Assembly (NCBI RefSeq): GCF_036346595.1
Contig: NZ_CP107834.1
Location: 2,046,001-2,110,000, forward strand
Source of the DNA: Streptomyces sp. NBC_00525
Lineage (GTDB): Bacteria; Actinomycetota; Actinomycetes; Streptomycetales; Streptomycetaceae
Direction of reading: 5' to 3'
DNA length: 64,000 bases
Positions 1 to 64,000 of this stretch are shown one piece after another. Position numbers and translations under genes: made by a program. The notes beneath the pieces were generated by a model, which ran no database searches, was not told the origin of the DNA, and saw nothing but the letters and a program-made list of their open reading frames with translations. How positions within the stretch are numbered: position 1 is the first letter of the stretch; each line of letters begins with the position of its first letter.

Positions 1-58
1 GGCCGGCCCCGGCCGCGCGTCGGACACCGGCCGCCCGGCTGCGGACATACTCACCGGC

Positions 59-1033
59 ATGACTGACGCGAAAAGCAGTGGCGGCGGGTCCACCTTCACC
101 GTCGTCGTCGCGGCCCTCGCCAACCTCGGCATCGCCGTGGCGAAGGCGGTCGCCGGGCTGATCAGCGGATCGAGCGCGATGCTCTCCGAGGCGGCCCACT
201 CGGTGGCCGACACCGTCACCGAGGTACTGCTGCTCACCGCGCTCAAACGCAGCGAGAAACCGGCCGACGAGGACCATCCGCTGGGGTACGGCCCCGAGCG
301 GTACATCTGGGCGCTGCTCGCCTCCGTGGCGACGTTCGTCGGCGGCGCGGTCTTCTCGATCTACGACGGGGTGCACACCCTGCTCGCGGGCGAGGAACTG
401 GGCGACCCGCTGCTCTCGTACCTCGTGCTCGCCGTCGCCTTCCTGCTGGAGGGCTTCTCGCTGCGGACCGGGCTGCGCCAGGTCCGGGAGGAGGCCGTAC
501 GGCTCGGCGCGCCCGCCCGGCACTATTTCCGCCGCACCCCGGACACCGCGGTCAAGGCCGTCGTGATGGAGGACTCGGCGGCCCTGGTGGGGCTGCTGCT
601 CGCGGCGGGCGGGCTGCTCGGCGGGCAGCTGACCGGGTCCGGGGTGTGGGACGGCGTCGCCTCGCTGCTGATCGGGGTGCTGCTGGTGTACGTGGCCTGG
701 GTGCTCGGGCGGTCCAACGTGCAGCTGCTGATCGGGCGGCCGGTGTCGCGGCCGATGCGGGAGGGCATCCGGGAGGAGCTGCTGGGCGTCGACCACCTCA
801 TCTCCGTACTGGAGCTGACCACGCTCATCCAGGGGCCGGACGAGATCCTGGTGGCCGCGAAGGTCGACTTCTTGGACACGGTCAGCGCCGAGCAGGTCGA
901 GTCGGCGTGCGAGCGGGCGGAGCGCCGGCTGCGGCAGCGGTACGCGTCGATCAAGCGGGTGTACCTGGACCCCACGTCGGGCCGGGAGGCGCGCCGCCGG
1001 GCCCGCGCGGAGGAGGAGGGGCCGGGGGCCTGA
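59..1033 (+). CDS. Cation diffusion facilitator (CDF) family metal efflux transporter
   Basis: Integral membrane protein of 324 residues expected to export a divalent metal (zinc, iron, cobalt or manganese class) in exchange for protons. Hydrophobic segments lie near residues 13-35, 38-60, 80-103, 118-136, 175-197 and 205-222, followed by a soluble C-terminal domain to about residue 305, the usual CDF layout. The second segment carries the family metal-site pattern HxxxD (H47, D51, in SEAAHSVAD), and segment five has the acidic stretch VMEDSAALVG. The C-terminal tail is arginine- and glutamate-rich. ATG start chosen because the first residues lead straight into the family-typical N-terminus; the ribosome site in front is weak. 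It converges on the phosphatase-family gene 37 bases away. Metal specificity cannot be read from the sequence. Confidence 0.9.
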   Translation: MTDAKSSGGGSTFTVVVAALANLGIAVAKAVAGLISGSSAMLSEAAHSVADTVTEVLLLTALKRSEKPADEDHPLGYGPERYIWALLASVATFVGGAVFSIYDGVHTLLAGEELGDPLLSYLVLAVAFLLEGFSLRTGLRQVREEAVRLGAPARHYFRRTPDTAVKAVVMEDSAALVGLLLAAGGLLGGQLTGSGVWDGVASLLIGVLLVYVAWVLGRSNVQLLIGRPVSRPMREGIREELLGVDHLISVLELTTLIQGPDEILVAAKVDFLDTVSAEQVESACERAERRLRQRYASIKRVYLDPTSGREARRRARAEEEGPGA

Positions 1034-1070
1034 CGGAGCGGCCCCGGCGCCTCGGGCCGGCCCCGTCGCG

Positions 1071-1850
1071 TCAGAGCAGTCCCGCCGCCGCCAGCAGGTA
1101 GTCCGTCATCGGGTCGTAGAAGCGCGGGTCCAGGACGTGGTCGTCGAGCGGGACGGCCACCTGGAGGGTGCCCTCGGCCTCGCCGAGGAACAGCGCCGGG
1201 TCGTTGCAGTCGGCGTACCCGATGGCGTCCAGGCCGCGCTGCGCGGCGCAGCCGGCCCAGCCGTGGTCGGCGACGACGAGGTCGGGCAGCGGGCGGCCCT
1301 CCCGTTCCAGGCCGTCCAGGACGGCGGCCATCGGGGCCGGGGAGTGGGTGTGCCAGAGGGTCGCGCCGCGCTCCTGGACGGCGACGTCCGCGAACTGGAA
1401 GACCATGCCCTCGTCGGCCATCAGCCCGCCCGGAATCCGTACGATCTCGCAGCCGGCCGCCCGCAGCGCCGCCGCCGTCTGCCGGTGGACGTCCAGGAGG
1501 CCGCCGGGGTGGCCGGTGGCGAAGAGGACCCGTTCGCGGCCCTCGGCGGCCTTGCGCAGCAGGGCGGCGGCCCGTTCCAGGGCGTCGACGGTCAGCTCGG
1601 GGTCGATGGTGTCCTGGCCGAACCGGTGCTCCGGATCGTCGCTGACCCCGCACCTTTCGGCCATCACGGCGAGCACGTCCTGCTCGTCGCGCCACCGGTC
1701 GCCCAGCTCCAGGCCCAGCCAGTAGTGCCGGTCGCCGTTGGCCAGGCTGCGGTAGTGGGCCAGGTTGTTGTCGCGCGGGGTGGCGACGTCCCCCGCGATG
1801 CGCGTACGGACGAGGTGCTCGACGAGGGCGGCGCGGCTGGGTATCGGCAT
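1071..1850 (-). CDS. Actinobacterial phosphatase-family protein (function uncertain)
   Basis: Cytoplasmic protein of 259 residues starting MPIPSRAALVEHLVRTR. The open frame continues 55 codons upstream, but that extension has the composition of the intergenic region and runs through the DasR box, so the internal ATG at 1850 is preferred. I recognise it as the family labelled phosphatase in actinobacteria; conserved-looking stretches are FATGHPGGLLDVH, RIPGGLMADEGMVFQFAD and DLVVADHGWAGCAAQRGLDA. There is no signal peptide. The enzymatic label rests on family naming rather than on a catalytic motif I can verify. It is divergent from the GT2 gene at 2102, and the 251-base gap between them holds two inverted DasR-type boxes, so it may share that control. 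Confidence 0.65.
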   Translation of the reverse strand: MPIPSRAALVEHLVRTRIAGDVATPRDNNLAHYRSLANGDRHYWLGLELGDRWRDEQDVLAVMAERCGVSDDPEHRFGQDTIDPELTVDALERAAALLRKAAEGRERVLFATGHPGGLLDVHRQTAAALRAAGCEIVRIPGGLMADEGMVFQFADVAVQERGATLWHTHSPAPMAAVLDGLEREGRPLPDLVVADHGWAGCAAQRGLDAIGYADCNDPALFLGEAEGTLQVAVPLDDHVLDPRFYDPMTDYLLAAAGLL

Positions 1851-1972
1851 GGGGCCATTGTGCCGTGGCCGGTGCGCGGCGTCCCGGCCATCCGCAGGCC
1901 GGATGTTGAGTGAGCGTTCACCCGCCGGTGACCTGGAACTTTCCGCTCCGACCGGCCTCCCCGCATGAAATG

Positions 1973-1985
1973 GGTATAGACCACT
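1973..1985. promoter_or_regulatory. DasR-type (dre) operator, copy 1
   Basis: GGTATAGACCACT. Read on the minus strand it is AGTGGTCTATACC, close to the GntR-family DasR consensus (A/G-C-TGGTCTAGACCA-G/C-T). It lies 123 bases upstream of the phosphatase-family start and 117 bases upstream of the GT2 start. An identical 13-base site lies inverted 42 bases further on. Confidence 0.75.
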
Positions 1986-2027
1986 GACTTTGCGCCAAAC
2001 CCCTGTCTCATTCACCCGCGAGCGCCA

Positions 2028-2040
2028 AGTGGTCTATACC
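2028..2040. promoter_or_regulatory. DasR-type (dre) operator, copy 2
   Basis: AGTGGTCTATACC, the exact reverse complement of the box at 1973-1985. The two centres are 55 bases apart, about five helical turns, so two bound dimers would lie on the same DNA face. It precedes the GT2 start at 2102 by 61 bases, a position suited to repression of that gene. A GATACT hexamer at 2044-2049 just downstream could be a -10 element. Confidence 0.78.
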
Positions 2041-2101
2041 TCTGATACTAGGGTGGGGTGGGTCACCCGATACCGGGATATGCACAGCCGTGGGGGGCTT
2101 T

Positions 2102-3775
2102 ATGTCCGTGCGTCACTTACCGCAACCACCGTCCGATCAGGAGCTCTACTGGTACTTCGGGCCGCAGCGCCGCTGGGTACTGATCAGCTCCTCGCTCGCC
2201 TTCGTACTCACGGCGGCGACCATGCTCACCTTCGCCCTGCGCACACCGGCCCTCTGGGCCTTTCTCGCGGTGCTCTCCCTGAACGTCGTCGCGCTCGCGC
2301 TGTCGTCGGTCAACAGCCTGCGGGCCCGCCGGCTGACCCGGCGCTCGCACGAGGTGCTCGTCCACGCCTGGGACCCGCCCGAACTGCCCACCGTCGACCT
2401 CTACCTGCCGACCTGCGGGGAACCGCTCGACGTGCTGGAGAACGCCTACCGGGCGGTCGCCGCCCTGGACTGGCCGGACGCGCTGACCGTCTGGGTGCTG
2501 GACGACGCCGACAGCCCCGAGGTGGCCGCGCTGGCCGCCGCGTACGGCTTCCGTTACGTCGTCCGGCCCGACCGGGGCCATCTGAAGAAGGCGGGCAATC
2601 TCAACCACGCGCTCACCCTGAGCAGCGCCGAGCACATCGCCATCCTGGACGCCGACTTCGCGCCCAGGCCCGACTTCCTGCGCCATCTGGTGCCGTATCT
2701 GGCCGACCCCGGCGTCGGCATCGTGCAGAGCCCGCAGTGCTTCGACACCGACGAGACCATGGGGTGGATCCAGCGCGCGGCCGGTTCGGCGCAGGAGTGG
2801 TTCTTCCGCTGGATCCAGCCGTCCCGCGACGCGAGCGACGCGGCGATCTGCTGCGGGAGCAACGCCGTCTACCGGCGCAGCGCCATCGACCGGACCGGCG
2901 GCTTCGCCCGGCTCGACCACAGCGAGGACCTGTACACCGGACTCGCCCTGCACGCCGAGGGGTTCAGGACCCTGTACGTGCCGGTGCTGGTCGCCAAGGG
3001 CACCTCGCCGGACAACCTCGCCTCCTACCTCAACCAGCAGTACCGCTGGGCGATGGGCAACCTGCATCTGCTGAGCACCCCGGTCCTCAAGAAAATGGGC
3101 GCGCCCCGGCGGATGCGGCTGTGCTTCTACGAGGGGATCGTCGGCTATCTGACGACGGTGGTGAACACGTTCGCCGCGCCGCTGCCGCCGCTCGTGATGA
3201 TGATCTGGTACCCGGACGACATCCGGCCCTGGCACGTGCTGCCGCTGCTCGCCCCGCTGTGGCTGTGGCACGTGCTGCTGCCGCAGGTCAGCCGGACCCG
3301 CTGGCGCGTCGAGGTGATCCGGGCCAACGTCCTGATGAGCGTCGCCGCCGGAGCCGCCGTCTGGCACACCCTGCGCGGGCGCAGCGCCGCCTGGGTGCCG
3401 ACCGGGGCCGGCGGCGGCAGATCCGGCGCGCTGGCCCACCGGGTGGTGCTCGTCTCGCTCGGCTGGCTGGTCTGCTCCACCGCGGCGGCCGTCGCCGGGC
3501 TCGCCCTGGCCGTCGCCCGCAACGGCTGGGAGCCCAACTGGGGCCTCGGGCTCTATGTGCTGGTCCAGCTCCAGATCAACGTCCCGCTCGTACGGGACCT
3601 GCTCACCGAGCTGCGTCCGGCCGCCGGGCCCCGGCCCGCCCGCGCCCCGCGCGGTTCGCGCACCGCCGTCCTGCCCCGGCGCTGGCCGGAGGCGCTGGCG
3701 GTCACCGCCACCCTCGTACTCACCGCACTGCTCGCGTCCGGCTGGGTCAACCCCATGCTGCCCTGGCTGAGCTGA
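2102..3775 (+). CDS. Membrane GT2 glycosyltransferase, cellulose/chitin-synthase-like
   Basis: Processive family-2 glycosyltransferase expected to polymerise a beta-linked glycan from a UDP-sugar on the inner face of the membrane. From the ATG at 2102 (557 residues; a GTG four codons upstream is possible) two N-terminal membrane segments precede the catalytic domain. Catalytic landmarks are the VLDDAD motif (D134-D135), the DADF motif (D183-D185), the acid pair in HSEDLYTG (E275-D276) and the acceptor-site QQYRW (Q312-W316), so all D,D,D,QxxRW elements are present. About four further membrane segments follow. It is 15 bases upstream of the acyltransferase-GH16 gene and behind two DasR-type boxes. 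It resembles CslA-type enzymes, but no galactose-oxidase (glxA) partner is adjacent, so I do not assign that name. The product could be cellulose-like, chitin-like or a mixed-linkage glucan. Confidence 0.85.
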   Translation: MSVRHLPQPPSDQELYWYFGPQRRWVLISSSLAFVLTAATMLTFALRTPALWAFLAVLSLNVVALALSSVNSLRARRLTRRSHEVLVHAWDPPELPTVDLYLPTCGEPLDVLENAYRAVAALDWPDALTVWVLDDADSPEVAALAAAYGFRYVVRPDRGHLKKAGNLNHALTLSSAEHIAILDADFAPRPDFLRHLVPYLADPGVGIVQSPQCFDTDETMGWIQRAAGSAQEWFFRWIQPSRDASDAAICCGSNAVYRRSAIDRTGGFARLDHSEDLYTGLALHAEGFRTLYVPVLVAKGTSPDNLASYLNQQYRWAMGNLHLLSTPVLKKMGAPRRMRLCFYEGIVGYLTTVVNTFAAPLPPLVMMIWYPDDIRPWHVLPLLAPLWLWHVLLPQVSRTRWRVEVIRANVLMSVAAGAAVWHTLRGRSAAWVPTGAGGGRSGALAHRVVLVSLGWLVCSTAAAVAGLALAVARNGWEPNWGLGLYVLVQLQINVPLVRDLLTELRPAAGPRPARAPRGSRTAVLPRRWPEALAVTATLVLTALLASGWVNPMLPWLS

Positions 3776-3791
3776 AAGGCCCTCACCCGCG

Positions 3792-6791
3792 ATGCCCACT
3801 CCCGCCACCGCCACCCGGCGGCCCGGCCGTCCCACCTCCCTACCCGCATCCGCGTCCGCGCCCCGACCCGCCCACCGGACCCGATTCCGTCCCGACATCG
3901 AGGGGCTGCGCGCGTTCGCCGTGCTGGCCGTCCTCGCCTTCCACGCCTCCGTACCGGGACTGGCCGGCGGCTTCATCGGCGTGGACGTCTTCCTCGTCAT
4001 ATCCGGCTACCTGATCACCGGGCTCCTGGTCCGGGAAGCCGTCACCACCGGACGCGTCCGGCTGGGCGAGTTCTTCTCGCGCCGGGCCCGCCGGCTGCTG
4101 CCGTCCGCGGCCGTGGTGCTGGCCGCGGTCGCGGCGGCCGGTGCCTGGCTGACGGTGCCGCTGCGCCGTACGGACCTGGAAAACGATGTCGTAGCGGCAG
4201 CCCTGTCGGTGGCCAACTGGCGGTTCGTCCACCAGCGCACCGACTATCTGGCGGCCGGCCAGGACGAGAGCCCGCTGCTGCACTTCTGGTCGCTGGCGGT
4301 CGAGGAGCAGTTCTATCTGTGCTGGGGCCCGCTGCTCGCCCTGCTGGCCGCCCTCACCGCCCGCGCGGTGCGCCGGGGACGGGCCCTGCGGCCGGTGGCC
4401 GTCGCCGTCACCGCCGTGCTGACGCTGGTCTCCTTCGCCCTGGCGCTGCGCTGGACGGGCGACTCCGTCTCGCTGGCGTACCTCGGTACGCCGTCCAGGG
4501 TCTGGCAGTTCGGGGTCGGGGCGCTGCTGGCGCTGCTGCCCTGGCATCTGGTGCCGGGCCCGCGCGTGCTGCGGCTGCTGTGCGGCTGGGCGGGCGCGGG
4601 GGTGCTGGTGTGGTGCGTGCTGCGGTACGACGCCTCGACCCCGTACCCCGGATACGCGGCGCTCGCCCCGACCCTGGCGACGGCGGCGGTCCTGCTGGCG
4701 GGGGCGCCCGGCCGGGGCCCCGGTACGCCCTCGCGCTTCGGCGTCGGGCGGCTGCTGGGGCTGCGCGGACCCCGTGCGCTCGGGCGGCTGTCGTACACGC
4801 TGTACCTGTGGCACTGGCCGGTGCTCGTCCTGGCCGAGGCCCGCTACGGCACCCTGGACTGGCCGGTCCGGGTGGCGCTCACGGCCGCCGCCGTGCTGCC
4901 GGCCCTGGCGACCCGGCGCTGGATCGAGAAGCCACTGCGGCACAACCGTACGGTCTCCGAGCTGCCCCGGCGCGGTCTCGCGCTGGGCGTCGCGTCCGTC
5001 GTCATCCCGGTCGTCCTGGCCCTGGTGGTCGGCACCACCACGCTGCGGCTGCTCGGCCCGGCCACCCCGGTGGACATGAAGGGCCTGCCGCCCGGCGCGG
5101 TCACCGGCCCCACCCTGCTGGCCCGGACCGCCGGGGCGGCGGCTCCCGAGGGCCCTGTCGTGCCGAACCCGGTCCAGGCCCGCAAGAGCTTCCCGCCGGA
5201 CGGGGAGTGCGAGGTGGCCCCGGCGGTGACGAGCAGCCCGCCCTGCCTGTTCGGGGCGGTGGACAGCCCCGACCGGGTCGTCCTGCTCGGCGACTCGCAC
5301 GCCGGGCAGTGGTTCTCGCCGGTGCTCAGCCTGGCCGCCCGGCGCGGCTGGGCGCTCCAGGAGCTGGTGAAGCAGGGCTGCCCGCTGCCCGAGCTGTCGG
5401 TGGTGAACCCGCAGCTGGGGCGGACGTACCACGAGTGCGACACCTGGCGGAAGGACAGCCTGGAGCGGCTGGCCGAGGGGCCCAGGCCCCGGCTCGTCGT
5501 CATCTCCTCGCTGAACCGCTACACCGATGACGAGCGCGCGCTGCTCAGGGGCTGGGAGCGGACGCTGAAGCCGCTGCGGGCGCTCGGGGTGCCGATCGTG
5601 TACATCGAGGACACCCCGATCCCCGGCCGCGACGTCCCCGCCTGCGTCTCCGGCCACCTCACGGACCCGGAGGCCTGTGCCTTCGACCGGAAGAAGTCCC
5701 GGTGGCCCGATCCGCTGGCGCGGAAGGCGGCGGCCGGCTCGCTGCCGGGGGTGCGGACGGTCTCGGTGAACCCGGTGCTGTGCCCGGCCGCCGGTCCGAC
5801 GTGCCCGGCGGTCCTGGACCGGGTGCTGCTCTACCGCGACGACACCCATCTGACCGATGTGGCCGCCGTGGTGCTGGCCCCCCGCCTCGAACGGCTCCTC
5901 ACCGAAGCCGCTGGCCCGGACGGCGGCCAGGACGCCGGCGGTGGCGAGGACGGCGGCGGGGCGTCCCGCGAGGGCTGGACGACCCTGCTGGACGAGAGGT
6001 TCGACGGCCCGGCGGGCAGCCGCCCGGCGGCCTCCCGGTGGCTGTACGACAAGGGCACCTGCTATCCGGGCTGCCCGGCCGCGCAGTGGGGCACGGGCGA
6101 GATCGAGACCATGACGGACTCCGCGGACAACGTCCGGCTGGACGGCGAGGGGGCCCTGGAGATCGTGCCCACGCGCCGCGACGGGCGGTGGTACTCGGGC
6201 CGCATCGAGTCCCGGCGCTCCGACTTCGCGCCGCCGCCCGGAGGGGTGCTGCGCATCGAGGCGTCGATCGCCCTGCCGGACGTGTCGGGCGCGGCAGCCG
6301 CGGGCTACTGGCCGGCGTTCTGGACGATGGGCGCCAAACTGCGCGACGGGTACACCGGCTGGCCGGCCACCGGCGAGATCGACGTCATGGAGTCCGTCAA
6401 CGGGCGCGACGCGGTCTTCGGCACCCTGCACTGCGGGACCCTGGACGGCGGCCCCTGCCGGGAGCCGGTGGGGCTCACCTCGCCCCGGCAGAAGTGCGCG
6501 GGCTGCCGCGGCGCGTTCCGCACGTACGCCGTGGAGGTCGACGCCACACCCGGCGCCGAGGAGATCCGCTGGTACCTGGACGACCGGGTGTACCACCGGG
6601 TGAAGGCGTCCACGACGGGCCGCGAGGCCTGGGACGAGGCGCTGTCGCGCGGCCAGTTCCTGATCCTGAACGTGGCGATGGGCGGAGCGCTCCCGGCCGC
6701 CGACGGCGGTACGCCGGGCCCCGCGACGGAACCGGGCCACCCGATGCGGGTCGACCGGGTCACCGTGTCCACCAGGGAGGGTGCCTCCTAG
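3792..6791 (+). CDS. Fusion: acyltransferase-3 / SGNH domain / GH16 glycanase
   Basis: A 999-residue protein in three parts. Residues about 32-400 form a multi-span acyltransferase-3 membrane domain with RFRPDIEGLRAF, catalytic-type H51, DVFLVISGYLI and HFWSLAVEEQFYL. Residues about 490-705 form a periplasm-side SGNH hydrolase/transferase domain with LLGDSH (D501, S502, H503) and DDTH (D683, H686). After a Gly/Asp-rich linker, residues about 726-996 are a GH16 domain with the catalytic GEIDVMES (E862, D864, E867) and six cysteines. The first two parts are the OafA type that O-acetylates extracellular glycans; a C-terminal GH16 glucanase/transglycosylase on the same chain is unusual. It follows the GT2 gene by 15 bases, suggesting that it modifies and trims that product. 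Its stop overlaps the convergent TetR stop by four bases. Confidence 0.88.
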   Translation: MPTPATATRRPGRPTSLPASASAPRPAHRTRFRPDIEGLRAFAVLAVLAFHASVPGLAGGFIGVDVFLVISGYLITGLLVREAVTTGRVRLGEFFSRRARRLLPSAAVVLAAVAAAGAWLTVPLRRTDLENDVVAAALSVANWRFVHQRTDYLAAGQDESPLLHFWSLAVEEQFYLCWGPLLALLAALTARAVRRGRALRPVAVAVTAVLTLVSFALALRWTGDSVSLAYLGTPSRVWQFGVGALLALLPWHLVPGPRVLRLLCGWAGAGVLVWCVLRYDASTPYPGYAALAPTLATAAVLLAGAPGRGPGTPSRFGVGRLLGLRGPRALGRLSYTLYLWHWPVLVLAEARYGTLDWPVRVALTAAAVLPALATRRWIEKPLRHNRTVSELPRRGLALGVASVVIPVVLALVVGTTTLRLLGPATPVDMKGLPPGAVTGPTLLARTAGAAAPEGPVVPNPVQARKSFPPDGECEVAPAVTSSPPCLFGAVDSPDRVVLLGDSHAGQWFSPVLSLAARRGWALQELVKQGCPLPELSVVNPQLGRTYHECDTWRKDSLERLAEGPRPRLVVISSLNRYTDDERALLRGWERTLKPLRALGVPIVYIEDTPIPGRDVPACVSGHLTDPEACAFDRKKSRWPDPLARKAAAGSLPGVRTVSVNPVLCPAAGPTCPAVLDRVLLYRDDTHLTDVAAVVLAPRLERLLTEAAGPDGGQDAGGGEDGGGASREGWTTLLDERFDGPAGSRPAASRWLYDKGTCYPGCPAAQWGTGEIETMTDSADNVRLDGEGALEIVPTRRDGRWYSGRIESRRSDFAPPPGGVLRIEASIALPDVSGAAAAGYWPAFWTMGAKLRDGYTGWPATGEIDVMESVNGRDAVFGTLHCGTLDGGPCREPVGLTSPRQKCAGCRGAFRTYAVEVDATPGAEEIRWYLDDRVYHRVKASTTGREAWDEALSRGQFLILNVAMGGALPAADGGTPGPATEPGHPMRVDRVTVSTREGAS

Positions 6792-7408
6792 GCGGGCCGC
6801 CCCGCCGCCGCGAAGGCGCCCCGGGCCAGTCGGTGCAGCAGTGCGGCGGTCTCCGCACGCCCCGGCAGGGCACCGGGGCGTCCCAGGTGCGGGGTGGAGT
6901 TGAGGAGGCCGAAGACGGCGTGGACGGTGGCGCGGGCCTCGTGCTCGGGGAGGTCCGGGTAGAGGTCGCGGACGACGGTGACCCACACCTCGACGTACTG
7001 CCGCTGGAGCCGGCGCACCCGCTTGCGGTCGGTGTCCCGCAGGCGGTCCAGCTCGCGGTCGTGCAGGGTGATCAGGGGGCGGTCGTCGAGGGCGAAGTCG
7101 ATGTGGCCCTCGATGAGCGCGTCCAGCAGTGCCTCCGGCGATCCGTCGCCGGAGGCGGCGTCCTCCGACACCCGGAGCTTCCCGCCGGTCAGCAGGCGTT
7201 CGCTGATGCCGACGAGCAGCTCGGCGAGCATCGCGTCCTTGCCGGGGAAGTGCCGGTAGAGACCGGGGCCGCTGATGCCGACGGCGGCCCCTATCTCGTC
7301 GACGCCGACACCGTGGAAGCCGCGCTCGGCGAAGAGGCGGGCGGCCTCCCGGAGGATCTGCTCGCGGCGGGTGGGGGCCGCGACGCGGGCGGCGGCATGG
7401 GTGCTCAT
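6788..7408 (-). CDS. TetR-family regulator of the acyl-CoA catabolic operon
   Basis: DNA-binding repressor of 206 residues. The N-terminal TetR helix-turn-helix spans about residues 17-58 (REQILREAARLFAERGF then ISGPGLYRHFPGKDAMLAEL), and the remainder is a helical ligand-binding domain. It is divergent from the carboxylase/HMG-CoA lyase/dehydrogenase operon. Between them lie two GTTA...TAAC palindromes, its likely operators. By analogy with other TetR regulators of acyl-CoA degradation the inducer is probably an acyl-CoA of the pathway; this is inference. The ATG at 7408 is the only good start. Its 3' end overlaps the end of the GH16 fusion gene. Confidence 0.9.
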   Translation of the reverse strand: MSTHAAARVAAPTRREQILREAARLFAERGFHGVGVDEIGAAVGISGPGLYRHFPGKDAMLAELLVGISERLLTGGKLRVSEDAASGDGSPEALLDALIEGHIDFALDDRPLITLHDRELDRLRDTDRKRVRRLQRQYVEVWVTVVRDLYPDLPEHEARATVHAVFGLLNSTPHLGRPGALPGRAETAALLHRLARGAFAAAGRPA

Positions 7409-7431
7409 GAGCAGCCATTCTAGACAGGCGG

Positions 7432-7473
7432 GTTAGCGCTCGTTAACCTGTAGCAACGTTAACGCTCATTAAC
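7432..7473. promoter_or_regulatory. Paired palindromic operators for the TetR regulator
   Basis: Two related 16-base imperfect palindromes, GTTAGCGCTCGTTAAC (7432-7447) and GTTAACGCTCATTAAC (7458-7473), share the GTTAnCG(C)TCnTTAAC framework with starts 26 bases apart. They occupy the gap between the divergent TetR and carboxylase genes, so one repressor could control both its own gene and the operon. Confidence 0.7.
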
Positions 7474-7527
7474 AAGGTGGCGTGGACGCTCAGGAACACC
7501 GCGGTACGGGCAAGGGGGCTCGACAGG

Positions 7528-9135
7528 ATGCAGCAGGCACCGGTGCTGGCGAGCGCGGCCGATCCCGCCTCGGAGGCTTGGCAGGCCAACGAGGCGGCGC
7601 ATCACGCGCTCACGGACGAGCTGCGCAAGCGGCTCGCCACGGCCAGGCTGGGCGGGGGTGAGAGGTCCCGCGCCCGGCACGTGGCGCGCGGCAAACTGCT
7701 GCCCCGCGATCGGGTGGACACCCTGCTCGACCCCGGCTCGCCCTTTCTGGAGCTGGCCCCGCTGGCGGCCGAGGGGCTGTACGGGGGCGCCGCGCCGGCC
7801 GCCGGGGTGATCGCCGGGATCGGCCGGGTCAGCGGGCGCGAGTGCGTGATCGTCGCCAACGACGCCACGGTCAAGGGCGGCACGTACTACCCGATGACCG
7901 TGAAGAAGCATCTGCGGGCCCAGGAGGTGGCGCTGGAGAACCGGCTCCCCTGTCTGTACCTGGTCGACTCGGGCGGTGCCTTCCTGCCGCTCCAGGACGA
8001 GGTCTTCCCCGACCGGGAGCACTTCGGCCGGATCTTCTACAACCAGGCCCGGATGTCCGGCGCCGGCATCCCGCAGATCGCGGCGGTGCTCGGCTCGTGC
8101 ACGGCGGGCGGGGCGTACGTCCCGGCGATGAGCGACGAGGCCGTCATCGTCCGCGGCCAGGGGACGATCTTCCTGGGCGGCCCGCCGCTGGTGAAGGCCG
8201 CCACCGGCGAGGTGGTCACGGCCGAGGAGCTGGGCGGCGGCGAGGTGCACTCGCGTACGTCGGGCGTCACCGACCACCTCGCGGAGGACGACGCGCACGC
8301 GCTCCGCATCGTGCGGAACATCGTGGCGACGCTGCCGGACCGGGCCCCGCTGCCCTGGTCGGTGCGGCCGGTCGAGGAGCCGAAGGTGGACCCGGCCGGG
8401 CTGTACGGCGCGGTCCCCGTCGACTCGCGCACCCCGTACGACGTGCGCGAGGTGATCGCGCGGGTGGTGGACGGCTCCCGGTTCGCCGAGTTCAAGGCGG
8501 AGTACGGCCAGACGCTGATCACCGGCTTCGCCCACATCCACGGCCACCCGGTCGGGATCGTCGCCAACAACGGCATCCTGTTCTCCGAGTCCGCCCAGAA
8601 GGGCGCGCACTTCATCGAGCTGTGCGACCAGCGCGGCATCCCGCTGCTGTTCCTGCAGAACATCTCGGGCTTCATGGTCGGCCGGGACTACGAGGCCGGC
8701 GGCATCGCCAAGCACGGCGCGAAGATGGTCACCGCCGTCGCCTGCGCCCGGGTCCCGAAGCTCACCGTGGTGGTCGGCGGCTCCTACGGGGCGGGCAACT
8801 ACTCCATGTGCGGCCGCGCCTACAGCCCCCGGTTCCTGTGGATGTGGCCGAACGCCAAGATCTCGGTCATGGGCGGCGAGCAGGCCGCCTCCGTCCTCGC
8901 CACGGTCAAGCGCGACCAGCTGGGCGACGACTGGAGCGCCGAGGACGAGGAGGCGTTCAAGGCGCCGATCCGCGAGCAGTACGAGACCCAGGGCAACGCC
9001 TACTACGCCACGGCCCGGCTCTGGGACGACGGGGTGATCGACCCGCTGGAGACCCGCCAGGTGCTGGGCCTCGCCCTGACCGCGTGCGCCAACGCCCCGT
9101 TGGGCGACGCCGGCTTCGGCGTCTTCCGGATGTGA
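7528..9135 (+). CDS. mccB: Acyl-CoA carboxylase beta subunit, probably 3-methylcrotonyl-CoA carboxylase
   Basis: Carboxyltransferase subunit of 535 residues that moves the carboxyl group from biotin to an acyl-CoA. It shows the crotonase-fold halves of the biotin-dependent family: an N-terminal half with [16 protein letters not shown] and [15 protein letters not shown], and a C-terminal half with [18 protein letters not shown] and [16 protein letters not shown], the latter typical of methylcrotonyl- rather than acetyl-CoA enzymes. The ATG at 7528 is preferred over an in-frame GTG 17 codons upstream that sits almost on the operator; AAGGGGG lies about 13 bases upstream. Length fits the methylcrotonyl-CoA subunit. 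The HMG-CoA lyase gene in the same operon supports leucine degradation. A broader substrate range (propionyl or geranyl-CoA) is not excluded. Confidence 0.88.
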
Positions 9136-9142
9136 GGAAGAG

Positions 9143-11235
<2,093 letters not shown>

Positions 11236-11239
<4 letters not shown>

Positions 11240-12189
11240 CGACCACCGACCGCGCCCTGCCGATGACCGTCCCCGCCGACGGGCTGCCCGCCCGCGTCCG
11301 CATCCACGAGGTCGGCGCCCGCGACGGGCTGCAGAACGAGAAGACGACCGTCCCGACCGCGATGAAGGCGGAGTTCATCCGCCGGCTCGCGGTCGCCGGG
11401 CTGACCACGATCGAGGCGACGAGCTTCGTGCATCCCAAGTGGGTGCCCCAGCTCGCCGACGCCGAGGAGCTGTACCCGCTGCTCGGCGACATCGCGGACG
11501 TGGGCGACGTGACGCTGCCGGTCCTCGTGCCGAACGAACGCGGGCTGGACCGGGCGCTGGCGCTGGGCGCCCGCTCGATCGCGGTGTTCGGCTCGGCCAC
11601 GGAGACGTTCGCGCGGCGCAACCTCAACCGGACGGTCGACGAGTCGCTGGCCATGTTCGCGCCCGTGGTGGCGCGCGCCAGGGCGGACGCGGTGCGGGTG
11701 CGCGGCTATCTGTCGATGTGCTTCGGCGACCCGTGGGAGGGCGCGGTGCCCGTGCCGCAGGTCGTCCGGGTCGCGAAGGCGCTGATGGACCTCGGCTGCG
11801 ACGAGCTGTCCCTCGGCGACACCATCGGGGTCGCCACCCCCGGCCATGTGCAGGCCCTGCTCACCGGGCTGAACGAGGCCGGTGTGCCCACCGACGCGAT
11901 CGGGGTGCACTTCCACGACACGTACGGGCAGGCCCTGTCCAACACCCTGGCCGCGCTGCGGCACGGCGTGTCCGTGGTGGACGCGTCGGCCGGCGGCCTC
12001 GGCGGCTGCCCGTACGCGAAGAGCGCGACCGGAAACCTGGCCACCGAGGATCTCGTGTGGATGCTCGACGGCCTCGGCATCGAGACCGGGGTCGATCTCG
12101 GCGAGCTGACCGCCACCAGCGTGTGGCTCGCCGAACACCTGGGCCGACCCAGCCCTTCCCGCACCGTCCGCGCACTCGCGGCACAGTGA
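11236..12189 (+). CDS. Hydroxymethylglutaryl-CoA lyase
   Basis: Cleaves HMG-CoA to acetoacetate and acetyl-CoA, the last step of leucine breakdown. The 317-residue protein is a DRE-TIM barrel: metal-binding [13 protein letters not shown] near the N-terminus, the VHFHDTYGQ metal histidines, and the lyase signature GGLGGCPYA with catalytic C258. The ATG at 11236 overlaps the stop of the carboxylase alpha subunit, and a longer upstream open frame in this phase is only the shadow of that gene. The product of methylcrotonyl-CoA carboxylase becomes its substrate after hydration. No methylglutaconyl-CoA hydratase gene is in the operon, so that step must be supplied elsewhere. Confidence 0.92.
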
Positions 12190-12212
12190 CATCCCACAAG
12201 GAGAACGTCCCC

Positions 12213-13379
12213 ATGTCCCTGGACCACCGGCTGACCGCCGAGCACGAGGAACTGCGGCGCACCGTCGAGGAGTTCGCGCACGACGTCGTCGCCCCGAAGA
12301 TCGGCGACTTCTACGAGCGGCACGAGTTCCCGTACGAGATCGTGCGCGAGATGGGGCGGATGGGCCTGTTCGGGCTGCCGTTCCCGGAGGAGTACGGCGG
12401 GATGGGCGGCGACTACCTCGCGCTCGGCATCGCCCTGGAGGAGCTGGCCCGCGTCGACTCCTCGGTGGCGATCACGCTGGAGGCCGGGGTGTCGCTGGGC
12501 GCGATGCCGGTGTACCGCTTCGGCACCGAGGAGCAGAAGCGGCGCTGGCTGCCGAAGCTGTGCTCGGGCGAGGCGCTGGGCGCGTTCGGCCTGACCGAGC
12601 CGGACGGCGGTTCGGACGCGGGCGGCACCCGTACGACCGCCGTGCGCGACGACGCCACCGGCGAGTGGGTGATCAACGGCTCCAAGTGCTTCATCACCAA
12701 CTCCGGTACGGACATCACCGAGTTGGTGACGGTGACGGCGGTGACCGGCCGCAAGGAGAACGGCGCCCCGCTGATCTCGTCCATCATCGTCCCGTCCGGC
12801 ACCCCCGGCTTCACGGTGGCCGCCCCCTACTCCAAGGTCGGCTGGAACGCCTCGGACACCCGCGAGCTGTCCTTCTCCGACGTCCGCGTTCCGCTGGAGA
12901 ACCTGCTGGGCGAGGAGGGCCGGGGCTACGCGCAGTTCCTGCGCATCCTGGACGAGGGCCGCATCGCCATCGCGGCGCTCTCGACGGGCCTGGCGCAGGG
13001 CTGTGTGGACGAGTCGGTGAAGTACGCCGCCGAGCGGCACGCGTTCGGGAAGCCGATCGGAGCCAACCAGGCGATCCAGTTCAAGATCGCGGACATGGAG
13101 ATGCGCGCGCACATGGCCCGCATCGGCTGGCGGGACGCGGCGTCCCGGCTGCTGGCGGACGAGCCGTTCAAGAAGGAGGCGGCGATCGCCAAGCTGTACT
13201 CCTCGACCGTGGCCGTGGACAACGCCCGCGAGGCGACCCAGATCCACGGCGGCTACGGCTTCATGAACGAGTACCCGGTGGCCAGGATGTGGCGGGACTC
13301 CAAGATCCTGGAGATCGGCGAGGGCACCAGCGAGGTGCAGCGCATGCTGATCGCCCGCGAACTCGGCCTCCAGGCCTGA
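12213..13379 (+). CDS. acdH: Acyl-CoA dehydrogenase for short/branched acyl-CoAs (AcdH-like)
   Basis: FAD-dependent dehydrogenase of 388 residues introducing the alpha-beta double bond into a short or branched acyl-CoA. It has the N-terminal helical domain, the FAD/substrate loop (GAFGLTEPDGGSDAGG), the middle beta domain and the C-terminal signature IHGGYGFMNEYPVARMWRD. The residue in EIGEGTSE is E370, the position of the catalytic base in short- and medium-chain enzymes; strict isovaleryl-CoA dehydrogenases use a different glutamate and have a small residue there. Start at 12213 is set by AAGGAG nine bases upstream. It is the last gene of the operon, 23 bases after the lyase. Matching Streptomyces AcdH, known for broad branched-chain use, is from memory of family and context. 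Confidence 0.88.
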   Translation: MSLDHRLTAEHEELRRTVEEFAHDVVAPKIGDFYERHEFPYEIVREMGRMGLFGLPFPEEYGGMGGDYLALGIALEELARVDSSVAITLEAGVSLGAMPVYRFGTEEQKRRWLPKLCSGEALGAFGLTEPDGGSDAGGTRTTAVRDDATGEWVINGSKCFITNSGTDITELVTVTAVTGRKENGAPLISSIIVPSGTPGFTVAAPYSKVGWNASDTRELSFSDVRVPLENLLGEEGRGYAQFLRILDEGRIAIAALSTGLAQGCVDESVKYAAERHAFGKPIGANQAIQFKIADMEMRAHMARIGWRDAASRLLADEPFKKEAAIAKLYSSTVAVDNAREATQIHGGYGFMNEYPVARMWRDSKILEIGEGTSEVQRMLIARELGLQA

Positions 13380-13461
13380 CGGACGGACAGACGGCGGGAC
13401 GGACGGGCGGAGAGGCGGACCGGCCGGACGGAGAGGTGGACCGGCGGGCGGACCGCAAGGC

Positions 13462-13476
13462 AGGTTAGGCTAACCT
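13462..13476. promoter_or_regulatory. Iron box (DmdR/DtxR-type operator) of desE
   Basis: AGGTTAGGCTAACCT is a 15-base palindrome with a single central base, fitting the TTAGGTTAGGCTAACCTAA-type operators of DtxR-family iron repressors in Streptomyces. It lies 53 bases upstream of the desE start, as expected for repression when iron is plentiful. Confidence 0.88.
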
Positions 13477-13529
13477 TCCTTTAACGTGTCACCCGCCGGT
13501 CTTCGGCGCGTACGAAAGCGGATTCCGTC

Positions 13530-14564
13530 ATGAGCACCTCACGCGTGTCCCGTCCCACCCGCCGCGGCCTGCTGGCCATGGGAGGCGCCGTCGGCCTCGG
13601 CGCCGTGCTCGCGGCCTGCGGCGGTGACGGCGACGCGAAGGACTCCGCCGCCGCCGAGTCCAAGGGCGGGAACACCGGGCCGTGGAAGTTCGAGGACGAC
13701 CGGGGCAAGGTCGCCGAGGCCAAGTCCGTCCCGAAGAACATCGTCGCCTTCACCGGGGTCGCCGCCGCCCTGCACGACTACGGCATCGAGGTGAAGGCGG
13801 TCTTCGGGCCGACGAAGACCAAGGACGGCAAGCCCGATGTGCAGGCCGGCGACCTGGACATCGACAAGGTGGAGATCCTGGGCAACGTCTGGGGCGAGTT
13901 CAACGTCGAGAAGTACGCGGAGCTCGGCCCCGAGCTGCTGGTCACGGCGATGTGGGAGAAGGACGCCCTCTGGTACGTGCCGGACCAGTCCAAGGACAAG
14001 ATCCTCCAGCTGGCCCCGAGCGTCGCCCTGTGGGCCGCCGAGACCACCGTCCCCAAGGCCATCCAGCGCCACGAGGACCTGGCGGCCTCGCTCGGCGCCG
14101 ATGTGAAGTCGGCGGCGGTCACCGAGGCGAAGACCCGCTTCGAGAAGGCCGCCGCCCGGCTGCGCGCCGCCGCGAAGTCCAAGCCGGAGATCAGGGTCAT
14201 GGTCGGCTCGGCCAGCCAGGACCTGTTCTACGTCTCGCTCGCCAAGATGTCCGCCGACACCCTGTACTTCCAGGAGCTGGGCGTGAGGTTCGTCGAGCCC
14301 AAGGTGAACGCGGCGGGCTTCTTCGAGGAGCTGAGCTGGGAGAACGTCGGCAAGTACGACGCCGACATCATCATGATGGACAACCGCTCCTCGGCGCTTC
14401 AGCCCGAGGCGCTGACCGCCAAGCCGACCTGGAACCAGCTGCCCGCCGTCAAGGCCGGCCAGGTGATCCCCCGCACCACCGAGCCGATCTACAGCTACGA
14501 CAAGTGCGCGCCGATCCTGGAGGACCTGGCGAAGGCCATCGAGAACGCCAAGAAGGTCGCCTGA
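13530..14564 (+). CDS. desE: Ferrioxamine-type siderophore-binding lipoprotein
   Basis: Extracytoplasmic receptor of 344 residues that hands ferric hydroxamate siderophore to an ABC importer. The N-terminus carries a twin-arginine motif (TRRGLLAM, R11-R12), a short hydrophobic stretch and the lipobox VLAAC with lipidated C30. The rest is a periplasmic-binding fold of the FepB/FhuD class, including KYAELGPELLVTAMWEK and ALTAKPTWNQLPAVKAGQVIP. The iron box upstream shows iron control. It is related to DesE by sequence and by position after acdH. The desABCD biosynthetic genes that I remember beside desE in S. coelicolor are not here: the next gene is the convergent hexosaminidase, 72 bases on. 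Confidence 0.85.
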   Translation: MSTSRVSRPTRRGLLAMGGAVGLGAVLAACGGDGDAKDSAAAESKGGNTGPWKFEDDRGKVAEAKSVPKNIVAFTGVAAALHDYGIEVKAVFGPTKTKDGKPDVQAGDLDIDKVEILGNVWGEFNVEKYAELGPELLVTAMWEKDALWYVPDQSKDKILQLAPSVALWAAETTVPKAIQRHEDLAASLGADVKSAAVTEAKTRFEKAAARLRAAAKSKPEIRVMVGSASQDLFYVSLAKMSADTLYFQELGVRFVEPKVNAAGFFEELSWENVGKYDADIIMMDNRSSALQPEALTAKPTWNQLPAVKAGQVIPRTTEPIYSYDKCAPILEDLAKAIENAKKVA

Positions 14565-14575
14565 CCCACCGAGGC

Positions 14576-14616
14576 CGTCCGGCGGTCCGGGACACATCGC
14601 CCCGGACCGCCGGACG
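14576..14616. terminator. Bidirectional terminator between desE and the hexosaminidase gene
   Basis: A 16-base perfect stem (14576-14591 with 14601-14616, CGTCCGGCGGTCCGGG and its complement) around a nine-base loop, in the middle of a 72-base convergent gap. It has no long T run, which is usual for Streptomyces. Confidence 0.8.
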
Positions 14617-14636
14617 CCGCCGTTCCGGTCCCCGTC

Positions 14637-16286
14637 TCAGCCCCCGGTCGTCTCCGAGGCCGGCCACGGCACCTGCGGCGAGCGGTAGTAGTCGATGCCC
14701 TGGGCGGTGAACCGCTCCCCGAGCCCGGCGAGCCGCACCTTGTACGTGTCCCAGTCGTGCGTCGAGGCCGGCGACCAGCCCAGCTCCGCGGCGCCGGGCA
14801 GCCGGGGGAACGCCATCGCGTCGAGGTCGTCGCTGTCGTCCAGCGTCTCCGTCCACATCGGCGCCTCGACGCCGAGCACGGCGTCCGCCGGGGCGCCGGT
14901 GAGGTAGGTCGCCGGGTCCCAGTCGTAGGAGCGCCGGACCTCGACCAGACCGGCCCACTTGAGACCCAGTTCGGTCTCGTCGTTGTACTTCATGTCGAGG
15001 TAGATCCGGTCCGCCGGGGAGAGCACCAGCCTGGTGCCGTTCTTCGCCGCGTCCACCACCTGCTGCCGGTCCGCCGCGCTGGTCCGGTCGTAGCCCCAGT
15101 ACTGCGCGACCGCGCCCTTGACCGGGTCCGCCCCGGTCAGCTGGTGCCAGCCCATCACGGTCTTCCCGTACGCGCCGACGACCGCCTGGGCGCGGTCCAT
15201 GATCTCGGTGTAGTCCTCGTGACTGGTGGAGTGCGCCTCGTCGCCGCCGATGTGGAGGTAGCGGCCGGGCGTGAGCGCGGCCACCTCGCGGACGACGTCG
15301 TCGATGAAGTCGTACGTCACGTCCTTGCCCGCGCACAGGGAGCTGAACCCGACCTTGATGCCGGTGTAGAGCGGCGGCGCGACCCCGTCGCAGTTCAGCT
15401 CGGCGTACGAGGCGAGGGCGGCGTTGGTGTGGCCGGGCAGGTCGATCTCCGGGACGACCTCCAGATAGCGGGACGCCGCGTACCGGACGATCTCCTTGTA
15501 CTGGGCCTTGGTGTAGTACCCGCCGGGCCCGCCGCCGACCTCGGTGGAGCCGCCGTACGTGGCCAGCTTCGGCCAGGAGTCCACGGCGATGCGCCAGCCC
15601 TGGTCGTCGGAGAGGTGGAGGTGGAAGGTGTTGATCTTGTACTGCGCGACCTGGTCGATGTAGCGCTTGACCTCGTCCACCGAGAAGAAGTGGCGCGAGA
15701 CGTCGAGCATCGCGCCCCGGTACGCGTAGCGCGGGGTGTCGGTGATCGTGCCGCCGGAGACCCGCCAGGGGCCCTTCTGCGGACTGTCGCGCTCCACCCG
15801 TGCCGGGAACAGCTGACGCAGCGTCTGGACGCCGTGGAAGAGCCCTGCGGCCTTCCGGGCGGTGATGGTGACGGAGCGGCTCGTGGCGGTGAGGGTGTAG
15901 CCCTCCGCGCCGAGGCCGCCGGCGCGCGGGTCGATCCTGAGCCGGATGCCGTCGGCGGCGTCCCGGTCCGTGACCGGCAGGGCGAACCCGGTGGAGGGGC
16001 GCAGCACGTCCGCGAGGTAGTCGCCGATCCGGCGGGCGTCGCCGGAGGACGGGGTGGTCCGGATGCTGGTGGACGGGGTGAGGAGATACGGTTCGCCGCC
16101 GGGCCTGACCGAGGCCGGGGCGGGCACCACCTGGCCCAGCGGTCTCAGGGCCCGGGCGGCCGCGTCGGAGTCCGCGGCGGACGCCTCGGGGGCGACGCAC
16201 GCGCTGGAGAGGCCGGCCGCCGCGACGAGCAGCAGCGAGCCGAGCAGTCGGGGAAGGGCACTGAGCCGGGCCGTGTGCAGTCTCAC
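14637..16286 (-). CDS. Secreted GH20 beta-N-acetylhexosaminidase lipoprotein
   Basis: Removes terminal GlcNAc (or GalNAc) from chito-oligosaccharides outside the cell. The 549-residue precursor starts with a signal peptide ending in a lipobox-like GLSSAC (C30), so it is probably anchored. Residues about 50-175 form the GH20b small domain and about 185-530 the GH20 barrel. The substrate-assisted catalytic pair is D349-E350 in HIGGDEAH, with YRGAMLDVSRHF at the domain start and SDDQGWR, PEIDLPGH as further landmarks. A DasR-type box lies 112 bases upstream, so GlcNAc-6-phosphate should induce it. With the LPMO gene at 56172 and glmS next door it belongs to chitin and amino-sugar metabolism. Confidence 0.92.
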   Translation of the reverse strand: MRLHTARLSALPRLLGSLLLVAAAGLSSACVAPEASAADSDAAARALRPLGQVVPAPASVRPGGEPYLLTPSTSIRTTPSSGDARRIGDYLADVLRPSTGFALPVTDRDAADGIRLRIDPRAGGLGAEGYTLTATSRSVTITARKAAGLFHGVQTLRQLFPARVERDSPQKGPWRVSGGTITDTPRYAYRGAMLDVSRHFFSVDEVKRYIDQVAQYKINTFHLHLSDDQGWRIAVDSWPKLATYGGSTEVGGGPGGYYTKAQYKEIVRYAASRYLEVVPEIDLPGHTNAALASYAELNCDGVAPPLYTGIKVGFSSLCAGKDVTYDFIDDVVREVAALTPGRYLHIGGDEAHSTSHEDYTEIMDRAQAVVGAYGKTVMGWHQLTGADPVKGAVAQYWGYDRTSAADRQQVVDAAKNGTRLVLSPADRIYLDMKYNDETELGLKWAGLVEVRRSYDWDPATYLTGAPADAVLGVEAPMWTETLDDSDDLDAMAFPRLPGAAELGWSPASTHDWDTYKVRLAGLGERFTAQGIDYYRSPQVPWPASETTGG

Positions 16287-16633
16287 AAGCCTGGTCCCTT
16301 TCTTCGGGGGGTCACTCTGCCGGTTCCTTCGCGATCGCTGCCGGGGCCGTCGCCCCCGGCACCGTCGCCATGCGTACCGCGCGCCTTACGGCTGGTCAAG
16401 GTGTAGACCACTTCCCGGCGTTGGTCACCCAGGCGCCTCGGGGGCGTTTTGCGCCGTATGCGGGACTTCACCCCGTTGGCTCCGACCACTACCGCGCGAG
16501 CCCCTTCCCGAGCCCCCGAATCACCCCCGCGCAATCCACCCAAGTCAGAGAAAAGAGGACCACTAGCCCCATCCCCTGCCCGAAATCGGGCAGGATTGTT
16601 GCGCTCGACCCCCGTCCGCAGCAATATCGACGG
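16287..16633. other. 347-base intergenic region with divergent control signals
   Basis: Separates the hexosaminidase gene from the small conserved gene in front of glmS. It holds the DasR-type box at 16398-16413. Otherwise I see only a short AT-richer stretch (about 16540-16625) that could carry the promoter of the rightward genes, and an inverted pair CCCGAAATCGGG at 16579-16590. No protein-coding signal is convincing. Confidence 0.5.
16398..16413. promoter_or_regulatory. DasR-type (dre) operator of the hexosaminidase gene
   Basis: AAGGTGTAGACCACTT; on the minus strand AAGTGGTCTACACCTT, close to the dre consensus and nearly identical in its left half to the boxes at 1973 and 2028. It stands 112 bases before the hexosaminidase start. 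The same box could also influence the rightward small gene and glmS. Confidence 0.8.
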
Positions 16634-16909
16634 GTGCTCGAACGCCGCTCGTCGTACGACGACCTCATTGACCACGTGGTGCGCAGCACCGCGCTCCCCC
16701 GCGGTGAAGCCGCGCGGGTGATCCTCGACGTCCTGGCGTACTTCGACGAGACGACCGAAGTCTTCGTGCGCCGCCGCCACCGCGAACTGCAGGCGGGCGG
16801 ACTGGTGAACGCGGAGATCTTCGAGCGGATCGCGGCCGAACTGCCGCACCGCGCGGTCGCGCCGCCGGAGCTCTCGCTCCGCCAGCTGCGCCGCATCGTC
16901 TACGGCTGA
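16634..16909 (+). CDS. Conserved small protein upstream of glmS, unknown function
   Basis: A 91-residue protein from GTG 16634 (VLERRSSYDDLIDHVV). I do not assign a function. It is highly charged, predicted mostly helical, with no signal peptide or membrane segment; the middle (EAARVILDVLAYFDETTEVFVRRRHRELQ) looks like a long amphipathic helix and the end is ELSLRQLRRIVYG. The start is uncertain: in-frame TTG codons at 16598 and 16601 and longer extensions exist, but the similarity of composition to coding sequence begins near 16630. It lies 53 bases before glmS on the same strand and opposite the DasR-boxed hexosaminidase, so a link to amino-sugar metabolism is possible but unproven. Confidence 0.6.
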   Translation: MLERRSSYDDLIDHVVRSTALPRGEAARVILDVLAYFDETTEVFVRRRHRELQAGGLVNAEIFERIAAELPHRAVAPPELSLRQLRRIVYG

Positions 16910-16962
16910 GGCCGCCTCCCGGCCGGGTACCCCTTACTTCACGACGGAGGACAGAACTCTTC

Positions 16963-18792
16963 ATGTGCGGAATCGTCGGATACATCGGAAAGCGTGACGT
17001 GGCCCCGCTGCTGCTGGAGGGCCTGCAGCGGCTGGAGTACCGCGGTTACGACTCCGCCGGCATCGTGATCACCGGAAAGCCCGCGGCCGGGAAGCCCGCC
17101 GCGCTGAAGTCGGTCAAGGCCAAGGGCCGGGTCCGCGAGCTGGAGTCCCGGGTGCCCAAGCGCTTCGCCGGGACGACCGGGATCGCCCACACCCGCTGGG
17201 CCACCCACGGCGCCCCCAGCGACGAGAACGCCCACCCGCACCTGGACGCCTCGGGCCGGGTCGCCGTCGTGCACAACGGGATCATCGACAACGCCGCCGA
17301 ACTGCGCGCCCGGCTGACCGCCGAGGGCGTCGTGTTCCTCTCCGAGACCGACACCGAGGTGCTGGTCCACCTGATCGCCCGCTCGCAGGCCGCGACGCTG
17401 GAGGAGAAGGTCCGCGAGGCGCTGCGCTCCGTCGAGGGCACCTACGGCATCGCCGTCCTGCACGCCGACTTCCACGACCGCATCGTGGTGGCCCGCAACG
17501 GCTCGCCGGTCGTCCTCGGCATCGGCGAGAAGGAGATGTTCGTCGCCTCCGACGTCGCCGCCCTGGTCGCCCACACCCGCCAGGTAGTCACCCTCGACGA
17601 CGGCGAGATGGCCACCCTCAAGGCCGACGACTTCCGCACGTACACCACGGAGGGCTCGACCACGACGGCCACGCCGACCACCGTGGAGTGGGAGGCCGAG
17701 TCGTACGACATGGGCGGCCACGACACGTACATGCACAAGGAGATCTCCGAACAGGCGGACGCCGTCGACCGGGTGCTGCGCGGCCGGATCGACGACCGGT
17801 TCTCCACGGTGCACCTGGGCGGCCTCAACCTGGACGCCCGCGAGGCGCGCGGGGTCCGCCGCATCAAGATCCTGGGCTGCGGCACCTCGTACCACGCGGG
17901 CCAGATCGGCGCCCAGCTGATCGAGGAGCTGGCCCGCATCCCCGCGGACGCCGAGCCCGCCTCAGAGTTCCGCTACCGCAACCCGGTCGTGGACCCCGAC
18001 ACGCTGTACGTCGCGGTGTCCCAGTCCGGCGAGACGTACGACGTGCTGGCGGCCGTCCAGGAGCTGAAGCGCAAGGGCGCGCGGGTGCTGGGCGTGGTCA
18101 ACGTGGTCGGTTCGGCGATCGCCCGCGAGGCGGACGGCGGTACGTATGTGCACGCCGGGCCCGAGGTCTGCGTGGTCTCCACCAAGTGCTTCACCAACAC
18201 CGTGGTGGCCTTCGCGCTGCTCGCCCTGCACCTGGGCCGCATCCGGGACCTGTCGGTGGCGGACGGCAAGCGGATCATCGACGGCCTGCGCAGGCTGCCC
18301 GCCCAGATCAGCGAGATCCTGGCGGGCGAGGACGAGATCAAGCGGCTGGCCGCCGAGTACGCGGACGCGAAGTCGATGATGTTCATCGGGCGCGTGCGCG
18401 GCTATCCGGTGGCCCGCGAGGCGTCGCTGAAGCTCAAGGAGGTCTCGTACATCCACGCCGAGGCGTACCCGGCCTCCGAGCTGAAGCACGGTCCGCTGGC
18501 GCTGATCGAGCCCGCGATGCCGACCGTGGCCATCGTGCCGGACGACGACCTGCTGGAGAAGAACCGCGCCGCGATGGAGGAGATCAAGGCCCGCAGCGGC
18601 CGCATCCTCGCCGTGGCCCACCAGGTCCAGGAGAAGGCCGACCACACCATCGTCGTGCCGAAGAACGAGAACGAGCTGGACCCGATCCTGATGGGCATCC
18701 CGCTCCAGCTCTTCGCGTACCACACGGCGCTGGCCATGGGCCGGGACATCGACAAGCCGCGCAACCTGGCGAAGTCCGTCACCGTCGAGTAG
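16963..18792 (+). CDS. glmS: Glutamine-fructose-6-phosphate aminotransferase (isomerizing)
   Basis: Makes glucosamine-6-phosphate from fructose-6-phosphate and glutamine, the entry step to UDP-GlcNAc for peptidoglycan and other glycans. At 609 residues it has full family length. The N-terminal glutaminase begins MCGIVGYIG with nucleophile C2 exposed after methionine removal; HTRWATHGAPSDENAHPH and HNGIIDN are glutaminase landmarks. Two SIS sugar-isomerase domains follow (residues about 290-430 and 460-600), with CGTSYHAG, SQSGETYDVL and the C-terminal KPRNLAKSVTVE. GGAGGACAG lies about 14 bases before the ATG. A strong hairpin follows the stop. Its position next to a DasR-boxed hexosaminidase suggests it may be the salvage-linked of the two glmS copies known in streptomycetes; that is inference. 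Confidence 0.95.
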   Translation: MCGIVGYIGKRDVAPLLLEGLQRLEYRGYDSAGIVITGKPAAGKPAALKSVKAKGRVRELESRVPKRFAGTTGIAHTRWATHGAPSDENAHPHLDASGRVAVVHNGIIDNAAELRARLTAEGVVFLSETDTEVLVHLIARSQAATLEEKVREALRSVEGTYGIAVLHADFHDRIVVARNGSPVVLGIGEKEMFVASDVAALVAHTRQVVTLDDGEMATLKADDFRTYTTEGSTTTATPTTVEWEAESYDMGGHDTYMHKEISEQADAVDRVLRGRIDDRFSTVHLGGLNLDAREARGVRRIKILGCGTSYHAGQIGAQLIEELARIPADAEPASEFRYRNPVVDPDTLYVAVSQSGETYDVLAAVQELKRKGARVLGVVNVVGSAIAREADGGTYVHAGPEVCVVSTKCFTNTVVAFALLALHLGRIRDLSVADGKRIIDGLRRLPAQISEILAGEDEIKRLAAEYADAKSMMFIGRVRGYPVAREASLKLKEVSYIHAEAYPASELKHGPLALIEPAMPTVAIVPDDDLLEKNRAAMEEIKARSGRILAVAHQVQEKADHTIVVPKNENELDPILMGIPLQLFAYHTALAMGRDIDKPRNLAKSVTVE

Positions 18793-18811
18793 GCGGGCCC
18801 GCGTCGCGCGG

Positions 18812-18850
18812 AGCGGCCCCGCGGTCACGGGAGGTGACGGCGGGGCCGCT
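18812..18850. terminator. Terminator after glmS
   Basis: A ten-base perfect outer stem, AGCGGCCCCG (18812-18821) with CGGGGCCGCT (18841-18850), continues inward with a GTCAC/GTGAC pairing. It lies 20 bases after the glmS stop and 63 bases before the convergent stress-protein stop, so it can serve both. Confidence 0.8.
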
Positions 18851-18912
18851 TCCGGTTGCGCGGAGGTGGCGCGAACGCGCCGGCGGCGCCGTCACGGGCC
18901 GCGTCCGGGGCG

Positions 18913-19434
18913 TCACGGGATGACGACGACGGGCCGCTGCGCGCGGCGGGCCAACCGGCCGGCCACCGAGCCGAAGAGCTTGCCGACCAGGCCGTGCGTG
19001 GAGCCCACGACGATCGCGTCGGCCGAGTACTCCCGGCCGACCTCCTCCAGTTCGTGGCAGATGTCGCCGCCGCGCTCCACGAGCACCCAGGGCACCTCGG
19101 CGAGGTAGTCCGCGCAGGCCAGTTCCAGGCCGAGCACCTCGGTGCGGTGGTCCGGGACGTCCACGAAGACGGGGGGCTCGCAGCCCGCCCAGACGGTGGT
19201 CGGCAGCCGGTTGGCGACATGCACGATGATCAGCCCGGAGCCCGTCCGGCGGGACATGCCGATCGCGTAGGCGAGGGCCCGCTCGCTGGAGGTCGAGCCG
19301 TCGAAGCCGACGACGACCCCATGCCGGAAGGCGGGATCGCAGGGACGGCGCTCTTGTTCGGCCGCCAGCGGGTCCGACACGGGGTCGGCTACCTGCTTGC
19401 GGTCCGCGGGTTCGGGGATTTCGTGACCGGCCAT
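18913..19434 (-). CDS. Universal stress protein (UspA family)
   Basis: Single-domain 173-residue cytoplasmic protein. After a charged tail of about 36 residues the Usp fold starts at HGVVVGFDGSTSSERALAYA and ends with the ATP-binding signature GSTHGLVGKLFGSVAGRLAR (G-2x-G-9x-GS class), so it should bind ATP. The terminal VVVIP strand is typical. Its biochemical role is unknown; family members respond to stress or dormancy. It is transcribed away from the long adpA leader region. The ATG at 19434 is used; a start nearer the Usp fold is possible because the first 36 residues are low in conservation. Confidence 0.9.
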   Translation of the reverse strand: MAGHEIPEPADRKQVADPVSDPLAAEQERRPCDPAFRHGVVVGFDGSTSSERALAYAIGMSRRTGSGLIIVHVANRLPTTVWAGCEPPVFVDVPDHRTEVLGLELACADYLAEVPWVLVERGGDICHELEEVGREYSADAIVVGSTHGLVGKLFGSVAGRLARRAQRPVVVIP

Positions 19435-20335
19435 CGGTGTCTCGGCGAAGAGAGTCCTCGTGAGGAGAGCGACGTGGAAGGTGCGTCAGCGGGCGGTGTC
19501 GTGGTGTCCGGGAATCATCTTCCCAACCCCTTACCCCCAAGGGTACGGCCCCATTCCTCCATTGCCCGCACCGTGCACGGCGCATGCGGCGTTTTCCGGA
19601 GCATGCCCGAGACCGGGCCCGTCTGGCAATGCCGGTTGCCCCGTACACAGACGTACCGGCCACCGCCCGGTCCCCTTCCGGCGCCCGGCGCGAGCGGCTC
19701 CGGGAGGCCGGTACGGGCGTCGCCCCGGCGTACCGGAACCCACCCTTCCGGGGGAGCCGGGCGGATGCGGCGTGCCGTCCGGAACCGACCGCGCGGATTG
19801 CCGGCGGCCGTGGCCGGTGAACGGTATCCGGCGGCCCCCCTCCGGCCGTCGCGCCGCCGGGCGCGTCGGACCCGCCCGATGCCCGCCCCGCCCAGCGAGG
19901 GGGCGCACGGGGGCGCACAGGCACCTCGGGTCGTGCGCCGGTAGAACGACTGATTTCCGCACACGCGACCGTACATTTTCAGCCAACTTCTGGGACCGGT
20001 CCATTCCTTGTCGAAATGGCCGATCAACCCCCTTGCCACCAGGCAGGAAGAGACCGCGCGGTACGCTTCCGCCCAATGGGGACGGGCCATGAACGCCGGG
20101 CGCACTTCCCTGCACGACCTGTGAGTGAAACGCTTCGTGATCGAACGCTTCCCGCCAGGTTGCCTTGTCGACAATGAGCCGGTTGGTGAACTTGTCACGA
20201 CGGCACCACGGGACGCAGTAGATTCGATCTTGGGCGTCGAAGGCCGGGGACTCGTGCACGACCGAGGGGACATGTGCAGGTGCGACAGGCCCGTAAGGAC
20301 CAGGAAGACGCGAACACCGAGGGGGGCTTAGCGTC
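19435..20335. other. 901-base intergenic region upstream of adpA
   Basis: No convincing gene. The open frames here lack coding-type third-position bias and ribosome sites. The right half (about 19950-20335) is clearly less GC-rich than its surroundings, as expected for the large regulatory region known for adpA in streptomycetes. On the minus strand TGGCGGGAAG (20148-20157) matches nine of ten positions of the AdpA consensus TGGCSNGWWY and could be an autoregulatory site. Near it the motif ACGCTTC occurs twice (20129 and 20145 areas). AGGGGGG close to 20320 probably acts as the adpA ribosome site. Promoter elements cannot be fixed by eye. Confidence 0.5.
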
Positions 20336-21556
20336 ATGAGCCAGGACTCCGCCACCGCAACGGAGGCTGTACGGAAGCTGGGCGGACGACGACGCCGGGA
20401 AGTCGTCGCCGTGCTGCTGTTCAGCGGTGGCCCCATCTTCGAGAGCTCCATCCCGCTGTCGGTGTTCGGAATCGACCGCCAGGACGCGGGAGTTCCGCGC
20501 TACCGGTTGCTCGTGTGCAGCGGTGAAGAAGGGCCCCTGCGCACCACCGGTGGCCTCGAACTGACCGCGCCCTACGGGCTGGAGGCGATCAGCAGAGCCG
20601 GCACCGTCGTGGTGCCCGCCTGGCGCTCGATCACCTCGCCGCCGCCCCTGGAAGCCCTGGAGGCGCTGCGCCGCGCCCACGAGGAGGGCGCCCGCATCGT
20701 CGGGCTGTGCACCGGGGCCTTCGTACTGGCCGCCGCCGGGCTGCTGGACGGCCGCCCCGCGACCACGCACTGGATGTACGCGCCGACGCTGGCCAAGCGC
20801 TACCCGTCGGTGCACGTCGATCCGCGCGAGCTGTTCGTCGACGACGGCGACGTGCTCACCTCCGCCGGGACGGCGGCCGGCATCGACCTCTGCCTGCACA
20901 TAGTCCGCTCGGACCACGGCACGGAGGCCGCCGGGGCACTGGCCCGCCGGCTCGTCGTGCCGCCCCGGCGCAGTGGCGGCCAGGAGCGCTACCTCGACAG
21001 GTCTTTACCGGAGGAAATCGGCTCCGACCCGCTCGCCGAGGTCGTCGCCTGGGCGCTGGAGCACCTCCACGAGCAGTTCGACGTGGAGACGCTCGCCGCG
21101 CGCGCCTACATGAGCCGGCGGACCTTCGACCGGAGGTTCCGCTCACTCACCGGAAGCGCGCCGCTGCAGTGGCTGATCACCCAGCGGGTGCTTCAGGCAC
21201 AGCGCCTCCTGGAGACGTCGGACTACTCGGTCGACGAGGTCGCGGGCCGCTGCGGCTTCCGTTCCCCGGTCGCGCTGCGCGGGCACTTCCGCCGCCAGCT
21301 CGGCTCCTCCCCCGCCGCGTACCGGGCCGCCTACCGGGCCCGTCGTCCGCAGGGCGGGGTGCCGGAGCCGGTCGTGGTGACGGAGGTGGCGGTGCCCGCC
21401 CAGGGCTCCGCCGGGAACCGCCGGGCCGCCGTCGCGGGCCCGTCCGCCGCCGCACCCGCGGCACTGGACACGGCCCGCCCGGACCACGGCAAGGCGGCCA
21501 CCGACGTATTCGCCACCGGCCGCCCGGCCCTGCCCGGACAGCGAAGCGCCCCGTAA
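20336..21556 (+). CDS. adpA: AdpA (BldH) developmental master regulator, with TTA codon
   Basis: Transcription factor of 406 residues that controls aerial growth and secondary metabolism. Residues about 20-200 form a DJ-1/PfpI-like dimerisation domain ([39 protein letters not shown]); about 235-335 form the AraC double helix-turn-helix ([19 protein letters not shown] and [20 protein letters not shown]). The tail is Ala/Pro/Arg-rich. Codon 224 (21005-21007, in DRSLPEE between the two domains) is TTA, the rare codon read only by the bldA tRNA, so synthesis should depend on bldA. The oligoribonuclease gene starts 10 bases after the stop, the conserved adpA-ornA pair. The ATG at 20336 is backed by the G-rich AGGGGGG element upstream. 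Confidence 0.97.
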
Positions 21557-21566
21557 TGTAGGTCGC

Positions 21567-22169
21567 ATGAACGACCGCATGGTGTGGATCGACTGCGAGA
21601 TGACCGGGCTCTCGCTGGCGGAAGACGCACTCATCGAGGTGGCCGCCCTGGTCACCGACTCGGAGTTGAACGTGCTCGGCGAAGGGGTGGACGTCGTGAT
21701 CCGCCCGCCGGACGCGGCGCTGGAGACCATGCCCGAGGTGGTGCGGCAGATGCACACCGCCTCGGGCCTTCTCGACGAGCTGGCCGGCGGCACGACGCTG
21801 GCCGACGCCGAGGAACAGGTCCTCGCCTATGTCCGCGAGCACGTGAAGGAGCCGGGCAAGGCCCCGCTGTGCGGAAACTCGGTGGGGACCGACCGCGGCT
21901 TCCTCTCCCGTGACATGCCGCTCCTGGAGGGCTACCTCCACTACCGGATCGTCGATGTCTCCTCGGTCAAGGAACTGGCCCGCCGCTGGTACCCGAGGGC
22001 GTACTTCAACAGCCCGGAGAAGAACGGCAACCACCGGGCGCTCGCGGACATCCGCGACTCCATCACCGAGCTGCGGTACTACCGCGAGGCGGTCTTCGTC
22101 CCGCAGCCCGGCCCGGACTCGGAGCAGGCGAGGGCCGTCGCGGCACGGGTCTCCGGGCCCCACGACTGA
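21567..22169 (+). CDS. orn: Oligoribonuclease
   Basis: A 3'-5' exoribonuclease of 200 residues that degrades two- to five-base RNAs, including pGpG from c-di-GMP breakdown. It is a DEDDh enzyme: D9 and E11 in [10 protein letters not shown], an aspartate in [11 protein letters not shown], and the final [11 protein letters not shown] histidine and aspartate. [16 protein letters not shown] is typical of the family. It is 10 bases downstream of adpA and probably co-transcribed with it, followed by a strong terminator. The window also carries a PAS-GGDEF-EAL gene (45929), whose pGpG product would be a substrate. Confidence 0.96.
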
Positions 22170-22175
22170 ACCCCT

Positions 22176-22203
22176 GGTCACGGCCCTTCCGAGGGCCGTG
22201 ACC
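22176..22203. terminator. Terminator after adpA-orn
   Basis: A 12-base perfect stem GGTCACGGCCCT (22176-22187) with AGGGCCGTGACC (22192-22203) and a TCCG tetraloop, seven bases after the orn stop. Confidence 0.88.
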
Positions 22204-22282
22204 CACCGCCGGGTAATGAGTGCGCGAGCACCCTCCCGGACCCTGTACACTTTTTCTCGGCCGGTCGGAAACGACCGGACGC

Positions 22283-22356
22283 GGTGGGTATAGCTCAGAT
22301 GGTAGAGCACCTGGTTGTGGTCCAGGATGTCGCGGGTTCGAGTCCCGTTACTCACC
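22283..22356 (+). tRNA. tRNA-His (anticodon GTG)
   Basis: Full cloverleaf. The acceptor stem GTGGGTA/TACTCAC includes one G-T pair, and an extra G at 22283 can pair with the C at the discriminator position, the hallmark of tRNA-His. The D arm is GCTC...GAGC, the anticodon stem CCTGG/CCAGG has loop TTGTGGT with GTG at 22317-22319, and the T arm contains GGGTTCGAGTCCC. The 3' CCA is not encoded. A terminator hairpin follows at 22367. Confidence 0.97.
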
Positions 22357-22366
22357 CTGATCGTTG

Positions 22367-22398
22367 AAGGGCCGGTTCGCATGGGCGAACCGGCCCTT
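22367..22398. terminator. Terminator after tRNA-His
   Basis: A 14-base perfect stem AAGGGCCGGTTCGC (22367-22380) with GCGAACCGGCCCTT (22385-22398), loop ATGG, then a short T/C-rich tail. Confidence 0.92.
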
Positions 22399-22440
22399 CT
22401 CTATGCTCGGACCGTCCCGCAGTAGACGAGAGGAACGTTC

Positions 22441-23970
22441 ATGCGCGCCCGGAGTATCGGCACGGCCGCGGCGGCGGCCGTGGCGCTGGTGGCAGTCCGC
22501 GACCTGGTGCAGAAGAAGCACGCGCTGCTCAGGAACTTCCCCGTGGTCGGCCACGCCCGGTATCTGCTGGAGCGGATCGGTCCCGAGCTGCGGCAGTACG
22601 TCGTGACCTCCAACGAGGAGGAGCGCCCCTTCAGCCGCGACCAGCGCACCTGGATCTACGCCTCCGCCAAGGAGGAGAACAACTACTTCGGCTTCGGCAC
22701 CGACATGGACGTGGAGCACGTCCAGGGGCACGCGTACGTGAAGCAGCGGACGTTCGCCGGACCGCTGCCCGACCTCCACGACCCGCAGGCCCCGCTGCCC
22801 TCCGCCAAGGTGCTGGGCGGCCCGCGCGGGCGCGCCAAGGCGTTCCGCCCGGCGAGCGTGGTGAACATCTCGGCGATGAGCTTCGGATCGCTGTCGGGCG
22901 CGGCCATCACCGCCCTGAACAAGGGCGCCGGTCTGGCGGGCGCCCTCCAGAACACCGGCGAGGGCGGCCTCTCCCCGTACCACCGCAACGGGGGCGACCT
23001 GATCCTCCAGATCGGAACCTCGTACTTCGGCTGCCGCGACGAGAACGGCGCCTTCAGCCTCGACAGGCTCAAGCAGGTCGTCGCGGGCGCCCCGGTCAGG
23101 GCGATCGAGATCAAGCTCTCGCAGGGCGCCAAGCCGGGGCTCGGCGGGCTGCTGCCCGCGGCGAAGGTCACCCCCGAGATCGCGGAGATCCGCGGCATCC
23201 CGGCCGGCAAGGACTGCGCGTCGCCCTCCCGGCACACCGCGTTCCACGACGTCGACTCGATGCTCGACTTCGTGGAGCTGCTCGCCGAGGAGACCGGGCT
23301 GCCCGTCGGGATCAAGAGCGCCGTGGGCGAGATGGGCTTCTGGGAGGAGCTGGCCACCCTGATGGCGCGGGGCGACCGCGGCGTCGACTTCGTGACCGTG
23401 GACGGCGGCGAGGGCGGCACCGGGGCCGCTCCGCTGATCTTCTCGGACTCGGTGTCCCTGCCCTTCCGCATGGGCTTCTCCCGCGTCTACGGCGCCTTCG
23501 CCGAGCGGGGCCTCACCGACGACATCACCTTCATCGGCTCCGGCAAGCTCGGCCTGCCCGAGAACGCCGTGGTCGCCTTCGCCCTCGGCGTCGACATGAT
23601 CAACGTCGCCCGCGAGGCCATGCTCTCCATCGGCTGCATCCAGGCCCAGAAGTGCCACACCGACAAGTGCCCCACCGGCATCGCCACCCAGGACCCCTGG
23701 CTGGTGCGCGGCGTCGACGCCCCCTCCAAGGCCACCCGCGCCGCCGTCTACCTCCGCACCCTGCGCAAGGAACTCCTCAAGGTGTCCTCCGCCGTGGGCG
23801 TCGCCCACCCCGGCCTCATCACCACGGACGACATCGAGATCCTCAACGGCGACTACGAGGCGCGGGGGCTGGCGAGCGTCTACGGCTACAAGGAAGGCTG
23901 GGGCGCCCTCTCGCCGGAGGCCGCCGAGGAGATCACCGCACTGCTCGCGGCCCCGGAGGACCGCTCCTGA
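22441..23970 (+). CDS. FMN-binding glutamate-synthase-like protein
   Basis: A 509-residue protein matching the FMN/Fe-S synthase domain of the glutamate synthase large subunit but lacking the glutaminase domain. Residues 1-25 form a hydrophobic N-terminus that may act as a membrane anchor. The core has INISAMSFGSLSGAAITALN-type sequence, GGEGGTGAAPLIFSDSV for flavin phosphate binding, and a cysteine set in SIGCIQAQKCHTDKCPTG (C-x5-C-x4-C) for a [3Fe-4S] cluster. Such stand-alone proteins are common in actinobacteria; their reaction is not established. It follows tRNA-His and is separated from it by a terminator, with GAGAGGAACG before the ATG. No small glutamate synthase subunit gene is nearby. 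Confidence 0.88.
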   Translation: MRARSIGTAAAAAVALVAVRDLVQKKHALLRNFPVVGHARYLLERIGPELRQYVVTSNEEERPFSRDQRTWIYASAKEENNYFGFGTDMDVEHVQGHAYVKQRTFAGPLPDLHDPQAPLPSAKVLGGPRGRAKAFRPASVVNISAMSFGSLSGAAITALNKGAGLAGALQNTGEGGLSPYHRNGGDLILQIGTSYFGCRDENGAFSLDRLKQVVAGAPVRAIEIKLSQGAKPGLGGLLPAAKVTPEIAEIRGIPAGKDCASPSRHTAFHDVDSMLDFVELLAEETGLPVGIKSAVGEMGFWEELATLMARGDRGVDFVTVDGGEGGTGAAPLIFSDSVSLPFRMGFSRVYGAFAERGLTDDITFIGSGKLGLPENAVVAFALGVDMINVAREAMLSIGCIQAQKCHTDKCPTGIATQDPWLVRGVDAPSKATRAAVYLRTLRKELLKVSSAVGVAHPGLITTDDIEILNGDYEARGLASVYGYKEGWGALSPEAAEEITALLAAPEDRS

Positions 23971-24000
23971 GCGGCGGCGCCCGCCGCGGCGACGCGTGAC

Positions 24001-25032
24001 TCACGAGGAGTCGCGGACCACCAGTTCCGTGGGAAGCACGATCTGGGCCCGGTCCGCGTTCTCCCCGGCGATCATGTCGAGCAGCAGCCGGGTCATGGTG
24101 CGGCCCATCTCCTCGATCGGCTGGCGCACGCTGGTGAGAGCCGGGTCCATGTGACGGGCGACGGCCGAGTCGTCGAAGCCGATCAGGGCGACGTCGTCCG
24201 GGATGCGGCGGCCGGCCTCGCGCAGGACCTGGCGGGCGCCGGCGGCCATCACGTCGGAGGCGGCGAAGACCGCGTCCACGTCGGGGCGGCGGGCGAGCAG
24301 GTCGCGCATGGCCCGGGCACCGCCCTCCTCGGAGAAGTCGGCGGGGGCGACGAGCCGTTCGTCGGGCTCCAGGCCCGCGTCGCTGACGGCCTGTCGGTAG
24401 CCGTCCAGGCGGCTCTGGGAGGCGTAGACGTCGAGCCGGCCGGTGATGGTGGCGATGGTGCGCCGGCCGCGCGAGACCAGGTGCTCCACCGCGCCGCGGG
24501 CGCCCTCGAAGTTGTCCGAGTCGACCGAGGAGAGCGATTCGGCGGCGGATCTGCGGCCGTTCATGACGGCGGGCATGCCGAGCTGTTCGAGCAGATCGGG
24601 CAGCGGGTCGTCGGCGTGCACGGAGACGAGCAGTACACCGTCCACGCGGTGCGCGGTGAGGTACTGGGCGAGCCTGCGGCGTTCGCGGTCGCTGCCGACG
24701 AGGGTGAGCAGCAGCTGCATGTCCGTGTCGGCCAGGGCGGCGCCGACCCCGCGCACGATGTCGGAGAAGTACGGTTCGGCGAAGAAGCGGCTCTCGGACT
24801 CGGGGACGACGAGCGCTATGGCGTCCGTGCGGTTGCCGGCCAGCGCACGGGCCGCGCGGTTGGGCACGTAGCCCAGCTCGGCGACGGCCGCCTCGACCGC
24901 CTCCCTGGTGTGGGCGCTGACCCGCGGCGATCCGTTGATCACGCGCGAGGCCGTGCCCCGCCCCACTCCCGCCCGCGCCGCGACCTCTTCGAGCGTGGGC
25001 CGGCCCCCGCTCCGTACTCGCGATGCCGTCAT
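24001..25032 (-). CDS. cebR: LacI-family cellobiose-utilisation repressor CebR
   Basis: Repressor of 343 residues that releases DNA on binding cellobiose or related oligosaccharides. The N-terminal HTH (PTLEEVAARAGVGRGTASRVINGSPRVS, residues about 12-40) and hinge helix (PNRAARALAG) are typical LacI features, followed by a two-lobed sugar-binding domain (residues about 65-340). A perfect CebR palindrome lies 113 bases before its start, implying autoregulation. It sits just downstream of bglC on the same strand, separated by a terminator and its own operator; in the S. scabiei arrangement that I recall, cebR is beside cebE instead. The identity rests on the family, the context and three matching operators. 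Confidence 0.92.
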   Translation of the reverse strand: MTASRVRSGGRPTLEEVAARAGVGRGTASRVINGSPRVSAHTREAVEAAVAELGYVPNRAARALAGNRTDAIALVVPESESRFFAEPYFSDIVRGVGAALADTDMQLLLTLVGSDRERRRLAQYLTAHRVDGVLLVSVHADDPLPDLLEQLGMPAVMNGRRSAAESLSSVDSDNFEGARGAVEHLVSRGRRTIATITGRLDVYASQSRLDGYRQAVSDAGLEPDERLVAPADFSEEGGARAMRDLLARRPDVDAVFAASDVMAAGARQVLREAGRRIPDDVALIGFDDSAVARHMDPALTSVRQPIEEMGRTMTRLLLDMIAGENADRAQIVLPTELVVRDSS

Positions 25033-25144
25033 GGCTGCCTCCCGTTCGCGGTCAATTTCTCACAGTCGGATAACCAAACCAAGTCCTGGCGTTGGTTCCC
25101 TTGACACTCTGAGGGACCGGTCGGCCGCTCCCCGGCTCCCCTGA

Positions 25145-25158
25145 TGGGAGCGCTCCCA
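25145..25158. promoter_or_regulatory. CebR operator of cebR
   Basis: TGGGAGCGCTCCCA, the perfect 14-base palindrome known as the CebR box in Streptomyces. It lies 113 bases upstream of the cebR start, between that gene and the bglC terminator. Confidence 0.93.
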
Positions 25159-25227
25159 CTCTACGCGCGTGGTCAAGCGGAACGCACACGCCGGGGGTGA
25201 TCCGGCCTGGTCGGGGGCGGAAACGGC

Positions 25228-25255
25228 TGAGACCCGGCACCGGGGCCGGGTCTCA
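25228..25255. terminator. Terminator after bglC
   Basis: An 11-base perfect stem TGAGACCCGGC (25228-25238) with GCCGGGTCTCA (25245-25255), 33 bases beyond the bglC stop on the minus strand. It separates the bglC transcript from cebR. Confidence 0.85.
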
Positions 25256-25287
25256 GGGGCGGTACGTACGGGGCCGTACCGGACGGG

Positions 25288-26754
25288 TCAGACGAGGTCC
25301 TCCTGCGGCGGCAGGGCGTGCCTGCGGATCACGTCGGCGTACCAGTGGGCGCTGTCCTTGGGGATGCGGCGCTGGCTGGCGTAGTCCACGTACACGGCGC
25401 CGAACCGCTTCGAATAGCCGTACGCCCACTCGAAGTTGTCCATCAGCGACCAGAGGAAGTAGCCGCGCACGTCGGCCCCGTCGGCGACCGCGCGCCGCAC
25501 GGCGTCGAGGTGGCCGTGCAGGTAGGCGATGCGCTCGGGGTCCTGGACCCGGCCCTCGGGCGAGACGTAGTCGTCGAAGGCGGCGCCGTTCTCGGTGACC
25601 ATCAGCGGGATGCCGGGGTGGTCGCGGGTGACGTCCATGAGCAGGTTGTAGAGCCCGTTGGGGTCGATGGACCAGTTCATGGCGGTGCGCTCCTTCCCCT
25701 CGGCGAGGTGGAAGGCGACGTGCTCGGAGCCGGGCCAGGGCGAGTAGTCGCTGGCGCCGTGGCCGTCGTTGCGGGTGTCGCCGGCGCCCTCGGCGGGCGT
25801 GGAGACCAGGGTGGGCGTGTAGTAGTTGATGCCCAGGACGTCGACCGGACGCGAGATCGCCTCCAGGTCGCCGTCCTGGACCAGCTTCGACCAGTCCACC
25901 AGGTGCGCGGTGTCCGCGAGCAGGTCCTCCGGGTAGGCGCCGTGCAGCATCGGGCCGGTGAAGACCCGGTTGCCGACCGCGTCGATGCGGCGCGCGGCGT
26001 CGGCGTCCTCGGGGCCGGCGGTCAGCGGGCGGACCTGGTGGAGGTTGAGGGTGACCGAGGTCTGCGCGCCAGCGGGGAGTTGAGCGCGCAGAACCTCGAT
26101 CGCCCGGCCATGGGCGAGGTTGAGGTGATGGGCCGCCCGCAGGGCGGAGGACGCCTCGGTGCGGCCGGGGGCGTGCACGCCGGAGCCGTATCCGAGGAAG
26201 GCCGAGCACCACGGCTCGTTGAAGGTGGTCCAGGTGGGCACCCGGTCGCCGAGGGCGCCCGCCATGATCTGCGCGTAGTCGGCGAACCGCTCGGCGGTCG
26301 CGCGCTCCGGCCAGCCGCCGGCGTCCTCCAGCTCCTGGGGCAGGTCCCAGTGGTAGAGGGTGGCGACGGGCGTGATGCCGGCCTCCAGCAGCTCGTCGAC
26401 GAGCTTGCGGTAGAAGTCCAGGCCGCGCTCGACGGCCGGGCCGCGGCCGGTGGGCTGGACGCGGGACCAGGAGACGGAGAAGCGGTACGCCTTCAGCCCC
26501 AGCTGCTTCATCAGGGCCACGTCGTCGCGGTAGCGGTGGTAGTGGTCGGCTGCGATGTCGCCGGTGTCGCCGTTGCGGACCTTGCCGGGGGTGCGGCTGA
26601 AGGTGTCCCAGATGGAGGGCGTGCGCCCGTCCTCGGCGGCGGCACCCTCGACCTGGTAGGCGGCGGTGGCCGCTCCCCAGAGGAAGCCCGTCGGGAACCG
26701 GGTGGGTTCGTCGGGGGCCGGCTTCGGGGCGATGTCGGGTCGTACTGCAGTCAT
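25288..26754 (-). CDS. bglC: GH1 beta-glucosidase BglC
   Basis: Cytoplasmic enzyme of 488 residues that hydrolyses imported cellobiose and cello-oligosaccharides to glucose. It is a complete GH1 barrel: [15 protein letters not shown] near the N-terminus, the acid/base E180 in TTFNEP, the nucleophile E388 in VTENGA and the aglycone-side [13 protein letters not shown]. No signal peptide. The ATG at 26754 ([12 protein letters not shown]) is preferred over a frame continuing 33 codons upstream, because the GGGAG inside the CebR operator sits nine bases before it as ribosome site, and the extension is low-complexity. It is downstream of cebG with a 124-base gap and has its own CebR box, so it may be transcribed both with and apart from cebEFG. 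Confidence 0.95.
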
Positions 26755-26755
26755 G

Positions 26756-26769
26756 CGGGAGCGCTCCCA
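26756..26769. promoter_or_regulatory. CebR operator overlapping the bglC ribosome site
   Basis: CGGGAGCGCTCCCA, one base off the perfect palindrome. It ends one base before the bglC start codon (26754) on the minus strand, so its GGGAG half doubles as the Shine-Dalgarno sequence. Bound CebR here would block initiation or elongation rather than a -35/-10 promoter core. Confidence 0.92.
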
Positions 26770-26878
26770 AGGATGTGACGGACAGGGGCGTGACGGGGTG
26801 GGGCTCGGGACCCGTACGGCCGGCGGGGCGGGCGGGGGCCGTACGGGGTCCACTGCGGGGGAGGCGGCAGACCGGGCG

Positions 26879-27799
26879 TCAGCCCTTGACGGCGCCGGAC
26901 ATGATGCCGCCGACGATCTGCTTGCCGAAGATCACGAACACCACGAGCAGCGGCAGGGTGCTGATGAGCGCGCCGGCCATCACGATGCTCGTGTCGGGCG
27001 TGTAGGAGGCGCTCAGCTGGCCGAGGGCCACCTGGAGCGTCGGGTTCTGCTGGTTCAGGGCGAGGTAGGGCCAGAAGAAGTCGTTCCACGCCTGGACGAA
27101 GGTGAGCATGCCGAGCACCATCATCGCGGGGCGCGCCACCGGCAGCACCACGCTCAGCACGATGCGGAAGTTGTTCGCGCCGTCGATCTTGGCGGCCTCG
27201 ATCAGCTCGTACGGCAGCGCCTCCATGAGGTACTGGCGCATGAAGAACACACCGAAGGCGCTGACCAGGGTCGGGAAGATCACCGACTGGAGGTTCCCGC
27301 CCCAGCCGAGGTCGGCCATCATCATGAACAGCGGGACGACGCTGAGCTGCGGCGGGATCGTCAGGGTGAGGATGACGCCGGTCATCAGGGTGTTGCGGCC
27401 GCGGAAGCGCATCTTGGCGAAGGCGTAGCCGGCCAGGGTGCAGAAGAAGAGCGTCGCCGCGGTGATGCAGCCGGACACGATCACGCTGTTGACGATCGCC
27501 TTGCCCAGGTGGGCCTGGTTCCAGGCGGCGTCGAGGTTGTGGAAGAGGCGGTCGCCCGGCAGGAACGGCGGGGTGCTGGCCAGTACCTCGTCCTGGGTGT
27601 GGGACGCGGCCACGAGGGTCCAGTACAGCGGCAGCAGCGAGCCGATGCCGACGACGGCCAGGGCGATGTAGGCGAACGGGCCGCCGTTCAGCTGCTGGCC
27701 TGCGCCGGGCTTGAAGCGGCTGGCGCGCTTGGGCGCGCGGTGGGCGGAACGCGCCGCGAGGCCGGGTTCCGAGACTTTGGCGGGGCTGGTCATGGTCAT
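26879..27799 (-). CDS. cebG: Cellobiose ABC transporter permease CebG
   Basis: Inner-membrane subunit of a CUT1 sugar importer, 306 residues with six expected spans (first near residues 43-65) and the MalG-type EAA loop in the stretch [20 protein letters not shown] before the last spans. The C-terminus MSGAVKG is family-typical. It pairs with CebF, starting 15 bases after its stop. No ATPase gene is in the locus; in streptomycetes the shared ATPase MsiK, encoded elsewhere, energises this system. The start is at the first ATG of MTMTSPAK; the second ATG two codons later is equally possible. Confidence 0.93.
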
Positions 27800-27814
27800 G
27801 GATATCGCTCCCCG

Positions 27815-28810
27815 TCAGACCGCGGATTTGCGTACGTAGCGGCCGATGAGCCAGTTGACCGCGGCGATGAGCAGCAGGAGGGCGAGCATCGCCCAGGCCA
27901 CTGCGGCGGCCGGACCGAGATGTCCGAGGTTCCAGCCGTAGTTGTAGAGGTAAACGCTGAGCGTCTCGTACTGATTCTCGTTGCCGCCGGTCGCGCCGAG
28001 GGTGCCGCCCTCCAGCAGCAGCGGTTCACCGAACAGCTGCATCGAGCCGATGGTCGAGATGACGATCGTGAAGAGGATCGTGGGCCGCAGCGAGGGGATG
28101 GTCACCTTGCGGAACTGCTGCCAGCGCGAGGCGCCGTCGAGCGAGGCCGCCTCGTACAGGTCGGACGGCACGGCCTGCATGGCGGCCAGGTAGATCAGGG
28201 TGTTGTAGCCGGTCCAGCGCCAGATCACGATGACCGAGATGGCGATCTTGGACGTCCAGTGGCCGTTGGCCCAGTTGGTGTCGCCCAGGCCGATGAAGTG
28301 CAGCGCCCAGTTCAGCAGGCCGCCGTCGGCGCGGAAGACCAGCGCGAAGACGAGGGCCGCGGAGGCCACGGAGGTGGCGTACGGGGTGAGGATCACCGTG
28401 CGCCAGAAGGTGCTGGCGCGCAGCTTGTAGTTGAGCAGGTGTGCGAGGCCCAGCGCGACGAGCAGCTGCGGGACCGTCGACATCACACCGATCACGAAGG
28501 TGTTGCTGACGGCCGTCCAGAACTCGGAGTCGTGCAGGATCTTGTCGAAGTTCTCCCAGCCCACCCACTCCATCTGGTTCATGCCGGTCATCTCGACCCG
28601 GTGCAGGGCGATCCATCCGGTGTAGATCAGCGGATAGAGCCCGAAGGCGCCGAAGACGAGGAAGAACGGTGCGATGTAGGCGTACGGCGACGCCTTGTCG
28701 TCGAACCGCCAGAGCCGGCTGCGCCAGTTCTGCCGGCGGGGCGCCGGTTTGCGCTGGGAGCCGCGGGGTGGCGGCGCGTATGCGTCCCGGGTGGGAGTCG
28801 AGGTGGCCAC
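27815..28810 (-). CDS. cebF: Cellobiose ABC transporter permease CebF
   Basis: MalF-type permease of 331 residues, partner of CebG. After a basic cytoplasmic tail (residues 1-33) there are six membrane segments, the first at about 40-62 (APFFLVFGAFGLYPLIYTGW), and the EAA loop in AVPSDLYEAASLDGASRWQQ. The start at 28810 (MATSTPTRDAYAPP) has AAGGA a few bases upstream on the minus strand. It is separated from cebE by about 200 bases containing stable hairpins, which would lower permease expression relative to the binding protein. Confidence 0.93.
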   Translation of the reverse strand: MATSTPTRDAYAPPPRGSQRKPAPRRQNWRSRLWRFDDKASPYAYIAPFFLVFGAFGLYPLIYTGWIALHRVEMTGMNQMEWVGWENFDKILHDSEFWTAVSNTFVIGVMSTVPQLLVALGLAHLLNYKLRASTFWRTVILTPYATSVASAALVFALVFRADGGLLNWALHFIGLGDTNWANGHWTSKIAISVIVIWRWTGYNTLIYLAAMQAVPSDLYEAASLDGASRWQQFRKVTIPSLRPTILFTIVISTIGSMQLFGEPLLLEGGTLGATGGNENQYETLSVYLYNYGWNLGHLGPAAAVAWAMLALLLLIAAVNWLIGRYVRKSAV

Positions 28811-28942
28811 GAGCGGGAGTCCTTCCCTGGAGTGCTTGAGTTACCCGGCTGCGGGGCGAGGGCGACGGTGTTCGCGGTGGGCTTCCACGGGGCGGCCGGA
28901 GCCGTCCGGTCGCCCCGTGCAGGCCCGCCGCGACACGCAGGT

Positions 28943-29001
28943 GCGGGCGGCCCGGAGGCCGCCCGCGCCGGGCGCGTCCGGCGGATCAGACCGGACGCGC
29001 C
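28943..29001. terminator. Tandem hairpins between cebE and cebF
   Basis: Two strong stems lie in the cebE-cebF gap: GCGGGCGGCC/GGCCGCCCGC (28943-28966, CGGA loop) and GGCGCGTCCGG/CCGGACGCGCC (28971-29001, nine-base loop). Neither has a T tract. They probably act as partial terminator or mRNA-stabilising elements giving more CebE than CebF/CebG, a common design for binding-protein-first operons. Confidence 0.65.
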
Positions 29002-29011
29002 CCGGCGAACG

Positions 29012-30337
29012 TCAGCCGATCACCTTGTCGATCGCCTTGGTCGCCGCCTCCCAGGCGTCGTCCGGGGCGGTGCCGCGCTGCTCCATGTTGTTGATCTGCG
29101 TGGAGATGGTGTCCTTGATCGCGGCGTCCTTCGGGCCGAGGATCGCCTCGGGGATGGACTTGGCCTCATCGGCGTAGATCTGGCCGATGGGGGCGTCGTT
29201 GAAGTACGGCAGGGTCGCGTTCTTCACGTCCGGCAGGTCGTAGGCGCCCTTGTTGGACGGGAAGGAGCCGATCGCCTTGAAGACGGCGGCCTGCTGCTCG
29301 GGGGCGGTCAGCCACTTGACGAGCTTGGTGGCCTCCTCGACGTGCTTGCCCGACTTCGGGACGCCGAGGAAGGAGCCGCCCCAGTTGGCGGCGGTCGCAC
29401 CGGGGGCGGTGGTGATGTCCCACTTGCCCTTGTTCGCGTCACCGGCGTTCACGGAGATCTGGCCGGCCATCCAGGCGGGGCAGACCACGGTGGCCATGGT
29501 GCTCTTGCGCAGCGCGGCCTTCCACGGGTCGCTGAACTGGGCGAGGCCCTGGGTCAGCTTCTTGTCCGCGGCCTCGGCGGCCAGGTTCCAGCCCTGCTGC
29601 ACGCTGGGGCTGTCCTTGTAGATCGGCTTGCCGCTCTCGTCGTAGTACTGCTTCGCGTTGGAGCTGACCACGGCGTTGAACATGGCGCTGGCGGAGTCCA
29701 TGAAGTAGGTGCCCTTGGGGGCCTTCTTCTTGTACTCCTCGCCGAGCTTGAGGTAGTCCTCCCAGCCGCCGGAGATCTTGGCCGCGACCTCCTTGCGGTC
29801 GGTCGGCAGGCCGGCCTTCTTGAACAGCTCGGTGTTGTAGCAGAGGGACATCGGGCCGATGTCGGTACCCGCGCCGATCACCTTGCCGTCCGGCGTGGTG
29901 GCCTGCTTCTCCTTCCACGACACGAACTCGTTGACGTCGATGACCTTGCTCAGGTCGGCGAACTGGTCCGCCTTGGTGTCGACGAGCTCCTTGATGCGGC
30001 CGACCTCGAGACCCTGGACGTCGGCGAGACCGCTGCCCGAGTTCAGCTGCTGGAGCAGCTTGGGGTAGTAGACCTTCTCATCGGCGGTGGTGTCTTCCTT
30101 CACCGTGATGTTCGGGTGCAGCTCGTGGTACTTCTCGAAGAGGCCGGCTTCCTTGTAGCCGAACTGGCCGAAGTCGGCGACGGTCAGCGTGATCTTCCCG
30201 TTCGCGTCGGACGACTCGTTCGAGTCGGAGTCGTCACTGCTGCAGCCGGTCAGCAGCAGCGCCGAAGCGGTCAGGCCCGTGGTGGCCAGAACCGCGACTC
30301 TGCGGCTCCGACCGGCGACGGTGCGGGTGATACGCAT
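29012..30337 (-). CDS. cebE: Cellobiose-binding lipoprotein CebE
   Basis: Extracellular solute receptor of 441 residues for cellobiose and cellotriose. The N-terminus has basic residues, a hydrophobic stretch and the lipobox LLLTGC, so it is membrane-anchored through cysteine. The rest is a SBP_bac_1 (CUT1) fold. The start at 30337 (MRITRTVAGRS) is set by AAGGAG seven bases upstream; an open frame 12 codons longer has no ribosome site. Its promoter (30496-30525) is followed by a perfect CebR operator at 30467. It heads cebEFG and bglC on the minus strand. Confidence 0.95.
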   Translation of the reverse strand: MRITRTVAGRSRRVAVLATTGLTASALLLTGCSSDDSDSNESSDANGKITLTVADFGQFGYKEAGLFEKYHELHPNITVKEDTTADEKVYYPKLLQQLNSGSGLADVQGLEVGRIKELVDTKADQFADLSKVIDVNEFVSWKEKQATTPDGKVIGAGTDIGPMSLCYNTELFKKAGLPTDRKEVAAKISGGWEDYLKLGEEYKKKAPKGTYFMDSASAMFNAVVSSNAKQYYDESGKPIYKDSPSVQQGWNLAAEAADKKLTQGLAQFSDPWKAALRKSTMATVVCPAWMAGQISVNAGDANKGKWDITTAPGATAANWGGSFLGVPKSGKHVEEATKLVKWLTAPEQQAAVFKAIGSFPSNKGAYDLPDVKNATLPYFNDAPIGQIYADEAKSIPEAILGPKDAAIKDTISTQINNMEQRGTAPDDAWEAATKAIDKVIG

Positions 30338-30466
30338 TCCACTACTCCTTGTTCCAGGGTGGGACTGGCTCACTGCGTGGCATACGCGCTGGTGAGTGCG
30401 GGTGCCGGATGGGTTTGGGGGGAGAACACGGGTAGTGCCGTTTCACGCGAGAAACCTCGTGCGATG

Positions 30467-30480
30467 TGGGAGCGCTCCCA
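30467..30480. promoter_or_regulatory. CebR operator of cebE
   Basis: TGGGAGCGCTCCCA, the perfect CebR palindrome, 130 bases upstream of the cebE start and just downstream of the proposed -10 element, where bound repressor would block transcription. Confidence 0.95.
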
Positions 30481-30495
30481 TGCGTCGATGTCGGA

Positions 30496-30525
30496 AGATT
30501 GCTGCCTGCGGGGGGTGGGTGTCAA
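30496..30525 (-). promoter_or_regulatory. Probable cebE promoter
   Basis: On the minus strand a consensus -35 TTGACA (30525-30520) is followed after 18 bases by CAATCT (30501-30496) as -10. Transcription would begin near 30490, so the CebR operator lies at about +10 to +23. This fits an HrdB-type promoter under CebR repression. Confidence 0.65.
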
Positions 30526-31295
30526 GAGTTGAAGACGCTTCCGTTGCGCGAGCGTGTCCTGCAAGTCACGAGACCGTGTCCGCCCGAAGGCTTGCCAAAG
30601 CGGGGCGCCACACTGCGGCCCGGCCGTCGATTCCGAATTCCCGCAGGTCGGGGCGGGGTTGACAAACGATCTTGTTCGAGCACCCCGGAAAAACCGGCCC
30701 CGGCGCCCGTTTCCCGGCATCCCCCGGAAACCGTCCTCCGCTCCCCCGCCGCCCCCGGAAACGCCCGCCGGGAAGTGAACGGGACACCACCGGGAGGAGG
30801 CGCGGATACGGACTCACGCGTTCTTTGCCCGAACCCGGAACCGGGCGGCGGGTGGCGCAGGCCCCATCCGGCCGGACGACCGGGACCGCGTCGCGGTGAT
30901 CCCGCGCGAGATGCCCGGACGGCTGACTGCCGTCCGCGAAGGCGGCAGCGGTGCGTGAGGAGCGCCGGCCCCCGGACGGGCGGCGAGGAGCGCGGGGCGG
31001 GACGCCTCGGGCGTGGCGCCGCGGTGGCGGCGGTGCTGTCGGCGGTGAACCGGGCCAGGCCCTGAGAAGAGGGGGCGCGCACCCCGGCCGGGGTGGGGGG
31101 GATGGGGCCGGCCGGGATGCACGGGCGGGGGAGGTTGGTCCTGTGTGCGGGCGGGCAGCTGCTGGGCGATCGTGCTGCGGGGGTGTCATCGGTCCAGCCG
31201 CTGGCAGCACGCTAGCGGCTGGGGAACGGGCGATCGGGGCGAACCGGACCCGCTCCGGCATTCTTAGGGTGGGCTTAAGGAACGCATCGGCCGCG
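30526..31295. other. About 770 bases without a gene upstream of the ceb promoter
   Basis: Very GC-rich DNA between the ceb promoter and the end of the histidine kinase gene. A TTGACA occurs at 30659-30664 on the plus strand but no acceptable -10 follows. Open frames on both strands overlap each other, lack ribosome sites and are rich in Arg/Pro/Gly in the way of shadow frames. I see nothing else to annotate. Confidence 0.5.
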
Positions 31296-32699
31296 CTAAA
31301 GGTTGGCCCGCCCCGCGCCCCGCGTCCGGCGCCGCTGGCGCCCCACCCGGGGGCCCCGTCCGCCGTTGTCCGGGCGCTGTCCGGCGAGCCCGATCCAGAC
31401 CCGGATCTCCGCGCCGCCGAGCACGGAGCGGCCGATGCGCACCTCGCCCCCGGTGGATTCGGCGACCCGGCGGACGATGTCGAGCCCGAGCCCGGTCGAG
31501 CCCACCGCCTCCCGTGCCTTGCCGCGCTCCAGGGCCGCCTTCGGGTCGGCGATCCCGCCGCCGGCGTCCGAGACGAGCACGATCACCGCCTCCCCGCTGT
31601 GGTGCACGTCGACGGCGAAGGCGGTGCCCTCCGGGGTGTGCCGGAAGACGTTGCCGAGCAGCGCGTCGAGCGCGGCCGCCAGTTCGGGGCGGGCGACCGG
31701 GATGCGTGCCGCGCGGTCCACCCCGGCCAGGCGCACCTCGCGGCCCTCGTCCTCGGCCAGGGCGGACCAGAAGGCCATGCGTTCGCGGATCACCTCGGAG
31801 GCGTCGCAGCCGGCGGCGGGCCCGCCCGGCTGGGTCTGCGGGCGCTGCTCGCGGGCGGTCCGGATGATGGTGTCCACCTCCCGCTCCAGCTGTTCGACGG
31901 CCGCGCGGGTCTGTTCGGCCGCCGGGCTCTCGCCGAGGGACGCGGCGTTCAGCCGCAGGACGGTGAGCGGGGTGCGCAGCCGGTGCGAGAGGTCGGCGGC
32001 CAGTTCGCGCTCGTTGGCCAGGAGCTGGATGACCTGGTCGGCCATGGAGTTGAACGCCACGGCGGCGGAGCGCAGTTCGTCCGGGCCCTCCTCGGGGACG
32101 CGGGTGCCGAGCCGTCCCTCCCCCAGGTCGTGGGCGGCGCCGGCGAGGCGGCGGGCGGGCTCGACCATGCGGACGCCGAGGCGGTCGGCGACGGCGACCG
32201 ATCCGACGACGAGTGCGACGCCGACGCCCGCCAGGATCAGCCAGGCGGTGGTGACCCCGTAGGACACCTCGGCGTCGGGGACGAAGACCTCGACGACCGC
32301 GATGCCGCTGGGGCCCACGGCGGTCGGCTGGAGCAGCACGGAGCCGCCGGTGACCTCGGTGATGGTGGCGCGCCCGGAGGTGCGTACGGTCTCCAGGTCC
32401 TGCGGGGTGGCGCGGGTGCGGCCGATGTCCGCGGCGAAGCCCTCCCGTTCGCCGGTGGCCGGGATGTGGAGGGTCATCCGGCCGGCGGCGCCGGGTTCGG
32501 TGGTCAGGACGGCCTTCTCCAGCTGGGTGCGGTCGGTGGTGATGGAGAGGGTGGGCGCGATGGTCGCGGCCTGGCGTTCGGCGTCGGAGAAGGCGCGGTC
32601 GCGGGCCATCTCCTTGACGACGAGCCCGAGGGGCACGGCGAAGGCGACCACGACCATGGTGGTGACGGCCAGGCAGACCTTGACCAGTGCCCATCTCAT
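31296..32699 (-). CDS. Two-component sensor histidine kinase
   Basis: Membrane kinase of 467 residues. Transmembrane segments at about 4-28 and 149-172 enclose an extracytoplasmic sensor of roughly 120 residues. A HAMP linker follows (residues about 173-228), then a HisKA domain with phospho-acceptor H239 in DLSHRLRTPLTVLR and an HATPase domain with the N box LGNVFRHTPEG and G boxes DAGGGI and GLGLDIV. The end is a very arginine-rich tail. Its ATG overlaps the response regulator stop by four bases (ATGA), so the pair is co-translated. The signal sensed is unknown; the secreted protein gene divergent from the pair is a candidate partner. Confidence 0.93.
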   Translation of the reverse strand: MRWALVKVCLAVTTMVVVAFAVPLGLVVKEMARDRAFSDAERQAATIAPTLSITTDRTQLEKAVLTTEPGAAGRMTLHIPATGEREGFAADIGRTRATPQDLETVRTSGRATITEVTGGSVLLQPTAVGPSGIAVVEVFVPDAEVSYGVTTAWLILAGVGVALVVGSVAVADRLGVRMVEPARRLAGAAHDLGEGRLGTRVPEEGPDELRSAAVAFNSMADQVIQLLANERELAADLSHRLRTPLTVLRLNAASLGESPAAEQTRAAVEQLEREVDTIIRTAREQRPQTQPGGPAAGCDASEVIRERMAFWSALAEDEGREVRLAGVDRAARIPVARPELAAALDALLGNVFRHTPEGTAFAVDVHHSGEAVIVLVSDAGGGIADPKAALERGKAREAVGSTGLGLDIVRRVAESTGGEVRIGRSVLGGAEIRVWIGLAGQRPDNGGRGPRVGRQRRRTRGAGRANL

Positions 32700-33409
32700 T
32701 CCGGGTGCTCCGGCTGCTCCGGGGCCGGGGGCTGGAGCTTCACGCCGACGCCGCGCAGGGTGTGCAGATAGCGGGGCCGGGCGGCGGTCTCACCGAGCTT
32801 GCGCCGGAGCCAGGACAGATGCACGTCGATGGTCTGGTCGTCGCCGTAGGACTGCTGCCAGACCTCGGCGAGGAGTTCCCTGCGGGGGACGACGACGCCG
32901 GGCCGGCCGGCCAGGAAGGTCAGCAGGTCGAACTCGCGGCGGGTGAGGTCGAGCGCGGTGCCGTCGAGTTCGGCCTGCCGGCGCAGCGGGTCTATGGCGA
33001 GCCCGCCGACCCGGATGACGCGGGAGGGCGGGGCCTCGCCGGCGGCGGTCCGGGCCCGGCGGAGCACGGCGGCCATCCGGGCCGACAAGTGCTCCACGGA
33101 GAACGGTTTGGTGAGGTAGTCGTCGGCTCCGTCGTTGAGCAGCCGGACGATCTCGCTCTCGTCGTCGCGCGCGGTCGCGATGATGACGGGGACGTCGGTG
33201 ATGCCGCGCAGCATCTTCAGGGCCTCGGCGCCGTCGAGATCGGGCAGCCCGAGGTCGAGGATGACCACGTCGAAACGGAAGTGGGCGACCTCGCGCAGCG
33301 CTTCCAGGGCGGTGCCCACGCTGCGTACGGTGTGGGCGGCCTCGGTCAGGTGCCGGATCAGCGCGGAACGTACGAACTGGTCGTCCTCGACCACGAGCAC
33401 ACTGGGCAT
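32696..33409 (-). CDS. OmpR/PhoB-family response regulator
   Basis: Transcription factor of 237 residues. The receiver domain (1-115) has the acidic pair in VVEDDQ, phospho-acceptor D52 in VILDLGLPDLDG, the T in IIATARDD and K in YLTKPFS. The winged-helix DNA-binding domain (about 130-225) ends YLHTLRGVGVKLQPP. The open frame extends 117 codons upstream but that part crosses the divergent gene and is a shadow; ATG 33409 (MPSVLVVED) is the family start. It is followed directly by its kinase and is 73 bases from the divergent secreted protein gene. Confidence 0.94.
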   Translation of the reverse strand: MPSVLVVEDDQFVRSALIRHLTEAAHTVRSVGTALEALREVAHFRFDVVILDLGLPDLDGAEALKMLRGITDVPVIIATARDDESEIVRLLNDGADDYLTKPFSVEHLSARMAAVLRRARTAAGEAPPSRVIRVGGLAIDPLRRQAELDGTALDLTRREFDLLTFLAGRPGVVVPRRELLAEVWQQSYGDDQTIDVHLSWLRRKLGETAARPRYLHTLRGVGVKLQPPAPEQPEHPE

Positions 33410-33482
33410 GGGCGGCACCGTACGCCATCCGACCTGGACCGGGGTGGCATGCTCCCCGGGTTTGTGGTGCAGGATATTGAAG

Positions 33483-34025
33483 ATGCAACGAGGTCTGGTA
33501 CACGCGCTGGCGTGGTCGCTCGCCACCGGCGGGGCGGTCACGGTGTCGTGGTGGGGTGTGCACGCGGTGCTGGCGGGCACGGTGTACGACCCGCCGCGCG
33601 CGGTGGCGGTCTCCGCGCCGACGGCGGAGAACCTGACGTCGTCGACGCACCGCCCGCCCTCCTCGGCCCCGGCCGATCCGTCGCCCCGGACCACCTCCGC
33701 CGAGCCGTCCGTCCCGCCGTCCCGTACGCCGTCGCCCTCGCGCACCCCGGCCCCGAACACCCCGCGTCCGGCGTCGATGGCCGCCGCCGCCTCCGCGTCC
33801 GGGGAGGCGCGCAGCTACACGACGAAGGGCGGCCGGGTCGTCTTCGAGCTGGGTCCGGACTCGGCGGAGCTGGTGTCGGCGACCCCGCGGCCGGACTGGT
33901 CGATGCAGGTGTGGTCCAACTCGACCTGGATTCGGGTCAACTTCGCGCGGGACGACGGGACGACGGTCTCGATCTTCTGCACCTGGAACGATCACGCGCC
34001 GCAGGTGGACATCGTCAACTCCTGA
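33483..34025 (+). CDS. Secreted or membrane-tethered protein divergent from the two-component pair
   Basis: A 180-residue protein, not recognised beyond being a Streptomyces secreted type. The N-terminal hydrophobic segment (residues 6-33, HALAWSLATGGAVTVSWWGV) acts as signal peptide or anchor. A Pro/Ser/Thr-rich linker occupies about 42-105, and a small C-terminal domain (about 110-180) contains KGGRVVFELGPDSAELVSA, several tryptophans, a single cysteine in SIFCTWND and the end QVDIVNS. ATG 33483 is chosen because longer in-frame extensions run over the response regulator gene. The 73-base divergent gap suggests shared control, and the protein could feed information to the kinase sensor. Confidence 0.72.
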   Translation: MQRGLVHALAWSLATGGAVTVSWWGVHAVLAGTVYDPPRAVAVSAPTAENLTSSTHRPPSSAPADPSPRTTSAEPSVPPSRTPSPSRTPAPNTPRPASMAAAASASGEARSYTTKGGRVVFELGPDSAELVSATPRPDWSMQVWSNSTWIRVNFARDDGTTVSIFCTWNDHAPQVDIVNS

Positions 34026-34031
34026 GCCGGC

Positions 34032-34943
34032 TCAGCGGAAGGCGTCCGGGGGCGGCGGGGGCGAGGGGCGGGCGTCCGCGTCGTGGACGGGGGCCGCGCC
34101 GCCGGTGAAGTCCGCCAGGGCGCGGCCGTGTTCGACGCGTCCGGGGTGCGGGTCGGTGGCGACCCGGCGGGTGAAGCGCGCGATCTCCGGCGCGGTGTCC
34201 GAGGCGACCAGCACGGCGTTGCCGAAGCGGCGGCCCCGCCACACGGTGGGGTCGGCGGCGAGGGCGAGGTGGGGGAAGACGGTGGCGGCGGTGGCGATCT
34301 GGCCGCGCAGATGGGCCAGCGGCGGCCCGTCCGCGAGGTTGGCGAGGTAGCTCCCGCCGGGTTTCAGGACGCGGCGCACCTCGGCGAGGAACTCGGTGGT
34401 GGTGAGGTGGGCGGGGGTGCGGGCGCCGCTGAAGACGTCCGCGATGACGAGGTCGGCCCAGGCGTCCTGGATCTTGCCGAGGCCCGCGCGGGCGTCGGTG
34501 GACCTGACCCTGATCCTGGCCTGCGGGTCCAGCGGCAGTTCGCGGCGCACCAGCCGCACGAGGGCGGCGTCGGCCTCGATGACCTGCTGGGTGGACCGGG
34601 GGCGGGTGGCGGCGGTGTAGCGGGCCAGGGTGAAGGCGCCGCCGCCCAGGTGCACCACGTGCAGCGGCTGCCCGGCGGGCGCGGCGAGGTCGATGAGGTG
34701 GCCGATGCGGCGCTGGTACTCGAAGGAGAGATGGGCCGGGTCGTCGAGGTCCACGTGGGACTGCGGGGCCCCGTCGATGGTCAGTGTCCAGGCGCGGCGA
34801 CGCTCCCGGTCGGGCACGAGTTCGGCCAGGCCGCCGTCCACGGGCTCGGAGATCCCGGCCGCCGCGCCGGCCCCGCGGCCGGCGCGCTGCCTGCCGCCGG
34901 CGCGCTCCTTGCGGTCGCCGCCGGCCGCTCCTCGACGTGCCAC
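34032..34943 (-). CDS. Spermidine-synthase-like SAM-binding protein
   Basis: A cytoplasmic protein of about 303 residues with the spermidine synthase/methyltransferase Rossmann fold. Core motifs are LHVVHLGGGAFTLARY (nucleotide loop), QQVIEADAALV, and DLVIADVFSGARTPAHLTT followed by RRVLKPGGSYLANL. The diagnostic aspartates for aminopropyl transfer are only partly present, so the true reaction could be a methyl transfer. The first 35 residues are Gly/Arg/Ala-rich, making the GTG start at 34943 uncertain; a start nearer residue 36 is possible. It converges on the secreted-protein gene six bases away. Confidence 0.72.
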   Translation of the reverse strand: MARRGAAGGDRKERAGGRQRAGRGAGAAAGISEPVDGGLAELVPDRERRRAWTLTIDGAPQSHVDLDDPAHLSFEYQRRIGHLIDLAAPAGQPLHVVHLGGGAFTLARYTAATRPRSTQQVIEADAALVRLVRRELPLDPQARIRVRSTDARAGLGKIQDAWADLVIADVFSGARTPAHLTTTEFLAEVRRVLKPGGSYLANLADGPPLAHLRGQIATAATVFPHLALAADPTVWRGRRFGNAVLVASDTAPEIARFTRRVATDPHPGRVEHGRALADFTGGAAPVHDADARPSPPPPPDAFR

Positions 34944-35036
34944 TGCCTCTCGCCCCTGCCCACTGCCGATCGTGTCCGGTACGGGCCGCTCCGGGCGGCC
35001 CGCCGTCCATTATCGGTGCGGCCGGAACGGTTCGGC

Positions 35037-35429
35037 TCAGCGGCAGCTGTCGGCGGCCTCGATGAGCCGGGCGGCCTGGTCGAGCGCGGCGCGCAGCACG
35101 GCCGGATCGGTGACCGGGGTGCCCGCGGCGGGCGGCAGCAGCCAGCCGCTGCCGGAGACCGGGGGCTCGGCGGGGATGCGCAGCCCCCGGCCGTCGGTCC
35201 GCGTACAGGCGCTGCCCGGTACGTCCCAGCCCTGGGCGGTGCCCGGTGGCACCAGGAAGCCGAGGGTGTCGCAGGTGCCGTCGTGGATGACGGGGCCCAC
35301 GGCCGGACGGTCCGCGCCCCGGCGCAGGATGTCCACGGCCTCCAGGCCCTGCCGGGCGGGCACGGTCACCAGATCGCAGGGTTCGTCGGCGGACGCCGAA
35401 CCTCCGGTCGCCATGTCGATACGCAACAA
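35037..35429 (-). CDS. Small PrimPol-N-like protein, unknown function
   Basis: A 130-residue protein I cannot assign to a known pathway. It has the layout of the short orphan relatives of the bifunctional primase/polymerase N-terminal domain in actinobacteria: CDLVTVPARQGLEAVDIL, GPVIHDG, LGFLVPPGTAQGWDV, GRGLRIPAEPP and WLLPPA. The catalytic acidic residues of an active primase are not evident. The protein encoded at 43488 shows the same series of motifs, so they look like paralogs. The TTG at 35429 is preferred because GAGGAG sits six bases upstream; an ATG five codons later would be 21 bases from it. Confidence 0.6.
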   Translation of the reverse strand: MLRIDMATGGSASADEPCDLVTVPARQGLEAVDILRRGADRPAVGPVIHDGTCDTLGFLVPPGTAQGWDVPGSACTRTDGRGLRIPAEPPVSGSGWLLPPAAGTPVTDPAVLRAALDQAARLIEAADSCR

Positions 35430-35667
35430 GGGACTCTCCTCTCATCGCCGGGCGGAGTCGCACTCCGTCTCCGCAGGGACCAACGGCCCGACCACGTCAA
35501 GGGCTACGGTGCGACACCGCCGCAAAGGGTGGCAGTTCATGGCAGATCGCGACCGAGATGCCCGGTTCGCCCGGAAACCCTGCGTGTGCACGTCGTCACA
35601 GCGGGTACGTTCTTGCTCCGCCGGGACACCGGAAACTTCGCCCGGCTCGCACCGAGAGGGTCACGCC

Positions 35668-37032
35668 ATGGTGTCGGCAGGGGCAGTTCCCAACCTCGCC
35701 TTCCGGCGGCTGCGCGGACCGCGCTCCGCCGGTGAGTTCGCTGCCGCCGTACGCAGGGCCGCCCGCGAGATCGGCGAGCAGGTCGCCTGCGACGCCCGGT
35801 ACATCGGACGCGTGGAGTCCGGCGAGATCCGCTGTCCCAACTACGCGTACGAGCGGGTCTTCCGGCACATGTTCCCCGGCACGACCCTGGAGGACCTGGG
35901 CTTCTCGCCCCGTGCCTCCGTACGCGGGCGGGCGGCCGGGCCCGCGCCGGACACCCCCACGCACCCCCCGACCGCTCCGCCGCCCGCGCCCGGCAGCGAC
36001 ACCGACGAGGAGAGCGACGTGCTGCGTCGCGTATTCATGACGAGCGGCACCACCACGGTGGCGGCCGCTTCCCTGGGGCTGGGCCTCGGCGGCCCGGCCG
36101 CCTCCCTGCCCCTGCAACGCCGGGTCGGCGAGACGGAGGTGAGCGCCGTCGAACGGGCGGTGCGGCAGATCCGGCTGCTGGACGACCGGCACGGCGGCGA
36201 CCGGCTCTACCGGCGGGCCGCGCAGCCCCTGCGGGCGGCGTACGCGCTGCTCGACGCCGGCACCGCGCAGCGCCGCTCCATGGTGGACCGGCTGCACTCC
36301 GGCGCGGGCGAACTGGCCCTGTCGGTGGGGTGGCTGGCCCATGACTCGGGCCGCTTCGAGGACGCCCGCTCGCACTACGCGGAGGCGCTGGCCACCGCCC
36401 GCGTCGCCGGGGACCCGGCCCTGGAGGCGCACGCCTTCTGCAACACGTCCTTCCTGGCCCGCGACACCGGGCGCCCGCGCGAGGCGGTGCGGGCGGCGGA
36501 GGCCGGGCTGCGGGCCGCCGAGCCGCTGGGCTCGCCCCGGCTGCGGGCGCTGCTGGCGCTGCGCGAGGCGGGCGGCCGGGCGGGGCTCGGGGACCGTACC
36601 GGCTGCGAGCGGGCGCTCGGGCAGGCGCACACCGCGTTCGCGCGGGGTGCGTCGGGGGCGGACCCGGAGTGGATGAGCTTCTTCCGGGAGGCGGAGCTGG
36701 AGATGCTGGAGGCCCAGTGCTGGGCGGCGCTGGGCGACTGGTCGCGCGCCGCGCGGCACGCCGGGCGGGCGGTGCGGCTCCAGGACCCGCACTTCACCCG
36801 GAACCTCGCGCTGTACCGCGCGGAGCTGACCGTGGACCTGGCGCGGGCGGGCCGGGCGGAGGAGGCGGCGGCCTCCGGCCACGAGGTGCTGGACCTGCTG
36901 AACCGGGTGCAGTCCTCGCGGATCAGGGCCATGCTGCGGGACGCGGCGGCCGCCCTGGAGCCCCGGTCCGGGGTGTCCGGGCCGGTCCGGGCGTTCCTGG
37001 ACCGCCACCGGGCGGGCCGGGCCGGCGTCTGA
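35668..37032 (+). CDS. XRE-family regulator with TPR-like repeats (NsdA-type)
   Basis: A 454-residue cytoplasmic regulator. Residues about 15-75 resemble an XRE helix-turn-helix (RRAAREIGEQVACDARYIGRV, ESGEIRCPNYAYERVFR). After a Pro/Thr linker, a short stretch MTSGTTTVAAASLGLGLGG looks like a degenerate signal-like segment seen in this family. Residues about 175-440 are helical TPR-like repeats (HSGAGELALSVGWLAHDSGRFEDARSHYAEAL and similar). This architecture matches the NsdA/NsdB-like regulators of Streptomyces, some of which repress antibiotic production; which member this is cannot be told. ATG 35668 has GAGAGGG upstream; in-frame extension to 34630 is a shadow. Confidence 0.75.
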   Translation: MVSAGAVPNLAFRRLRGPRSAGEFAAAVRRAAREIGEQVACDARYIGRVESGEIRCPNYAYERVFRHMFPGTTLEDLGFSPRASVRGRAAGPAPDTPTHPPTAPPPAPGSDTDEESDVLRRVFMTSGTTTVAAASLGLGLGGPAASLPLQRRVGETEVSAVERAVRQIRLLDDRHGGDRLYRRAAQPLRAAYALLDAGTAQRRSMVDRLHSGAGELALSVGWLAHDSGRFEDARSHYAEALATARVAGDPALEAHAFCNTSFLARDTGRPREAVRAAEAGLRAAEPLGSPRLRALLALREAGGRAGLGDRTGCERALGQAHTAFARGASGADPEWMSFFREAELEMLEAQCWAALGDWSRAARHAGRAVRLQDPHFTRNLALYRAELTVDLARAGRAEEAAASGHEVLDLLNRVQSSRIRAMLRDAAAALEPRSGVSGPVRAFLDRHRAGRAGV

Positions 37033-37077
37033 GAATGGCGCGGGAGCGGGCGGCGCCGGACCGGGCCCGGCGCGTGC

Positions 37078-37674
37078 TCACCGCTCCAGGTGGCCCGTGT
37101 CGTTCCAGCGCTGGATGGCCGGGGCGCCGTACGCCCAGCCCAGGACGGAGAGCGAGGTGGGGGCGAGCCAGATGCGCGCGCCGAAGGCGATGTCCTCGCC
37201 GAGCCACCGCGCGCCCAGCGCCCGCAGGATGTGGCCGTGCGCGAAGACCAGGACGTCCCGGTCGGCCGAGCGGGCCCACTCCACGATCTCGTCGGCCCTG
37301 GCCGACACCTCGGCGGTGCTCTCGCCCTCCGGCACCCCGTCGCGCCAGATGAACCAGTCCGGCCGGCCCGCCTTGATCTCCGCCGGGGTCAGCCCCTCGT
37401 ACGCCCCGTAGTCCCACTCCATCAGCGTGTCCCACGGCCGGGCGCGGTCGCCGAAGCCGGCCAGCTCGCAGGTCTCGGAGGCCCGGACGAGCGGGCTGGT
37501 GCGGACCTCCAGGTCGCGCAGTTCGGCCCACGGCCCCCGGTGCAGGCGCTCGCCGAGCAGCCCGGCCCCGTCGCGGCCCGCGTCGAGCAGCGGGATGTCC
37601 GTCCTGCCGGTGTGCCTGCCGTTGAGGGACCATTCCGTCTGCCCGTGCCGGGCGAGCAGGATGCGCGGTGCCAT
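37078..37674 (-). CDS. Histidine phosphatase family protein
   Basis: A 198-residue member of the phosphoglycerate-mutase/phosphatase superfamily. The phosphohistidine is in [21 protein letters not shown] (H10 within RHG), the second histidine is in [17 protein letters not shown] and the acidic helper in [12 protein letters not shown]. Its substrate is unknown; it is too short and lacks the long inserts of glycolytic mutase, so a small-molecule phosphatase is likely. It stands alone, convergent with the XRE/TPR regulator gene. Confidence 0.9.
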
Positions 37675-37916
37675 AAAAGGGTTCTCCCTGAAAAAGCCGG
37701 GACCTGGGGTGCGGAATCTGAGATCTTGTTCCCATCATCCCGTACGTGCCGATGAGGCAACCCGGCGGGCCGCCCCGGCGTCCCACACACCACAGAGGGA
37801 AACGGGCAGTGACCGAAGGGGTGCCGACCACACCCCAGGGGGACACACGGCCGACAAGCACCGTACGGTTGGACGCCCGCAGTCGGCCGCATGAAAACGT
37901 GATGGAGAAGTTCCGG

Positions 37917-38885
37917 ATGCCGCACGCCACCACCGCGCCCGCTCCGCGTCACCGGCCCCGCTGGTGGACCGAGCTGCCGCTCCTGGCCCTGGTGTACGCG
38001 GCGTACTCCGGGGGCCGCCTCCTCGTACGCGGCGACGTGTCCACGGCCGTGGACCACGGCCTGGCCATCCTGCGCCTGGAGAAGGCGCTGTACCTGAACG
38101 CGGAGCACCCGCTCAACCGCCTGTTCACGGCACACCCCTCCGTCGGCATACCCTCCGACTTCGCCTACGCCTCGCTGCACTACGTGGTCACACCGGCCGT
38201 GCTGATCTGGATGTTCCGGCGCCACTCCGCGCTCTACCGCCGGGCCCGCACCTGGCTGATGACCTCCACCATGCTCGGGCTGATCGGCTTCACGCTGATG
38301 CCCACCTGCCCGCCCAGGCTGCTGGACGCGAAGCACGGCTTCGTGGACACGATGGCCCAGTACAGCTCGTACGGCTGGTGGGGTACGGAGGCGAGCGCGC
38401 CGCGCGGCATGGGCGGCATGACCAACCAGTACGCCGCGATGCCCAGCCTGCACGTGGGATGGGCGCTGTGGTGCGGCATCCTGCTCTGGCGGCACGCCAA
38501 GCACCCGCTGCTGCGGGCGGCCGGCATCGCCTACCCGCTGGTGACCACGTTCATCGTGATGGGCACCGCCAACCACTACTTCCTGGACGCGGTCGCCGGC
38601 TGCGCCGTGATGGGCGTCGGGGCCCTGCTGGCCCGGCCCGTGACGCGCCTGGCCGGCCGGGTCAGGTCGGCGCTCCTGGTCCGCTTCGGCAAGCCGGGCA
38701 CGGCGGTGGAGTCCCCGGATGTCAGTGCCGGGTGCGAGACTTCGGCGGGTGAGCGAATCCCCGGCCAGCGGACCTCCTCCGCAGAACCATCCGACGCGGC
38801 GGCGGACGGCCCGCCCCGCCGGGCCGACGCCTCCGACCGGGCAGGACGCGCCCCCGACGGGGACCCTGCGACGGCGGCTCGCTGA
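37917..38885 (+). CDS. PAP2-superfamily membrane phosphatase/phosphotransferase
   Basis: Polytopic membrane protein of 322 residues related to type-2 phosphatidic acid phosphatases and Aur1-like inositol phosphotransferases. Spans occur at about 18-38, 75-98, 105-127, 170-190, 195-215. Catalytic-type motifs are AAMPSLHVGWALW and NHYFLDAVAGCAV; the third motif (KxxxxxxRP) is degenerate. It should act on a lipid phosphate at the outer membrane face. ATG 37917 follows GGAGAAG by seven bases; an ATG five codons upstream lacks a ribosome site. The last 60 residues (after about 255) are low-complexity and overlap the start of the nuclease gene in another frame, so the true end of a functional domain is earlier. 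Confidence 0.85.
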   Translation: MPHATTAPAPRHRPRWWTELPLLALVYAAYSGGRLLVRGDVSTAVDHGLAILRLEKALYLNAEHPLNRLFTAHPSVGIPSDFAYASLHYVVTPAVLIWMFRRHSALYRRARTWLMTSTMLGLIGFTLMPTCPPRLLDAKHGFVDTMAQYSSYGWWGTEASAPRGMGGMTNQYAAMPSLHVGWALWCGILLWRHAKHPLLRAAGIAYPLVTTFIVMGTANHYFLDAVAGCAVMGVGALLARPVTRLAGRVRSALLVRFGKPGTAVESPDVSAGCETSAGERIPGQRTSSAEPSDAAADGPPRRADASDRAGRAPDGDPATAAR

Positions 38886-39957
38886 GCTGAGGGGCCCGGC
38901 GGTCGCCCCGCGCCCGCTGGACGCCCGCGCGCTCGCCGCGCTCGCCGCCAATCCGGGCTGCAAGCGGCGCGCCCTGCTCGACGGCGCCGGGGTGGACAAG
39001 GGCGCGCTCGCCTCCGCGCTGGGCTCGCCGGCCCCGTTCGGCCAGTCCCAGTTCGCCTTCATGCGGGGCAACGCCTTCGAGGCGCGGGTCAAGGCCGACG
39101 GCGGTACGGAGCTGATGCGGCTGCTGTACGAACGGCTCGGGGGCGGCGGCGAACCGCCGCGCGAGGTGCGGGTGCCCGATCTGGCCGCCGCCGGGCCCGA
39201 GGGCCGCGCCGCCAGGACCGCGCTCGCCCTGCGGGAGGCGACGGAGGCGGCCGGCTGGGCGCTGCTCGACCATCCGATGCTGGCCCTGGAGGTGGCGGGT
39301 TCGCCGGCCTATCTGGAGCCGGATGCGGTGGTGGTGCATCCGGACGGCACCTGGACGGTCGTCGAGATCAAGTCGTTCCCCATGATCGACGGCTCGGCGG
39401 ACGCCGCGAAGGTGGGCGCCGCGGCCCGCCAGTCCGCGGTCTACGTGCTGGCGCTGGAGCGGGTCGCCGAGGTCACGGACGGGGCGCGGGTGGGCCACCG
39501 GGTGCTGCTGGTGTGCCCGAAGGACTTCTCCAACCTGCCGGCCGCCTCCGTCGTGGACGTACGCAAGCAGCGCGCGGTCACCCGCCGCCAGCTGACCCGG
39601 CTGACCCGGGTCGAGGAGATCGCGGCGGCCCTGCCCGAGGGCGCCACCTTCGATCCGGAGCGCTCCCCCGACGAGCTGGCGTCGGCCGTCGAGTCGGTCG
39701 CCGCCGCCTATGCGCCGGAGTGCCTGTCCGCCTGCGAGCTGGCCTTCCACTGCCGGGCGCGGGCCCGCGCCGAGGGGGCCGTGGAGGCGCTGGGGCGCGG
39801 GGTGCGCGGTGAGCTGGGCGGGCTGACGACGGTCGCCGGGGTGCTGGCGGCGGCTTCCGGCAAGGAGGGCGATCCGGCGGACCCGGCGGTCGCCGCCCTG
39901 CGCCGCGCGGCCGCCCTGCGCGCCGAGGCGCTGGAGGGGCGGGCCCTGTGTCACTGA
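38749..39957 (+). CDS. RecB-type PD-(D/E)xK nuclease with Fe-S cysteines
   Basis: About 402 residues from GTG 38749 (an ATG ten codons upstream is possible). It has the full RecB-family nuclease motif set: GNAFE (E111), D192 in YLEPDAVVV, ExK with E206 and K208 in VVEIKSF, and QSAVY (Q228, Y232). Four cysteines, C71 near the N-terminus and C325, C329, C335 in PECLSACELAFHC, follow the C...CxnCxnC layout that holds a 4Fe-4S cluster in Cas4, AddB and Dna2 nucleases. The first 40 residues are disordered. It is the first gene of a tightly overlapping trio with the gene at 39948 and the SF1 helicase at 41555. No CRISPR genes are near. Single-stranded DNA cleavage is the expected activity. Confidence 0.82.
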   Translation: MSESPASGPPPQNHPTRRRTARPAGPTPPTGQDAPPTGTLRRRLAELRGPAVAPRPLDARALAALAANPGCKRRALLDGAGVDKGALASALGSPAPFGQSQFAFMRGNAFEARVKADGGTELMRLLYERLGGGGEPPREVRVPDLAAAGPEGRAARTALALREATEAAGWALLDHPMLALEVAGSPAYLEPDAVVVHPDGTWTVVEIKSFPMIDGSADAAKVGAAARQSAVYVLALERVAEVTDGARVGHRVLLVCPKDFSNLPAASVVDVRKQRAVTRRQLTRLTRVEEIAAALPEGATFDPERSPDELASAVESVAAAYAPECLSACELAFHCRARARAEGAVEALGRGVRGELGGLTTVAGVLAAASGKEGDPADPAVAALRRAAALRAEALEGRALCH

Positions 39958-41558
39958 TCAGCACCCTGGCCCGGATGGAGGCCGTGGAGAGCGGCCGGGC
40001 CCGGCCCACGGCCACCGTGCGGCACCGCCGGCTGACGGACCGGCCGCTCGTCCTGGTGCCGCTGACCACGGCGGGCGAGGCGGGCGCCCCGCTCGGCGCC
40101 CTCGTCGGCACGGACCGGGACGCGCCCCGGCTGCTGGCCGTGCCCCAGCCCCGCGACCGCGACCTGCGCTTCGCGTTCCTGGCCGAGCTGGCCGAGGCGG
40201 TCCTGCCGCACATCGAGGCGTACACCGACGTGGTGGAGCCCGCCGAGCGCAGCGAGGCCGATCCGGCGACGGGCAAGCGGGTCAAGGTCGAGACGGAGCT
40301 GTGCGTGGACGCCGCGCAGCTCGTGGTGCCGAGCCGGGCGGGCATCGAGTTCGTCCGGCTGCTGGGCCGCTCGATGCGGTTCCGGCGCACCGCCGAGGAC
40401 GATCCGGACACCCCGTACCCGGCGCCCGCGCGGGTGCCGCTGCTCGGGCGCTGGCTGACGCATTACGGGGAGCGGGCGCGGGTCCCCGGCTCCTCCCTGC
40501 TGCTGGCCTGCACGGACCTGCTGAACCGGCACTGGGCGACCGGCCAGTCGAATCTGGAGGACCAGCATCTGGGGGCCCTGCTCGCCTGGATCGACCCGCC
40601 GGCCGGCGAATCGGGGGCCGAGGCGGCGCTCCGGGCCGAGCTGGCCAGGGACGCGGCGGGGCAGCTGTTGTGCCCGCCGGCCGGTCCGGCCACCGATCCG
40701 GACTTCGACAACCGGCTGCTGGCCCCCGCGATCGAGAGGTACGACCGGGCGCGCGGCGCCTTCGCGGCGGCGGAGGACGGGCTCGCGGCCGATGCCCGGC
40801 TGGCCGAGCTGACCGGCGCCGAGCGGGAGATCAGGGCGCTGCTGGCCGGGGTGCTCCGGCCGACCTGGGACGCGGTGTGGCGGGGCCTGGACCTGCTGCG
40901 GGAGCTGCCCGAGGGGGTCAGGGCCGAGGACCGCTGGACCAGGGACCGCTGGTCGTTCACCGCGCACCGGGACCGGGTGCGCTCCGGTGAGCCGCCGCAG
41001 CCCCGCCGGGACGACGCGGTGACGGCCGCCCGCAAGCTGGCCTCGCGGGAGACGGCCCAGGCGCAGCTGGAGGCGCAGGAGGCGCTGGACGATCCGCTGG
41101 TCATGGCGGGCCGCCGGCTGGCCGGGGAGGCGTTCGTGGGCGAGGTGTGCGACGTGGAGATGGCGTACTCCGAGTCGAAGCGGCCCACGCCGCGCCCGCT
41201 GGTCACCGTCCGCACGGACGAGCGGCCGCAACTGGCCGCGGGCGTCAAGGTGTACCGCTCGCTGGACGGCAGGCCGCAGACCGCCGAGTTCGTGGCGCTG
41301 GAGCCGGCGGACGAGGAGGGCGGCGCGCTGTCGCTGGTGCTGCGGATCACGGACCGGATGGGGCGCGGCAAGGAGCCGGCGCCGGGTTCGGTCCCGGAGC
41401 GGGGCGACCGGATCGCCTGGACCCTGTTCGAGCACGACCAGCGCGGCGGGCCGCGGCTGCCGGACGCGGAGGAGACGCCGTGGACCCACGGCGGTCCGCC
41501 GGGCGGCCTCGACGCTGCGGAGCAACCCGATCCCGTGACCCCGGAGGACCTGCTGTGA
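39948..41558 (+). CDS. Unknown middle protein of the nuclease-helicase cassette
   Basis: A 536-residue cytoplasmic protein with no family I recognise. GTG 39948 lies inside the nuclease gene (10-base overlap) and its stop overlaps the helicase GTG (GTGA), so the three are translated together. The N-terminal 110 residues look alpha/beta (RPLVLVPLTTAGE, LLAVPQPRDRDLRFAFLAEL), residues about 130-375 are mostly helical with many charged residues, and about 390-510 look beta-rich (FVGEVCDVEMAYSESK, RPLVTVRTDE, LSLVLRITDR, RGDRIAWTLFEHD). That last part is where a beta-barrel would precede the helicase core in Dna2/Upf1-type enzymes, so I infer it supplies a DNA-binding barrel in trans. No catalytic motif is visible. 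Confidence 0.75.
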   Translation: MSLISTLARMEAVESGRARPTATVRHRRLTDRPLVLVPLTTAGEAGAPLGALVGTDRDAPRLLAVPQPRDRDLRFAFLAELAEAVLPHIEAYTDVVEPAERSEADPATGKRVKVETELCVDAAQLVVPSRAGIEFVRLLGRSMRFRRTAEDDPDTPYPAPARVPLLGRWLTHYGERARVPGSSLLLACTDLLNRHWATGQSNLEDQHLGALLAWIDPPAGESGAEAALRAELARDAAGQLLCPPAGPATDPDFDNRLLAPAIERYDRARGAFAAAEDGLAADARLAELTGAEREIRALLAGVLRPTWDAVWRGLDLLRELPEGVRAEDRWTRDRWSFTAHRDRVRSGEPPQPRRDDAVTAARKLASRETAQAQLEAQEALDDPLVMAGRRLAGEAFVGEVCDVEMAYSESKRPTPRPLVTVRTDERPQLAAGVKVYRSLDGRPQTAEFVALEPADEEGGALSLVLRITDRMGRGKEPAPGSVPERGDRIAWTLFEHDQRGGPRLPDAEETPWTHGGPPGGLDAAEQPDPVTPEDLL

Positions 41559-42889
41559 CGGCCGTTTTCGATCCGGGCGCGGCGGCGGGCCTGGCCACCG
41601 CGAAGATTCTGGACGACACGTTGAACGGCACGGCGCGGGGGGTCGTGGTGGACTCCCCGCCGGGGGCCGGCAAGTCGACGCTGGTGGTGCGCGCCGCGCT
41701 GGGGCTGGCGGCGGCGGGGCGTCCGCTGATGGTGGTCGCGCAGACGAACGCGCAGGTGGACGACCTGGTGGTGCGGCTCGCCGAGAAGGAGCCCGAGCTG
41801 CCGGTCGGCCGGCTGCACAGCAGCGACTCCGATCCGTACGACAAGGTGCTGGACGGTCTGGCGAACGTGCGGAAGTCGGCGAAGGCGGCCGATCTCGCGG
41901 ACCTGGACGTGGTGATCTCGACGGCGGCGAAGTGGGCCCATGTGAAGAACGTGGAGCCGTGGGGGCACGCGATCGTCGACGAGGCGTACCAGATGCGTTC
42001 GGACGCGCTGCTGGCGGTGGCCGGGCTCTTCGAGCGGGCCCTGTTCGTGGGTGACCCGGGTCAGCTGGACCCGTTCTCGATCGTCGGCGCGGACCAGTGG
42101 GCGGGGCTGAGCTACGACCCGGCGGCCAGTGCGGTGAGCACGCTGCTCGCGCACAACCCGGAGCTGCCGCAGCACCGGCTGCCGGTCTCCTGGCGGCTGC
42201 CGGCGTCGGCCGCGCCGCTGGTGTCGGACGCGTTCTACCCGTACACGCCGTTCCGCAGCGGTACGGACCACGGTGACCGGCGGCTGTCCTTCGGGGTGGC
42301 GTCGGACGGGTCGGCGGCGGACCGGGTGCTGGACGAGGCGGCGGAGTCGGGCTGGGGCCTGCTCGAACTGCCGGCCCGGCACACCCCGCGCACCGACCCG
42401 GAGGCGGTGGGGGCGGTGGCCCTGGTGGTCCGCCGGCTGCTGGACCGGGGCGGCGCGGCCACGAGCGAGCGGTCCCCGGACCCGGCGCCGGTGACGGCGG
42501 ACCGGGTCGCGGTCGGCACGGCCCACCGGGACCAGGCGGCGGCGGTACGGGCCGCGCTGGCGGACCTGGGCGTGACCGGGGTCGCGGTGGACACGGCGAA
42601 CCGGCTGCAGGGCCGCGAGTTCGACGTCACGGTGGTGCTGCACCCCTTGTCCGGCCGCCCGGACGCCACCGCGTTCCACCTGGAGACGGGCCGGCTGTGC
42701 GTGCTGGCCTCCCGCCACCGCCACGCGTGCGTCGTGGTCTGCCGCGAGGGGGTGACGGACCTCCTGGACGAACACCCCTCGACGGAACCGGTCCAGCTGG
42801 GCGTCACGGTGAAGTTCCCGGACGGCTGGGAGGCCAACCACGCGGTCCTGGCCCACCTGACGGAACACCGAGTGCGATGGACCCCCTGA
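41555..42889 (+). CDS. Compact superfamily-1 (Dna2/Upf1-like) helicase
   Basis: A 444-residue ATPase with SF1 helicase motifs: Walker A SPPGAGKST (K40), motif Ia in VVAQTNAQVDDLV, Walker B HAIVDEAY (D142, E143), motif III FVGDPGQLDPF, motif IV in PVSWRLPASA, motif V VDTANRLQGREFDV and motif VI CVLASRHRHACVVV. It is short for the family because the usual inserted 1B barrel and other accessory domains are missing, which fits the idea that the preceding gene supplies them. GGAGG lies a few bases before the GTG start, which overlaps the previous stop. With the Fe-S nuclease it makes a Dna2-like activity set. DNA end-processing or defence is the likely purpose. Confidence 0.85.
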   Translation: MTAVFDPGAAAGLATAKILDDTLNGTARGVVVDSPPGAGKSTLVVRAALGLAAAGRPLMVVAQTNAQVDDLVVRLAEKEPELPVGRLHSSDSDPYDKVLDGLANVRKSAKAADLADLDVVISTAAKWAHVKNVEPWGHAIVDEAYQMRSDALLAVAGLFERALFVGDPGQLDPFSIVGADQWAGLSYDPAASAVSTLLAHNPELPQHRLPVSWRLPASAAPLVSDAFYPYTPFRSGTDHGDRRLSFGVASDGSAADRVLDEAAESGWGLLELPARHTPRTDPEAVGAVALVVRRLLDRGGAATSERSPDPAPVTADRVAVGTAHRDQAAAVRAALADLGVTGVAVDTANRLQGREFDVTVVLHPLSGRPDATAFHLETGRLCVLASRHRHACVVVCREGVTDLLDEHPSTEPVQLGVTVKFPDGWEANHAVLAHLTEHRVRWTP

Positions 42890-42915
42890 GCGCCGCTCCA
42901 CCTGACGGAACACCG
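42853..42915. repeat. Direct repeat of 18 bases at the helicase gene end
   Basis: CCACCTGACGGAACACCG occurs at 42853-42870, inside the last codons of the helicase gene, and again at 42898-42915 just after its stop: a 45-base-period partial duplication. The bases after each copy are also similar (AGTG and GGTG). It looks like a small past tandem duplication that may have moved the stop codon. Confidence 0.7.
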
Positions 42916-43025
42916 GGTGGGGTGGCGTTGTTGAGTGCGCCGGGGGCGTGGCCGGGCTTTTCCGGCGCTCTTGCGGCGGCCCGGACAATGGAGGGTGGCC
43001 GTCCGGCCGTCCGAGGAGGAAGCAC

Positions 43026-43367
43026 ATGGCACAGACCGAGCGGAGCGACCAGCGGCGGCTGCGGCCCGCACCCCTGCTCTTCGAGCCGGCGACGGCCGCC
43101 GCCGACCCGGAGCACTTCTTCGACCTGGAGTCCCTGGAGGACCCGAAGGAGCTGCTGGGCCGGGCGACGGAACTGGCTCTGGCCTTCCGGGCCGCGACCG
43201 ACCGGGCGGTGGAGTTCCAGGCGATAGCCGCCGCCCAGCTGGCCGATCCGCGCCGGTTCGACCGGCTCACCACGGCGGACATCGCGCGGCGCGCGGAGTG
43301 GACCGAGGACTACGCGAAGAAGATGGTCGAGTTCGGCCGGACGCTGCTGAACGCACAGCCGTCCTAG
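43026..43367 (+). CDS. Small conserved hypothetical protein
   Basis: A 113-residue acidic helical protein, not recognised. The N-terminus is Arg/Ala-rich; the body (FFDLESLEDPKELLGRATEL, RAATDRAVEFQAIAAAQLAD, RFDRLTTADIARRAEWTEDY) looks like a helical bundle whose end, TTADIARRAEWTEDYAKKMVEFGRTLL, could be a winged or helix-turn-helix remnant. No signal peptide or cysteines. The start is supported by GAGGAGGAAG upstream. It follows the nuclease-helicase cassette in the same direction after 136 bases, so it could be an accessory gene of it or independent. Confidence 0.7.
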   Translation: MAQTERSDQRRLRPAPLLFEPATAAADPEHFFDLESLEDPKELLGRATELALAFRAATDRAVEFQAIAAAQLADPRRFDRLTTADIARRAEWTEDYAKKMVEFGRTLLNAQPS

Positions 43368-43487
43368 AGCCTCCGGCTACCACCATGGGCATATGCCCGC
43401 GCGAACCATACTCCTCGCGCGGTTATCGTGTCACGGTTTTCGGCAACTCTCGGAATCCGGCCGATCACTCCGGGTAGACCTGTCCAC

Positions 43488-44159
43488 ATGACCGCATGGC
43501 TGCCCGACGAAACGACCCTGCACCACGGCGACGGACCCTGCCTCCGCGCCGGCCACGACAGCGACCCCTTCGCGGAGCTGCGCGAGCCCGCGCGGCACCA
43601 GACGGCGCAGATCACCGCCGCCGGTGCCGCGTGGCTGGCCGGGGCGACGGCGTATCCGCGCAGCGCCCTGTCCCAGTGGGAGGCGCGCCCCACGGCGCCG
43701 GGGGTCCTGCCGTGCGGTACGGCGTTCGACGTGGTGAACGTGCCGACGCTGTTCGGGCGCCGGATGCTGGAGCACCTGTGGGCCGACGGGCCGGGTTCGG
43801 GCCCGGTCGCCTCGCACCGGGGGCGGATGCTGCTGTTCGCCTCGCCGGGCACCGCGCAGCGGCTGCCCTCGCTGCTGGACTGGGAGGAGTGGGGCGACGG
43901 CGCGCGGACGCCCGCGCTGCTGTGTCACGGCACCGGGGATGCCGTCACGGTTCCTCCGCTGACCTGCGGCGACAGCTACGCGGGGCCGCGCTGGCTGGTC
44001 GCCCCCGACACGCGCAACCCCTGGCTGCCGGGGCCGGACGTCCTGCTGTGGGCGTGCGTCCGGGTGGCCCGTTCGGTGCCCGCTCCGATGCCCCGGATTT
44101 CGATTTTTCCTCTCACGGATCAGGGTGCTAAGGTCTACGACGTCAGCAGGCGCCGCTAG
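43488..44159 (+). CDS. PrimPol-N-like protein with 3' end overlapping tRNA-Lys
   Basis: A 223-residue protein related to the N-terminal domain of bifunctional DNA primase/polymerase proteins of actinobacteria: ITAAGAAWLAGATAYPRSALSQWE, FDVVNVPTLFGRRMLEHLW, GPVASHRGRMLLFASPGTAQ, AVTVPPL and RWLVAPDTRNPWLPG. The acidic active-site residues of a working primase are not clear, so it may be a regulatory or degenerate form; the protein at 35037 shares the motif order. The last residues (FPLTDQGAKVYDVSRRR) are encoded by the promoter and first ten bases of the tRNA-Lys gene at 44150, where the TAG stop lies. That tail is probably not part of the ancestral protein. The start at 43488 has a weak ribosome site. 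Confidence 0.7.
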   Translation: MTAWLPDETTLHHGDGPCLRAGHDSDPFAELREPARHQTAQITAAGAAWLAGATAYPRSALSQWEARPTAPGVLPCGTAFDVVNVPTLFGRRMLEHLWADGPGSGPVASHRGRMLLFASPGTAQRLPSLLDWEEWGDGARTPALLCHGTGDAVTVPPLTCGDSYAGPRWLVAPDTRNPWLPGPDVLLWACVRVARSVPAPMPRISIFPLTDQGAKVYDVSRRR

Positions 44160-44223
44160 CTCAGTTGGTTAGAGCAGCTGACTCTTAATCAGCGGGTCCG
44201 GGGTTCGAGTCCCTGGCGGCGCA
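44150..44223 (+). tRNA. tRNA-Lys (anticodon CTT), copy 1
   Basis: Complete cloverleaf with acceptor GCGCCGC/GCGGCGC, D arm GCTC...GAGC, anticodon stem GCTGA/TCAGC with loop CTCTTAA (CTT at 44184-44186), and T arm with GGGTTCGAGTCCC. CCA is not encoded. The 89-base block 44140-44228, including ten bases before and five after the tRNA, is identical at 54284-54372 and 60346-60434. A -10-like TAAGGT (44129-44134) lies 15 bases upstream, inside the coding region of the previous gene, whose stop codon is within the acceptor/D-arm junction. Confidence 0.97.
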
Positions 44224-44229
44224 CAGACG

Positions 44230-44265
44230 GAAGAAGCCCCCTCGCGAGAGCGAGGGGGCTTCTTC
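44230..44265. terminator. Terminator after tRNA-Lys copy 1
   Basis: A 16-base perfect stem GAAGAAGCCCCCTCGC (44230-44245) and GCGAGGGGGCTTCTTC (44250-44265) with a GAGA tetraloop. It also lies just past the stop of the convergent metalloprotease gene. Confidence 0.93.
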
Positions 44266-44286
44266 GCTGTCCGGGCACGGACCGGG

Positions 44287-45543
44287 TCAGGTGCCCGTGG
44301 TGATGCGTACGGTCCAGTCGCCCGAGGGCGTCCGGTCGGCGACCTCGACCGTGGTGTGCGCGCCGGGCACGGTGTACGTCTCGCCGACGCGCAGGGGTGC
44401 GTCGGCGAGCGGTGGGTAGACCGAGCGCTCCCAGCAGGCGTCGGTCTCCGGATGCGTGTCGAGCACCTCGACGGGCCCTCCGCCGGACGGCGTCTCGTTG
44501 CGCACCCGGTAGAGCAGGACGCCCTCGGCGCAGGTCGAGCTGTCGTTGCCGGTGGCGCCGCGGGCCTCGACGGCCACCGCGGTGCCCTCGCCGGTCCTGA
44601 TCACGGCGAGCCGGGTGCCGAGCGTGGCGCCGCGTACGGGCACGGCGGCCATCGGTTCGAGGGTGACGACCCGGTCGCTCTGGACGCAGACCACCTGCCG
44701 GTCGTCCAGCCAGCCCAGCTTCCACTTGTGCCAGCCGAAGAGGTCGGGCGCCAGCCCGAACTGGCTGCCCATGACGTCCCAGTCGCCGACGAAGGTGTCC
44801 CAGTCGCCCTTGCCGTCCGAGGGGCGGTGGTAGAGGTCGGGCAGGTCGAAGACGTGGCCGGTTTCGTGGGCCAGGACGTTGTGGTCGGGCGGGTGCTGTT
44901 CGAAGAGGGTGACGACGCGCCGGATGTCCGTGCCGTCCGCGCGCACCGGGCGGTCGAAGTTGACGACCTTGGTGGCGTCGGAGTCGACGCCCGGCGCGTC
45001 CGGGTCCGCGACGAAGTAGACGATGTCGTAGCGCGAGAAGTCGATCCGGGCGTCGGCCACCCGGATCGCGTCGCGCAGATAGGCGCTGCGCCGGCCGCTG
45101 TCCCAGTCGCGCTTTATGCCGTACCAGGTCGACGGTTTCGGCATCGCGATCCACTGGCGCTGCGGGTGCGGGCGCAGGGTGAACTTCCCGTACGAGGCGC
45201 GGCGGAAGAACCGGGTGGTGGCCGGGAAGTAGTCGGCGGTGAGTTCGGCGGGGGTGGTGGCCGGTCTGGCGTCGGGGAACGAGAGGAAGACCATCACCGC
45301 GTCCAGGGTGCGGACCGGGCGCGGGTAGGCGCCGTTCCAGCGGTCGACGCCCAGGGAGTGGTGGGCGCCGGTGCGGGGCAGCGCGCAGGGGGCGGCGTCC
45401 CCGGTGGCGGCGGCCACGGGCCCGGCGACGAGGGAGGTGGCGACGAGCGCCACCAGCGAGAGCAGCCCGGCCGTCAGCCCGCGGGGGCTGAGCCCCTCCA
45501 CCCGCCTCCCCGCCCCCGACGAGGGCCCGGACTGACGCGGCAC
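44287..45543 (-). CDS. Secreted M6-family metalloprotease
   Basis: Exported zinc protease of 418 residues, related to immune inhibitor A. An N-terminal signal peptide (hydrophobic LTAGLLSLVALVATSLVAGPV, cleavage after AVAAA-like sequence) is followed by a short propeptide and the catalytic domain with HETGH (H226, E227, H230) and downstream FDLPDLYHRP. The rest (about 290-418) is beta-rich, with four cysteines, and may help substrate binding. GTG 45543 is chosen because GGAGGT sits just upstream; the frame continues 13 codons further without a ribosome site. Its physiological target is unknown. Confidence 0.88.
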   Translation of the reverse strand: MPRQSGPSSGAGRRVEGLSPRGLTAGLLSLVALVATSLVAGPVAAATGDAAPCALPRTGAHHSLGVDRWNGAYPRPVRTLDAVMVFLSFPDARPATTPAELTADYFPATTRFFRRASYGKFTLRPHPQRQWIAMPKPSTWYGIKRDWDSGRRSAYLRDAIRVADARIDFSRYDIVYFVADPDAPGVDSDATKVVNFDRPVRADGTDIRRVVTLFEQHPPDHNVLAHETGHVFDLPDLYHRPSDGKGDWDTFVGDWDVMGSQFGLAPDLFGWHKWKLGWLDDRQVVCVQSDRVVTLEPMAAVPVRGATLGTRLAVIRTGEGTAVAVEARGATGNDSSTCAEGVLLYRVRNETPSGGGPVEVLDTHPETDACWERSVYPPLADAPLRVGETYTVPGAHTTVEVADRTPSGDWTVRITTGT

Positions 45544-45928
45544 ATCTACCTCCGGCGCGGCGAGCGGATACCTGCCGTCCACCTTGTGCCGTTATAGGCG
45601 TTTCGTCACGCCATGGTCGCCCAGTCGGGTCCAGTCGCCTCACTCCGTCACCCCCTCACGTACAGTCACAATCGATCACGCGGGCAACGGGAGGAAACAG
45701 AGGCGCGCAGAACCAATCACCCGAGGTCGAACCGGATCGGGTCCGCCCGGGCCGTGCGAGTCGTACGCGGCCCCGCCGGGGGCCCGCGCGCTGGAACCGC
45801 CGGGGCGCCGCCCTCTATGCTTCACCTCGCCTTTCCTGCGCGGTCTCCGCCTCTCACGACGGCGAACCGGCACGGCGGGCCAGTCCGACCAGGGATGTCC
45901 GGGAGAGCACGGCAGGGCGGAGCGAACG
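45544..45928. other. 385-base region upstream of the protease and c-di-GMP genes
   Basis: Divergent regulatory region between the metalloprotease gene and the PAS-GGDEF-EAL gene. It holds the candidate BldD site at 45656-45669. An in-frame extension of the GGDEF-EAL gene runs through it but lacks coding-type composition and a ribosome site. No further gene is seen. Confidence 0.5.
45656..45669. promoter_or_regulatory. Candidate BldD box upstream of the c-di-GMP gene
   Basis: TCACGTACAGTCAC has both half-sites of the BldD consensus (TNAC and GTNA at the right five-base spacing) though two central positions differ. It stands 260 bases before the GTG start of the GGDEF-EAL gene. BldD control of cdgA is known in S. 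coelicolor. Confidence 0.45.
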
Positions 45929-47731
45929 GTGAGCGCAACCCCCGAGGGGCCGGTGCCCGCGGCGGGCCCGGCACCTTCCGCACAGCGACCCGAGGTCACG
46001 GAGCGTGATGATTATCGGGCCGCCTTCCGTGCCGCCGCTCTGCCGATGGCCGTCGTGGACCACGAGGGCCTGATCGTCACCGCCAACGAGGCGCTCGGCG
46101 TGCTCACCGGCACCCGCGCCGCCGCGCTCACCGCTCAGTCGGCCGCCGATCTGGTGGACCTTCCGGCGGACGCCCGCGACTGGCACGCGTACCGCGAGGT
46201 GCTGCGCGGCCGGCGCCCCCGCTTCCGCAGCACCCGCCGGCTCAAGCTCCCCGACGGCCGCACGCTGTGGGCCGAGATCACCGTCGTACCGATGGCCGGC
46301 CGGGCGGCGGACGCGGACGGGCCGGGCCGGGTCCTGCTCTCCGTCGCGGACGTGGGCGACCGGCGGGAGCTGAACCGGCGGCTGCGCCACCTCCGGCTGC
46401 ACGACCCGGTGACCCGGCTGCCCAACCGGGCGCTCTTCTTCGAGCGGCTGGCGGCGGCGCTGCGGCCCCCGGCCGACCGGGACGGCACCGCCCGCGTCGG
46501 GCTCTGCTACCTGGACCTGGACGGCTTCAAGGCGGTCAACGACACCCTGGGGCACCCGGCCGGCGACCGGCTGCTCGCGGCCGTCGCCGGACGGCTCACG
46601 GACTGCGCCGCCCGGCAGGACGCGCCCGGCGCCCCGCTGGTGGCCCGGCTCGGCGGCGACGAGTTCGCGATCCTGGTCGAGGAGTCCACCGGCACCGAGC
46701 AGCTCACCGAGCTGGCGCGCTCGGTCCTGGGCGCCCTCCAGCGGCCGTTCGACCTGGCCGGGCAGCGGCTGGCGGTCTCGGCGTCGATCGGGGTGGTCGA
46801 GCGGCCCGTCGCGGGCACCTCCGCCACCGGTCTGATGCAGGCCGCCGACACCACGCTGTACTGGGCGAAGGCGGACGGGAAGGGCCGCTGGACCCTGTTC
46901 GACCCGGAGCGCAACGCCCACCGGATGACCCGCCAGACGCTCTCCTCGACGCTGCGTCCGGCCGTGGAGCGCGGCGAGTTCACCATCGAGTACCAGCCGC
47001 TGGTCGGCATGGCGGACGGGGTCGTGCACGGGGTGGAGGCGCTGGTGCGCTGGAACCATCCGCAGTTCGGCCTGCTCGCGCCGAATCGGTTCGTCGCCAT
47101 CGCCGAGGAGGACGGCTCGATCGTCCAGCTCGGCCGGTGGGTGCTGCGCTCCGCCTGCCGGCAGGCCCGCCGCTGGCAGCTCGACCACCCGGCCGAACCG
47201 CCGCTGTTCATCAGCGTCAATGTCGCGGTGCGCCAGGTCTGGGACTCCGACCTGGTCACCGATGTCGCGCAGATCCTGGCGGAGACCGGGCTCGACCCGG
47301 CGCTGCTGCAACTGGAGCTGACCGAGTCCGCAGTCATGGGCTCGGCGGGCCGGCCGCTGCGCGCCCTGCGGGCCCTCAGCGACATGGGCGTCCGCATCGC
47401 CATCGACGACTTCGGCACCGGCTACTCGAACCTCGCCTATCTGAGCCGACTGCCGGTGTCCGCGCTCAAGCTGGACGGCGCGTTCGTCCGCGGGTTCCGC
47501 CACGAGGACGGGACGCGCCCCTCCCCCGCCGACGAGACGATCGTGGAGGCGATGGTGGGGCTGGCGCACCGCCTGGGTCTGACCGTCACCGCGGAGTGCG
47601 TGGAGACGGCCGGCCAGGCGGAGCGGCTGCGCCGGATCGGCTGCGACACCGGACAGGGCTGGCTCTACTCGCGGGCGGTGGCCCCGGAGCGCATCGCCGA
47701 ACTCATCGGGACGCGCGCCCCGGGCGCGTAG
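45929..47731 (+). CDS. cdgA: PAS-GGDEF-EAL c-di-GMP enzyme (CdgA-like)
   Basis: A 600-residue cytoplasmic protein that makes and/or degrades the second messenger c-di-GMP. A PAS domain (about 28-150) is followed by GGDEF (about 155-325; intact GGDEF at 242-246, without an upstream RxxD inhibitory site) and EAL (about 335-590; EAL at 370-372, with ELTES, IDDFGTGYSNL, LKLDGAFV and AECVET, so phosphodiesterase residues look intact). No membrane segment. GTG 45929 (VSATPEGPVP) with GGAG upstream is chosen over a 115-codon longer frame. The domain set and its place near chb/adpA-side genes match CdgA of S. coelicolor, from memory. Orn (21567) would clear its pGpG product. Confidence 0.9.
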   Translation: MSATPEGPVPAAGPAPSAQRPEVTERDDYRAAFRAAALPMAVVDHEGLIVTANEALGVLTGTRAAALTAQSAADLVDLPADARDWHAYREVLRGRRPRFRSTRRLKLPDGRTLWAEITVVPMAGRAADADGPGRVLLSVADVGDRRELNRRLRHLRLHDPVTRLPNRALFFERLAAALRPPADRDGTARVGLCYLDLDGFKAVNDTLGHPAGDRLLAAVAGRLTDCAARQDAPGAPLVARLGGDEFAILVEESTGTEQLTELARSVLGALQRPFDLAGQRLAVSASIGVVERPVAGTSATGLMQAADTTLYWAKADGKGRWTLFDPERNAHRMTRQTLSSTLRPAVERGEFTIEYQPLVGMADGVVHGVEALVRWNHPQFGLLAPNRFVAIAEEDGSIVQLGRWVLRSACRQARRWQLDHPAEPPLFISVNVAVRQVWDSDLVTDVAQILAETGLDPALLQLELTESAVMGSAGRPLRALRALSDMGVRIAIDDFGTGYSNLAYLSRLPVSALKLDGAFVRGFRHEDGTRPSPADETIVEAMVGLAHRLGLTVTAECVETAGQAERLRRIGCDTGQGWLYSRAVAPERIAELIGTRAPGA

Positions 47732-47764
47732 CAGCGCACCCGTGGCGCGTAGCACCGCGCCCGT

Positions 47765-48910
47765 TCACTCCCGCGGCAGCCCGTACGCGTCCGCGATCAG
47801 GTCGTAGCTGTGCAGCCGGGCGTCCCCGTCGTGGGCGTTGGCGGTGATCATCAGCTCGTCGGCGCCGGTGCGCTTCACCAGGTCGTCCAGGCCGGAGCGG
47901 ACCTCGTCGGGGGTGCCGTGGACGATGTCGGCCAGCCAGTTGTCCACGAACTCGCGCTCCATCGGGGCGAAGGCGTACGCCTCCGCCTCCTCGGGCGTCG
48001 GCACCAGGCCGGGCCGCCCGGAGCGCAGCCGCAGCATCGACAGGGCCCCGGTCAGCACCTGGCGCCTGGCCTCGCGCTCCTCGTCGGCGGCCAGGGCGGC
48101 GACCCCGATCAGCGCGTAGGGCTCGTCCAGGACCGTGGACGGCTGGAAGGAGTCGCGGTACAGCTCCAGGGCCGGCACGGTGTTCCGGGCCGAGAAGTGG
48201 TGCGCGAAGGCGAACGGCAGTCCGAGGACCCCGGCCAGCCGGGCGCTGAAGCCGGAGGAGCCGAGCAGCCAGACGGGCGGGCGCGCCGGGGACTGGACGC
48301 CGCCTTCGGCCGTGGCCTGCACGGGTCCGGGGACCGCGTGGATGCGGGCGTAGGGGTGCCCGTCCGGGAAGTCGTCGTCCAGGAACCGGGTGAGCTCCAT
48401 GAGCTGCTGCGGGAAGTCTTCCGCCCCTTCGCCCAGCCGGTCCGTGCGGCGCAGGGCGGCGGCCGTGGCGCCGTCCGTGCCGGGGGCGCGGCCGAGTCCG
48501 AGGTCGATACGGCCGGGGGCCATCGCCTCCAGGGTGCCGAACTGCTCCGCGATGACGAGCGGGGCGTGGTTGGGCAGCATCACGCCGCCCGAGCCCAGCC
48601 GGATGCGCTCGGTGCGGGCGGCGGTGTGGGCCAGCAGCACGGCCGGGGACGAGGAGGCGACGCCGGGCATCGAGTGGTGCTCGGCGACCCAGTAGCGGTG
48701 GAAGCCCCGGCGGTCGGCGAGCCGGGCGATCTCGACGCCGGTGAGCAGCGCCTGGCTCGCGGTACGGCCCTTGCCCACGGTCACCAGGTCCAGCACGGAC
48801 AGGGGCACGGGCGCGGTCCCCCGCGCGGTGCCCCGGATCTCGTCGCCCCGGCCCCCGTCGTCGCCCGGGGTTCCGTCGCTCCGGGTTCCGCCGCCTCGCA
48901 TCTCGTCCAC
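47765..48910 (-). CDS. Luciferase-like (LLM class) flavin-dependent oxidoreductase
   Basis: A 381-residue flavin/F420-type monooxygenase of the MsnO8 group. The TIM barrel begins after a Gly/Asp-rich tail of about 30 residues: VPLSVLDLVTVGKGRTASQAL, HRYWVAEHHSMPGVASSSPAVLL, RIRLGSGGVMLPNHAPLVIAEQ and LGLGRAPGTDG are characteristic. Cofactor and substrate cannot be derived. GTG 48910 has AAAGGCCAGGA in front; ATG 48901 is an alternative. The frame continues much further upstream but crosses the EutA-like gene in another phase. It lies 95 bases after that gene in the same direction and could share its transcript. Confidence 0.87.
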   Translation of the reverse strand: MDEMRGGGTRSDGTPGDDGGRGDEIRGTARGTAPVPLSVLDLVTVGKGRTASQALLTGVEIARLADRRGFHRYWVAEHHSMPGVASSSPAVLLAHTAARTERIRLGSGGVMLPNHAPLVIAEQFGTLEAMAPGRIDLGLGRAPGTDGATAAALRRTDRLGEGAEDFPQQLMELTRFLDDDFPDGHPYARIHAVPGPVQATAEGGVQSPARPPVWLLGSSGFSARLAGVLGLPFAFAHHFSARNTVPALELYRDSFQPSTVLDEPYALIGVAALAADEEREARRQVLTGALSMLRLRSGRPGLVPTPEEAEAYAFAPMEREFVDNWLADIVHGTPDEVRSGLDDLVKRTGADELMITANAHDGDARLHSYDLIADAYGLPRE

Positions 48911-49005
48911 GTCCTGGCCTTTCCGGTGGTGCGCGTCAGTGCCTCGTACTCTCCGGGAAGAACAAACAGGAGGGCGACTCCGTTTATTCCGCGGTCGCGA
49001 ACCGC

Positions 49006-49785
49006 TCAGCTCTTCCTTCCGTGTGCGTACGCCCGGCCGCTCCCCCGGCCCACCGGTGCGGGCGGCTGCTCGCGGCCGGCGAAGAGCGCACCGAGGCGGG
49101 GCGCGAAGGCCGGGCGGTCGGCGAGGCGCAGGGCCTCGCGGGCGGCGACCTGGTTCGCGGTGAGGACGGGCTTGCCGAGGGCCTCCTCCAGCGCGGGCAG
49201 ATGGGCGACGGTGTGCAGGGCCGTGTCGGGCAGCAGGATCGCCTCGGCGTCGGGGCGGTCGGCGGCGCGGGCCAGGCCGAGGACCCGGTCGCCGTCCCAG
49301 GAGGCGGCCTCGGCGGCGTCGGCGGCGCCCGCCGCGTAGGTACCGGTGACCTCCGTACCGCTCTCGCGGAGGAAGGCGGCGAACCGTTCGGCGACGGGCT
49401 CCGGGTAGGTGGCGCCGACGGCGACGCGGGCGGCGCCCAGCTTCCGTACCGCGTGCACGAAGCCGATGGAGGCGCTGGAGGCGGGCACGCCCGCCGCGCG
49501 GGCCAGGGCGGCGACCTGGTCGTGGGCGCCCTGCCACCCGTACGGGAAGCTGCCGCCGTCGCAGGCCCAGACGATGGACTGGACGCCGGAGCGCTGGAGC
49601 TCCTCGATGCCGGCGGCGAGCCGGCCGCGCGTGCCCAGGGCGCGCAGGGCGTCCTCGCGGTAGGCGCCGTCCGGGCTCTCGGTGTGGTGGACGACGAGTC
49701 TGATGGTGCTGTCGAGAAGGATCTCCATGCGCGGGTAGTCGTCCTCGGCGAAGTGGCCCGGATAGAGGAATCCGACGGTCGTCAT
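49006..49785 (-). CDS. Asp/Glu racemase / maleate isomerase family protein (EutA-like)
   Basis: A 259-residue cytoplasmic enzyme of the arylmalonate decarboxylase/maleate cis-trans isomerase superfamily, starting TVGFLYPGHFAEDDYPRME. The first active-site cysteine is C75 in IVWACDGGSFPYG; the second, expected in the PDTALHTVAHLPALE region, is not a cysteine, so racemase-type two-cysteine chemistry is unlikely and a decarboxylase-like or altered role is possible. EutA proteins of ectoine utilisation belong to this family, and the divergent transporter operon at 50134 is ectoine-type, which fits. ATG 49785 is used; an ATG two codons upstream is equally plausible (GAAGGG ahead). Confidence 0.72.
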   Translation of the reverse strand: MTTVGFLYPGHFAEDDYPRMEILLDSTIRLVVHHTESPDGAYREDALRALGTRGRLAAGIEELQRSGVQSIVWACDGGSFPYGWQGAHDQVAALARAAGVPASSASIGFVHAVRKLGAARVAVGATYPEPVAERFAAFLRESGTEVTGTYAAGAADAAEAASWDGDRVLGLARAADRPDAEAILLPDTALHTVAHLPALEEALGKPVLTANQVAAREALRLADRPAFAPRLGALFAGREQPPAPVGRGSGRAYAHGRKS

Positions 49786-50133
49786 GTCCATCCCTTCCCT
49801 GCGCCTGCGTCCGTGCGCCGGTGGTTGCGGCGGCACTGACCGGTTTCCCCGCTCCTGTTCCAGTATTCCGCCATCCGTCCCGGATATCGCCCGGAGCGGA
49901 GGATCGCGTGGCCCCGGACGCATGAACGGCGCCCGCGCGGGCAGCCGACGCGGGACGGCGCCTTCCACGGGACATGCCGCCCAAACACCGCCTACCGTCC
50001 CAGCTGCGGACACGGGAAGGTCACCCTCCGGCCACCGTTCGATTACATGCGCTTTCTCCCTGCATAGACGCCCCGGATCGGGCAGGCGCCAAGCCTGTCC
50101 GGACTGGTCGAACCCTTCAGGAGACTGCGAACC
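49786..50133. other. 348-base divergent region before the ectoine-type operon
   Basis: Separates the EutA-like gene from ehuB. It contains AGGAG near 50119 as the ehuB ribosome site. I find no clear operator palindrome; imperfect GC-rich inverted pairs are present but not distinctive. No coding signal. Confidence 0.45.
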
Positions 50134-51036
50134 ATGGCTGACTTCCCGAACCTGTCCCGCCGGGGATTTATCAACCGATCGGCAGCGGTGGGCGGTCTGC
50201 TCGTCGTTCCGGGCCTGCTCGCCGCGTGCAGCAAGACCGGTGAGGAGTCCGCCGACGGCGAGGGCGCCCTCAAGAAGCTCCGGAAGCAGGGCTTCGTACG
50301 GGTCGCCTACGCCGACGAGGCCCCGTACGGGTACATGGAGGGCAAGGAACTCAAGGGCGAGGCGCCCACGTTGCACCGCGAGATCTTCAAGGCACTGGGC
50401 GTGGACGAGCTGAAGCCCACGCTGTCCGAGTGGGACGGCCTGATCCCCGGCCTCCAGGCCGGCAAGTACGACGTGGTCAGCGCCGGCATGGCGATCACCC
50501 CGGAGCGCTGCGCCAACGCCCTGTTCTCCGAGCCGGAGTTCATCTCGCCGACCGCGATGATGGTGAAGAAGGGCAACCCGAAGAAGGTCACCGACCTGGC
50601 CTCCGCGAAGGCCGCCGGCATCACCATCGGGGTGATGGCGGGCGCGGTCGAGGGCAAGTACGCCGAGGGCGCGGGCATCCCCGAGAGCAGGATCAAGACG
50701 CTCCAGAAGCCGCAGGACGGCGCGGACGCGGTCAAGGGCGGCCGGGTGGACGCGTTCCTGCTGACCGGCATCTCGCTGCGCTGGCTCGCCAAGACCAACG
50801 AGGAGACCGAGGTCACCGAGGCGTTCCTGCCCGAGCTGGACGGCGTGAAGCAGTACAGCCCCGGCGGCGCGGTCTTCCGCAAGGGCAACGAGGAGCTGCG
50901 CGACGCCTTCAACCGGGAGCTGAAGAAGATCGTCTCCGACAGGTCCCGCTATGTGGAGCTGCTGCGCGACTACGGCTTCGGCGCGACGGAGCTGCCGCCG
51001 GCCGATCTGAAGACGGCCGATCTGTGCAAGGGCTGA
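50134..51036 (+). CDS. ehuB: Ectoine/hydroxyectoine-type ABC substrate-binding lipoprotein
   Basis: Solute receptor of 300 residues in the SBP_bac_3 (polar amino acid) family, closest to EhuB. The N-terminus has a twin-arginine motif (LSRRGFINRS, R9-R10) and lipobox LLAAC with C32, so it is exported folded and lipid-anchored. The binding fold runs from about residue 50 (VRVAYADEAPYGYMEG) with SEWDGLIPGLQAGKYDVVSAGMAITPER as a typical substrate-domain stretch. Three transporter genes follow without real gaps. Ectoine as substrate is inferred from the four-gene arrangement and family resemblance; other zwitterionic osmolytes or amino acids are possible. Confidence 0.82.
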   Translation: MADFPNLSRRGFINRSAAVGGLLVVPGLLAACSKTGEESADGEGALKKLRKQGFVRVAYADEAPYGYMEGKELKGEAPTLHREIFKALGVDELKPTLSEWDGLIPGLQAGKYDVVSAGMAITPERCANALFSEPEFISPTAMMVKKGNPKKVTDLASAKAAGITIGVMAGAVEGKYAEGAGIPESRIKTLQKPQDGADAVKGGRVDAFLLTGISLRWLAKTNEETEVTEAFLPELDGVKQYSPGGAVFRKGNEELRDAFNRELKKIVSDRSRYVELLRDYGFGATELPPADLKTADLCKG

Positions 51037-51055
51037 CGGGGACGGGGCCCACCGC

Positions 51056-51793
51056 ATGAATGATTTCTTCTCGGCCTTCGCCGACGACCTGCCGCAACTG
51101 CGGTCGGGGCTGTGGGTGACCCTGGAGGCCACGGTCCTGGGCGCGCTGCTCGCGCTGTTCCTGTCGTTCGTCCTCGGACTGATGTCGCTCAGCCGGCTCA
51201 TGCTGTCGCGCGGGGTCTCCCGTGTGGTCGTGGAGTTCTTCCGGGGCACCTCGCTGTACGTCCAGCTGTTCTGGCTGTACTACGCGATGCCGTCGCTGAC
51301 CGGCTACGACCTGGACCCGCTGTTCTGCGGGGTGCTGGCGTTCGGCCTCAACTACGGGGCGTACGGCGCCGAAGTGGTGCGCGGCGCGGTCAACTCCGTA
51401 CCGCGCGGGCAGTACGAGGCGGCGATCGCGCTGAACATGTCGCCGGCGCACCGGATGCGGAAGGTGATCCTGCCGCAGGCGTGGGTGCAGATGATCCCCT
51501 CGTTCACCAATCTGCTGATCCAGCTGCTGAAGTGCACGCCGCTGCTGTGGCTGATCTCGGCGGCGGATCTGATGACGGCCATCGAGAAGCTGCGCAGCCG
51601 TACGGGTGAGACGCTCACCGCGTATCTGACGCTGCTGGTCTGCTACTTCGTCCTGGCCTACGCGCTGACCCTGCTGATGAACCTGCTGGAGCGGTCCGCC
51701 AAGCGGCGGCTCGGCCTGGCCACCGGCGGCCGGAGCCTGCTGAAGTCCCGCAGCGCCGTGCCGGCCGCCCGGACCACCGGAGGTGCCGGGTGA
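51056..51793 (+). CDS. ehuC: ABC transporter permease EhuC
   Basis: Permease of 245 residues in the His/Glu/Gln/Arg/opine group, with about five membrane segments and the permease loop in RGQYEAAIALNMSPAHRMRKVILPQAW. It starts 19 bases after ehuB and its TGA overlaps the GTG of ehuD. It should form a heterodimer with EhuD for osmolyte or amino acid uptake. Confidence 0.87.
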   Translation: MNDFFSAFADDLPQLRSGLWVTLEATVLGALLALFLSFVLGLMSLSRLMLSRGVSRVVVEFFRGTSLYVQLFWLYYAMPSLTGYDLDPLFCGVLAFGLNYGAYGAEVVRGAVNSVPRGQYEAAIALNMSPAHRMRKVILPQAWVQMIPSFTNLLIQLLKCTPLLWLISAADLMTAIEKLRSRTGETLTAYLTLLVCYFVLAYALTLLMNLLERSAKRRLGLATGGRSLLKSRSAVPAARTTGGAG

Positions 51794-52434
51794 ACGGCGA
51801 TTTCGACTGGGGCACGGTCCGCGAGGCGTTCCCGCAGCTCCTCGACGGTTTCTGGACGACCCTGCTGGCCACGGTGTTCGGCATCCTGGTCGCCGCGGTG
51901 CTCGGGCTGGCCATCGCGATCGCCGGACGGGCGCCGACCCGGCTGGTGACCGTGCCGGTGAAGGCGGTGATGGAGTTCATCCGCTCCACCCCGCTGCTGG
52001 TGCAGCTGGTGGGCGCGGCGACGCTGTTCACCTCGGTGGAGCCGCTGACCGTCGGCATCGTGGTGCTGGGCATCCACTACGCCACGTACACCTCGGAGGT
52101 GTACCGGGCGGGGATCGACGCCGTGCCGAAGGGGCAGTGGGAGGCGTGCCGGGCGCTGTCGCTGACGCCCCGGCGGACCTGGCAGGCGGTGATCCTGCCG
52201 CAGGCGGTCCGCAATGTGGTGCCGGCGCTGGGCAACTACGCGATCTCCATGTTCAAGGAGACGCCGTACCTCGCCGTGATCACCGTGCACGAAATGGTCT
52301 ACCAGGCCCGCGACTACGGGACGGACAACTTCCGCTTCACGGAGGTGTTCACCCTCGCCGGGCTGATCTTCCTGGTGGCGAGCTACCCCACCTCGCTGTT
52401 GATGAGAAAGCTGGAGAAGCGCCTTGGCCACTGA
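51790..52434 (+). CDS. ehuD: ABC transporter permease EhuD
   Basis: Second permease, 214 residues, starting at GTG 51790 that overlaps the ehuC stop (GTGA). Membrane segments are at about 20-42, 50-75, 82-100, 145-165 and 185-205, with the loop KGQWEACRALSLTPRRTWQAVILPQAVRN. It overlaps the ehuA start by 11 bases. Tight coupling with ehuC and ehuA indicates one assembled transporter. Confidence 0.87.
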   Translation: MNGDFDWGTVREAFPQLLDGFWTTLLATVFGILVAAVLGLAIAIAGRAPTRLVTVPVKAVMEFIRSTPLLVQLVGAATLFTSVEPLTVGIVVLGIHYATYTSEVYRAGIDAVPKGQWEACRALSLTPRRTWQAVILPQAVRNVVPALGNYAISMFKETPYLAVITVHEMVYQARDYGTDNFRFTEVFTLAGLIFLVASYPTSLLMRKLEKRLGH

Positions 52435-53275
52435 ACCCCTTCCCCTGCAGAAGAACGCGGCCGCGGCCCCCGAGGCGGCCGTGCCCGTCGCCGTGTCCAA
52501 GGACGACGGGCATCCGCTGGTCCGCTTCGACAAGGTCGTCAAGCGCTACGGCGACCACACGGTCCTGGACCGGCTCGACTTCACGGTCGAGCGCGGCGAG
52601 CATGTCACCCTGATCGGGCCCAGCGGCTCGGGCAAGACGACGATCCTGCGGCTGCTGATGACGCTGGAGCGGGTCAGCGACGGCGTGATCCGGATCAACG
52701 GCGAGCCGCTGACGCACATGCGGGCGCCGGACGGTTCGCTGAAGCCCGCGTCCGAGAAGCATCTGCGGGCGGCCCGCCGAAGGATCGGCATGGTCTTCCA
52801 GCAGTTCAACCTGTTCCCGAACATGAAGGTGCTGCAGAACATCACCGAGGCGCCCGTCAACGTGCTCGGCATGGACCGGGACCGGGCGGAGGCCAGGGCG
52901 CGGGAGCTGCTGGACCTGGTCGGGCTCTCCGGCAAGATCGACGCGCATCCCTCGCAGCTCTCCGGCGGCCAGCAGCAGCGGGTGGCCATCGCCCGCGCGC
53001 TCGCGATGGAGCCGGAGATCCTGCTCCTGGACGAGGTGACGTCGGCGCTGGACCCGGAGCTGGTGGCCGGGGTGCTGGAACTGCTGACGGACATCGCCCG
53101 GAACACCGACATCACGATGCTCTGTGTGACCCACGAGATGAGCTTCGCCCGAGACGTCTCGGAGAAGGTACTGATGTTCGATGCCGGGCGGGTCGTGGAG
53201 TCCGGTTCGCCGGAGAAAATATTCACCGACCCCTCGCACGAACGCACGCGCGAATTCCTCAACGCGGTGCTGTGA
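52424..53275 (+). CDS. ehuA: ABC transporter ATP-binding protein EhuA
   Basis: ATPase subunit of 283 residues. After a 35-residue Ala/Pro tail the domain has Walker A GPSGSGKTT, the Q-loop VFQQFNLFPNMKVLQN, signature LSGGQQQR, Walker B EILLLDEVTSALDPE and the switch histidine in LCVTHEM. The start is TTG 52424 inside ehuD, the first in-frame start with an 11-base overlap. Energises the EhuBCD importer. The IclR-type regulator gene follows after 183 bases. Confidence 0.9.
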   Translation: MATEPLPLQKNAAAAPEAAVPVAVSKDDGHPLVRFDKVVKRYGDHTVLDRLDFTVERGEHVTLIGPSGSGKTTILRLLMTLERVSDGVIRINGEPLTHMRAPDGSLKPASEKHLRAARRRIGMVFQQFNLFPNMKVLQNITEAPVNVLGMDRDRAEARARELLDLVGLSGKIDAHPSQLSGGQQQRVAIARALAMEPEILLLDEVTSALDPELVAGVLELLTDIARNTDITMLCVTHEMSFARDVSEKVLMFDAGRVVESGSPEKIFTDPSHERTREFLNAVL

Positions 53276-53458
53276 CCTCGGCTTCCTCGGCGCAGTCATG
53301 ACAGAGGCATATGCCGATCGGGTGCGTCCCTGCTGGCGGGGCCGGGACGCACCCGCGAGTCCGCCGCACGGCCCCCCGGACGGGCGCCCGGCGGCTATCG
53401 TGGGTGCGAAACCTCCGGCCGCGCGCCGGCCTCCGGTTCCCAATGGCAGGGGGATGCC

Positions 53459-54217
53459 GTGGCGTTGAAGCCAGAACCGACCGCCCCGTTCATCTCCGTG
53501 CAGTACGCCCTGCGCGTCCTCGAATCGGTCTCCAAGCACGGCGACGGGGTCACCGCCGCCCAGCTCTCGCGCGACACCGGCCTGCCCGCCGGCCACCTCT
53601 CGCCGCTGCTGCTGACGCTGCGCCGCGAGGGCTACGTCGAACAGGTCGCCGACGGGGCGTACGTGATCGGCTCCTCGCTGCTGCTGATCGGCTCGGGGGC
53701 GGCGCGCCGTCAGGCCCTGGAGACCCGGCTCCAGCAGACCCTCGCCCAGCTGCGCGACTCGGTCGGCGCGGCGGTCTACATCAGCCGCTATGTGGACGGC
53801 GAGGTGCGGGTCACGCAGTACGCCGACAGTCCGCTCACCCCCGCGGTCAACGAGTGGGTGGACTTCCGCTCGGCGGCGCACGCCTCGGCGATCGGCAAGT
53901 GCCTGCTGACCCAGCTGGACCAGAACGCCCGGCGCGACCATCTGGCGCGGCACCGGCCCGCCCGGCTGACCTCGCGGACGATCACCAATGAGAAGGTCCT
54001 CTTCTCCAAGCTGGACAGCCAGCCGGCCACGGTTCCGGTGCTCGACCTCCAGGAGTACGCGGTCGGCACGGTGTGCGCGGCGGTGCCGCTGACCGCCGGG
54101 GCGTCGGCGGGCTGCCTGGCTCTGTCGATGCCGGTGGAGGACGCGCACCGGCTGCGCGCGGCGGCGGACACGCTGAACCGGCGCGCGGCCCCGATGATGC
54201 TGTCGCTGGCCCTCTAG
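53459..54217 (+). CDS. IclR-family transcriptional regulator
   Basis: Regulator of 252 residues with a winged helix-turn-helix (about 14-75: QYALRVLESVSKHGDGVTAAQLSRDTGLPAGHLSPLLLTLRREGYV) and an effector-binding domain (about 85-250; typical AHASAIGKCLL and YAVGTVCAAVPL). Starts at GTG 53459 with GCAGGGGG upstream. It lies directly after the ectoine-type transporter in the same direction; the natural guess is that it controls that operon or catabolism of its substrate, but no operator could be matched. Confidence 0.88.
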   Translation: MALKPEPTAPFISVQYALRVLESVSKHGDGVTAAQLSRDTGLPAGHLSPLLLTLRREGYVEQVADGAYVIGSSLLLIGSGAARRQALETRLQQTLAQLRDSVGAAVYISRYVDGEVRVTQYADSPLTPAVNEWVDFRSAAHASAIGKCLLTQLDQNARRDHLARHRPARLTSRTITNEKVLFSKLDSQPATVPVLDLQEYAVGTVCAAVPLTAGASAGCLALSMPVEDAHRLRAAADTLNRRAAPMMLSLAL

Positions 54218-54293
54218 GAAGCGGGCGCGGGGCCCCGGGGGCCACCGTGTGAACAGCACCCCTCCGGACCAGGTATTATTTTCACGTCAGCAG

Positions 54294-54367
54294 GCGCCGC
54301 TAGCTCAGTTGGTTAGAGCAGCTGACTCTTAATCAGCGGGTCCGGGGTTCGAGTCCCTGGCGGCGCA
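54294..54367 (+). tRNA. tRNA-Lys (anticodon CTT), copy 2
   Basis: Sequence identical to the copies at 44150 and 60356, including the flanking 10 and 5 bases. A strong -10 TATTAT lies at 54274-54279, 14 bases upstream, with GTGAAC near 54249 as possible -35. Terminated by the hairpin at 54373. Confidence 0.97.
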
Positions 54368-54372
54368 CAGAC

Positions 54373-54418
54373 AACGCACGAGGCGGTTTCCGTATCCACG
54401 GAGACCGCCTCGTGCGTT
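54373..54418. terminator. Terminator after tRNA-Lys copy 2
   Basis: A 15-base perfect stem AACGCACGAGGCGGT (54373-54387) with ACCGCCTCGTGCGTT (54404-54418), followed by TTG-rich sequence. The loop itself contains CTCCGTGG-type pairing. Confidence 0.9.
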
Positions 54419-54452
54419 TTGTGCTGCCCGCAGACATGTACGGGCGTTTTAC

Positions 54453-54487
54453 ACAGCCGTACTAGACAGCTGTTTTAAACAGCCGTA
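54453..54487. promoter_or_regulatory. Triple ACAGCnGT repeats before the efflux gene
   Basis: ACAGCCGTA (54453), ACAGCTGT (54466, itself a palindrome) and ACAGCCGTA (54479) are spaced exactly 13 bases apart, in an AT-richer stretch that ends 12 bases before the MFS start. This is a plausible operator for an unknown regulator (TetR or MarR type); no regulator gene is adjacent on either side. Confidence 0.6.
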
Positions 54488-54498
54488 TATTCCTGGGC

Positions 54499-56046
54499 AT
54501 GACGAACCCCACGAGCACCACCGCCGCCCCCGGCGCACTCGCCGGACGTCGGGAGTGGACCGCGTTCCTGGTCCTCCTCCTCCCGCTCCTCCTCGTCTCG
54601 ATGGACGTGTCCGTCCTCTTCTTCGCGATCCCGTCCATCGACCGCGACCTCGCCCCGAGCGCCACCCAGCAGCTGTGGATCTTCGATGTGTACGCGTTCG
54701 CCCTGGCCGGCCTCCTCATCACGATGGGCTCGCTGGGCGACCGCATCGGCCGCCGGAAGCTGCTGCTCATCGGGGCCCTGGCCTTCGGCGCGGCCTCGGT
54801 CTGCGCCGCCTACGCGAGCAGCCCGGAGATGCTCATCGCGGCCCGCGCGGTCCTGGGCATCGGCGGGGCGACGCTGATGCCGTCCACCATCGGCCTGGTG
54901 CGCAACATGTTCCGCGACGAGCGGCAGCGGGCGAAGGCGATCGGCATCTGGTCGGGCGCCATGGCCGGCGGGGTCGCGCTCGGCTCGGTGCTCAGCGGGG
55001 TGATGCTGGAGCACTTCTGGTGGGGTTCGGTCTTCCTGATCAACGTGCCTGCGATGCTTCTGCTGCTGGTCCTGGTCCCGCTGCTGGTCCCGGAGTTCAA
55101 GGACCCGAATCCGGGCCGCTTCGACTTCCTGAGCGTGCCGCTGTCCATGGGCACGGTCCTGCCGGTCGTCTACGGCGTCAAGGAGAGCGCCGCCCACGGC
55201 CTGAACGCCGAGCGCGCCCTGATCATCGCCGCCGGGCTCGCCGTCGGCTGGGTCTTCGTCCGCCGCCAGCGCACCCGCCCCGACGCGATGATCAGCCGCG
55301 GGCTGTTCCGCAACCGCGGCTTCGGACTCGGCATCGGGCTGAACGCGCTGGCCGCCTTCGCCATGATGGGCTCGGCCTTCTTCACCACCCAGTACCTGCA
55401 GTCGGTGCTCGGCATGGGCACGCTGGAGGCGGCGCTGTGGAGCCTGGCCCCGTCCCTCGCGGTGGGCGCGGCGGCGCCGACCGCGACCGCGCTGGCCCAG
55501 CGGACCGGGCGCGCCACCGTGGTCTGCGGCGGGTTCGTGACCGGGGCGGCCGGGTTCGCGGTCTTCACCCTGGCCGGGACCGACTCGCTGGCCCTGCTGC
55601 TGATCGGCTCCGCCGTGATGAGCAGCGGCATCGTCGCCGTGATGGCCCTGGTCTCGGACCTGGCGATGGCGGTCAGCCCGGCGGAGAAGGCCGGTTCGGC
55701 CGCCTCGCTCCTGGAGACCGGGCAGGAGTTCGGCGGTGCGCTCGGCATGGCCCTGCTGGGCGCCGTGTCCACCGCGGTCTACCGGGCGGACATGCCCGCC
55801 GCAGCCCCCGAGATCGCCCGCAAGACCCTGCCGGGCGCGCTGGCCACCGGCGACGGCTCGCTGATCACGCTCGGCCGGGAGGCCTTCGTGCACAGCATGC
55901 GGTACGCCTCGGTGACCGGTTCGCTGGTCCTGCTCACCGGTGCGGTGCTGGCGGCGACTTTGCTGCGCCGGGCGGCCCGGTCGGCGCCGGCCGCGCCGGA
56001 GACCGCCGCCGAGGCCCAGGCCCCCGCTCCGGTACCGGCGGTCTGA
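54499..56046 (+). CDS. DHA2-family MFS multidrug efflux transporter
   Basis: Proton-driven exporter of 515 residues with 14 predicted membrane segments, the DHA2 (SmvA/QacA-like) layout. Motif A is in GSLGDRIGRRKLLLIG, motif C-like sequence in SGAMAGGVALGSVLSGVMLE, and acidic membrane-embedded D near LLLVSMDVSVLFFAIPSID. Tail is Ala/Pro-rich. Drug specificity cannot be read. It carries its own putative operators (54453-54487) and is ended by a bidirectional terminator. Confidence 0.9.
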   Translation: MTNPTSTTAAPGALAGRREWTAFLVLLLPLLLVSMDVSVLFFAIPSIDRDLAPSATQQLWIFDVYAFALAGLLITMGSLGDRIGRRKLLLIGALAFGAASVCAAYASSPEMLIAARAVLGIGGATLMPSTIGLVRNMFRDERQRAKAIGIWSGAMAGGVALGSVLSGVMLEHFWWGSVFLINVPAMLLLLVLVPLLVPEFKDPNPGRFDFLSVPLSMGTVLPVVYGVKESAAHGLNAERALIIAAGLAVGWVFVRRQRTRPDAMISRGLFRNRGFGLGIGLNALAAFAMMGSAFFTTQYLQSVLGMGTLEAALWSLAPSLAVGAAAPTATALAQRTGRATVVCGGFVTGAAGFAVFTLAGTDSLALLLIGSAVMSSGIVAVMALVSDLAMAVSPAEKAGSAASLLETGQEFGGALGMALLGAVSTAVYRADMPAAAPEIARKTLPGALATGDGSLITLGREAFVHSMRYASVTGSLVLLTGAVLAATLLRRAARSAPAAPETAAEAQAPAPVPAV

Positions 56047-56088
56047 CGGTGGCGCGGCCGTCGCCGGCGACGGCAGGAGCGACAGCGA

Positions 56089-56120
56089 AGCCCCGGAGTG
56101 TGCTGCCACACTCCGGGGCT
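56089..56120. terminator. Bidirectional terminator between efflux and LPMO genes
   Basis: A 14-base perfect stem AGCCCCGGAGTGTG (56089-56102) with CACACTCCGGGGCT (56107-56120) and a CTGC loop, in a convergent gap of 125 bases. Confidence 0.92.
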
Positions 56121-56171
56121 CGCCGTGCTGCCCGCCGACAGCACGTCAGGATCGGGCGCGGGGCCCGTGCG

Positions 56172-56762
56172 TCAGAACTTCACGTCCGAGCAGGCGTAGA
56201 ACGCGTTGCCCGTGTCCGCGACGTTCCAGACGCTCAGGATGATGTGCTTCCCGGTCTTCTGGGTGGGGATGGTGCCCTGCTGGGTCAGCGTCGACGGGGG
56301 CTGCTTGCCGCCGTACGGCACCGTCATGAAGGGCTGCGACTCCAGGTCGGCGCGGGTGAGCGGCTTGGTGGGGTCCCAGCCGTTCTTGGTGATGTAGTAG
56401 CGGAAGTCCGACGTGGCGTGGCGGGCGGTGAACTGCCAGCGGAAGCTGAAGCCCTGGCCCGCCGTCACCTTGGTCGCCGGCCAGTTGCCGCCGCGCGGGT
56501 CGTCGAGCTGGGCGAACGAACCGTTGCCGCCGGAACAGATCTTCCCGTCCGCCGGTCCGGCCGCCGGGAAGCCCTTGGGGCCCTCGACGCTCTGCGGCTC
56601 CCACTGGATGTTGCCGCAGCCGGTCACCGTGCCGTTGGCGCACAGCTTCTGGCGGCTGATCGGGTTGTCCGTGTAGCCGTGGCTGCTGGCGCTGCCGGTC
56701 GCGAACATCGAGACGCCCGCTACCGCGAGACCGACCAGGGCCGCGCTTGTCTTCATACGCAT
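56172..56762 (-). CDS. Secreted AA10 lytic polysaccharide monooxygenase / chitin-binding protein
   Basis: A 196-residue precursor whose signal peptide (MRMKTSAALVGLAVAGVSMF...) is cut before H28 in SASSHGYTD, leaving the N-terminal histidine of the copper brace; the second histidine is H115 in TARHATSD. Four cysteines and a WNVADTGNAFYACSDVKF C-terminus match AA10 family (CHB-type) proteins that bind and oxidatively cleave chitin. The start at 56762 has GAGGAG nine bases upstream; ATG two codons later is possible. Two DasR-type boxes lie 70-120 bases upstream. No cellulose- or chitin-binding module is attached. Confidence 0.93.
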   Translation of the reverse strand: MRMKTSAALVGLAVAGVSMFATGSASSHGYTDNPISRQKLCANGTVTGCGNIQWEPQSVEGPKGFPAAGPADGKICSGGNGSFAQLDDPRGGNWPATKVTAGQGFSFRWQFTARHATSDFRYYITKNGWDPTKPLTRADLESQPFMTVPYGGKQPPSTLTQQGTIPTQKTGKHIILSVWNVADTGNAFYACSDVKF

Positions 56763-56831
56763 GTGATGACGCTCCTCGGATGTGGGGGGAGGTGGGGGTC
56801 CTCCATGGGGAGTGCGCGTACGTATGTCCTT

Positions 56832-56882
56832 TGGTCTGGACCAGTTCAGGCTAGGGACACGTCGTGGACATGTCCAGACCAA
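56832..56882. promoter_or_regulatory. Pair of DasR-type boxes upstream of the LPMO gene
   Basis: TGGTCTGGACCA (56832-56843) and, on the opposite strand, TTGGTCTGGACA (56882-56871). Both fit the dre half-site TGGTCTnGAC, and they resemble the 12-base direct repeats described for Streptomyces chitinase promoters. Control by DasR and chitin-derived sugars is therefore expected. Confidence 0.85.
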
Positions 56883-56927
56883 TGAGCGCCGGACTCCGCT
56901 TGCCCCCGAAACCTCCCCGCCACCTCC

Positions 56928-58763
56928 TCAGACGCCGTCTCCGCCGGTCCGTCCCGTGTAGAACGCCACCGTCAGGTCCTTGACGAGCAGCTTGCGTTCG
57001 TAGTCGTCGAGCTCGACCAGGCCGCGCTCCGTCAGCCGGGTCACGGTGTCGTCCACCGCGTCGACGACCGAGGTCAGGACGCTGTCCCGGTGCTGCGCGT
57101 CGATGGCCGCGATCCGCCGCCGCTGCATGGCCGCCGCCACCTCCGGCGCGTACTCGATGCCGGTCGGCTGCGCCGAGTACACCTCGATGCCGACGGGTTC
57201 GCAGTCCGCCTTCAGCATCCGGGTCAGCGCGTCACCGACCGCCTCCGCGTTGCGCAGGGTGTGCGCGTCCTCGTGGAAGGCGTCGGCGGGCAGCTGGGAC
57301 AGGACCCGCGCCATCGCGGCCTCGACCTGCTCGCGCAGATACGTCTCGTGGTCCTCGACCCCGAGCGCCGCCCGCACGGTGTCCTTGACCCGCCACACCA
57401 CCTGGACGACGACCCGCAGCGCGGTGCCGTTCGCGTCCACGGCGGGCAGCGGCTCACTGCGCCAGTGCCGCAGCCGCACGTCCACCCGGCGGCGCAGCAA
57501 CAGCGGGCTGATCCACATCAGCCCGGTCCGCCGCACGGTGCCCCGGTACTGCCCGAAGAGCGTGAGCACCCAGGCGTGGCCGACCCGGCCCCGGCTCAGG
57601 CCGCCGAGCGCGAACAGCACCGCGGCGCCCAGGAACACCAGCGCCGCCCAGGCGCCCGTGCCGAGCCCGTCGTACGGTCGCGGGCCGAGTCCGAACCGGG
57701 CCAGGACGGCGGCCGGCACCACCCCGGTCCACCACAGCACGGCGGCCGACGCCGCGATCCCGCCGGACCCGGTGAGCAGCGCGGCCCAGCCGGGCAGCGC
57801 CGGTCCGGGCCGCTCCCGCAGCCGGGGGTCGGCGTCGGGCGCGGGTCGCGTCGGCGGCCGCACCTGACCGCTCCTGGGCACGGGGGGCCGCCGCACGACG
57901 GAGGGCGCGGCGGCCTGCCGGTCCTCCCGGAAGAGGAGGTGCACGGGGATGGAGGCGGTGCGCTCGCCGCCGATGACGGCCTGGTGGCGCCCGCTGTCCC
58001 GGAGCGGATCGGGCCGGGGCGCGGCGTCGGCCCCGGACGCGGCCCCGGACAGCACGAGAACGGGTTCGGCGACGGGGGCCACCTCGCTTACGGCCTCGGC
58101 CTCGGCCTCTCCCACGACCCCGGCCGCGCTCACCGTCTCGCTGACGGCCTCGGCCTCGGTCCGGTTCTCGGTCGCGGCCCCGGTCACGACCTCGTTCGCG
58201 GCCTCCGCCCCGGCAGCGGCGGCGGGCCGCTCGTCCTCGGCAGGCCGTTCGTCCCCGGTGGCCGGCTCGCGCTCGCCGCTCTCCGCAGAGCGTGCCTCCT
58301 CCTTCGGCGCCGGAACCGACGCCGAGGGGACCGACGCCGAAGGGACCGACACCGACGCCGACGTGGCGCCCAGCGGGGTGGCCTCGACCGGCGTGAGGTC
58401 GAGGACCAGGTCGACGGCGTCGTCGGGCTCCCGGCTCGCGGGCGGGGTCGCCTCCGGCACCTCGACCACCACCTCGCCGCCGGCCTCCGGGACGGACACG
58501 GAGACCGGTGCGAACAGCGGGGGCGCCTCGCGCGAGGGCCCGCCGCCGTCCCGGCCGGGCACCCTGCCCTTCACCGGCAGCCCGTCGGCCACCGGCGCCG
58601 CGTCCGGTCCGGCGGCGCCCGCCGCCCACGCGTCCGTGACGCTGCCCGCGCCGCCCGGTCCGACCCACTCCCGTACCGGGACCGTCCCGTACCGCTCCTC
58701 CCCGTACTCCGTCTGCTGGCCGTCCTCCGGGTTTCCGGAGCTGTCCGACACCGTGGTTCGCAT
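56928..58763 (-). CDS. SPFH/band-7 membrane protein with long disordered N-terminus
   Basis: A 611-residue protein. Residues 1-320 are low-complexity, rich in Ala, Pro, Glu and Val, with repeats such as ASVSVPSASVPSASVP, and look disordered and cytoplasmic. Two membrane segments follow (about 325-352 and 370-388), then a band-7 domain (about 395-600) with GQYRGTVRRTGLMWISPLLLRRRVDVR and YLREQVEAAMARVLSQLP. Such proteins organise membrane microdomains. The start at 58763 is set by GGAGG; ATG 58778 is weaker. The upstream peptidoglycan-binding gene ends 25 bases away, so the two form an operon. Confidence 0.85.
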   Translation of the reverse strand: MRTTVSDSSGNPEDGQQTEYGEERYGTVPVREWVGPGGAGSVTDAWAAGAAGPDAAPVADGLPVKGRVPGRDGGGPSREAPPLFAPVSVSVPEAGGEVVVEVPEATPPASREPDDAVDLVLDLTPVEATPLGATSASVSVPSASVPSASVPAPKEEARSAESGEREPATGDERPAEDERPAAAAGAEAANEVVTGAATENRTEAEAVSETVSAAGVVGEAEAEAVSEVAPVAEPVLVLSGAASGADAAPRPDPLRDSGRHQAVIGGERTASIPVHLLFREDRQAAAPSVVRRPPVPRSGQVRPPTRPAPDADPRLRERPGPALPGWAALLTGSGGIAASAAVLWWTGVVPAAVLARFGLGPRPYDGLGTGAWAALVFLGAAVLFALGGLSRGRVGHAWVLTLFGQYRGTVRRTGLMWISPLLLRRRVDVRLRHWRSEPLPAVDANGTALRVVVQVVWRVKDTVRAALGVEDHETYLREQVEAAMARVLSQLPADAFHEDAHTLRNAEAVGDALTRMLKADCEPVGIEVYSAQPTGIEYAPEVAAAMQRRRIAAIDAQHRDSVLTSVVDAVDDTVTRLTERGLVELDDYERKLLVKDLTVAFYTGRTGGDGV

Positions 58764-58788
58764 TACCGCCTCCGTCATGTGCGTCGTG

Positions 58789-60174
58789 TCACGCGAAGAG
58801 TCGCCGCCAGGTCTCCGGGCCCGGATAGCCGTCCGCCTCCCGGCCCCGCCATCCCTGGGCCTTCTGGAACGCCTCGACATTGCGCCGGTCCGCCTCGGTC
58901 CACCGGGGGTCGGGGCCCGAGCGGTAGTGCGCGCCGTATCCCTTCTTCACCAACTGTTTTCCGAGGTTCTCGACATGGCCGCTGACCTGACCCGGCCGGA
59001 AATAGCCCCGTCCGGGGAAGGCCGGGACCGCCTTCGAACCGCTCTGCCCGCCCGCGGCGGGGATGTCGCGGCCGGTTCCGGTCACCAGCCGCTGCCAGGT
59101 GTCGGGGCCGGGGATGCCGTCGGCCTCGGCGCCCTTCCAGCCCTGGGCCCGCTGGAACGCCCGGGTGGCGTTGCGGTCGGCGGCGGTCCACAGGGGGCCC
59201 GGACCGACCTTGTAGAAGCGCCGGCCGCCCCGGCCGACGAGCATGGTGCCGAGCCGGGTGACCTGGGTGTTGTTCGTGCCGGGACCGAACTTCGTCGCAC
59301 CGGGGAACGGCGCGGTGGTGGCCTCGCTGCCGGAGTTCCCGGTGGCCAGGCCCTTGTACCGGTAGGCGACGTAGCTCGCCGAGTTGGTCCAGTACGCCAT
59401 GGGCGTCGTCTGCTTGCGGGTGCTCGGCTTGGTCTGCTCGTACGCCGTGTAATGGGTGTGCGTGTGGTCGGTCCAGCCGCCGAAGATCGTGACGTGCGAG
59501 CCCTGGGCCGGGTCGGCGAGGTTGTGGAAGAGCAGGATGTCGCCGGGTTGCAGGTCCTCGCGGGCGATGCGGGTGCCGTACGCGGCGAGGCTGCCGGTCC
59601 ACTCGTTGCCCGGCAGGTTCCAGGCCATCGAGACATAGCCGGAGCAGTCCTGCCGGTAGCCGTCCGTCCAGTACGTCGACATGCTGTACGGGACCTTCGC
59701 GGCGACCCACTTCTTGGCCCGGTTGATGATCTCGGTCCGGGTGGTCGCCGGCAGTACGGGCGCCGCCGGGGACGACAGGCTCGTCCCGGTCTCCGCCGCC
59801 CCCGCGTCAGCCGCCCCGGAGGCCCCGGTCCCCGGCGCGTCGGCCCCCGGCGCCTCCGCGCCCGGCGAACCGGTTCCTCGCAGCGGGCCCGGCATGCCCT
59901 GCGGGCTGTCCGGGAACGGGGAGAGCCCGGCCGGCACCCCCGTACCGGGCACCGGGGCCGGGTCGGCCGGGGCGCCGAAGGACTCGGCGATCCCACCGCC
60001 GAGCACCACCCCGGCCGCGGTGACCAGGACCATCGCGCGCCGCGCGCCGTGTGCGGCGGGATTTCCTCCGTATCGCGTGGGCAGTCCCCCGGCGGCGGTC
60101 CGCCGCTGGGCGGCGCACCCCGGGCAGGGACAGTCGGTGGCGGGTACGTACTCCTCGAAGGCCGGCACGGTCAT
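58789..60174 (-). CDS. NlpC/P60-type peptidase with two peptidoglycan-binding repeats
   Basis: A 461-residue membrane-anchored protein with a cytoplasmic N-terminus holding a CxCxxC cluster (C15, C17, C20) that could bind zinc, a single span (about 48-65) and an extracellular Pro/Gly/Ala region. The peptidase-like domain (about 145-260) has catalytic-type C177 in RQDCSGYVSMAW and H227 in GSHVTIFGG. Two repeats of about 66 residues follow (FGPGTNNTQVTRLG... and FRPGQVSGHVENLG...), each ending W(K/R)G(A/R)EADG(I/Y)PGP(D/E)TW(Q/R)RL, probably wall-binding. It should cleave or bind peptidoglycan and is the first gene of the operon with the SPFH gene. Confidence 0.85.
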   Translation of the reverse strand: MTVPAFEEYVPATDCPCPGCAAQRRTAAGGLPTRYGGNPAAHGARRAMVLVTAAGVVLGGGIAESFGAPADPAPVPGTGVPAGLSPFPDSPQGMPGPLRGTGSPGAEAPGADAPGTGASGAADAGAAETGTSLSSPAAPVLPATTRTEIINRAKKWVAAKVPYSMSTYWTDGYRQDCSGYVSMAWNLPGNEWTGSLAAYGTRIAREDLQPGDILLFHNLADPAQGSHVTIFGGWTDHTHTHYTAYEQTKPSTRKQTTPMAYWTNSASYVAYRYKGLATGNSGSEATTAPFPGATKFGPGTNNTQVTRLGTMLVGRGGRRFYKVGPGPLWTAADRNATRAFQRAQGWKGAEADGIPGPDTWQRLVTGTGRDIPAAGGQSGSKAVPAFPGRGYFRPGQVSGHVENLGKQLVKKGYGAHYRSGPDPRWTEADRRNVEAFQKAQGWRGREADGYPGPETWRRLFA

Positions 60175-60355
60175 GCGATCCCCTCCGCAGTCGTCAAGAT
60201 CCTCGGGCCATCTGCTCGGGCGTCAGTGTGGCAACAGTCACGACATACCGCAGTTTGACGGATAGAAGGGAAAAAACGACCATCCGACAGGCCGGGAGAC
60301 GACACAGCGGTCGGGAGCACCGCTCGGGATCGGGTAGAGTTCTCGACGTCAGCAG

Positions 60356-60429
60356 GCGCCGCTAGCTCAGTTGGTTAGAGCAGCTGACTCTTAATCAGCG
60401 GGTCCGGGGTTCGAGTCCCTGGCGGCGCA
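60356..60429 (+). tRNA. tRNA-Lys (anticodon CTT), copy 3
   Basis: Identical to the copies at 44150 and 54294. Probable -10 TAGAGT at 60335-60340, 15 bases upstream. Followed by its own terminator. Confidence 0.97.
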
Positions 60430-60436
60430 CAGACAG

Positions 60437-60471
60437 TCAAGGCCCCCTCGCTCCGCGCGAGGGGGCCTTGA
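60437..60471. terminator. Terminator after tRNA-Lys copy 3
   Basis: A 14-base perfect stem TCAAGGCCCCCTCG (60437-60450) with CGAGGGGGCCTTGA (60458-60471), followed by TGTTTTT. Confidence 0.93.
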
Positions 60472-60724
60472 TGTTTTTCGGGCCGTCCGCACGCTCGACG
60501 CCTGCGGAGGGTGACCGGTTATCGGCGTACCGTCAGAATGCGGGTGGGCCGGCGGGGCTCGTCCCCCTACAGTGGGGCGTGCGGCGGACCCGGGTGTTCC
60601 GGAGTCCGCCCGGTGGGTCTCCCGCGTCCGTGCCGGGCCACTCCCGCGGCCCGCGCACCGCGGTCGAGGACCGGCCCGGCCGCCACCCGGTGACGGGCGG
60701 CGGCCGGGCCGGGTACCGAACGGG

Positions 60725-61456
60725 TCAGGCGGCCCCCGCCAGGGCCTTCGCGCTCGCGGCCTCGCCCGTCGGCGCCGTACCGGCGGGTTTCTCCGCGGTG
60801 AGGTAGGCCGAGACGACCACGTTCGCGGTGTACGAGCGGGACTCCTGGTCGTACGTGCCGCCGCAGGTGATCAGCCGCAGCTCCGCCCGGCCGTCCTTGC
60901 GGGGCCCGTACGCCTTCTGCGCGTCGAACCGTGTCCGGGTGAGGACCTGCACGTCGTCGATGGTGAACTCGGCGACCGTGCCGTCGGTGCGGGTGACGTC
61001 CACCTTCGCGCCGGGGCGGGCGGCGCTGAGTCCGTAGAAGACGGCCGGTTTGGTCTCGGTGTCGACATGGCCGACGAACAGGGCGGGACCGGCCGCGCCG
61101 GGCTCGGTGCCGGCCCCGTACCAGCCGACCGTCTGGGGCGTGTCGAAGGACGGCGGCTCGATGGCGCCGTCCGCGTCCAGGCCGCGCGGGACGACGGGGG
61201 CCCGGACGCCGATCGACGGAATCTCGACGCTCTTCGGCGCGACGCCCCCGATCGGCTCGTGCGCCGGGGGCAGCGGTACGCCGAGCGGGCGCCCCACGGC
61301 GGCGACGTCGCCGGTCGTCGGGGCGGAGCCGATGCCCGAGCCGTCGGTGATGCCGCGCCCCCACAGCCACAGGCCCAGCAGGATGACCGCCCAGGCCACT
61401 CCGGTCAGCAGTCTGCCGCGCCCCGCCGAGCCCTCCGAGCCCTCCGGTGCCGTCAT
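60725..61456 (-). CDS. Class F sortase
   Basis: Membrane-anchored transpeptidase of 243 residues. A cytoplasmic tail and one span (about 17-34) precede the sortase barrel with H130 in LFVGHVDT, the catalytic C198 in LRLITCGG and R207 in ESRSYTANVVV. It should attach exported proteins to peptidoglycan or other amines. Its start is one base from the stop of the upstream secreted-protein gene (TGACATG), so the two are translationally coupled. The LARTG-bearing protein at the window end is a conceivable substrate although housekeeping class E sortases usually handle LAxTG signals. Confidence 0.9.
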   Translation of the reverse strand: MTAPEGSEGSAGRGRLLTGVAWAVILLGLWLWGRGITDGSGIGSAPTTGDVAAVGRPLGVPLPPAHEPIGGVAPKSVEIPSIGVRAPVVPRGLDADGAIEPPSFDTPQTVGWYGAGTEPGAAGPALFVGHVDTETKPAVFYGLSAARPGAKVDVTRTDGTVAEFTIDDVQVLTRTRFDAQKAYGPRKDGRAELRLITCGGTYDQESRSYTANVVVSAYLTAEKPAGTAPTGEAASAKALAGAA

Positions 61457-61457
61457 G

Positions 61458-62018
61458 TCAGTCGGCCGCCGGACGTCGGCGGCGCACCCCGCGGAAGGCG
61501 ACGGCGGCGGCCGCGACGGCGGCCAGGCCGAAGCCGATGACCTCCTGGGTGGTGCCGGGGCCGTCCTGTTCGGCGGTGTCGCTCGCGAGCACGGCGGTGC
61601 CGCCGCCGCCCGCGTGGACCGGGGCGACGGGCATGGGCCGGGAGCGGTGGACGACGGTGAGGGTGGCCGTCACCGTGGTGTGCTTGTCGTCCTTGCAGAC
61701 CGCCCGCACGTCGTAGTCGCCCGGCTCCGCGTCGGCGCGGACCCTGGCCTCGGCGTAGAGCGTGCGGTCGCCGCCGGACGAGAACCGTGCCTCGGAGACG
61801 AAGGCGTCGGAGCTCCCCTTGGCCTCCTTGGCCTTGCAGCCGGCCAGCTCCAGCTCGACCTCACCGCCCGGCGCGAGGGACGACGGGGTGACCGACAGGG
61901 TGACGCGGGACCGTGAGTCCTCGTGGCCGGAGCCGGATTCGGCCAGTGCCGCCGGGACGGGCACCACGGTCGCCGCGGCCACTGCGACGGCACAGAACGT
62001 AAGGGGTATGGAACGCAT
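61458..62018 (-). CDS. Exported protein with C-terminal membrane anchor, coupled to the sortase
   Basis: A 186-residue exported protein: signal peptide to about residue 26 (VPVPAALAES), a beta-sandwich-like domain (SRVTLSVTPSSLAPGGEVELELAGCK; two cysteines), and a hydrophobic tail with basic end (VIGFGLAAVAAAAVAFRGVRRRR). No LPxTG or LAxTG motif precedes the tail; the closest stretch is GTTQEVIGFG. It is therefore either a tail-anchored membrane protein or a substrate with a non-standard signal. Coupling to the sortase suggests a shared function. Confidence 0.8.
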   Translation of the reverse strand: MRSIPLTFCAVAVAAATVVPVPAALAESGSGHEDSRSRVTLSVTPSSLAPGGEVELELAGCKAKEAKGSSDAFVSEARFSSGGDRTLYAEARVRADAEPGDYDVRAVCKDDKHTTVTATLTVVHRSRPMPVAPVHAGGGGTAVLASDTAEQDGPGTTQEVIGFGLAAVAAAAVAFRGVRRRRPAAD

Positions 62019-62153
62019 CGTGAACCTCCTGATGGCAGGTTCACGCGCGCCCGGCCCTTCCGCATCCGCAGCGCGGAGGCGTTGGGCCGGTGGAGTGGGC
62101 GTACGGGGGAGGCGGGCGCGTTACGGCCCGCTCCCCCGGTCCGGGGCCCGGTG

Positions 62154-62942
62154 TCAGCTCGGGTCGACGAGCTCGACCAGGTCCGCGATGGAGTCGACCA
62201 CCGTGGACGGGCGGAACGGGTACTTGTCGATGTCGGCGACCGTGGTGAGCCCGGTGAGCACCAGGAAGGTCTGCATGCCGGCCTCCAGGCCCGCCAGCAC
62301 ATCGGTGTCCATCCGGTCGCCGATCATGGCGCTGGACTCGGAGTGCGCGCCGATCGCGTTGAGGCCGGTGCGCATCATCAGCGGGTTCGGCTTGCCCGCG
62401 AAGTACGGCGCCTTGCCCGTCGCCTTGGTGATCAGGGCGGCGACGGAGCCGGTGGCGGGCAGCGGGCCCTCGGCGGACGGGCCGGTCTCGTCCGGGTTGG
62501 TGCAGATGAACCGGGCGCCGGCGTTGATCAGCCGGATCGCCTTGGTGAGCGCCTCGAAGGAGTACGTACGCGTCTCGCCGAGCACCACGTAGTCGGGGTC
62601 GTGGTCGGTGAGGACGTAGCCGATGTCGTGCAGCGCGGTGGTGAGCCCGGCCTCGCCGATCACGTACGCCGTGCCGCCGGGGCGCTGGTCGTCCAGGAAC
62701 TGGGCGGTGGCGAGCGCGGAGGTCCAGATGTTGTCCACGGGCACGTCCAGGCCCATGCGCTGGAGGCGGGCGTGCAGGTCGCGCGCGGTGTAGATCGAGT
62801 TGTTCGTCAGGACCAGGAAGGGCAGCCCCGAATCACGCAGCCGCTTGATGAAGGCATCGGCGCCGGGGATCGGGGTGCCCTCGTGGATGAGGACGCCGTC
62901 CATGTCGGTGAGCCAGGACGAGATCGGCTTGCGCTCTGCCAT
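62154..62942 (-). CDS. HAD-IIA family sugar-phosphatase-like hydrolase
   Basis: A 262-residue cytoplasmic phosphatase of the NagD/pyridoxal phosphatase type. D13 and D15 in LTDMDGVLIH are the nucleophile and acid; LVLTNNS carries the second motif, K in TNPDETG/AGKPNPLMM the third, and GDRMDTDVLAG the metal-binding aspartates. The C2-type cap occupies about 80-180. Start at 62942 (MAERKPISS) is set by GGAG eight bases upstream. The substrate is unknown; NagD relatives accept nucleotides, sugar phosphates and pyridoxal phosphate. Confidence 0.92.
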   Translation of the reverse strand: MAERKPISSWLTDMDGVLIHEGTPIPGADAFIKRLRDSGLPFLVLTNNSIYTARDLHARLQRMGLDVPVDNIWTSALATAQFLDDQRPGGTAYVIGEAGLTTALHDIGYVLTDHDPDYVVLGETRTYSFEALTKAIRLINAGARFICTNPDETGPSAEGPLPATGSVAALITKATGKAPYFAGKPNPLMMRTGLNAIGAHSESSAMIGDRMDTDVLAGLEAGMQTFLVLTGLTTVADIDKYPFRPSTVVDSIADLVELVDPS

Positions 62943-63065
62943 TGTGGGACTCCAGTTGCCGTACGCCAGGTGCGGGGACGCCGGCGGCACCGCGTTGTGC
63001 AGCGCCGACGCCCCAGAGTTTAGGCGGAGTGTCCGGTCCGGAGGTAACGGCCGACCGTCTGGTGA

Positions 63066-64000
63066 TCAGCGGTGCGCGCGGCGGGTGCGGCGGGTCGTGA
63101 GCACCATCGCGCCGCCGCCGATCAGGAAGCCGGAGACGGTGAGGGCGGGCAGGGTCACGGGGACGGAGATGCCGGTCCTGGCGAGTTCCGGGAGCCCGGC
63201 CGGGTCGGTGCCGGGCGGAAGGGGGCGGCGGGCAGCGCCGGGCGGCGTCGTGTCGGTCCTGCCGGGGTCCGCGTACCCCTCGTCGCCCTTGCCCCTCACC
63301 GTGCCGCTCCCCTCTTCCCGCGTTCCGTCGATGCCCACGTCGTCCCTGTCCGTCGCGTCCGTACCGCCGCCCTCGACCACGGTGAACGGGTAGTCGCCGG
63401 ACTCGCCGACCCACTCCCCGTCGCCGCCCCCCGCCCCGTCCCCGGCGCCCCGGCGCTGGACGACCGCGGCGTTCGCGGTGATCCGGCCGGGGGCGGCGTC
63501 CGAGGTGAAGGCGAGCCGGACCTGCACGGTGACGGTGCGCCCGGCGGGCACGGTGAAGCCGGGGAAGGCGTCGTCGCCGTCGCCGCCGAAGACCCCGATG
63601 TGCTCGTCCCGGTCCGTCGTCTCCCAGGTCACGCGGTGCTCGACGCCGGGCCGGGCGCGCTCGGAGAACCGGAGCCGGATCTGGTCCGCGGTCAGGGTCC
63701 GGTCCTCGTCGGTGAGGACGAGGACCGGGTGGACGGCCCGGCAGGGCTCCGCCGTGGTGTTCGTCAGGTCCAGGAACCAGGTGCCGTAGCCGCCGCCGGA
63801 GGCGTAGGTGTCGGGGCCGCCGTGGATACGGGTGTCGATGGGGAAGTCGTCCGACGCCGGGTCCCCGCAGCCGGTCCGGCCGGGCGCGGGCGCCGCCGGG
63901 GTGGCCGCCTTGGTGACGGGGCCGCGCTGCGGTGCGGCGGACGCGGTCGCCCCGCCGAGGACGACGGGCATGACGCTGGCGGCGGCGAGACCGAGCGCGA
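63066..64000 (-). CDS. Exported wall protein with LAxTG sorting signal, 5' end beyond window
   Basis: Partial: reading into the window edge from 63971 the frame continues with LGLAAASV before MPVVLGGATASAAP, which is the hydrophobic part of a signal peptide, so the real start lies past 64000. The body has a beta-sandwich-like segment (about 60-210 of the visible part) with FLDLTNTTAEPCRAVHPVLVLTDEDR, then a Gly/Asp/Thr-rich linker, and ends LPELARTG followed by a hydrophobic stretch and RRTRRAHR, the sortase LAxTG type of Streptomyces. It should be anchored to peptidoglycan. Confidence 0.85.
   Translation of the reverse strand, partial: ALGLAAASVMPVVLGGATASAAPQRGPVTKAATPAAPAPGRTGCGDPASDDFPIDTRIHGGPDTYASGGGYGTWFLDLTNTTAEPCRAVHPVLVLTDEDRTLTADQIRLRFSERARPGVEHRVTWETTDRDEHIGVFGGDGDDAFPGFTVPAGRTVTVQVRLAFTSDAAPGRITANAAVVQRRGAGDGAGGGDGEWVGESGDYPFTVVEGGGTDATDRDDVGIDGTREEGSGTVRGKGDEGYADPGRTDTTPPGAARRPLPPGTDPAGLPELARTGISVPVTLPALTVSGFLIGGGAMVLTTRRTRRAHR

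What the first reader, a model, noticed from the sequence alone, without database searches (positions are those of the whole stretch)
38749..42889. Dna2-like nuclease/helicase activity divided over three overlapping genes
An Fe-S RecB-type nuclease, an uncharacterised 536-residue protein and a compact SF1 helicase are joined by 10- and 4-base overlaps, which implies one co-translated complex. Eukaryotic Dna2 combines an Fe-S nuclease and an SF1 helicase in one chain; here the same parts are separate, with an extra protein of unknown fold between them. No CRISPR or restriction genes lie nearby, so this could be a DNA end-processing or anti-phage module that has not been described.
Basis: partly seen in the sequence, partly recalled or inferred. 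Interest (0 to 1): 0.85.

Follow-up and report, generated by a model that had tools for sequence, protein, structure and literature searches.

The report
Three-part Dna2-like helicase-nuclease of Streptomyces
Three overlapping genes in a Streptomyces chromosome appear to encode, as separate proteins, the nuclease, the DNA-gripping domain and the motor of one DNA end-cutting machine related to human Dna2; nearly every Streptomyces examined keeps it, and extra copies sit beside bacterial defence genes, several of them close to the ends of linear chromosomes and plasmids.

Summary
Nuclease (38749-39957), middle protein (39948-41558) and SF1 helicase (41555-42889) overlap by 10 and 4 bases. The nuclease models as a RecB/Cas4/EXO5-type PD-(D/E)XK fold with four invariant cysteines. 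The helicase is UPF1/Dna2-like; its best solved relative is DNA2. The 'extra' middle protein is partly explained: its C-terminal part models as the stalk and beta-barrel that IGHMBP2/Sen1-type helicases carry before motif I and that this small helicase lacks. One relative fuses middle protein and helicase.

The middle protein is in 233 of 246 Streptomyces genomes, at a conserved locus. The genes are gained and lost together. In Micromonospora the helicase lies 17-100 kb away, yet both genes occur in the same 31 of 41 genomes.

New here: 21 of 246 Streptomyces carry a divergent second copy with an extra ~281-aa gene. It sits beside SbcCD (Mre11-Rad50), about half with Wadjet, and in 4 of 5 near-closed genomes within 25 kb of a contig end; or beside pPIWI-RE genes in interior loci. 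The window's genome has it in both terminal repeats.

Best reading: a three-chain Dna2-like end-resection enzyme, core in Streptomyces and recruited by defence modules. Biochemistry is untested.

The parts
38749..39957 (+). Fe-S type RecB/Cas4-like PD-(D/E)XK nuclease (402 aa)
38959..38961 (+). first of four invariant Cys codons
   Evidence: alignment
39322..39372 (+). PD...ExK nuclease motif (D codon 39322, E 39364, K 39370)
   Evidence: invariant; motif naming recalled
39430..39444 (+). QxxxY RecB-family motif
   Evidence: Q and Y invariant; motif naming recalled
39721..39753 (+). C-x3-C-x5-C, last three of four invariant Cys
   Evidence: alignment
39948..39957 (+). 10-base overlap nuclease/middle gene
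   Evidence: exact in 58 of 74 Streptomyces loci
39948..41558 (+). middle protein (536 aa)
   Evidence: AlphaFold2 model pLDDT 85.7
40038..40682 (+). middle protein N-terminal alpha/beta domain; weak resemblance to PolB exonuclease (RNase H-like) domain
40698..41120 (+). middle protein helical stalk region (residues 251-391)
   Evidence: model
41109..41435 (+). middle protein C-terminal beta-barrel (residues 388-496), like the barrel of IGHMBP2/Sen1/Senataxin helicases
41555..41558 (+). 4-base GTGA overlap middle/helicase gene
   Evidence: start available in 66 of 79 Streptomyces loci
41555..42889 (+). UPF1/Dna2-like SF1B helicase core (444 aa)
   Evidence: AAA_11 E 3.1e-11, AAA_12 E 9.6e-7; DNA2 best solved match E 4.3e-11
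41654..41680 (+). helicase motif I SPPGAGKST
   Evidence: invariant; motif naming recalled
41978..41992 (+). helicase motif II DEAYQ
   Evidence: invariant; motif naming recalled
42590..42619 (+). helicase motif V region DTANRLQGRE
   Evidence: invariant; motif naming recalled
42701..42724 (+). helicase motif VI region VLASRHRH
   Evidence: VLASRHR invariant; motif naming recalled

Best explanation
The trio is a Dna2-like DNA end-processing enzyme built from three chains. The helicase protein is a bare UPF1-type SF1B motor. The middle protein supplies the stalk and beta-barrel that such motors normally carry in the same chain, plus an N-terminal domain that probably docks the nuclease. The nuclease is a RecB/Cas4-type PD-(D/E)XK domain held by a four-cysteine cluster. 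Inferred mechanism: the complex loads at a 5' single-strand/duplex junction at a DNA end, the motor runs 5' to 3' and the nuclease in front clips the 5' strand (resection). The window copy is the core, vertically kept version in Streptomyces, most likely a housekeeping end-processing or foreign-DNA clearance enzyme. Divergent second copies add a ~281-aa partner and are coupled either to SbcCD (end recognition and opening, as Mre11-Rad50 feeds Dna2 in eukaryotes), about half of them with Wadjet (which linearises circular plasmids), or to a pPIWI-RE module. There the likely role is to degrade DNA ends made or found by the partner. Shown here: gene set, fold assignments, co-inheritance, neighbourhoods, proximity to contig ends. 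Inferred: physical complex, polarity, Fe-S cluster, biological role.
Confidence: 0.62

Rival explanations
1. R-loop or RNA:DNA hybrid processing. The motor and barrel resemble IGHMBP2, Sen1 and Senataxin, which act on RNA or R-loops (recalled); the middle protein's N-domain may be RNase H-like, and the accessory class beside pPIWI-RE/DinG points to R-loops. The complex would clear R-loops rather than resect DNA ends.
For: Best barrel matches are IGHMBP2, Sen1, Setx; pPIWI-RE genes with a DinG-type helicase beside 8 of 8 class-ii loci; the authors who described PIWI-RE inferred R-loop action from DinG (PMC3702460, abstract and passages seen).
Against: The helicase's best solved relative is DNA2; Cas4-, EXO5- and RecB-type nucleases act on DNA (recalled); the PolB-exo resemblance is at background level; SbcCD partners are DNA-end enzymes.
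Confidence: 0.2
2. The window copy itself is an anti-phage or anti-plasmid system acting alone.
For: Paralogues are in defence neighbourhoods; in Micromonospora the core nuclease-middle pair and the helicase flank a variable segment: 4 of 8 large proteins scanned from three genomes matched defence models.
Against: 233 of 246 Streptomyces genomes carry it at a conserved locus (neighbours present in 57 to 65 of 65 full-length loci, except one in 38 of 65); defence systems are usually patchy; no PADLOC match for the trio across its length or defence-specific match among ten neighbours.
Confidence: 0.2
3. Telomere or linear-replicon maintenance: the accessory module matures or protects chromosome ends.
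For: Copies within 25 kb of both contig ends in three genomes and of one end in a fourth; near an end of two plasmid records; the 56.7 kb identical terminal repeat of this genome contains the cassette.
Against: 225 of 246 Streptomyces genomes lack it; class-ii copies in four near-closed genomes are interior; Micromonospora and Nonomuraea have the family too; terminal regions are known to collect Wadjet and Lamassu (PMC10482375, sections 19 and 24 read), so position may reflect cargo turnover.
Confidence: 0.12
4. Functionally separate neighbours: the three proteins share an operon by old linkage but not a complex.
For: Operon linkage is broken in Micromonospora without loss of either gene.
Against: Co-retention despite separation (31 of 41), joint loss in Streptomyces, conserved overlaps, the middle-helicase fusion, and the helicase lacking the barrel that the middle protein carries.
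Confidence: 0.1

Closest known systems
Bad, bacterial DNA2-like helicase-nuclease of Geobacillus stearothermophilus (PMC7430649; sections 14 and 22 and search passages read)
   Same: Iron-staple RecB-type nuclease plus SF1B helicase; beside a Type III-like methyltransferase in Geobacilli, as is the class-ii copy of L161 (cluster relatives of that methyltransferase in L173 and L174).
   Different: Bad is one chain and monomeric, rare and sporadic, with a central domain of unknown structure; here three chains, near-universal in Streptomyces. Bad's sequence was not compared here.
Eukaryotic DNA2
   Different: Single polypeptide; no separate middle protein or ~281-aa partner.
TM0106 family (TIGR03491): PDDEXK_1 - RNase_H_2 - AAA_11/AAA_12 single chain
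   Same: Same order of nuclease, central part and UPF1-like helicase; helicases homologous.
   Different: Nuclease and middle protein here do not hit TIGR03491 or PF13482; the window's genome gave no TIGR03491 match.
AddAB / RecBCD / AdnAB
   Same: Multi-chain helicase-nucleases with RecB-type nuclease domains that are among the fold matches.
   Different: Their motors are UvrD-like SF1A (recalled); the helicase here is AAA_11/AAA_12.
Mre11-Rad50 (SbcCD), Wadjet and pPIWI-RE modules
   Same: Neighbours of accessory copies.
   Different: No paper describing them with this four-gene unit appeared in the listings of searches.

Membership tests
Dna2/Bad-type helicase-nuclease | RecB-type nuclease fold | tested here: met
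Dna2/Bad-type helicase-nuclease | Four conserved Cys (iron staple) | tested here: met
   Four invariant Cys in 36 of 36 and 8 of 8; spacing x3 instead of x2; the cluster itself not testable
Dna2/Bad-type helicase-nuclease | SF1B UPF1-like helicase | tested here: met
   AAA_11/AAA_12 over cut-off; DNA2, SMUBP-2, UPF1 best solved matches
Dna2/Bad-type helicase-nuclease | Both activities in one polypeptide | tested here: not met
   Three separate ORFs; only a middle-helicase fusion seen, in L158
Dna2/Bad-type helicase-nuclease | 5' to 3' motor and 5'-flap cleavage | not testable with these tools
   needs purified protein
TM0106 (TIGR03491) | TIGR03491 nuclease model over cut-off | tested here: not met
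   No NCBIfam hit for nuclease or middle protein; no match in G000
TM0106 (TIGR03491) | RNase_H_2 central domain | tested here: inconclusive
TM0106 (TIGR03491) | UPF1-like helicase part | tested here: met
   hhalign 99.2%, E 2e-19
AddAB/RecBCD | UvrD-like SF1A motor | tested here: not met
   Best families AAA_11, AAA_30, AAA_12; UvrD_C_2 only E 0.16
Known anti-phage system (PADLOC) | Nuclease, middle protein or helicase matches a system model across its length | tested here: not met
   No hit for nuclease or middle protein; helicase only partial hits, best MkoC E 1.8e-7 and MkoA E 9.5e-7
Lamassu | LmuB plus LmuA-type effector | tested here: inconclusive
   Terminal SbcC matches LmuB (E 1.1e-14) far less than SbcC (TIGR00618 E 1.7e-56, itself below the curated cut-off); terminal nuclease has no PADLOC hit; DefenseFinder models not available

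The most novel reading that the evidence does not exclude
Actinobacteria carry a bacterial counterpart of the Mre11-Rad50/Dna2 resection machine as a mobile defence executor: SbcCD plus a ~281-aa adaptor plus a three-chain Dna2-like helicase-nuclease, plugged into Wadjet near the ends of linear replicons (which Wadjet spares) and into pPIWI-RE modules elsewhere, so that circular or invading DNA, once cut, is resected and destroyed; the core trio in the window is the domesticated ancestral or sister version.
Probability: 0.35. Interest if true: 0.88.

Novelty: new variant of a known kind. Interest (0 to 1): 0.68.

Why it matters
A gene set present in 233 of 246 Streptomyces genomes, whose middle protein is annotated as hypothetical, appears to be a Dna2-type machine in three pieces. 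That offers a way to study how nuclease, accessory domain and motor are coupled by adding and removing whole proteins. It also bears on two open questions in print: the unexplained central domain and role of bacterial Dna2-like (Bad) enzymes (PMC7430649), and why SMC-type defence systems gather at the ends of Streptomyces chromosomes (PMC10482375). The SbcCD plus Dna2-like linkage makes a direct, testable prediction about what happens to plasmids after Wadjet cuts them.

Tried and rejected
L040 seemed to show a nuclease-middle fusion; the translation shows undetermined bases between the two genes, so it is a scaffold gap and is not used. Long shared open frames in G010 and G180 come with broken middle-protein matches, most likely frameshifts, and are not used as fusions.

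Rows dropped: of the 28 genomes, seven (G001, G010, G130, G147, G154, G180, G224) showed only pieces or broken matches that I read as the core copy cut by frameshift or contig edge, and were not counted as accessory; the independent search with the ~281-aa protein agrees. Of 80 loci, six lack the nuclease because the contig ends there. The phylum survey hit 15 of 296 genomes, 12 of them of the window's genus; one hit (G518) is weak (E 3.7e-5). In the control set (20 genomes with a middle-protein hit), G010 gave no nuclease hit and G001 (79% complete) no helicase hit. The P values are nominal, chosen after seeing the data and not corrected for shared ancestry. The helicase tree supports core (100), class ii (99) and one class-iii clade (100) but leaves deeper nodes and the long-branched L202 unresolved; class iii is not one clade in it.

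Ten paper searches listed nothing on this gene set; the library lacks most subscription papers, so absence there is weak. No joint structure of the three chains could be run.
Full report
WHAT IS THERE. The window lies in a chromosome of 6,805,448 bases (C1) with identical inverted ends; its close relatives are Streptomyces. Three plus-strand genes follow each other: nuclease 38749-39957, middle protein 39948-41558, helicase 41555-42889. Pfam finds AAA_11/AAA_12 over threshold in the helicase, only a sub-threshold PDDEXK_1 in the nuclease and no usable hit in the middle protein; PADLOC gives nothing for nuclease or middle protein. Of 80 loci from other species, 74 hold all three genes in order, the other six ending at contig edges; the 10-base overlap is exact in 58 of 74 and a start for the 4-base overlap exists in 66 of 79. 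In the 65 full-length core loci the flanking genes are also conserved (domain names): His_Phos_1 in 65, PAP2_3 in 61, a 139-aa protein without Pfam domain in 64, a 431-aa protein without Pfam match at the threshold used in 59, GGDEF/EAL in 57, a TPR protein in 60, Bac_luciferase in 38. A Prim-Pol (PF09250) gene at 43428-44159 is kept in 63 of 65.

HELICASE. As a profile it finds DNA2 first among solved structures (E 4.3e-11), then SMUBP-2/IGHMBP2 and UPF1. With 444 residues and motif I beginning at residue 34, there is no room for the stalk and barrel that UPF1-like motors carry before motif I (recalled; the match range of IGHMBP2 agrees).

ONE UNIT. The middle-protein model hits 233 of 246 Streptomyces genomes. 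Of the 13 without it, 11 lack nuclease and helicase (G113 and G198 have borderline partial helicase-profile hits, E 9e-4); G102 has pieces of both and G112 a whole helicase, all at contig edges. In 41 Micromonospora genomes (genus inferred) middle protein and strong helicase hits occur in the same 31; G568 and G569 have only weak helicase hits. In the 22 genomes where both lie on one contig they are on the same strand, middle gene first, 16.8-99.9 kb apart. I read stretches of that interval in four genomes and scanned eight large proteins from three of them: four matched defence models (a MkoC/Hhe-like helicase in G430, a kinase-like protein and a type IV restriction enzyme in G536, DpdH in G551) and four matched nothing. 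Across the phylum the middle protein is rare: 15 of 296 genomes, 12 of the window's genus; the protein database adds Micromonospora, Nonomuraea and Plantactinospora. No phage record matched the helicase at E 1e-15.

ACCESSORY COPIES. Searching the genome with the trio revealed a second, divergent, complete trio near both chromosome ends, inside a terminal repeat of 56,709 identical bases: nuclease 47%, middle 39%, helicase 56% identical. 21 of 246 Streptomyces genomes have such a copy (28 genomes searched), and a ~281-aa gene directly upstream occurs in exactly those 21 and in no other of the 246. Two neighbourhoods divide these copies. Class iii (12 of the 20 other genomes, this genome's ends and two plasmids, 15 loci): a divergent SbcD in all 15, truncated in L168, which lacks SbcC, and SbcCD in pieces at the record end in L093; a JetA homologue in 8 of 15 (type I in L092, L093, L169; type II-like in this genome, L157, L162, L168, L171), with the caveat that only 20 kb was read around most loci. 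Class ii (8 of 20): divergent pPIWI-RE genes, with members of the clusters typed as PprPDDEXK, PprRE and PprDinG in 8 of 8 and a PprPIWI start typed in one. Three Micromonospora accessory loci have SbcCD behind the helicase on the same strand, two of them with JetA. The same partners in a different arrangement argue for function rather than a frozen cluster. The SbcC of this genome's end matches TIGR00618 (E 1.7e-56) below its curated cut-off; the plasmid copies are annotated as SbcCD subunit D and SMC-family ATPase.

POSITION. Nine of the 21 genomes have 1-3 contigs. With SbcCD: this genome (14.7-18.6 kb from the assembled left end, from 16.5 kb at the right), G129 (middle gene 21.7 kb from both ends) and G049 (21.5 kb from both ends) have it at both contig ends, G093 at 5.6-9.6 kb from one end, G110 about 0.52 Mb from an end. 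Without SbcCD: G009, G036, G179 and G197 are interior. The plasmid copies lie 11.6-15.6 kb (NBC_01244, linear) and 3.2-7.2 kb (WAC00288, recorded as circular) from a record end. A nominal binomial for 4 of 5 within 30 kb is 1e-8 for uniform placement and 7e-6 if restricted to the outer tenths. Published work reports Wadjet and Lamassu enriched at Streptomyces chromosome ends, with 31% of Lamassu in the first or last 1%, and calls this intriguing (PMC10482375, sections 19 and 24 read).

INTERPRETATION. A Dna2-like enzyme in three chains is the economical reading of the folds. Bad from Geobacillus shows that a bacterial single-chain relative unwinds 5' to 3' and cuts near 5'-overhang junctions; its role is unknown and its central domain had no known relative (PMC7430649, sections 14 and 22). 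[quoted passage not shown] This chain is inference. The window copy has none of these neighbours among the ten scanned, is core, and is followed by a Prim-Pol gene, so a general end-processing role is more likely for it than dedicated immunity.

LIMITS.

Noticed in passing
L009:14669-19506 and G000:C1:6784062-6788896: Complete divergent paralogue of the trio plus the ~281-aa gene in both terminal repeats of the window's own chromosome; the repeat is 56,709 identical bases, and the assembled left end is 1,881 bases shorter than the right.
   Followed up: yes
window 43428-44159: A stand-alone Prim-Pol domain gene (PF09250, E 4e-6) half a kilobase downstream of the trio, kept in 63 of 65 full-length core Streptomyces loci.
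   Followed up: partly
L203:953-1939 (G000:C2): Decayed middle-protein and SbcC fragments about 1-2 kb from one end of the genome's second contig (296,756 bases), so an accessory cassette may once have stood at that end too.
   Followed up: partly
L009:12343-14652: SF2 helicase with four HA (PF03457) stretches directly downstream of the terminal trio; a 70% identical neighbour in L157 and weaker relatives near contig ends of G093 (L160, L207) and G197 (L204).
   Followed up: partly
L155:3-1499, L156:18085-19638, L158:17755-, L159:18173-19681: A Mu/TnsB-type integrase gene (one member typed; four in one cluster) lies beside SbcC in four class-iii loci, suggesting that the cassette may travel on a Tn7/Mu-like element.
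   Followed up: no
L202:4154-12325 (G518): Distant middle-helicase pair (helicase 32%) in another actinobacterial family, beside an SNF2-like helicase, an apparent DNA cytosine methyltransferase and a ribonucleotide reductase (these three named by eye); no nuclease recognised.
   Followed up: partly
L156:1237-6531, L159:1888-7272: Proteins of 1,765 and 1,795 codons next to the class-iii helicase; the L156 one has a NACHT/AAA NTPase region, a possible STAND-type sensor; the L159 one was not typed.
   Followed up: no
L161:1451-7431, L173, L174: Type III-like methyltransferase and SNF2-type helicase beside the class-ii copy of L161; cluster relatives of the methyltransferase in L173 and L174 and of the helicase in L174, echoing the methyltransferase beside bad in Geobacilli.
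   Followed up: partly
L220-L222, L225-L228 (Micromonospora): The 17-100 kb between core middle gene and helicase in Micromonospora is a variable region with some defence-like genes, a possible insertion hotspot inside a former operon.
   Followed up: partly
window 37746-38885 vs 38749: The upstream PAP2_3 ORF overlaps the nuclease ORF by about 137 bases in another frame.
   Followed up: no
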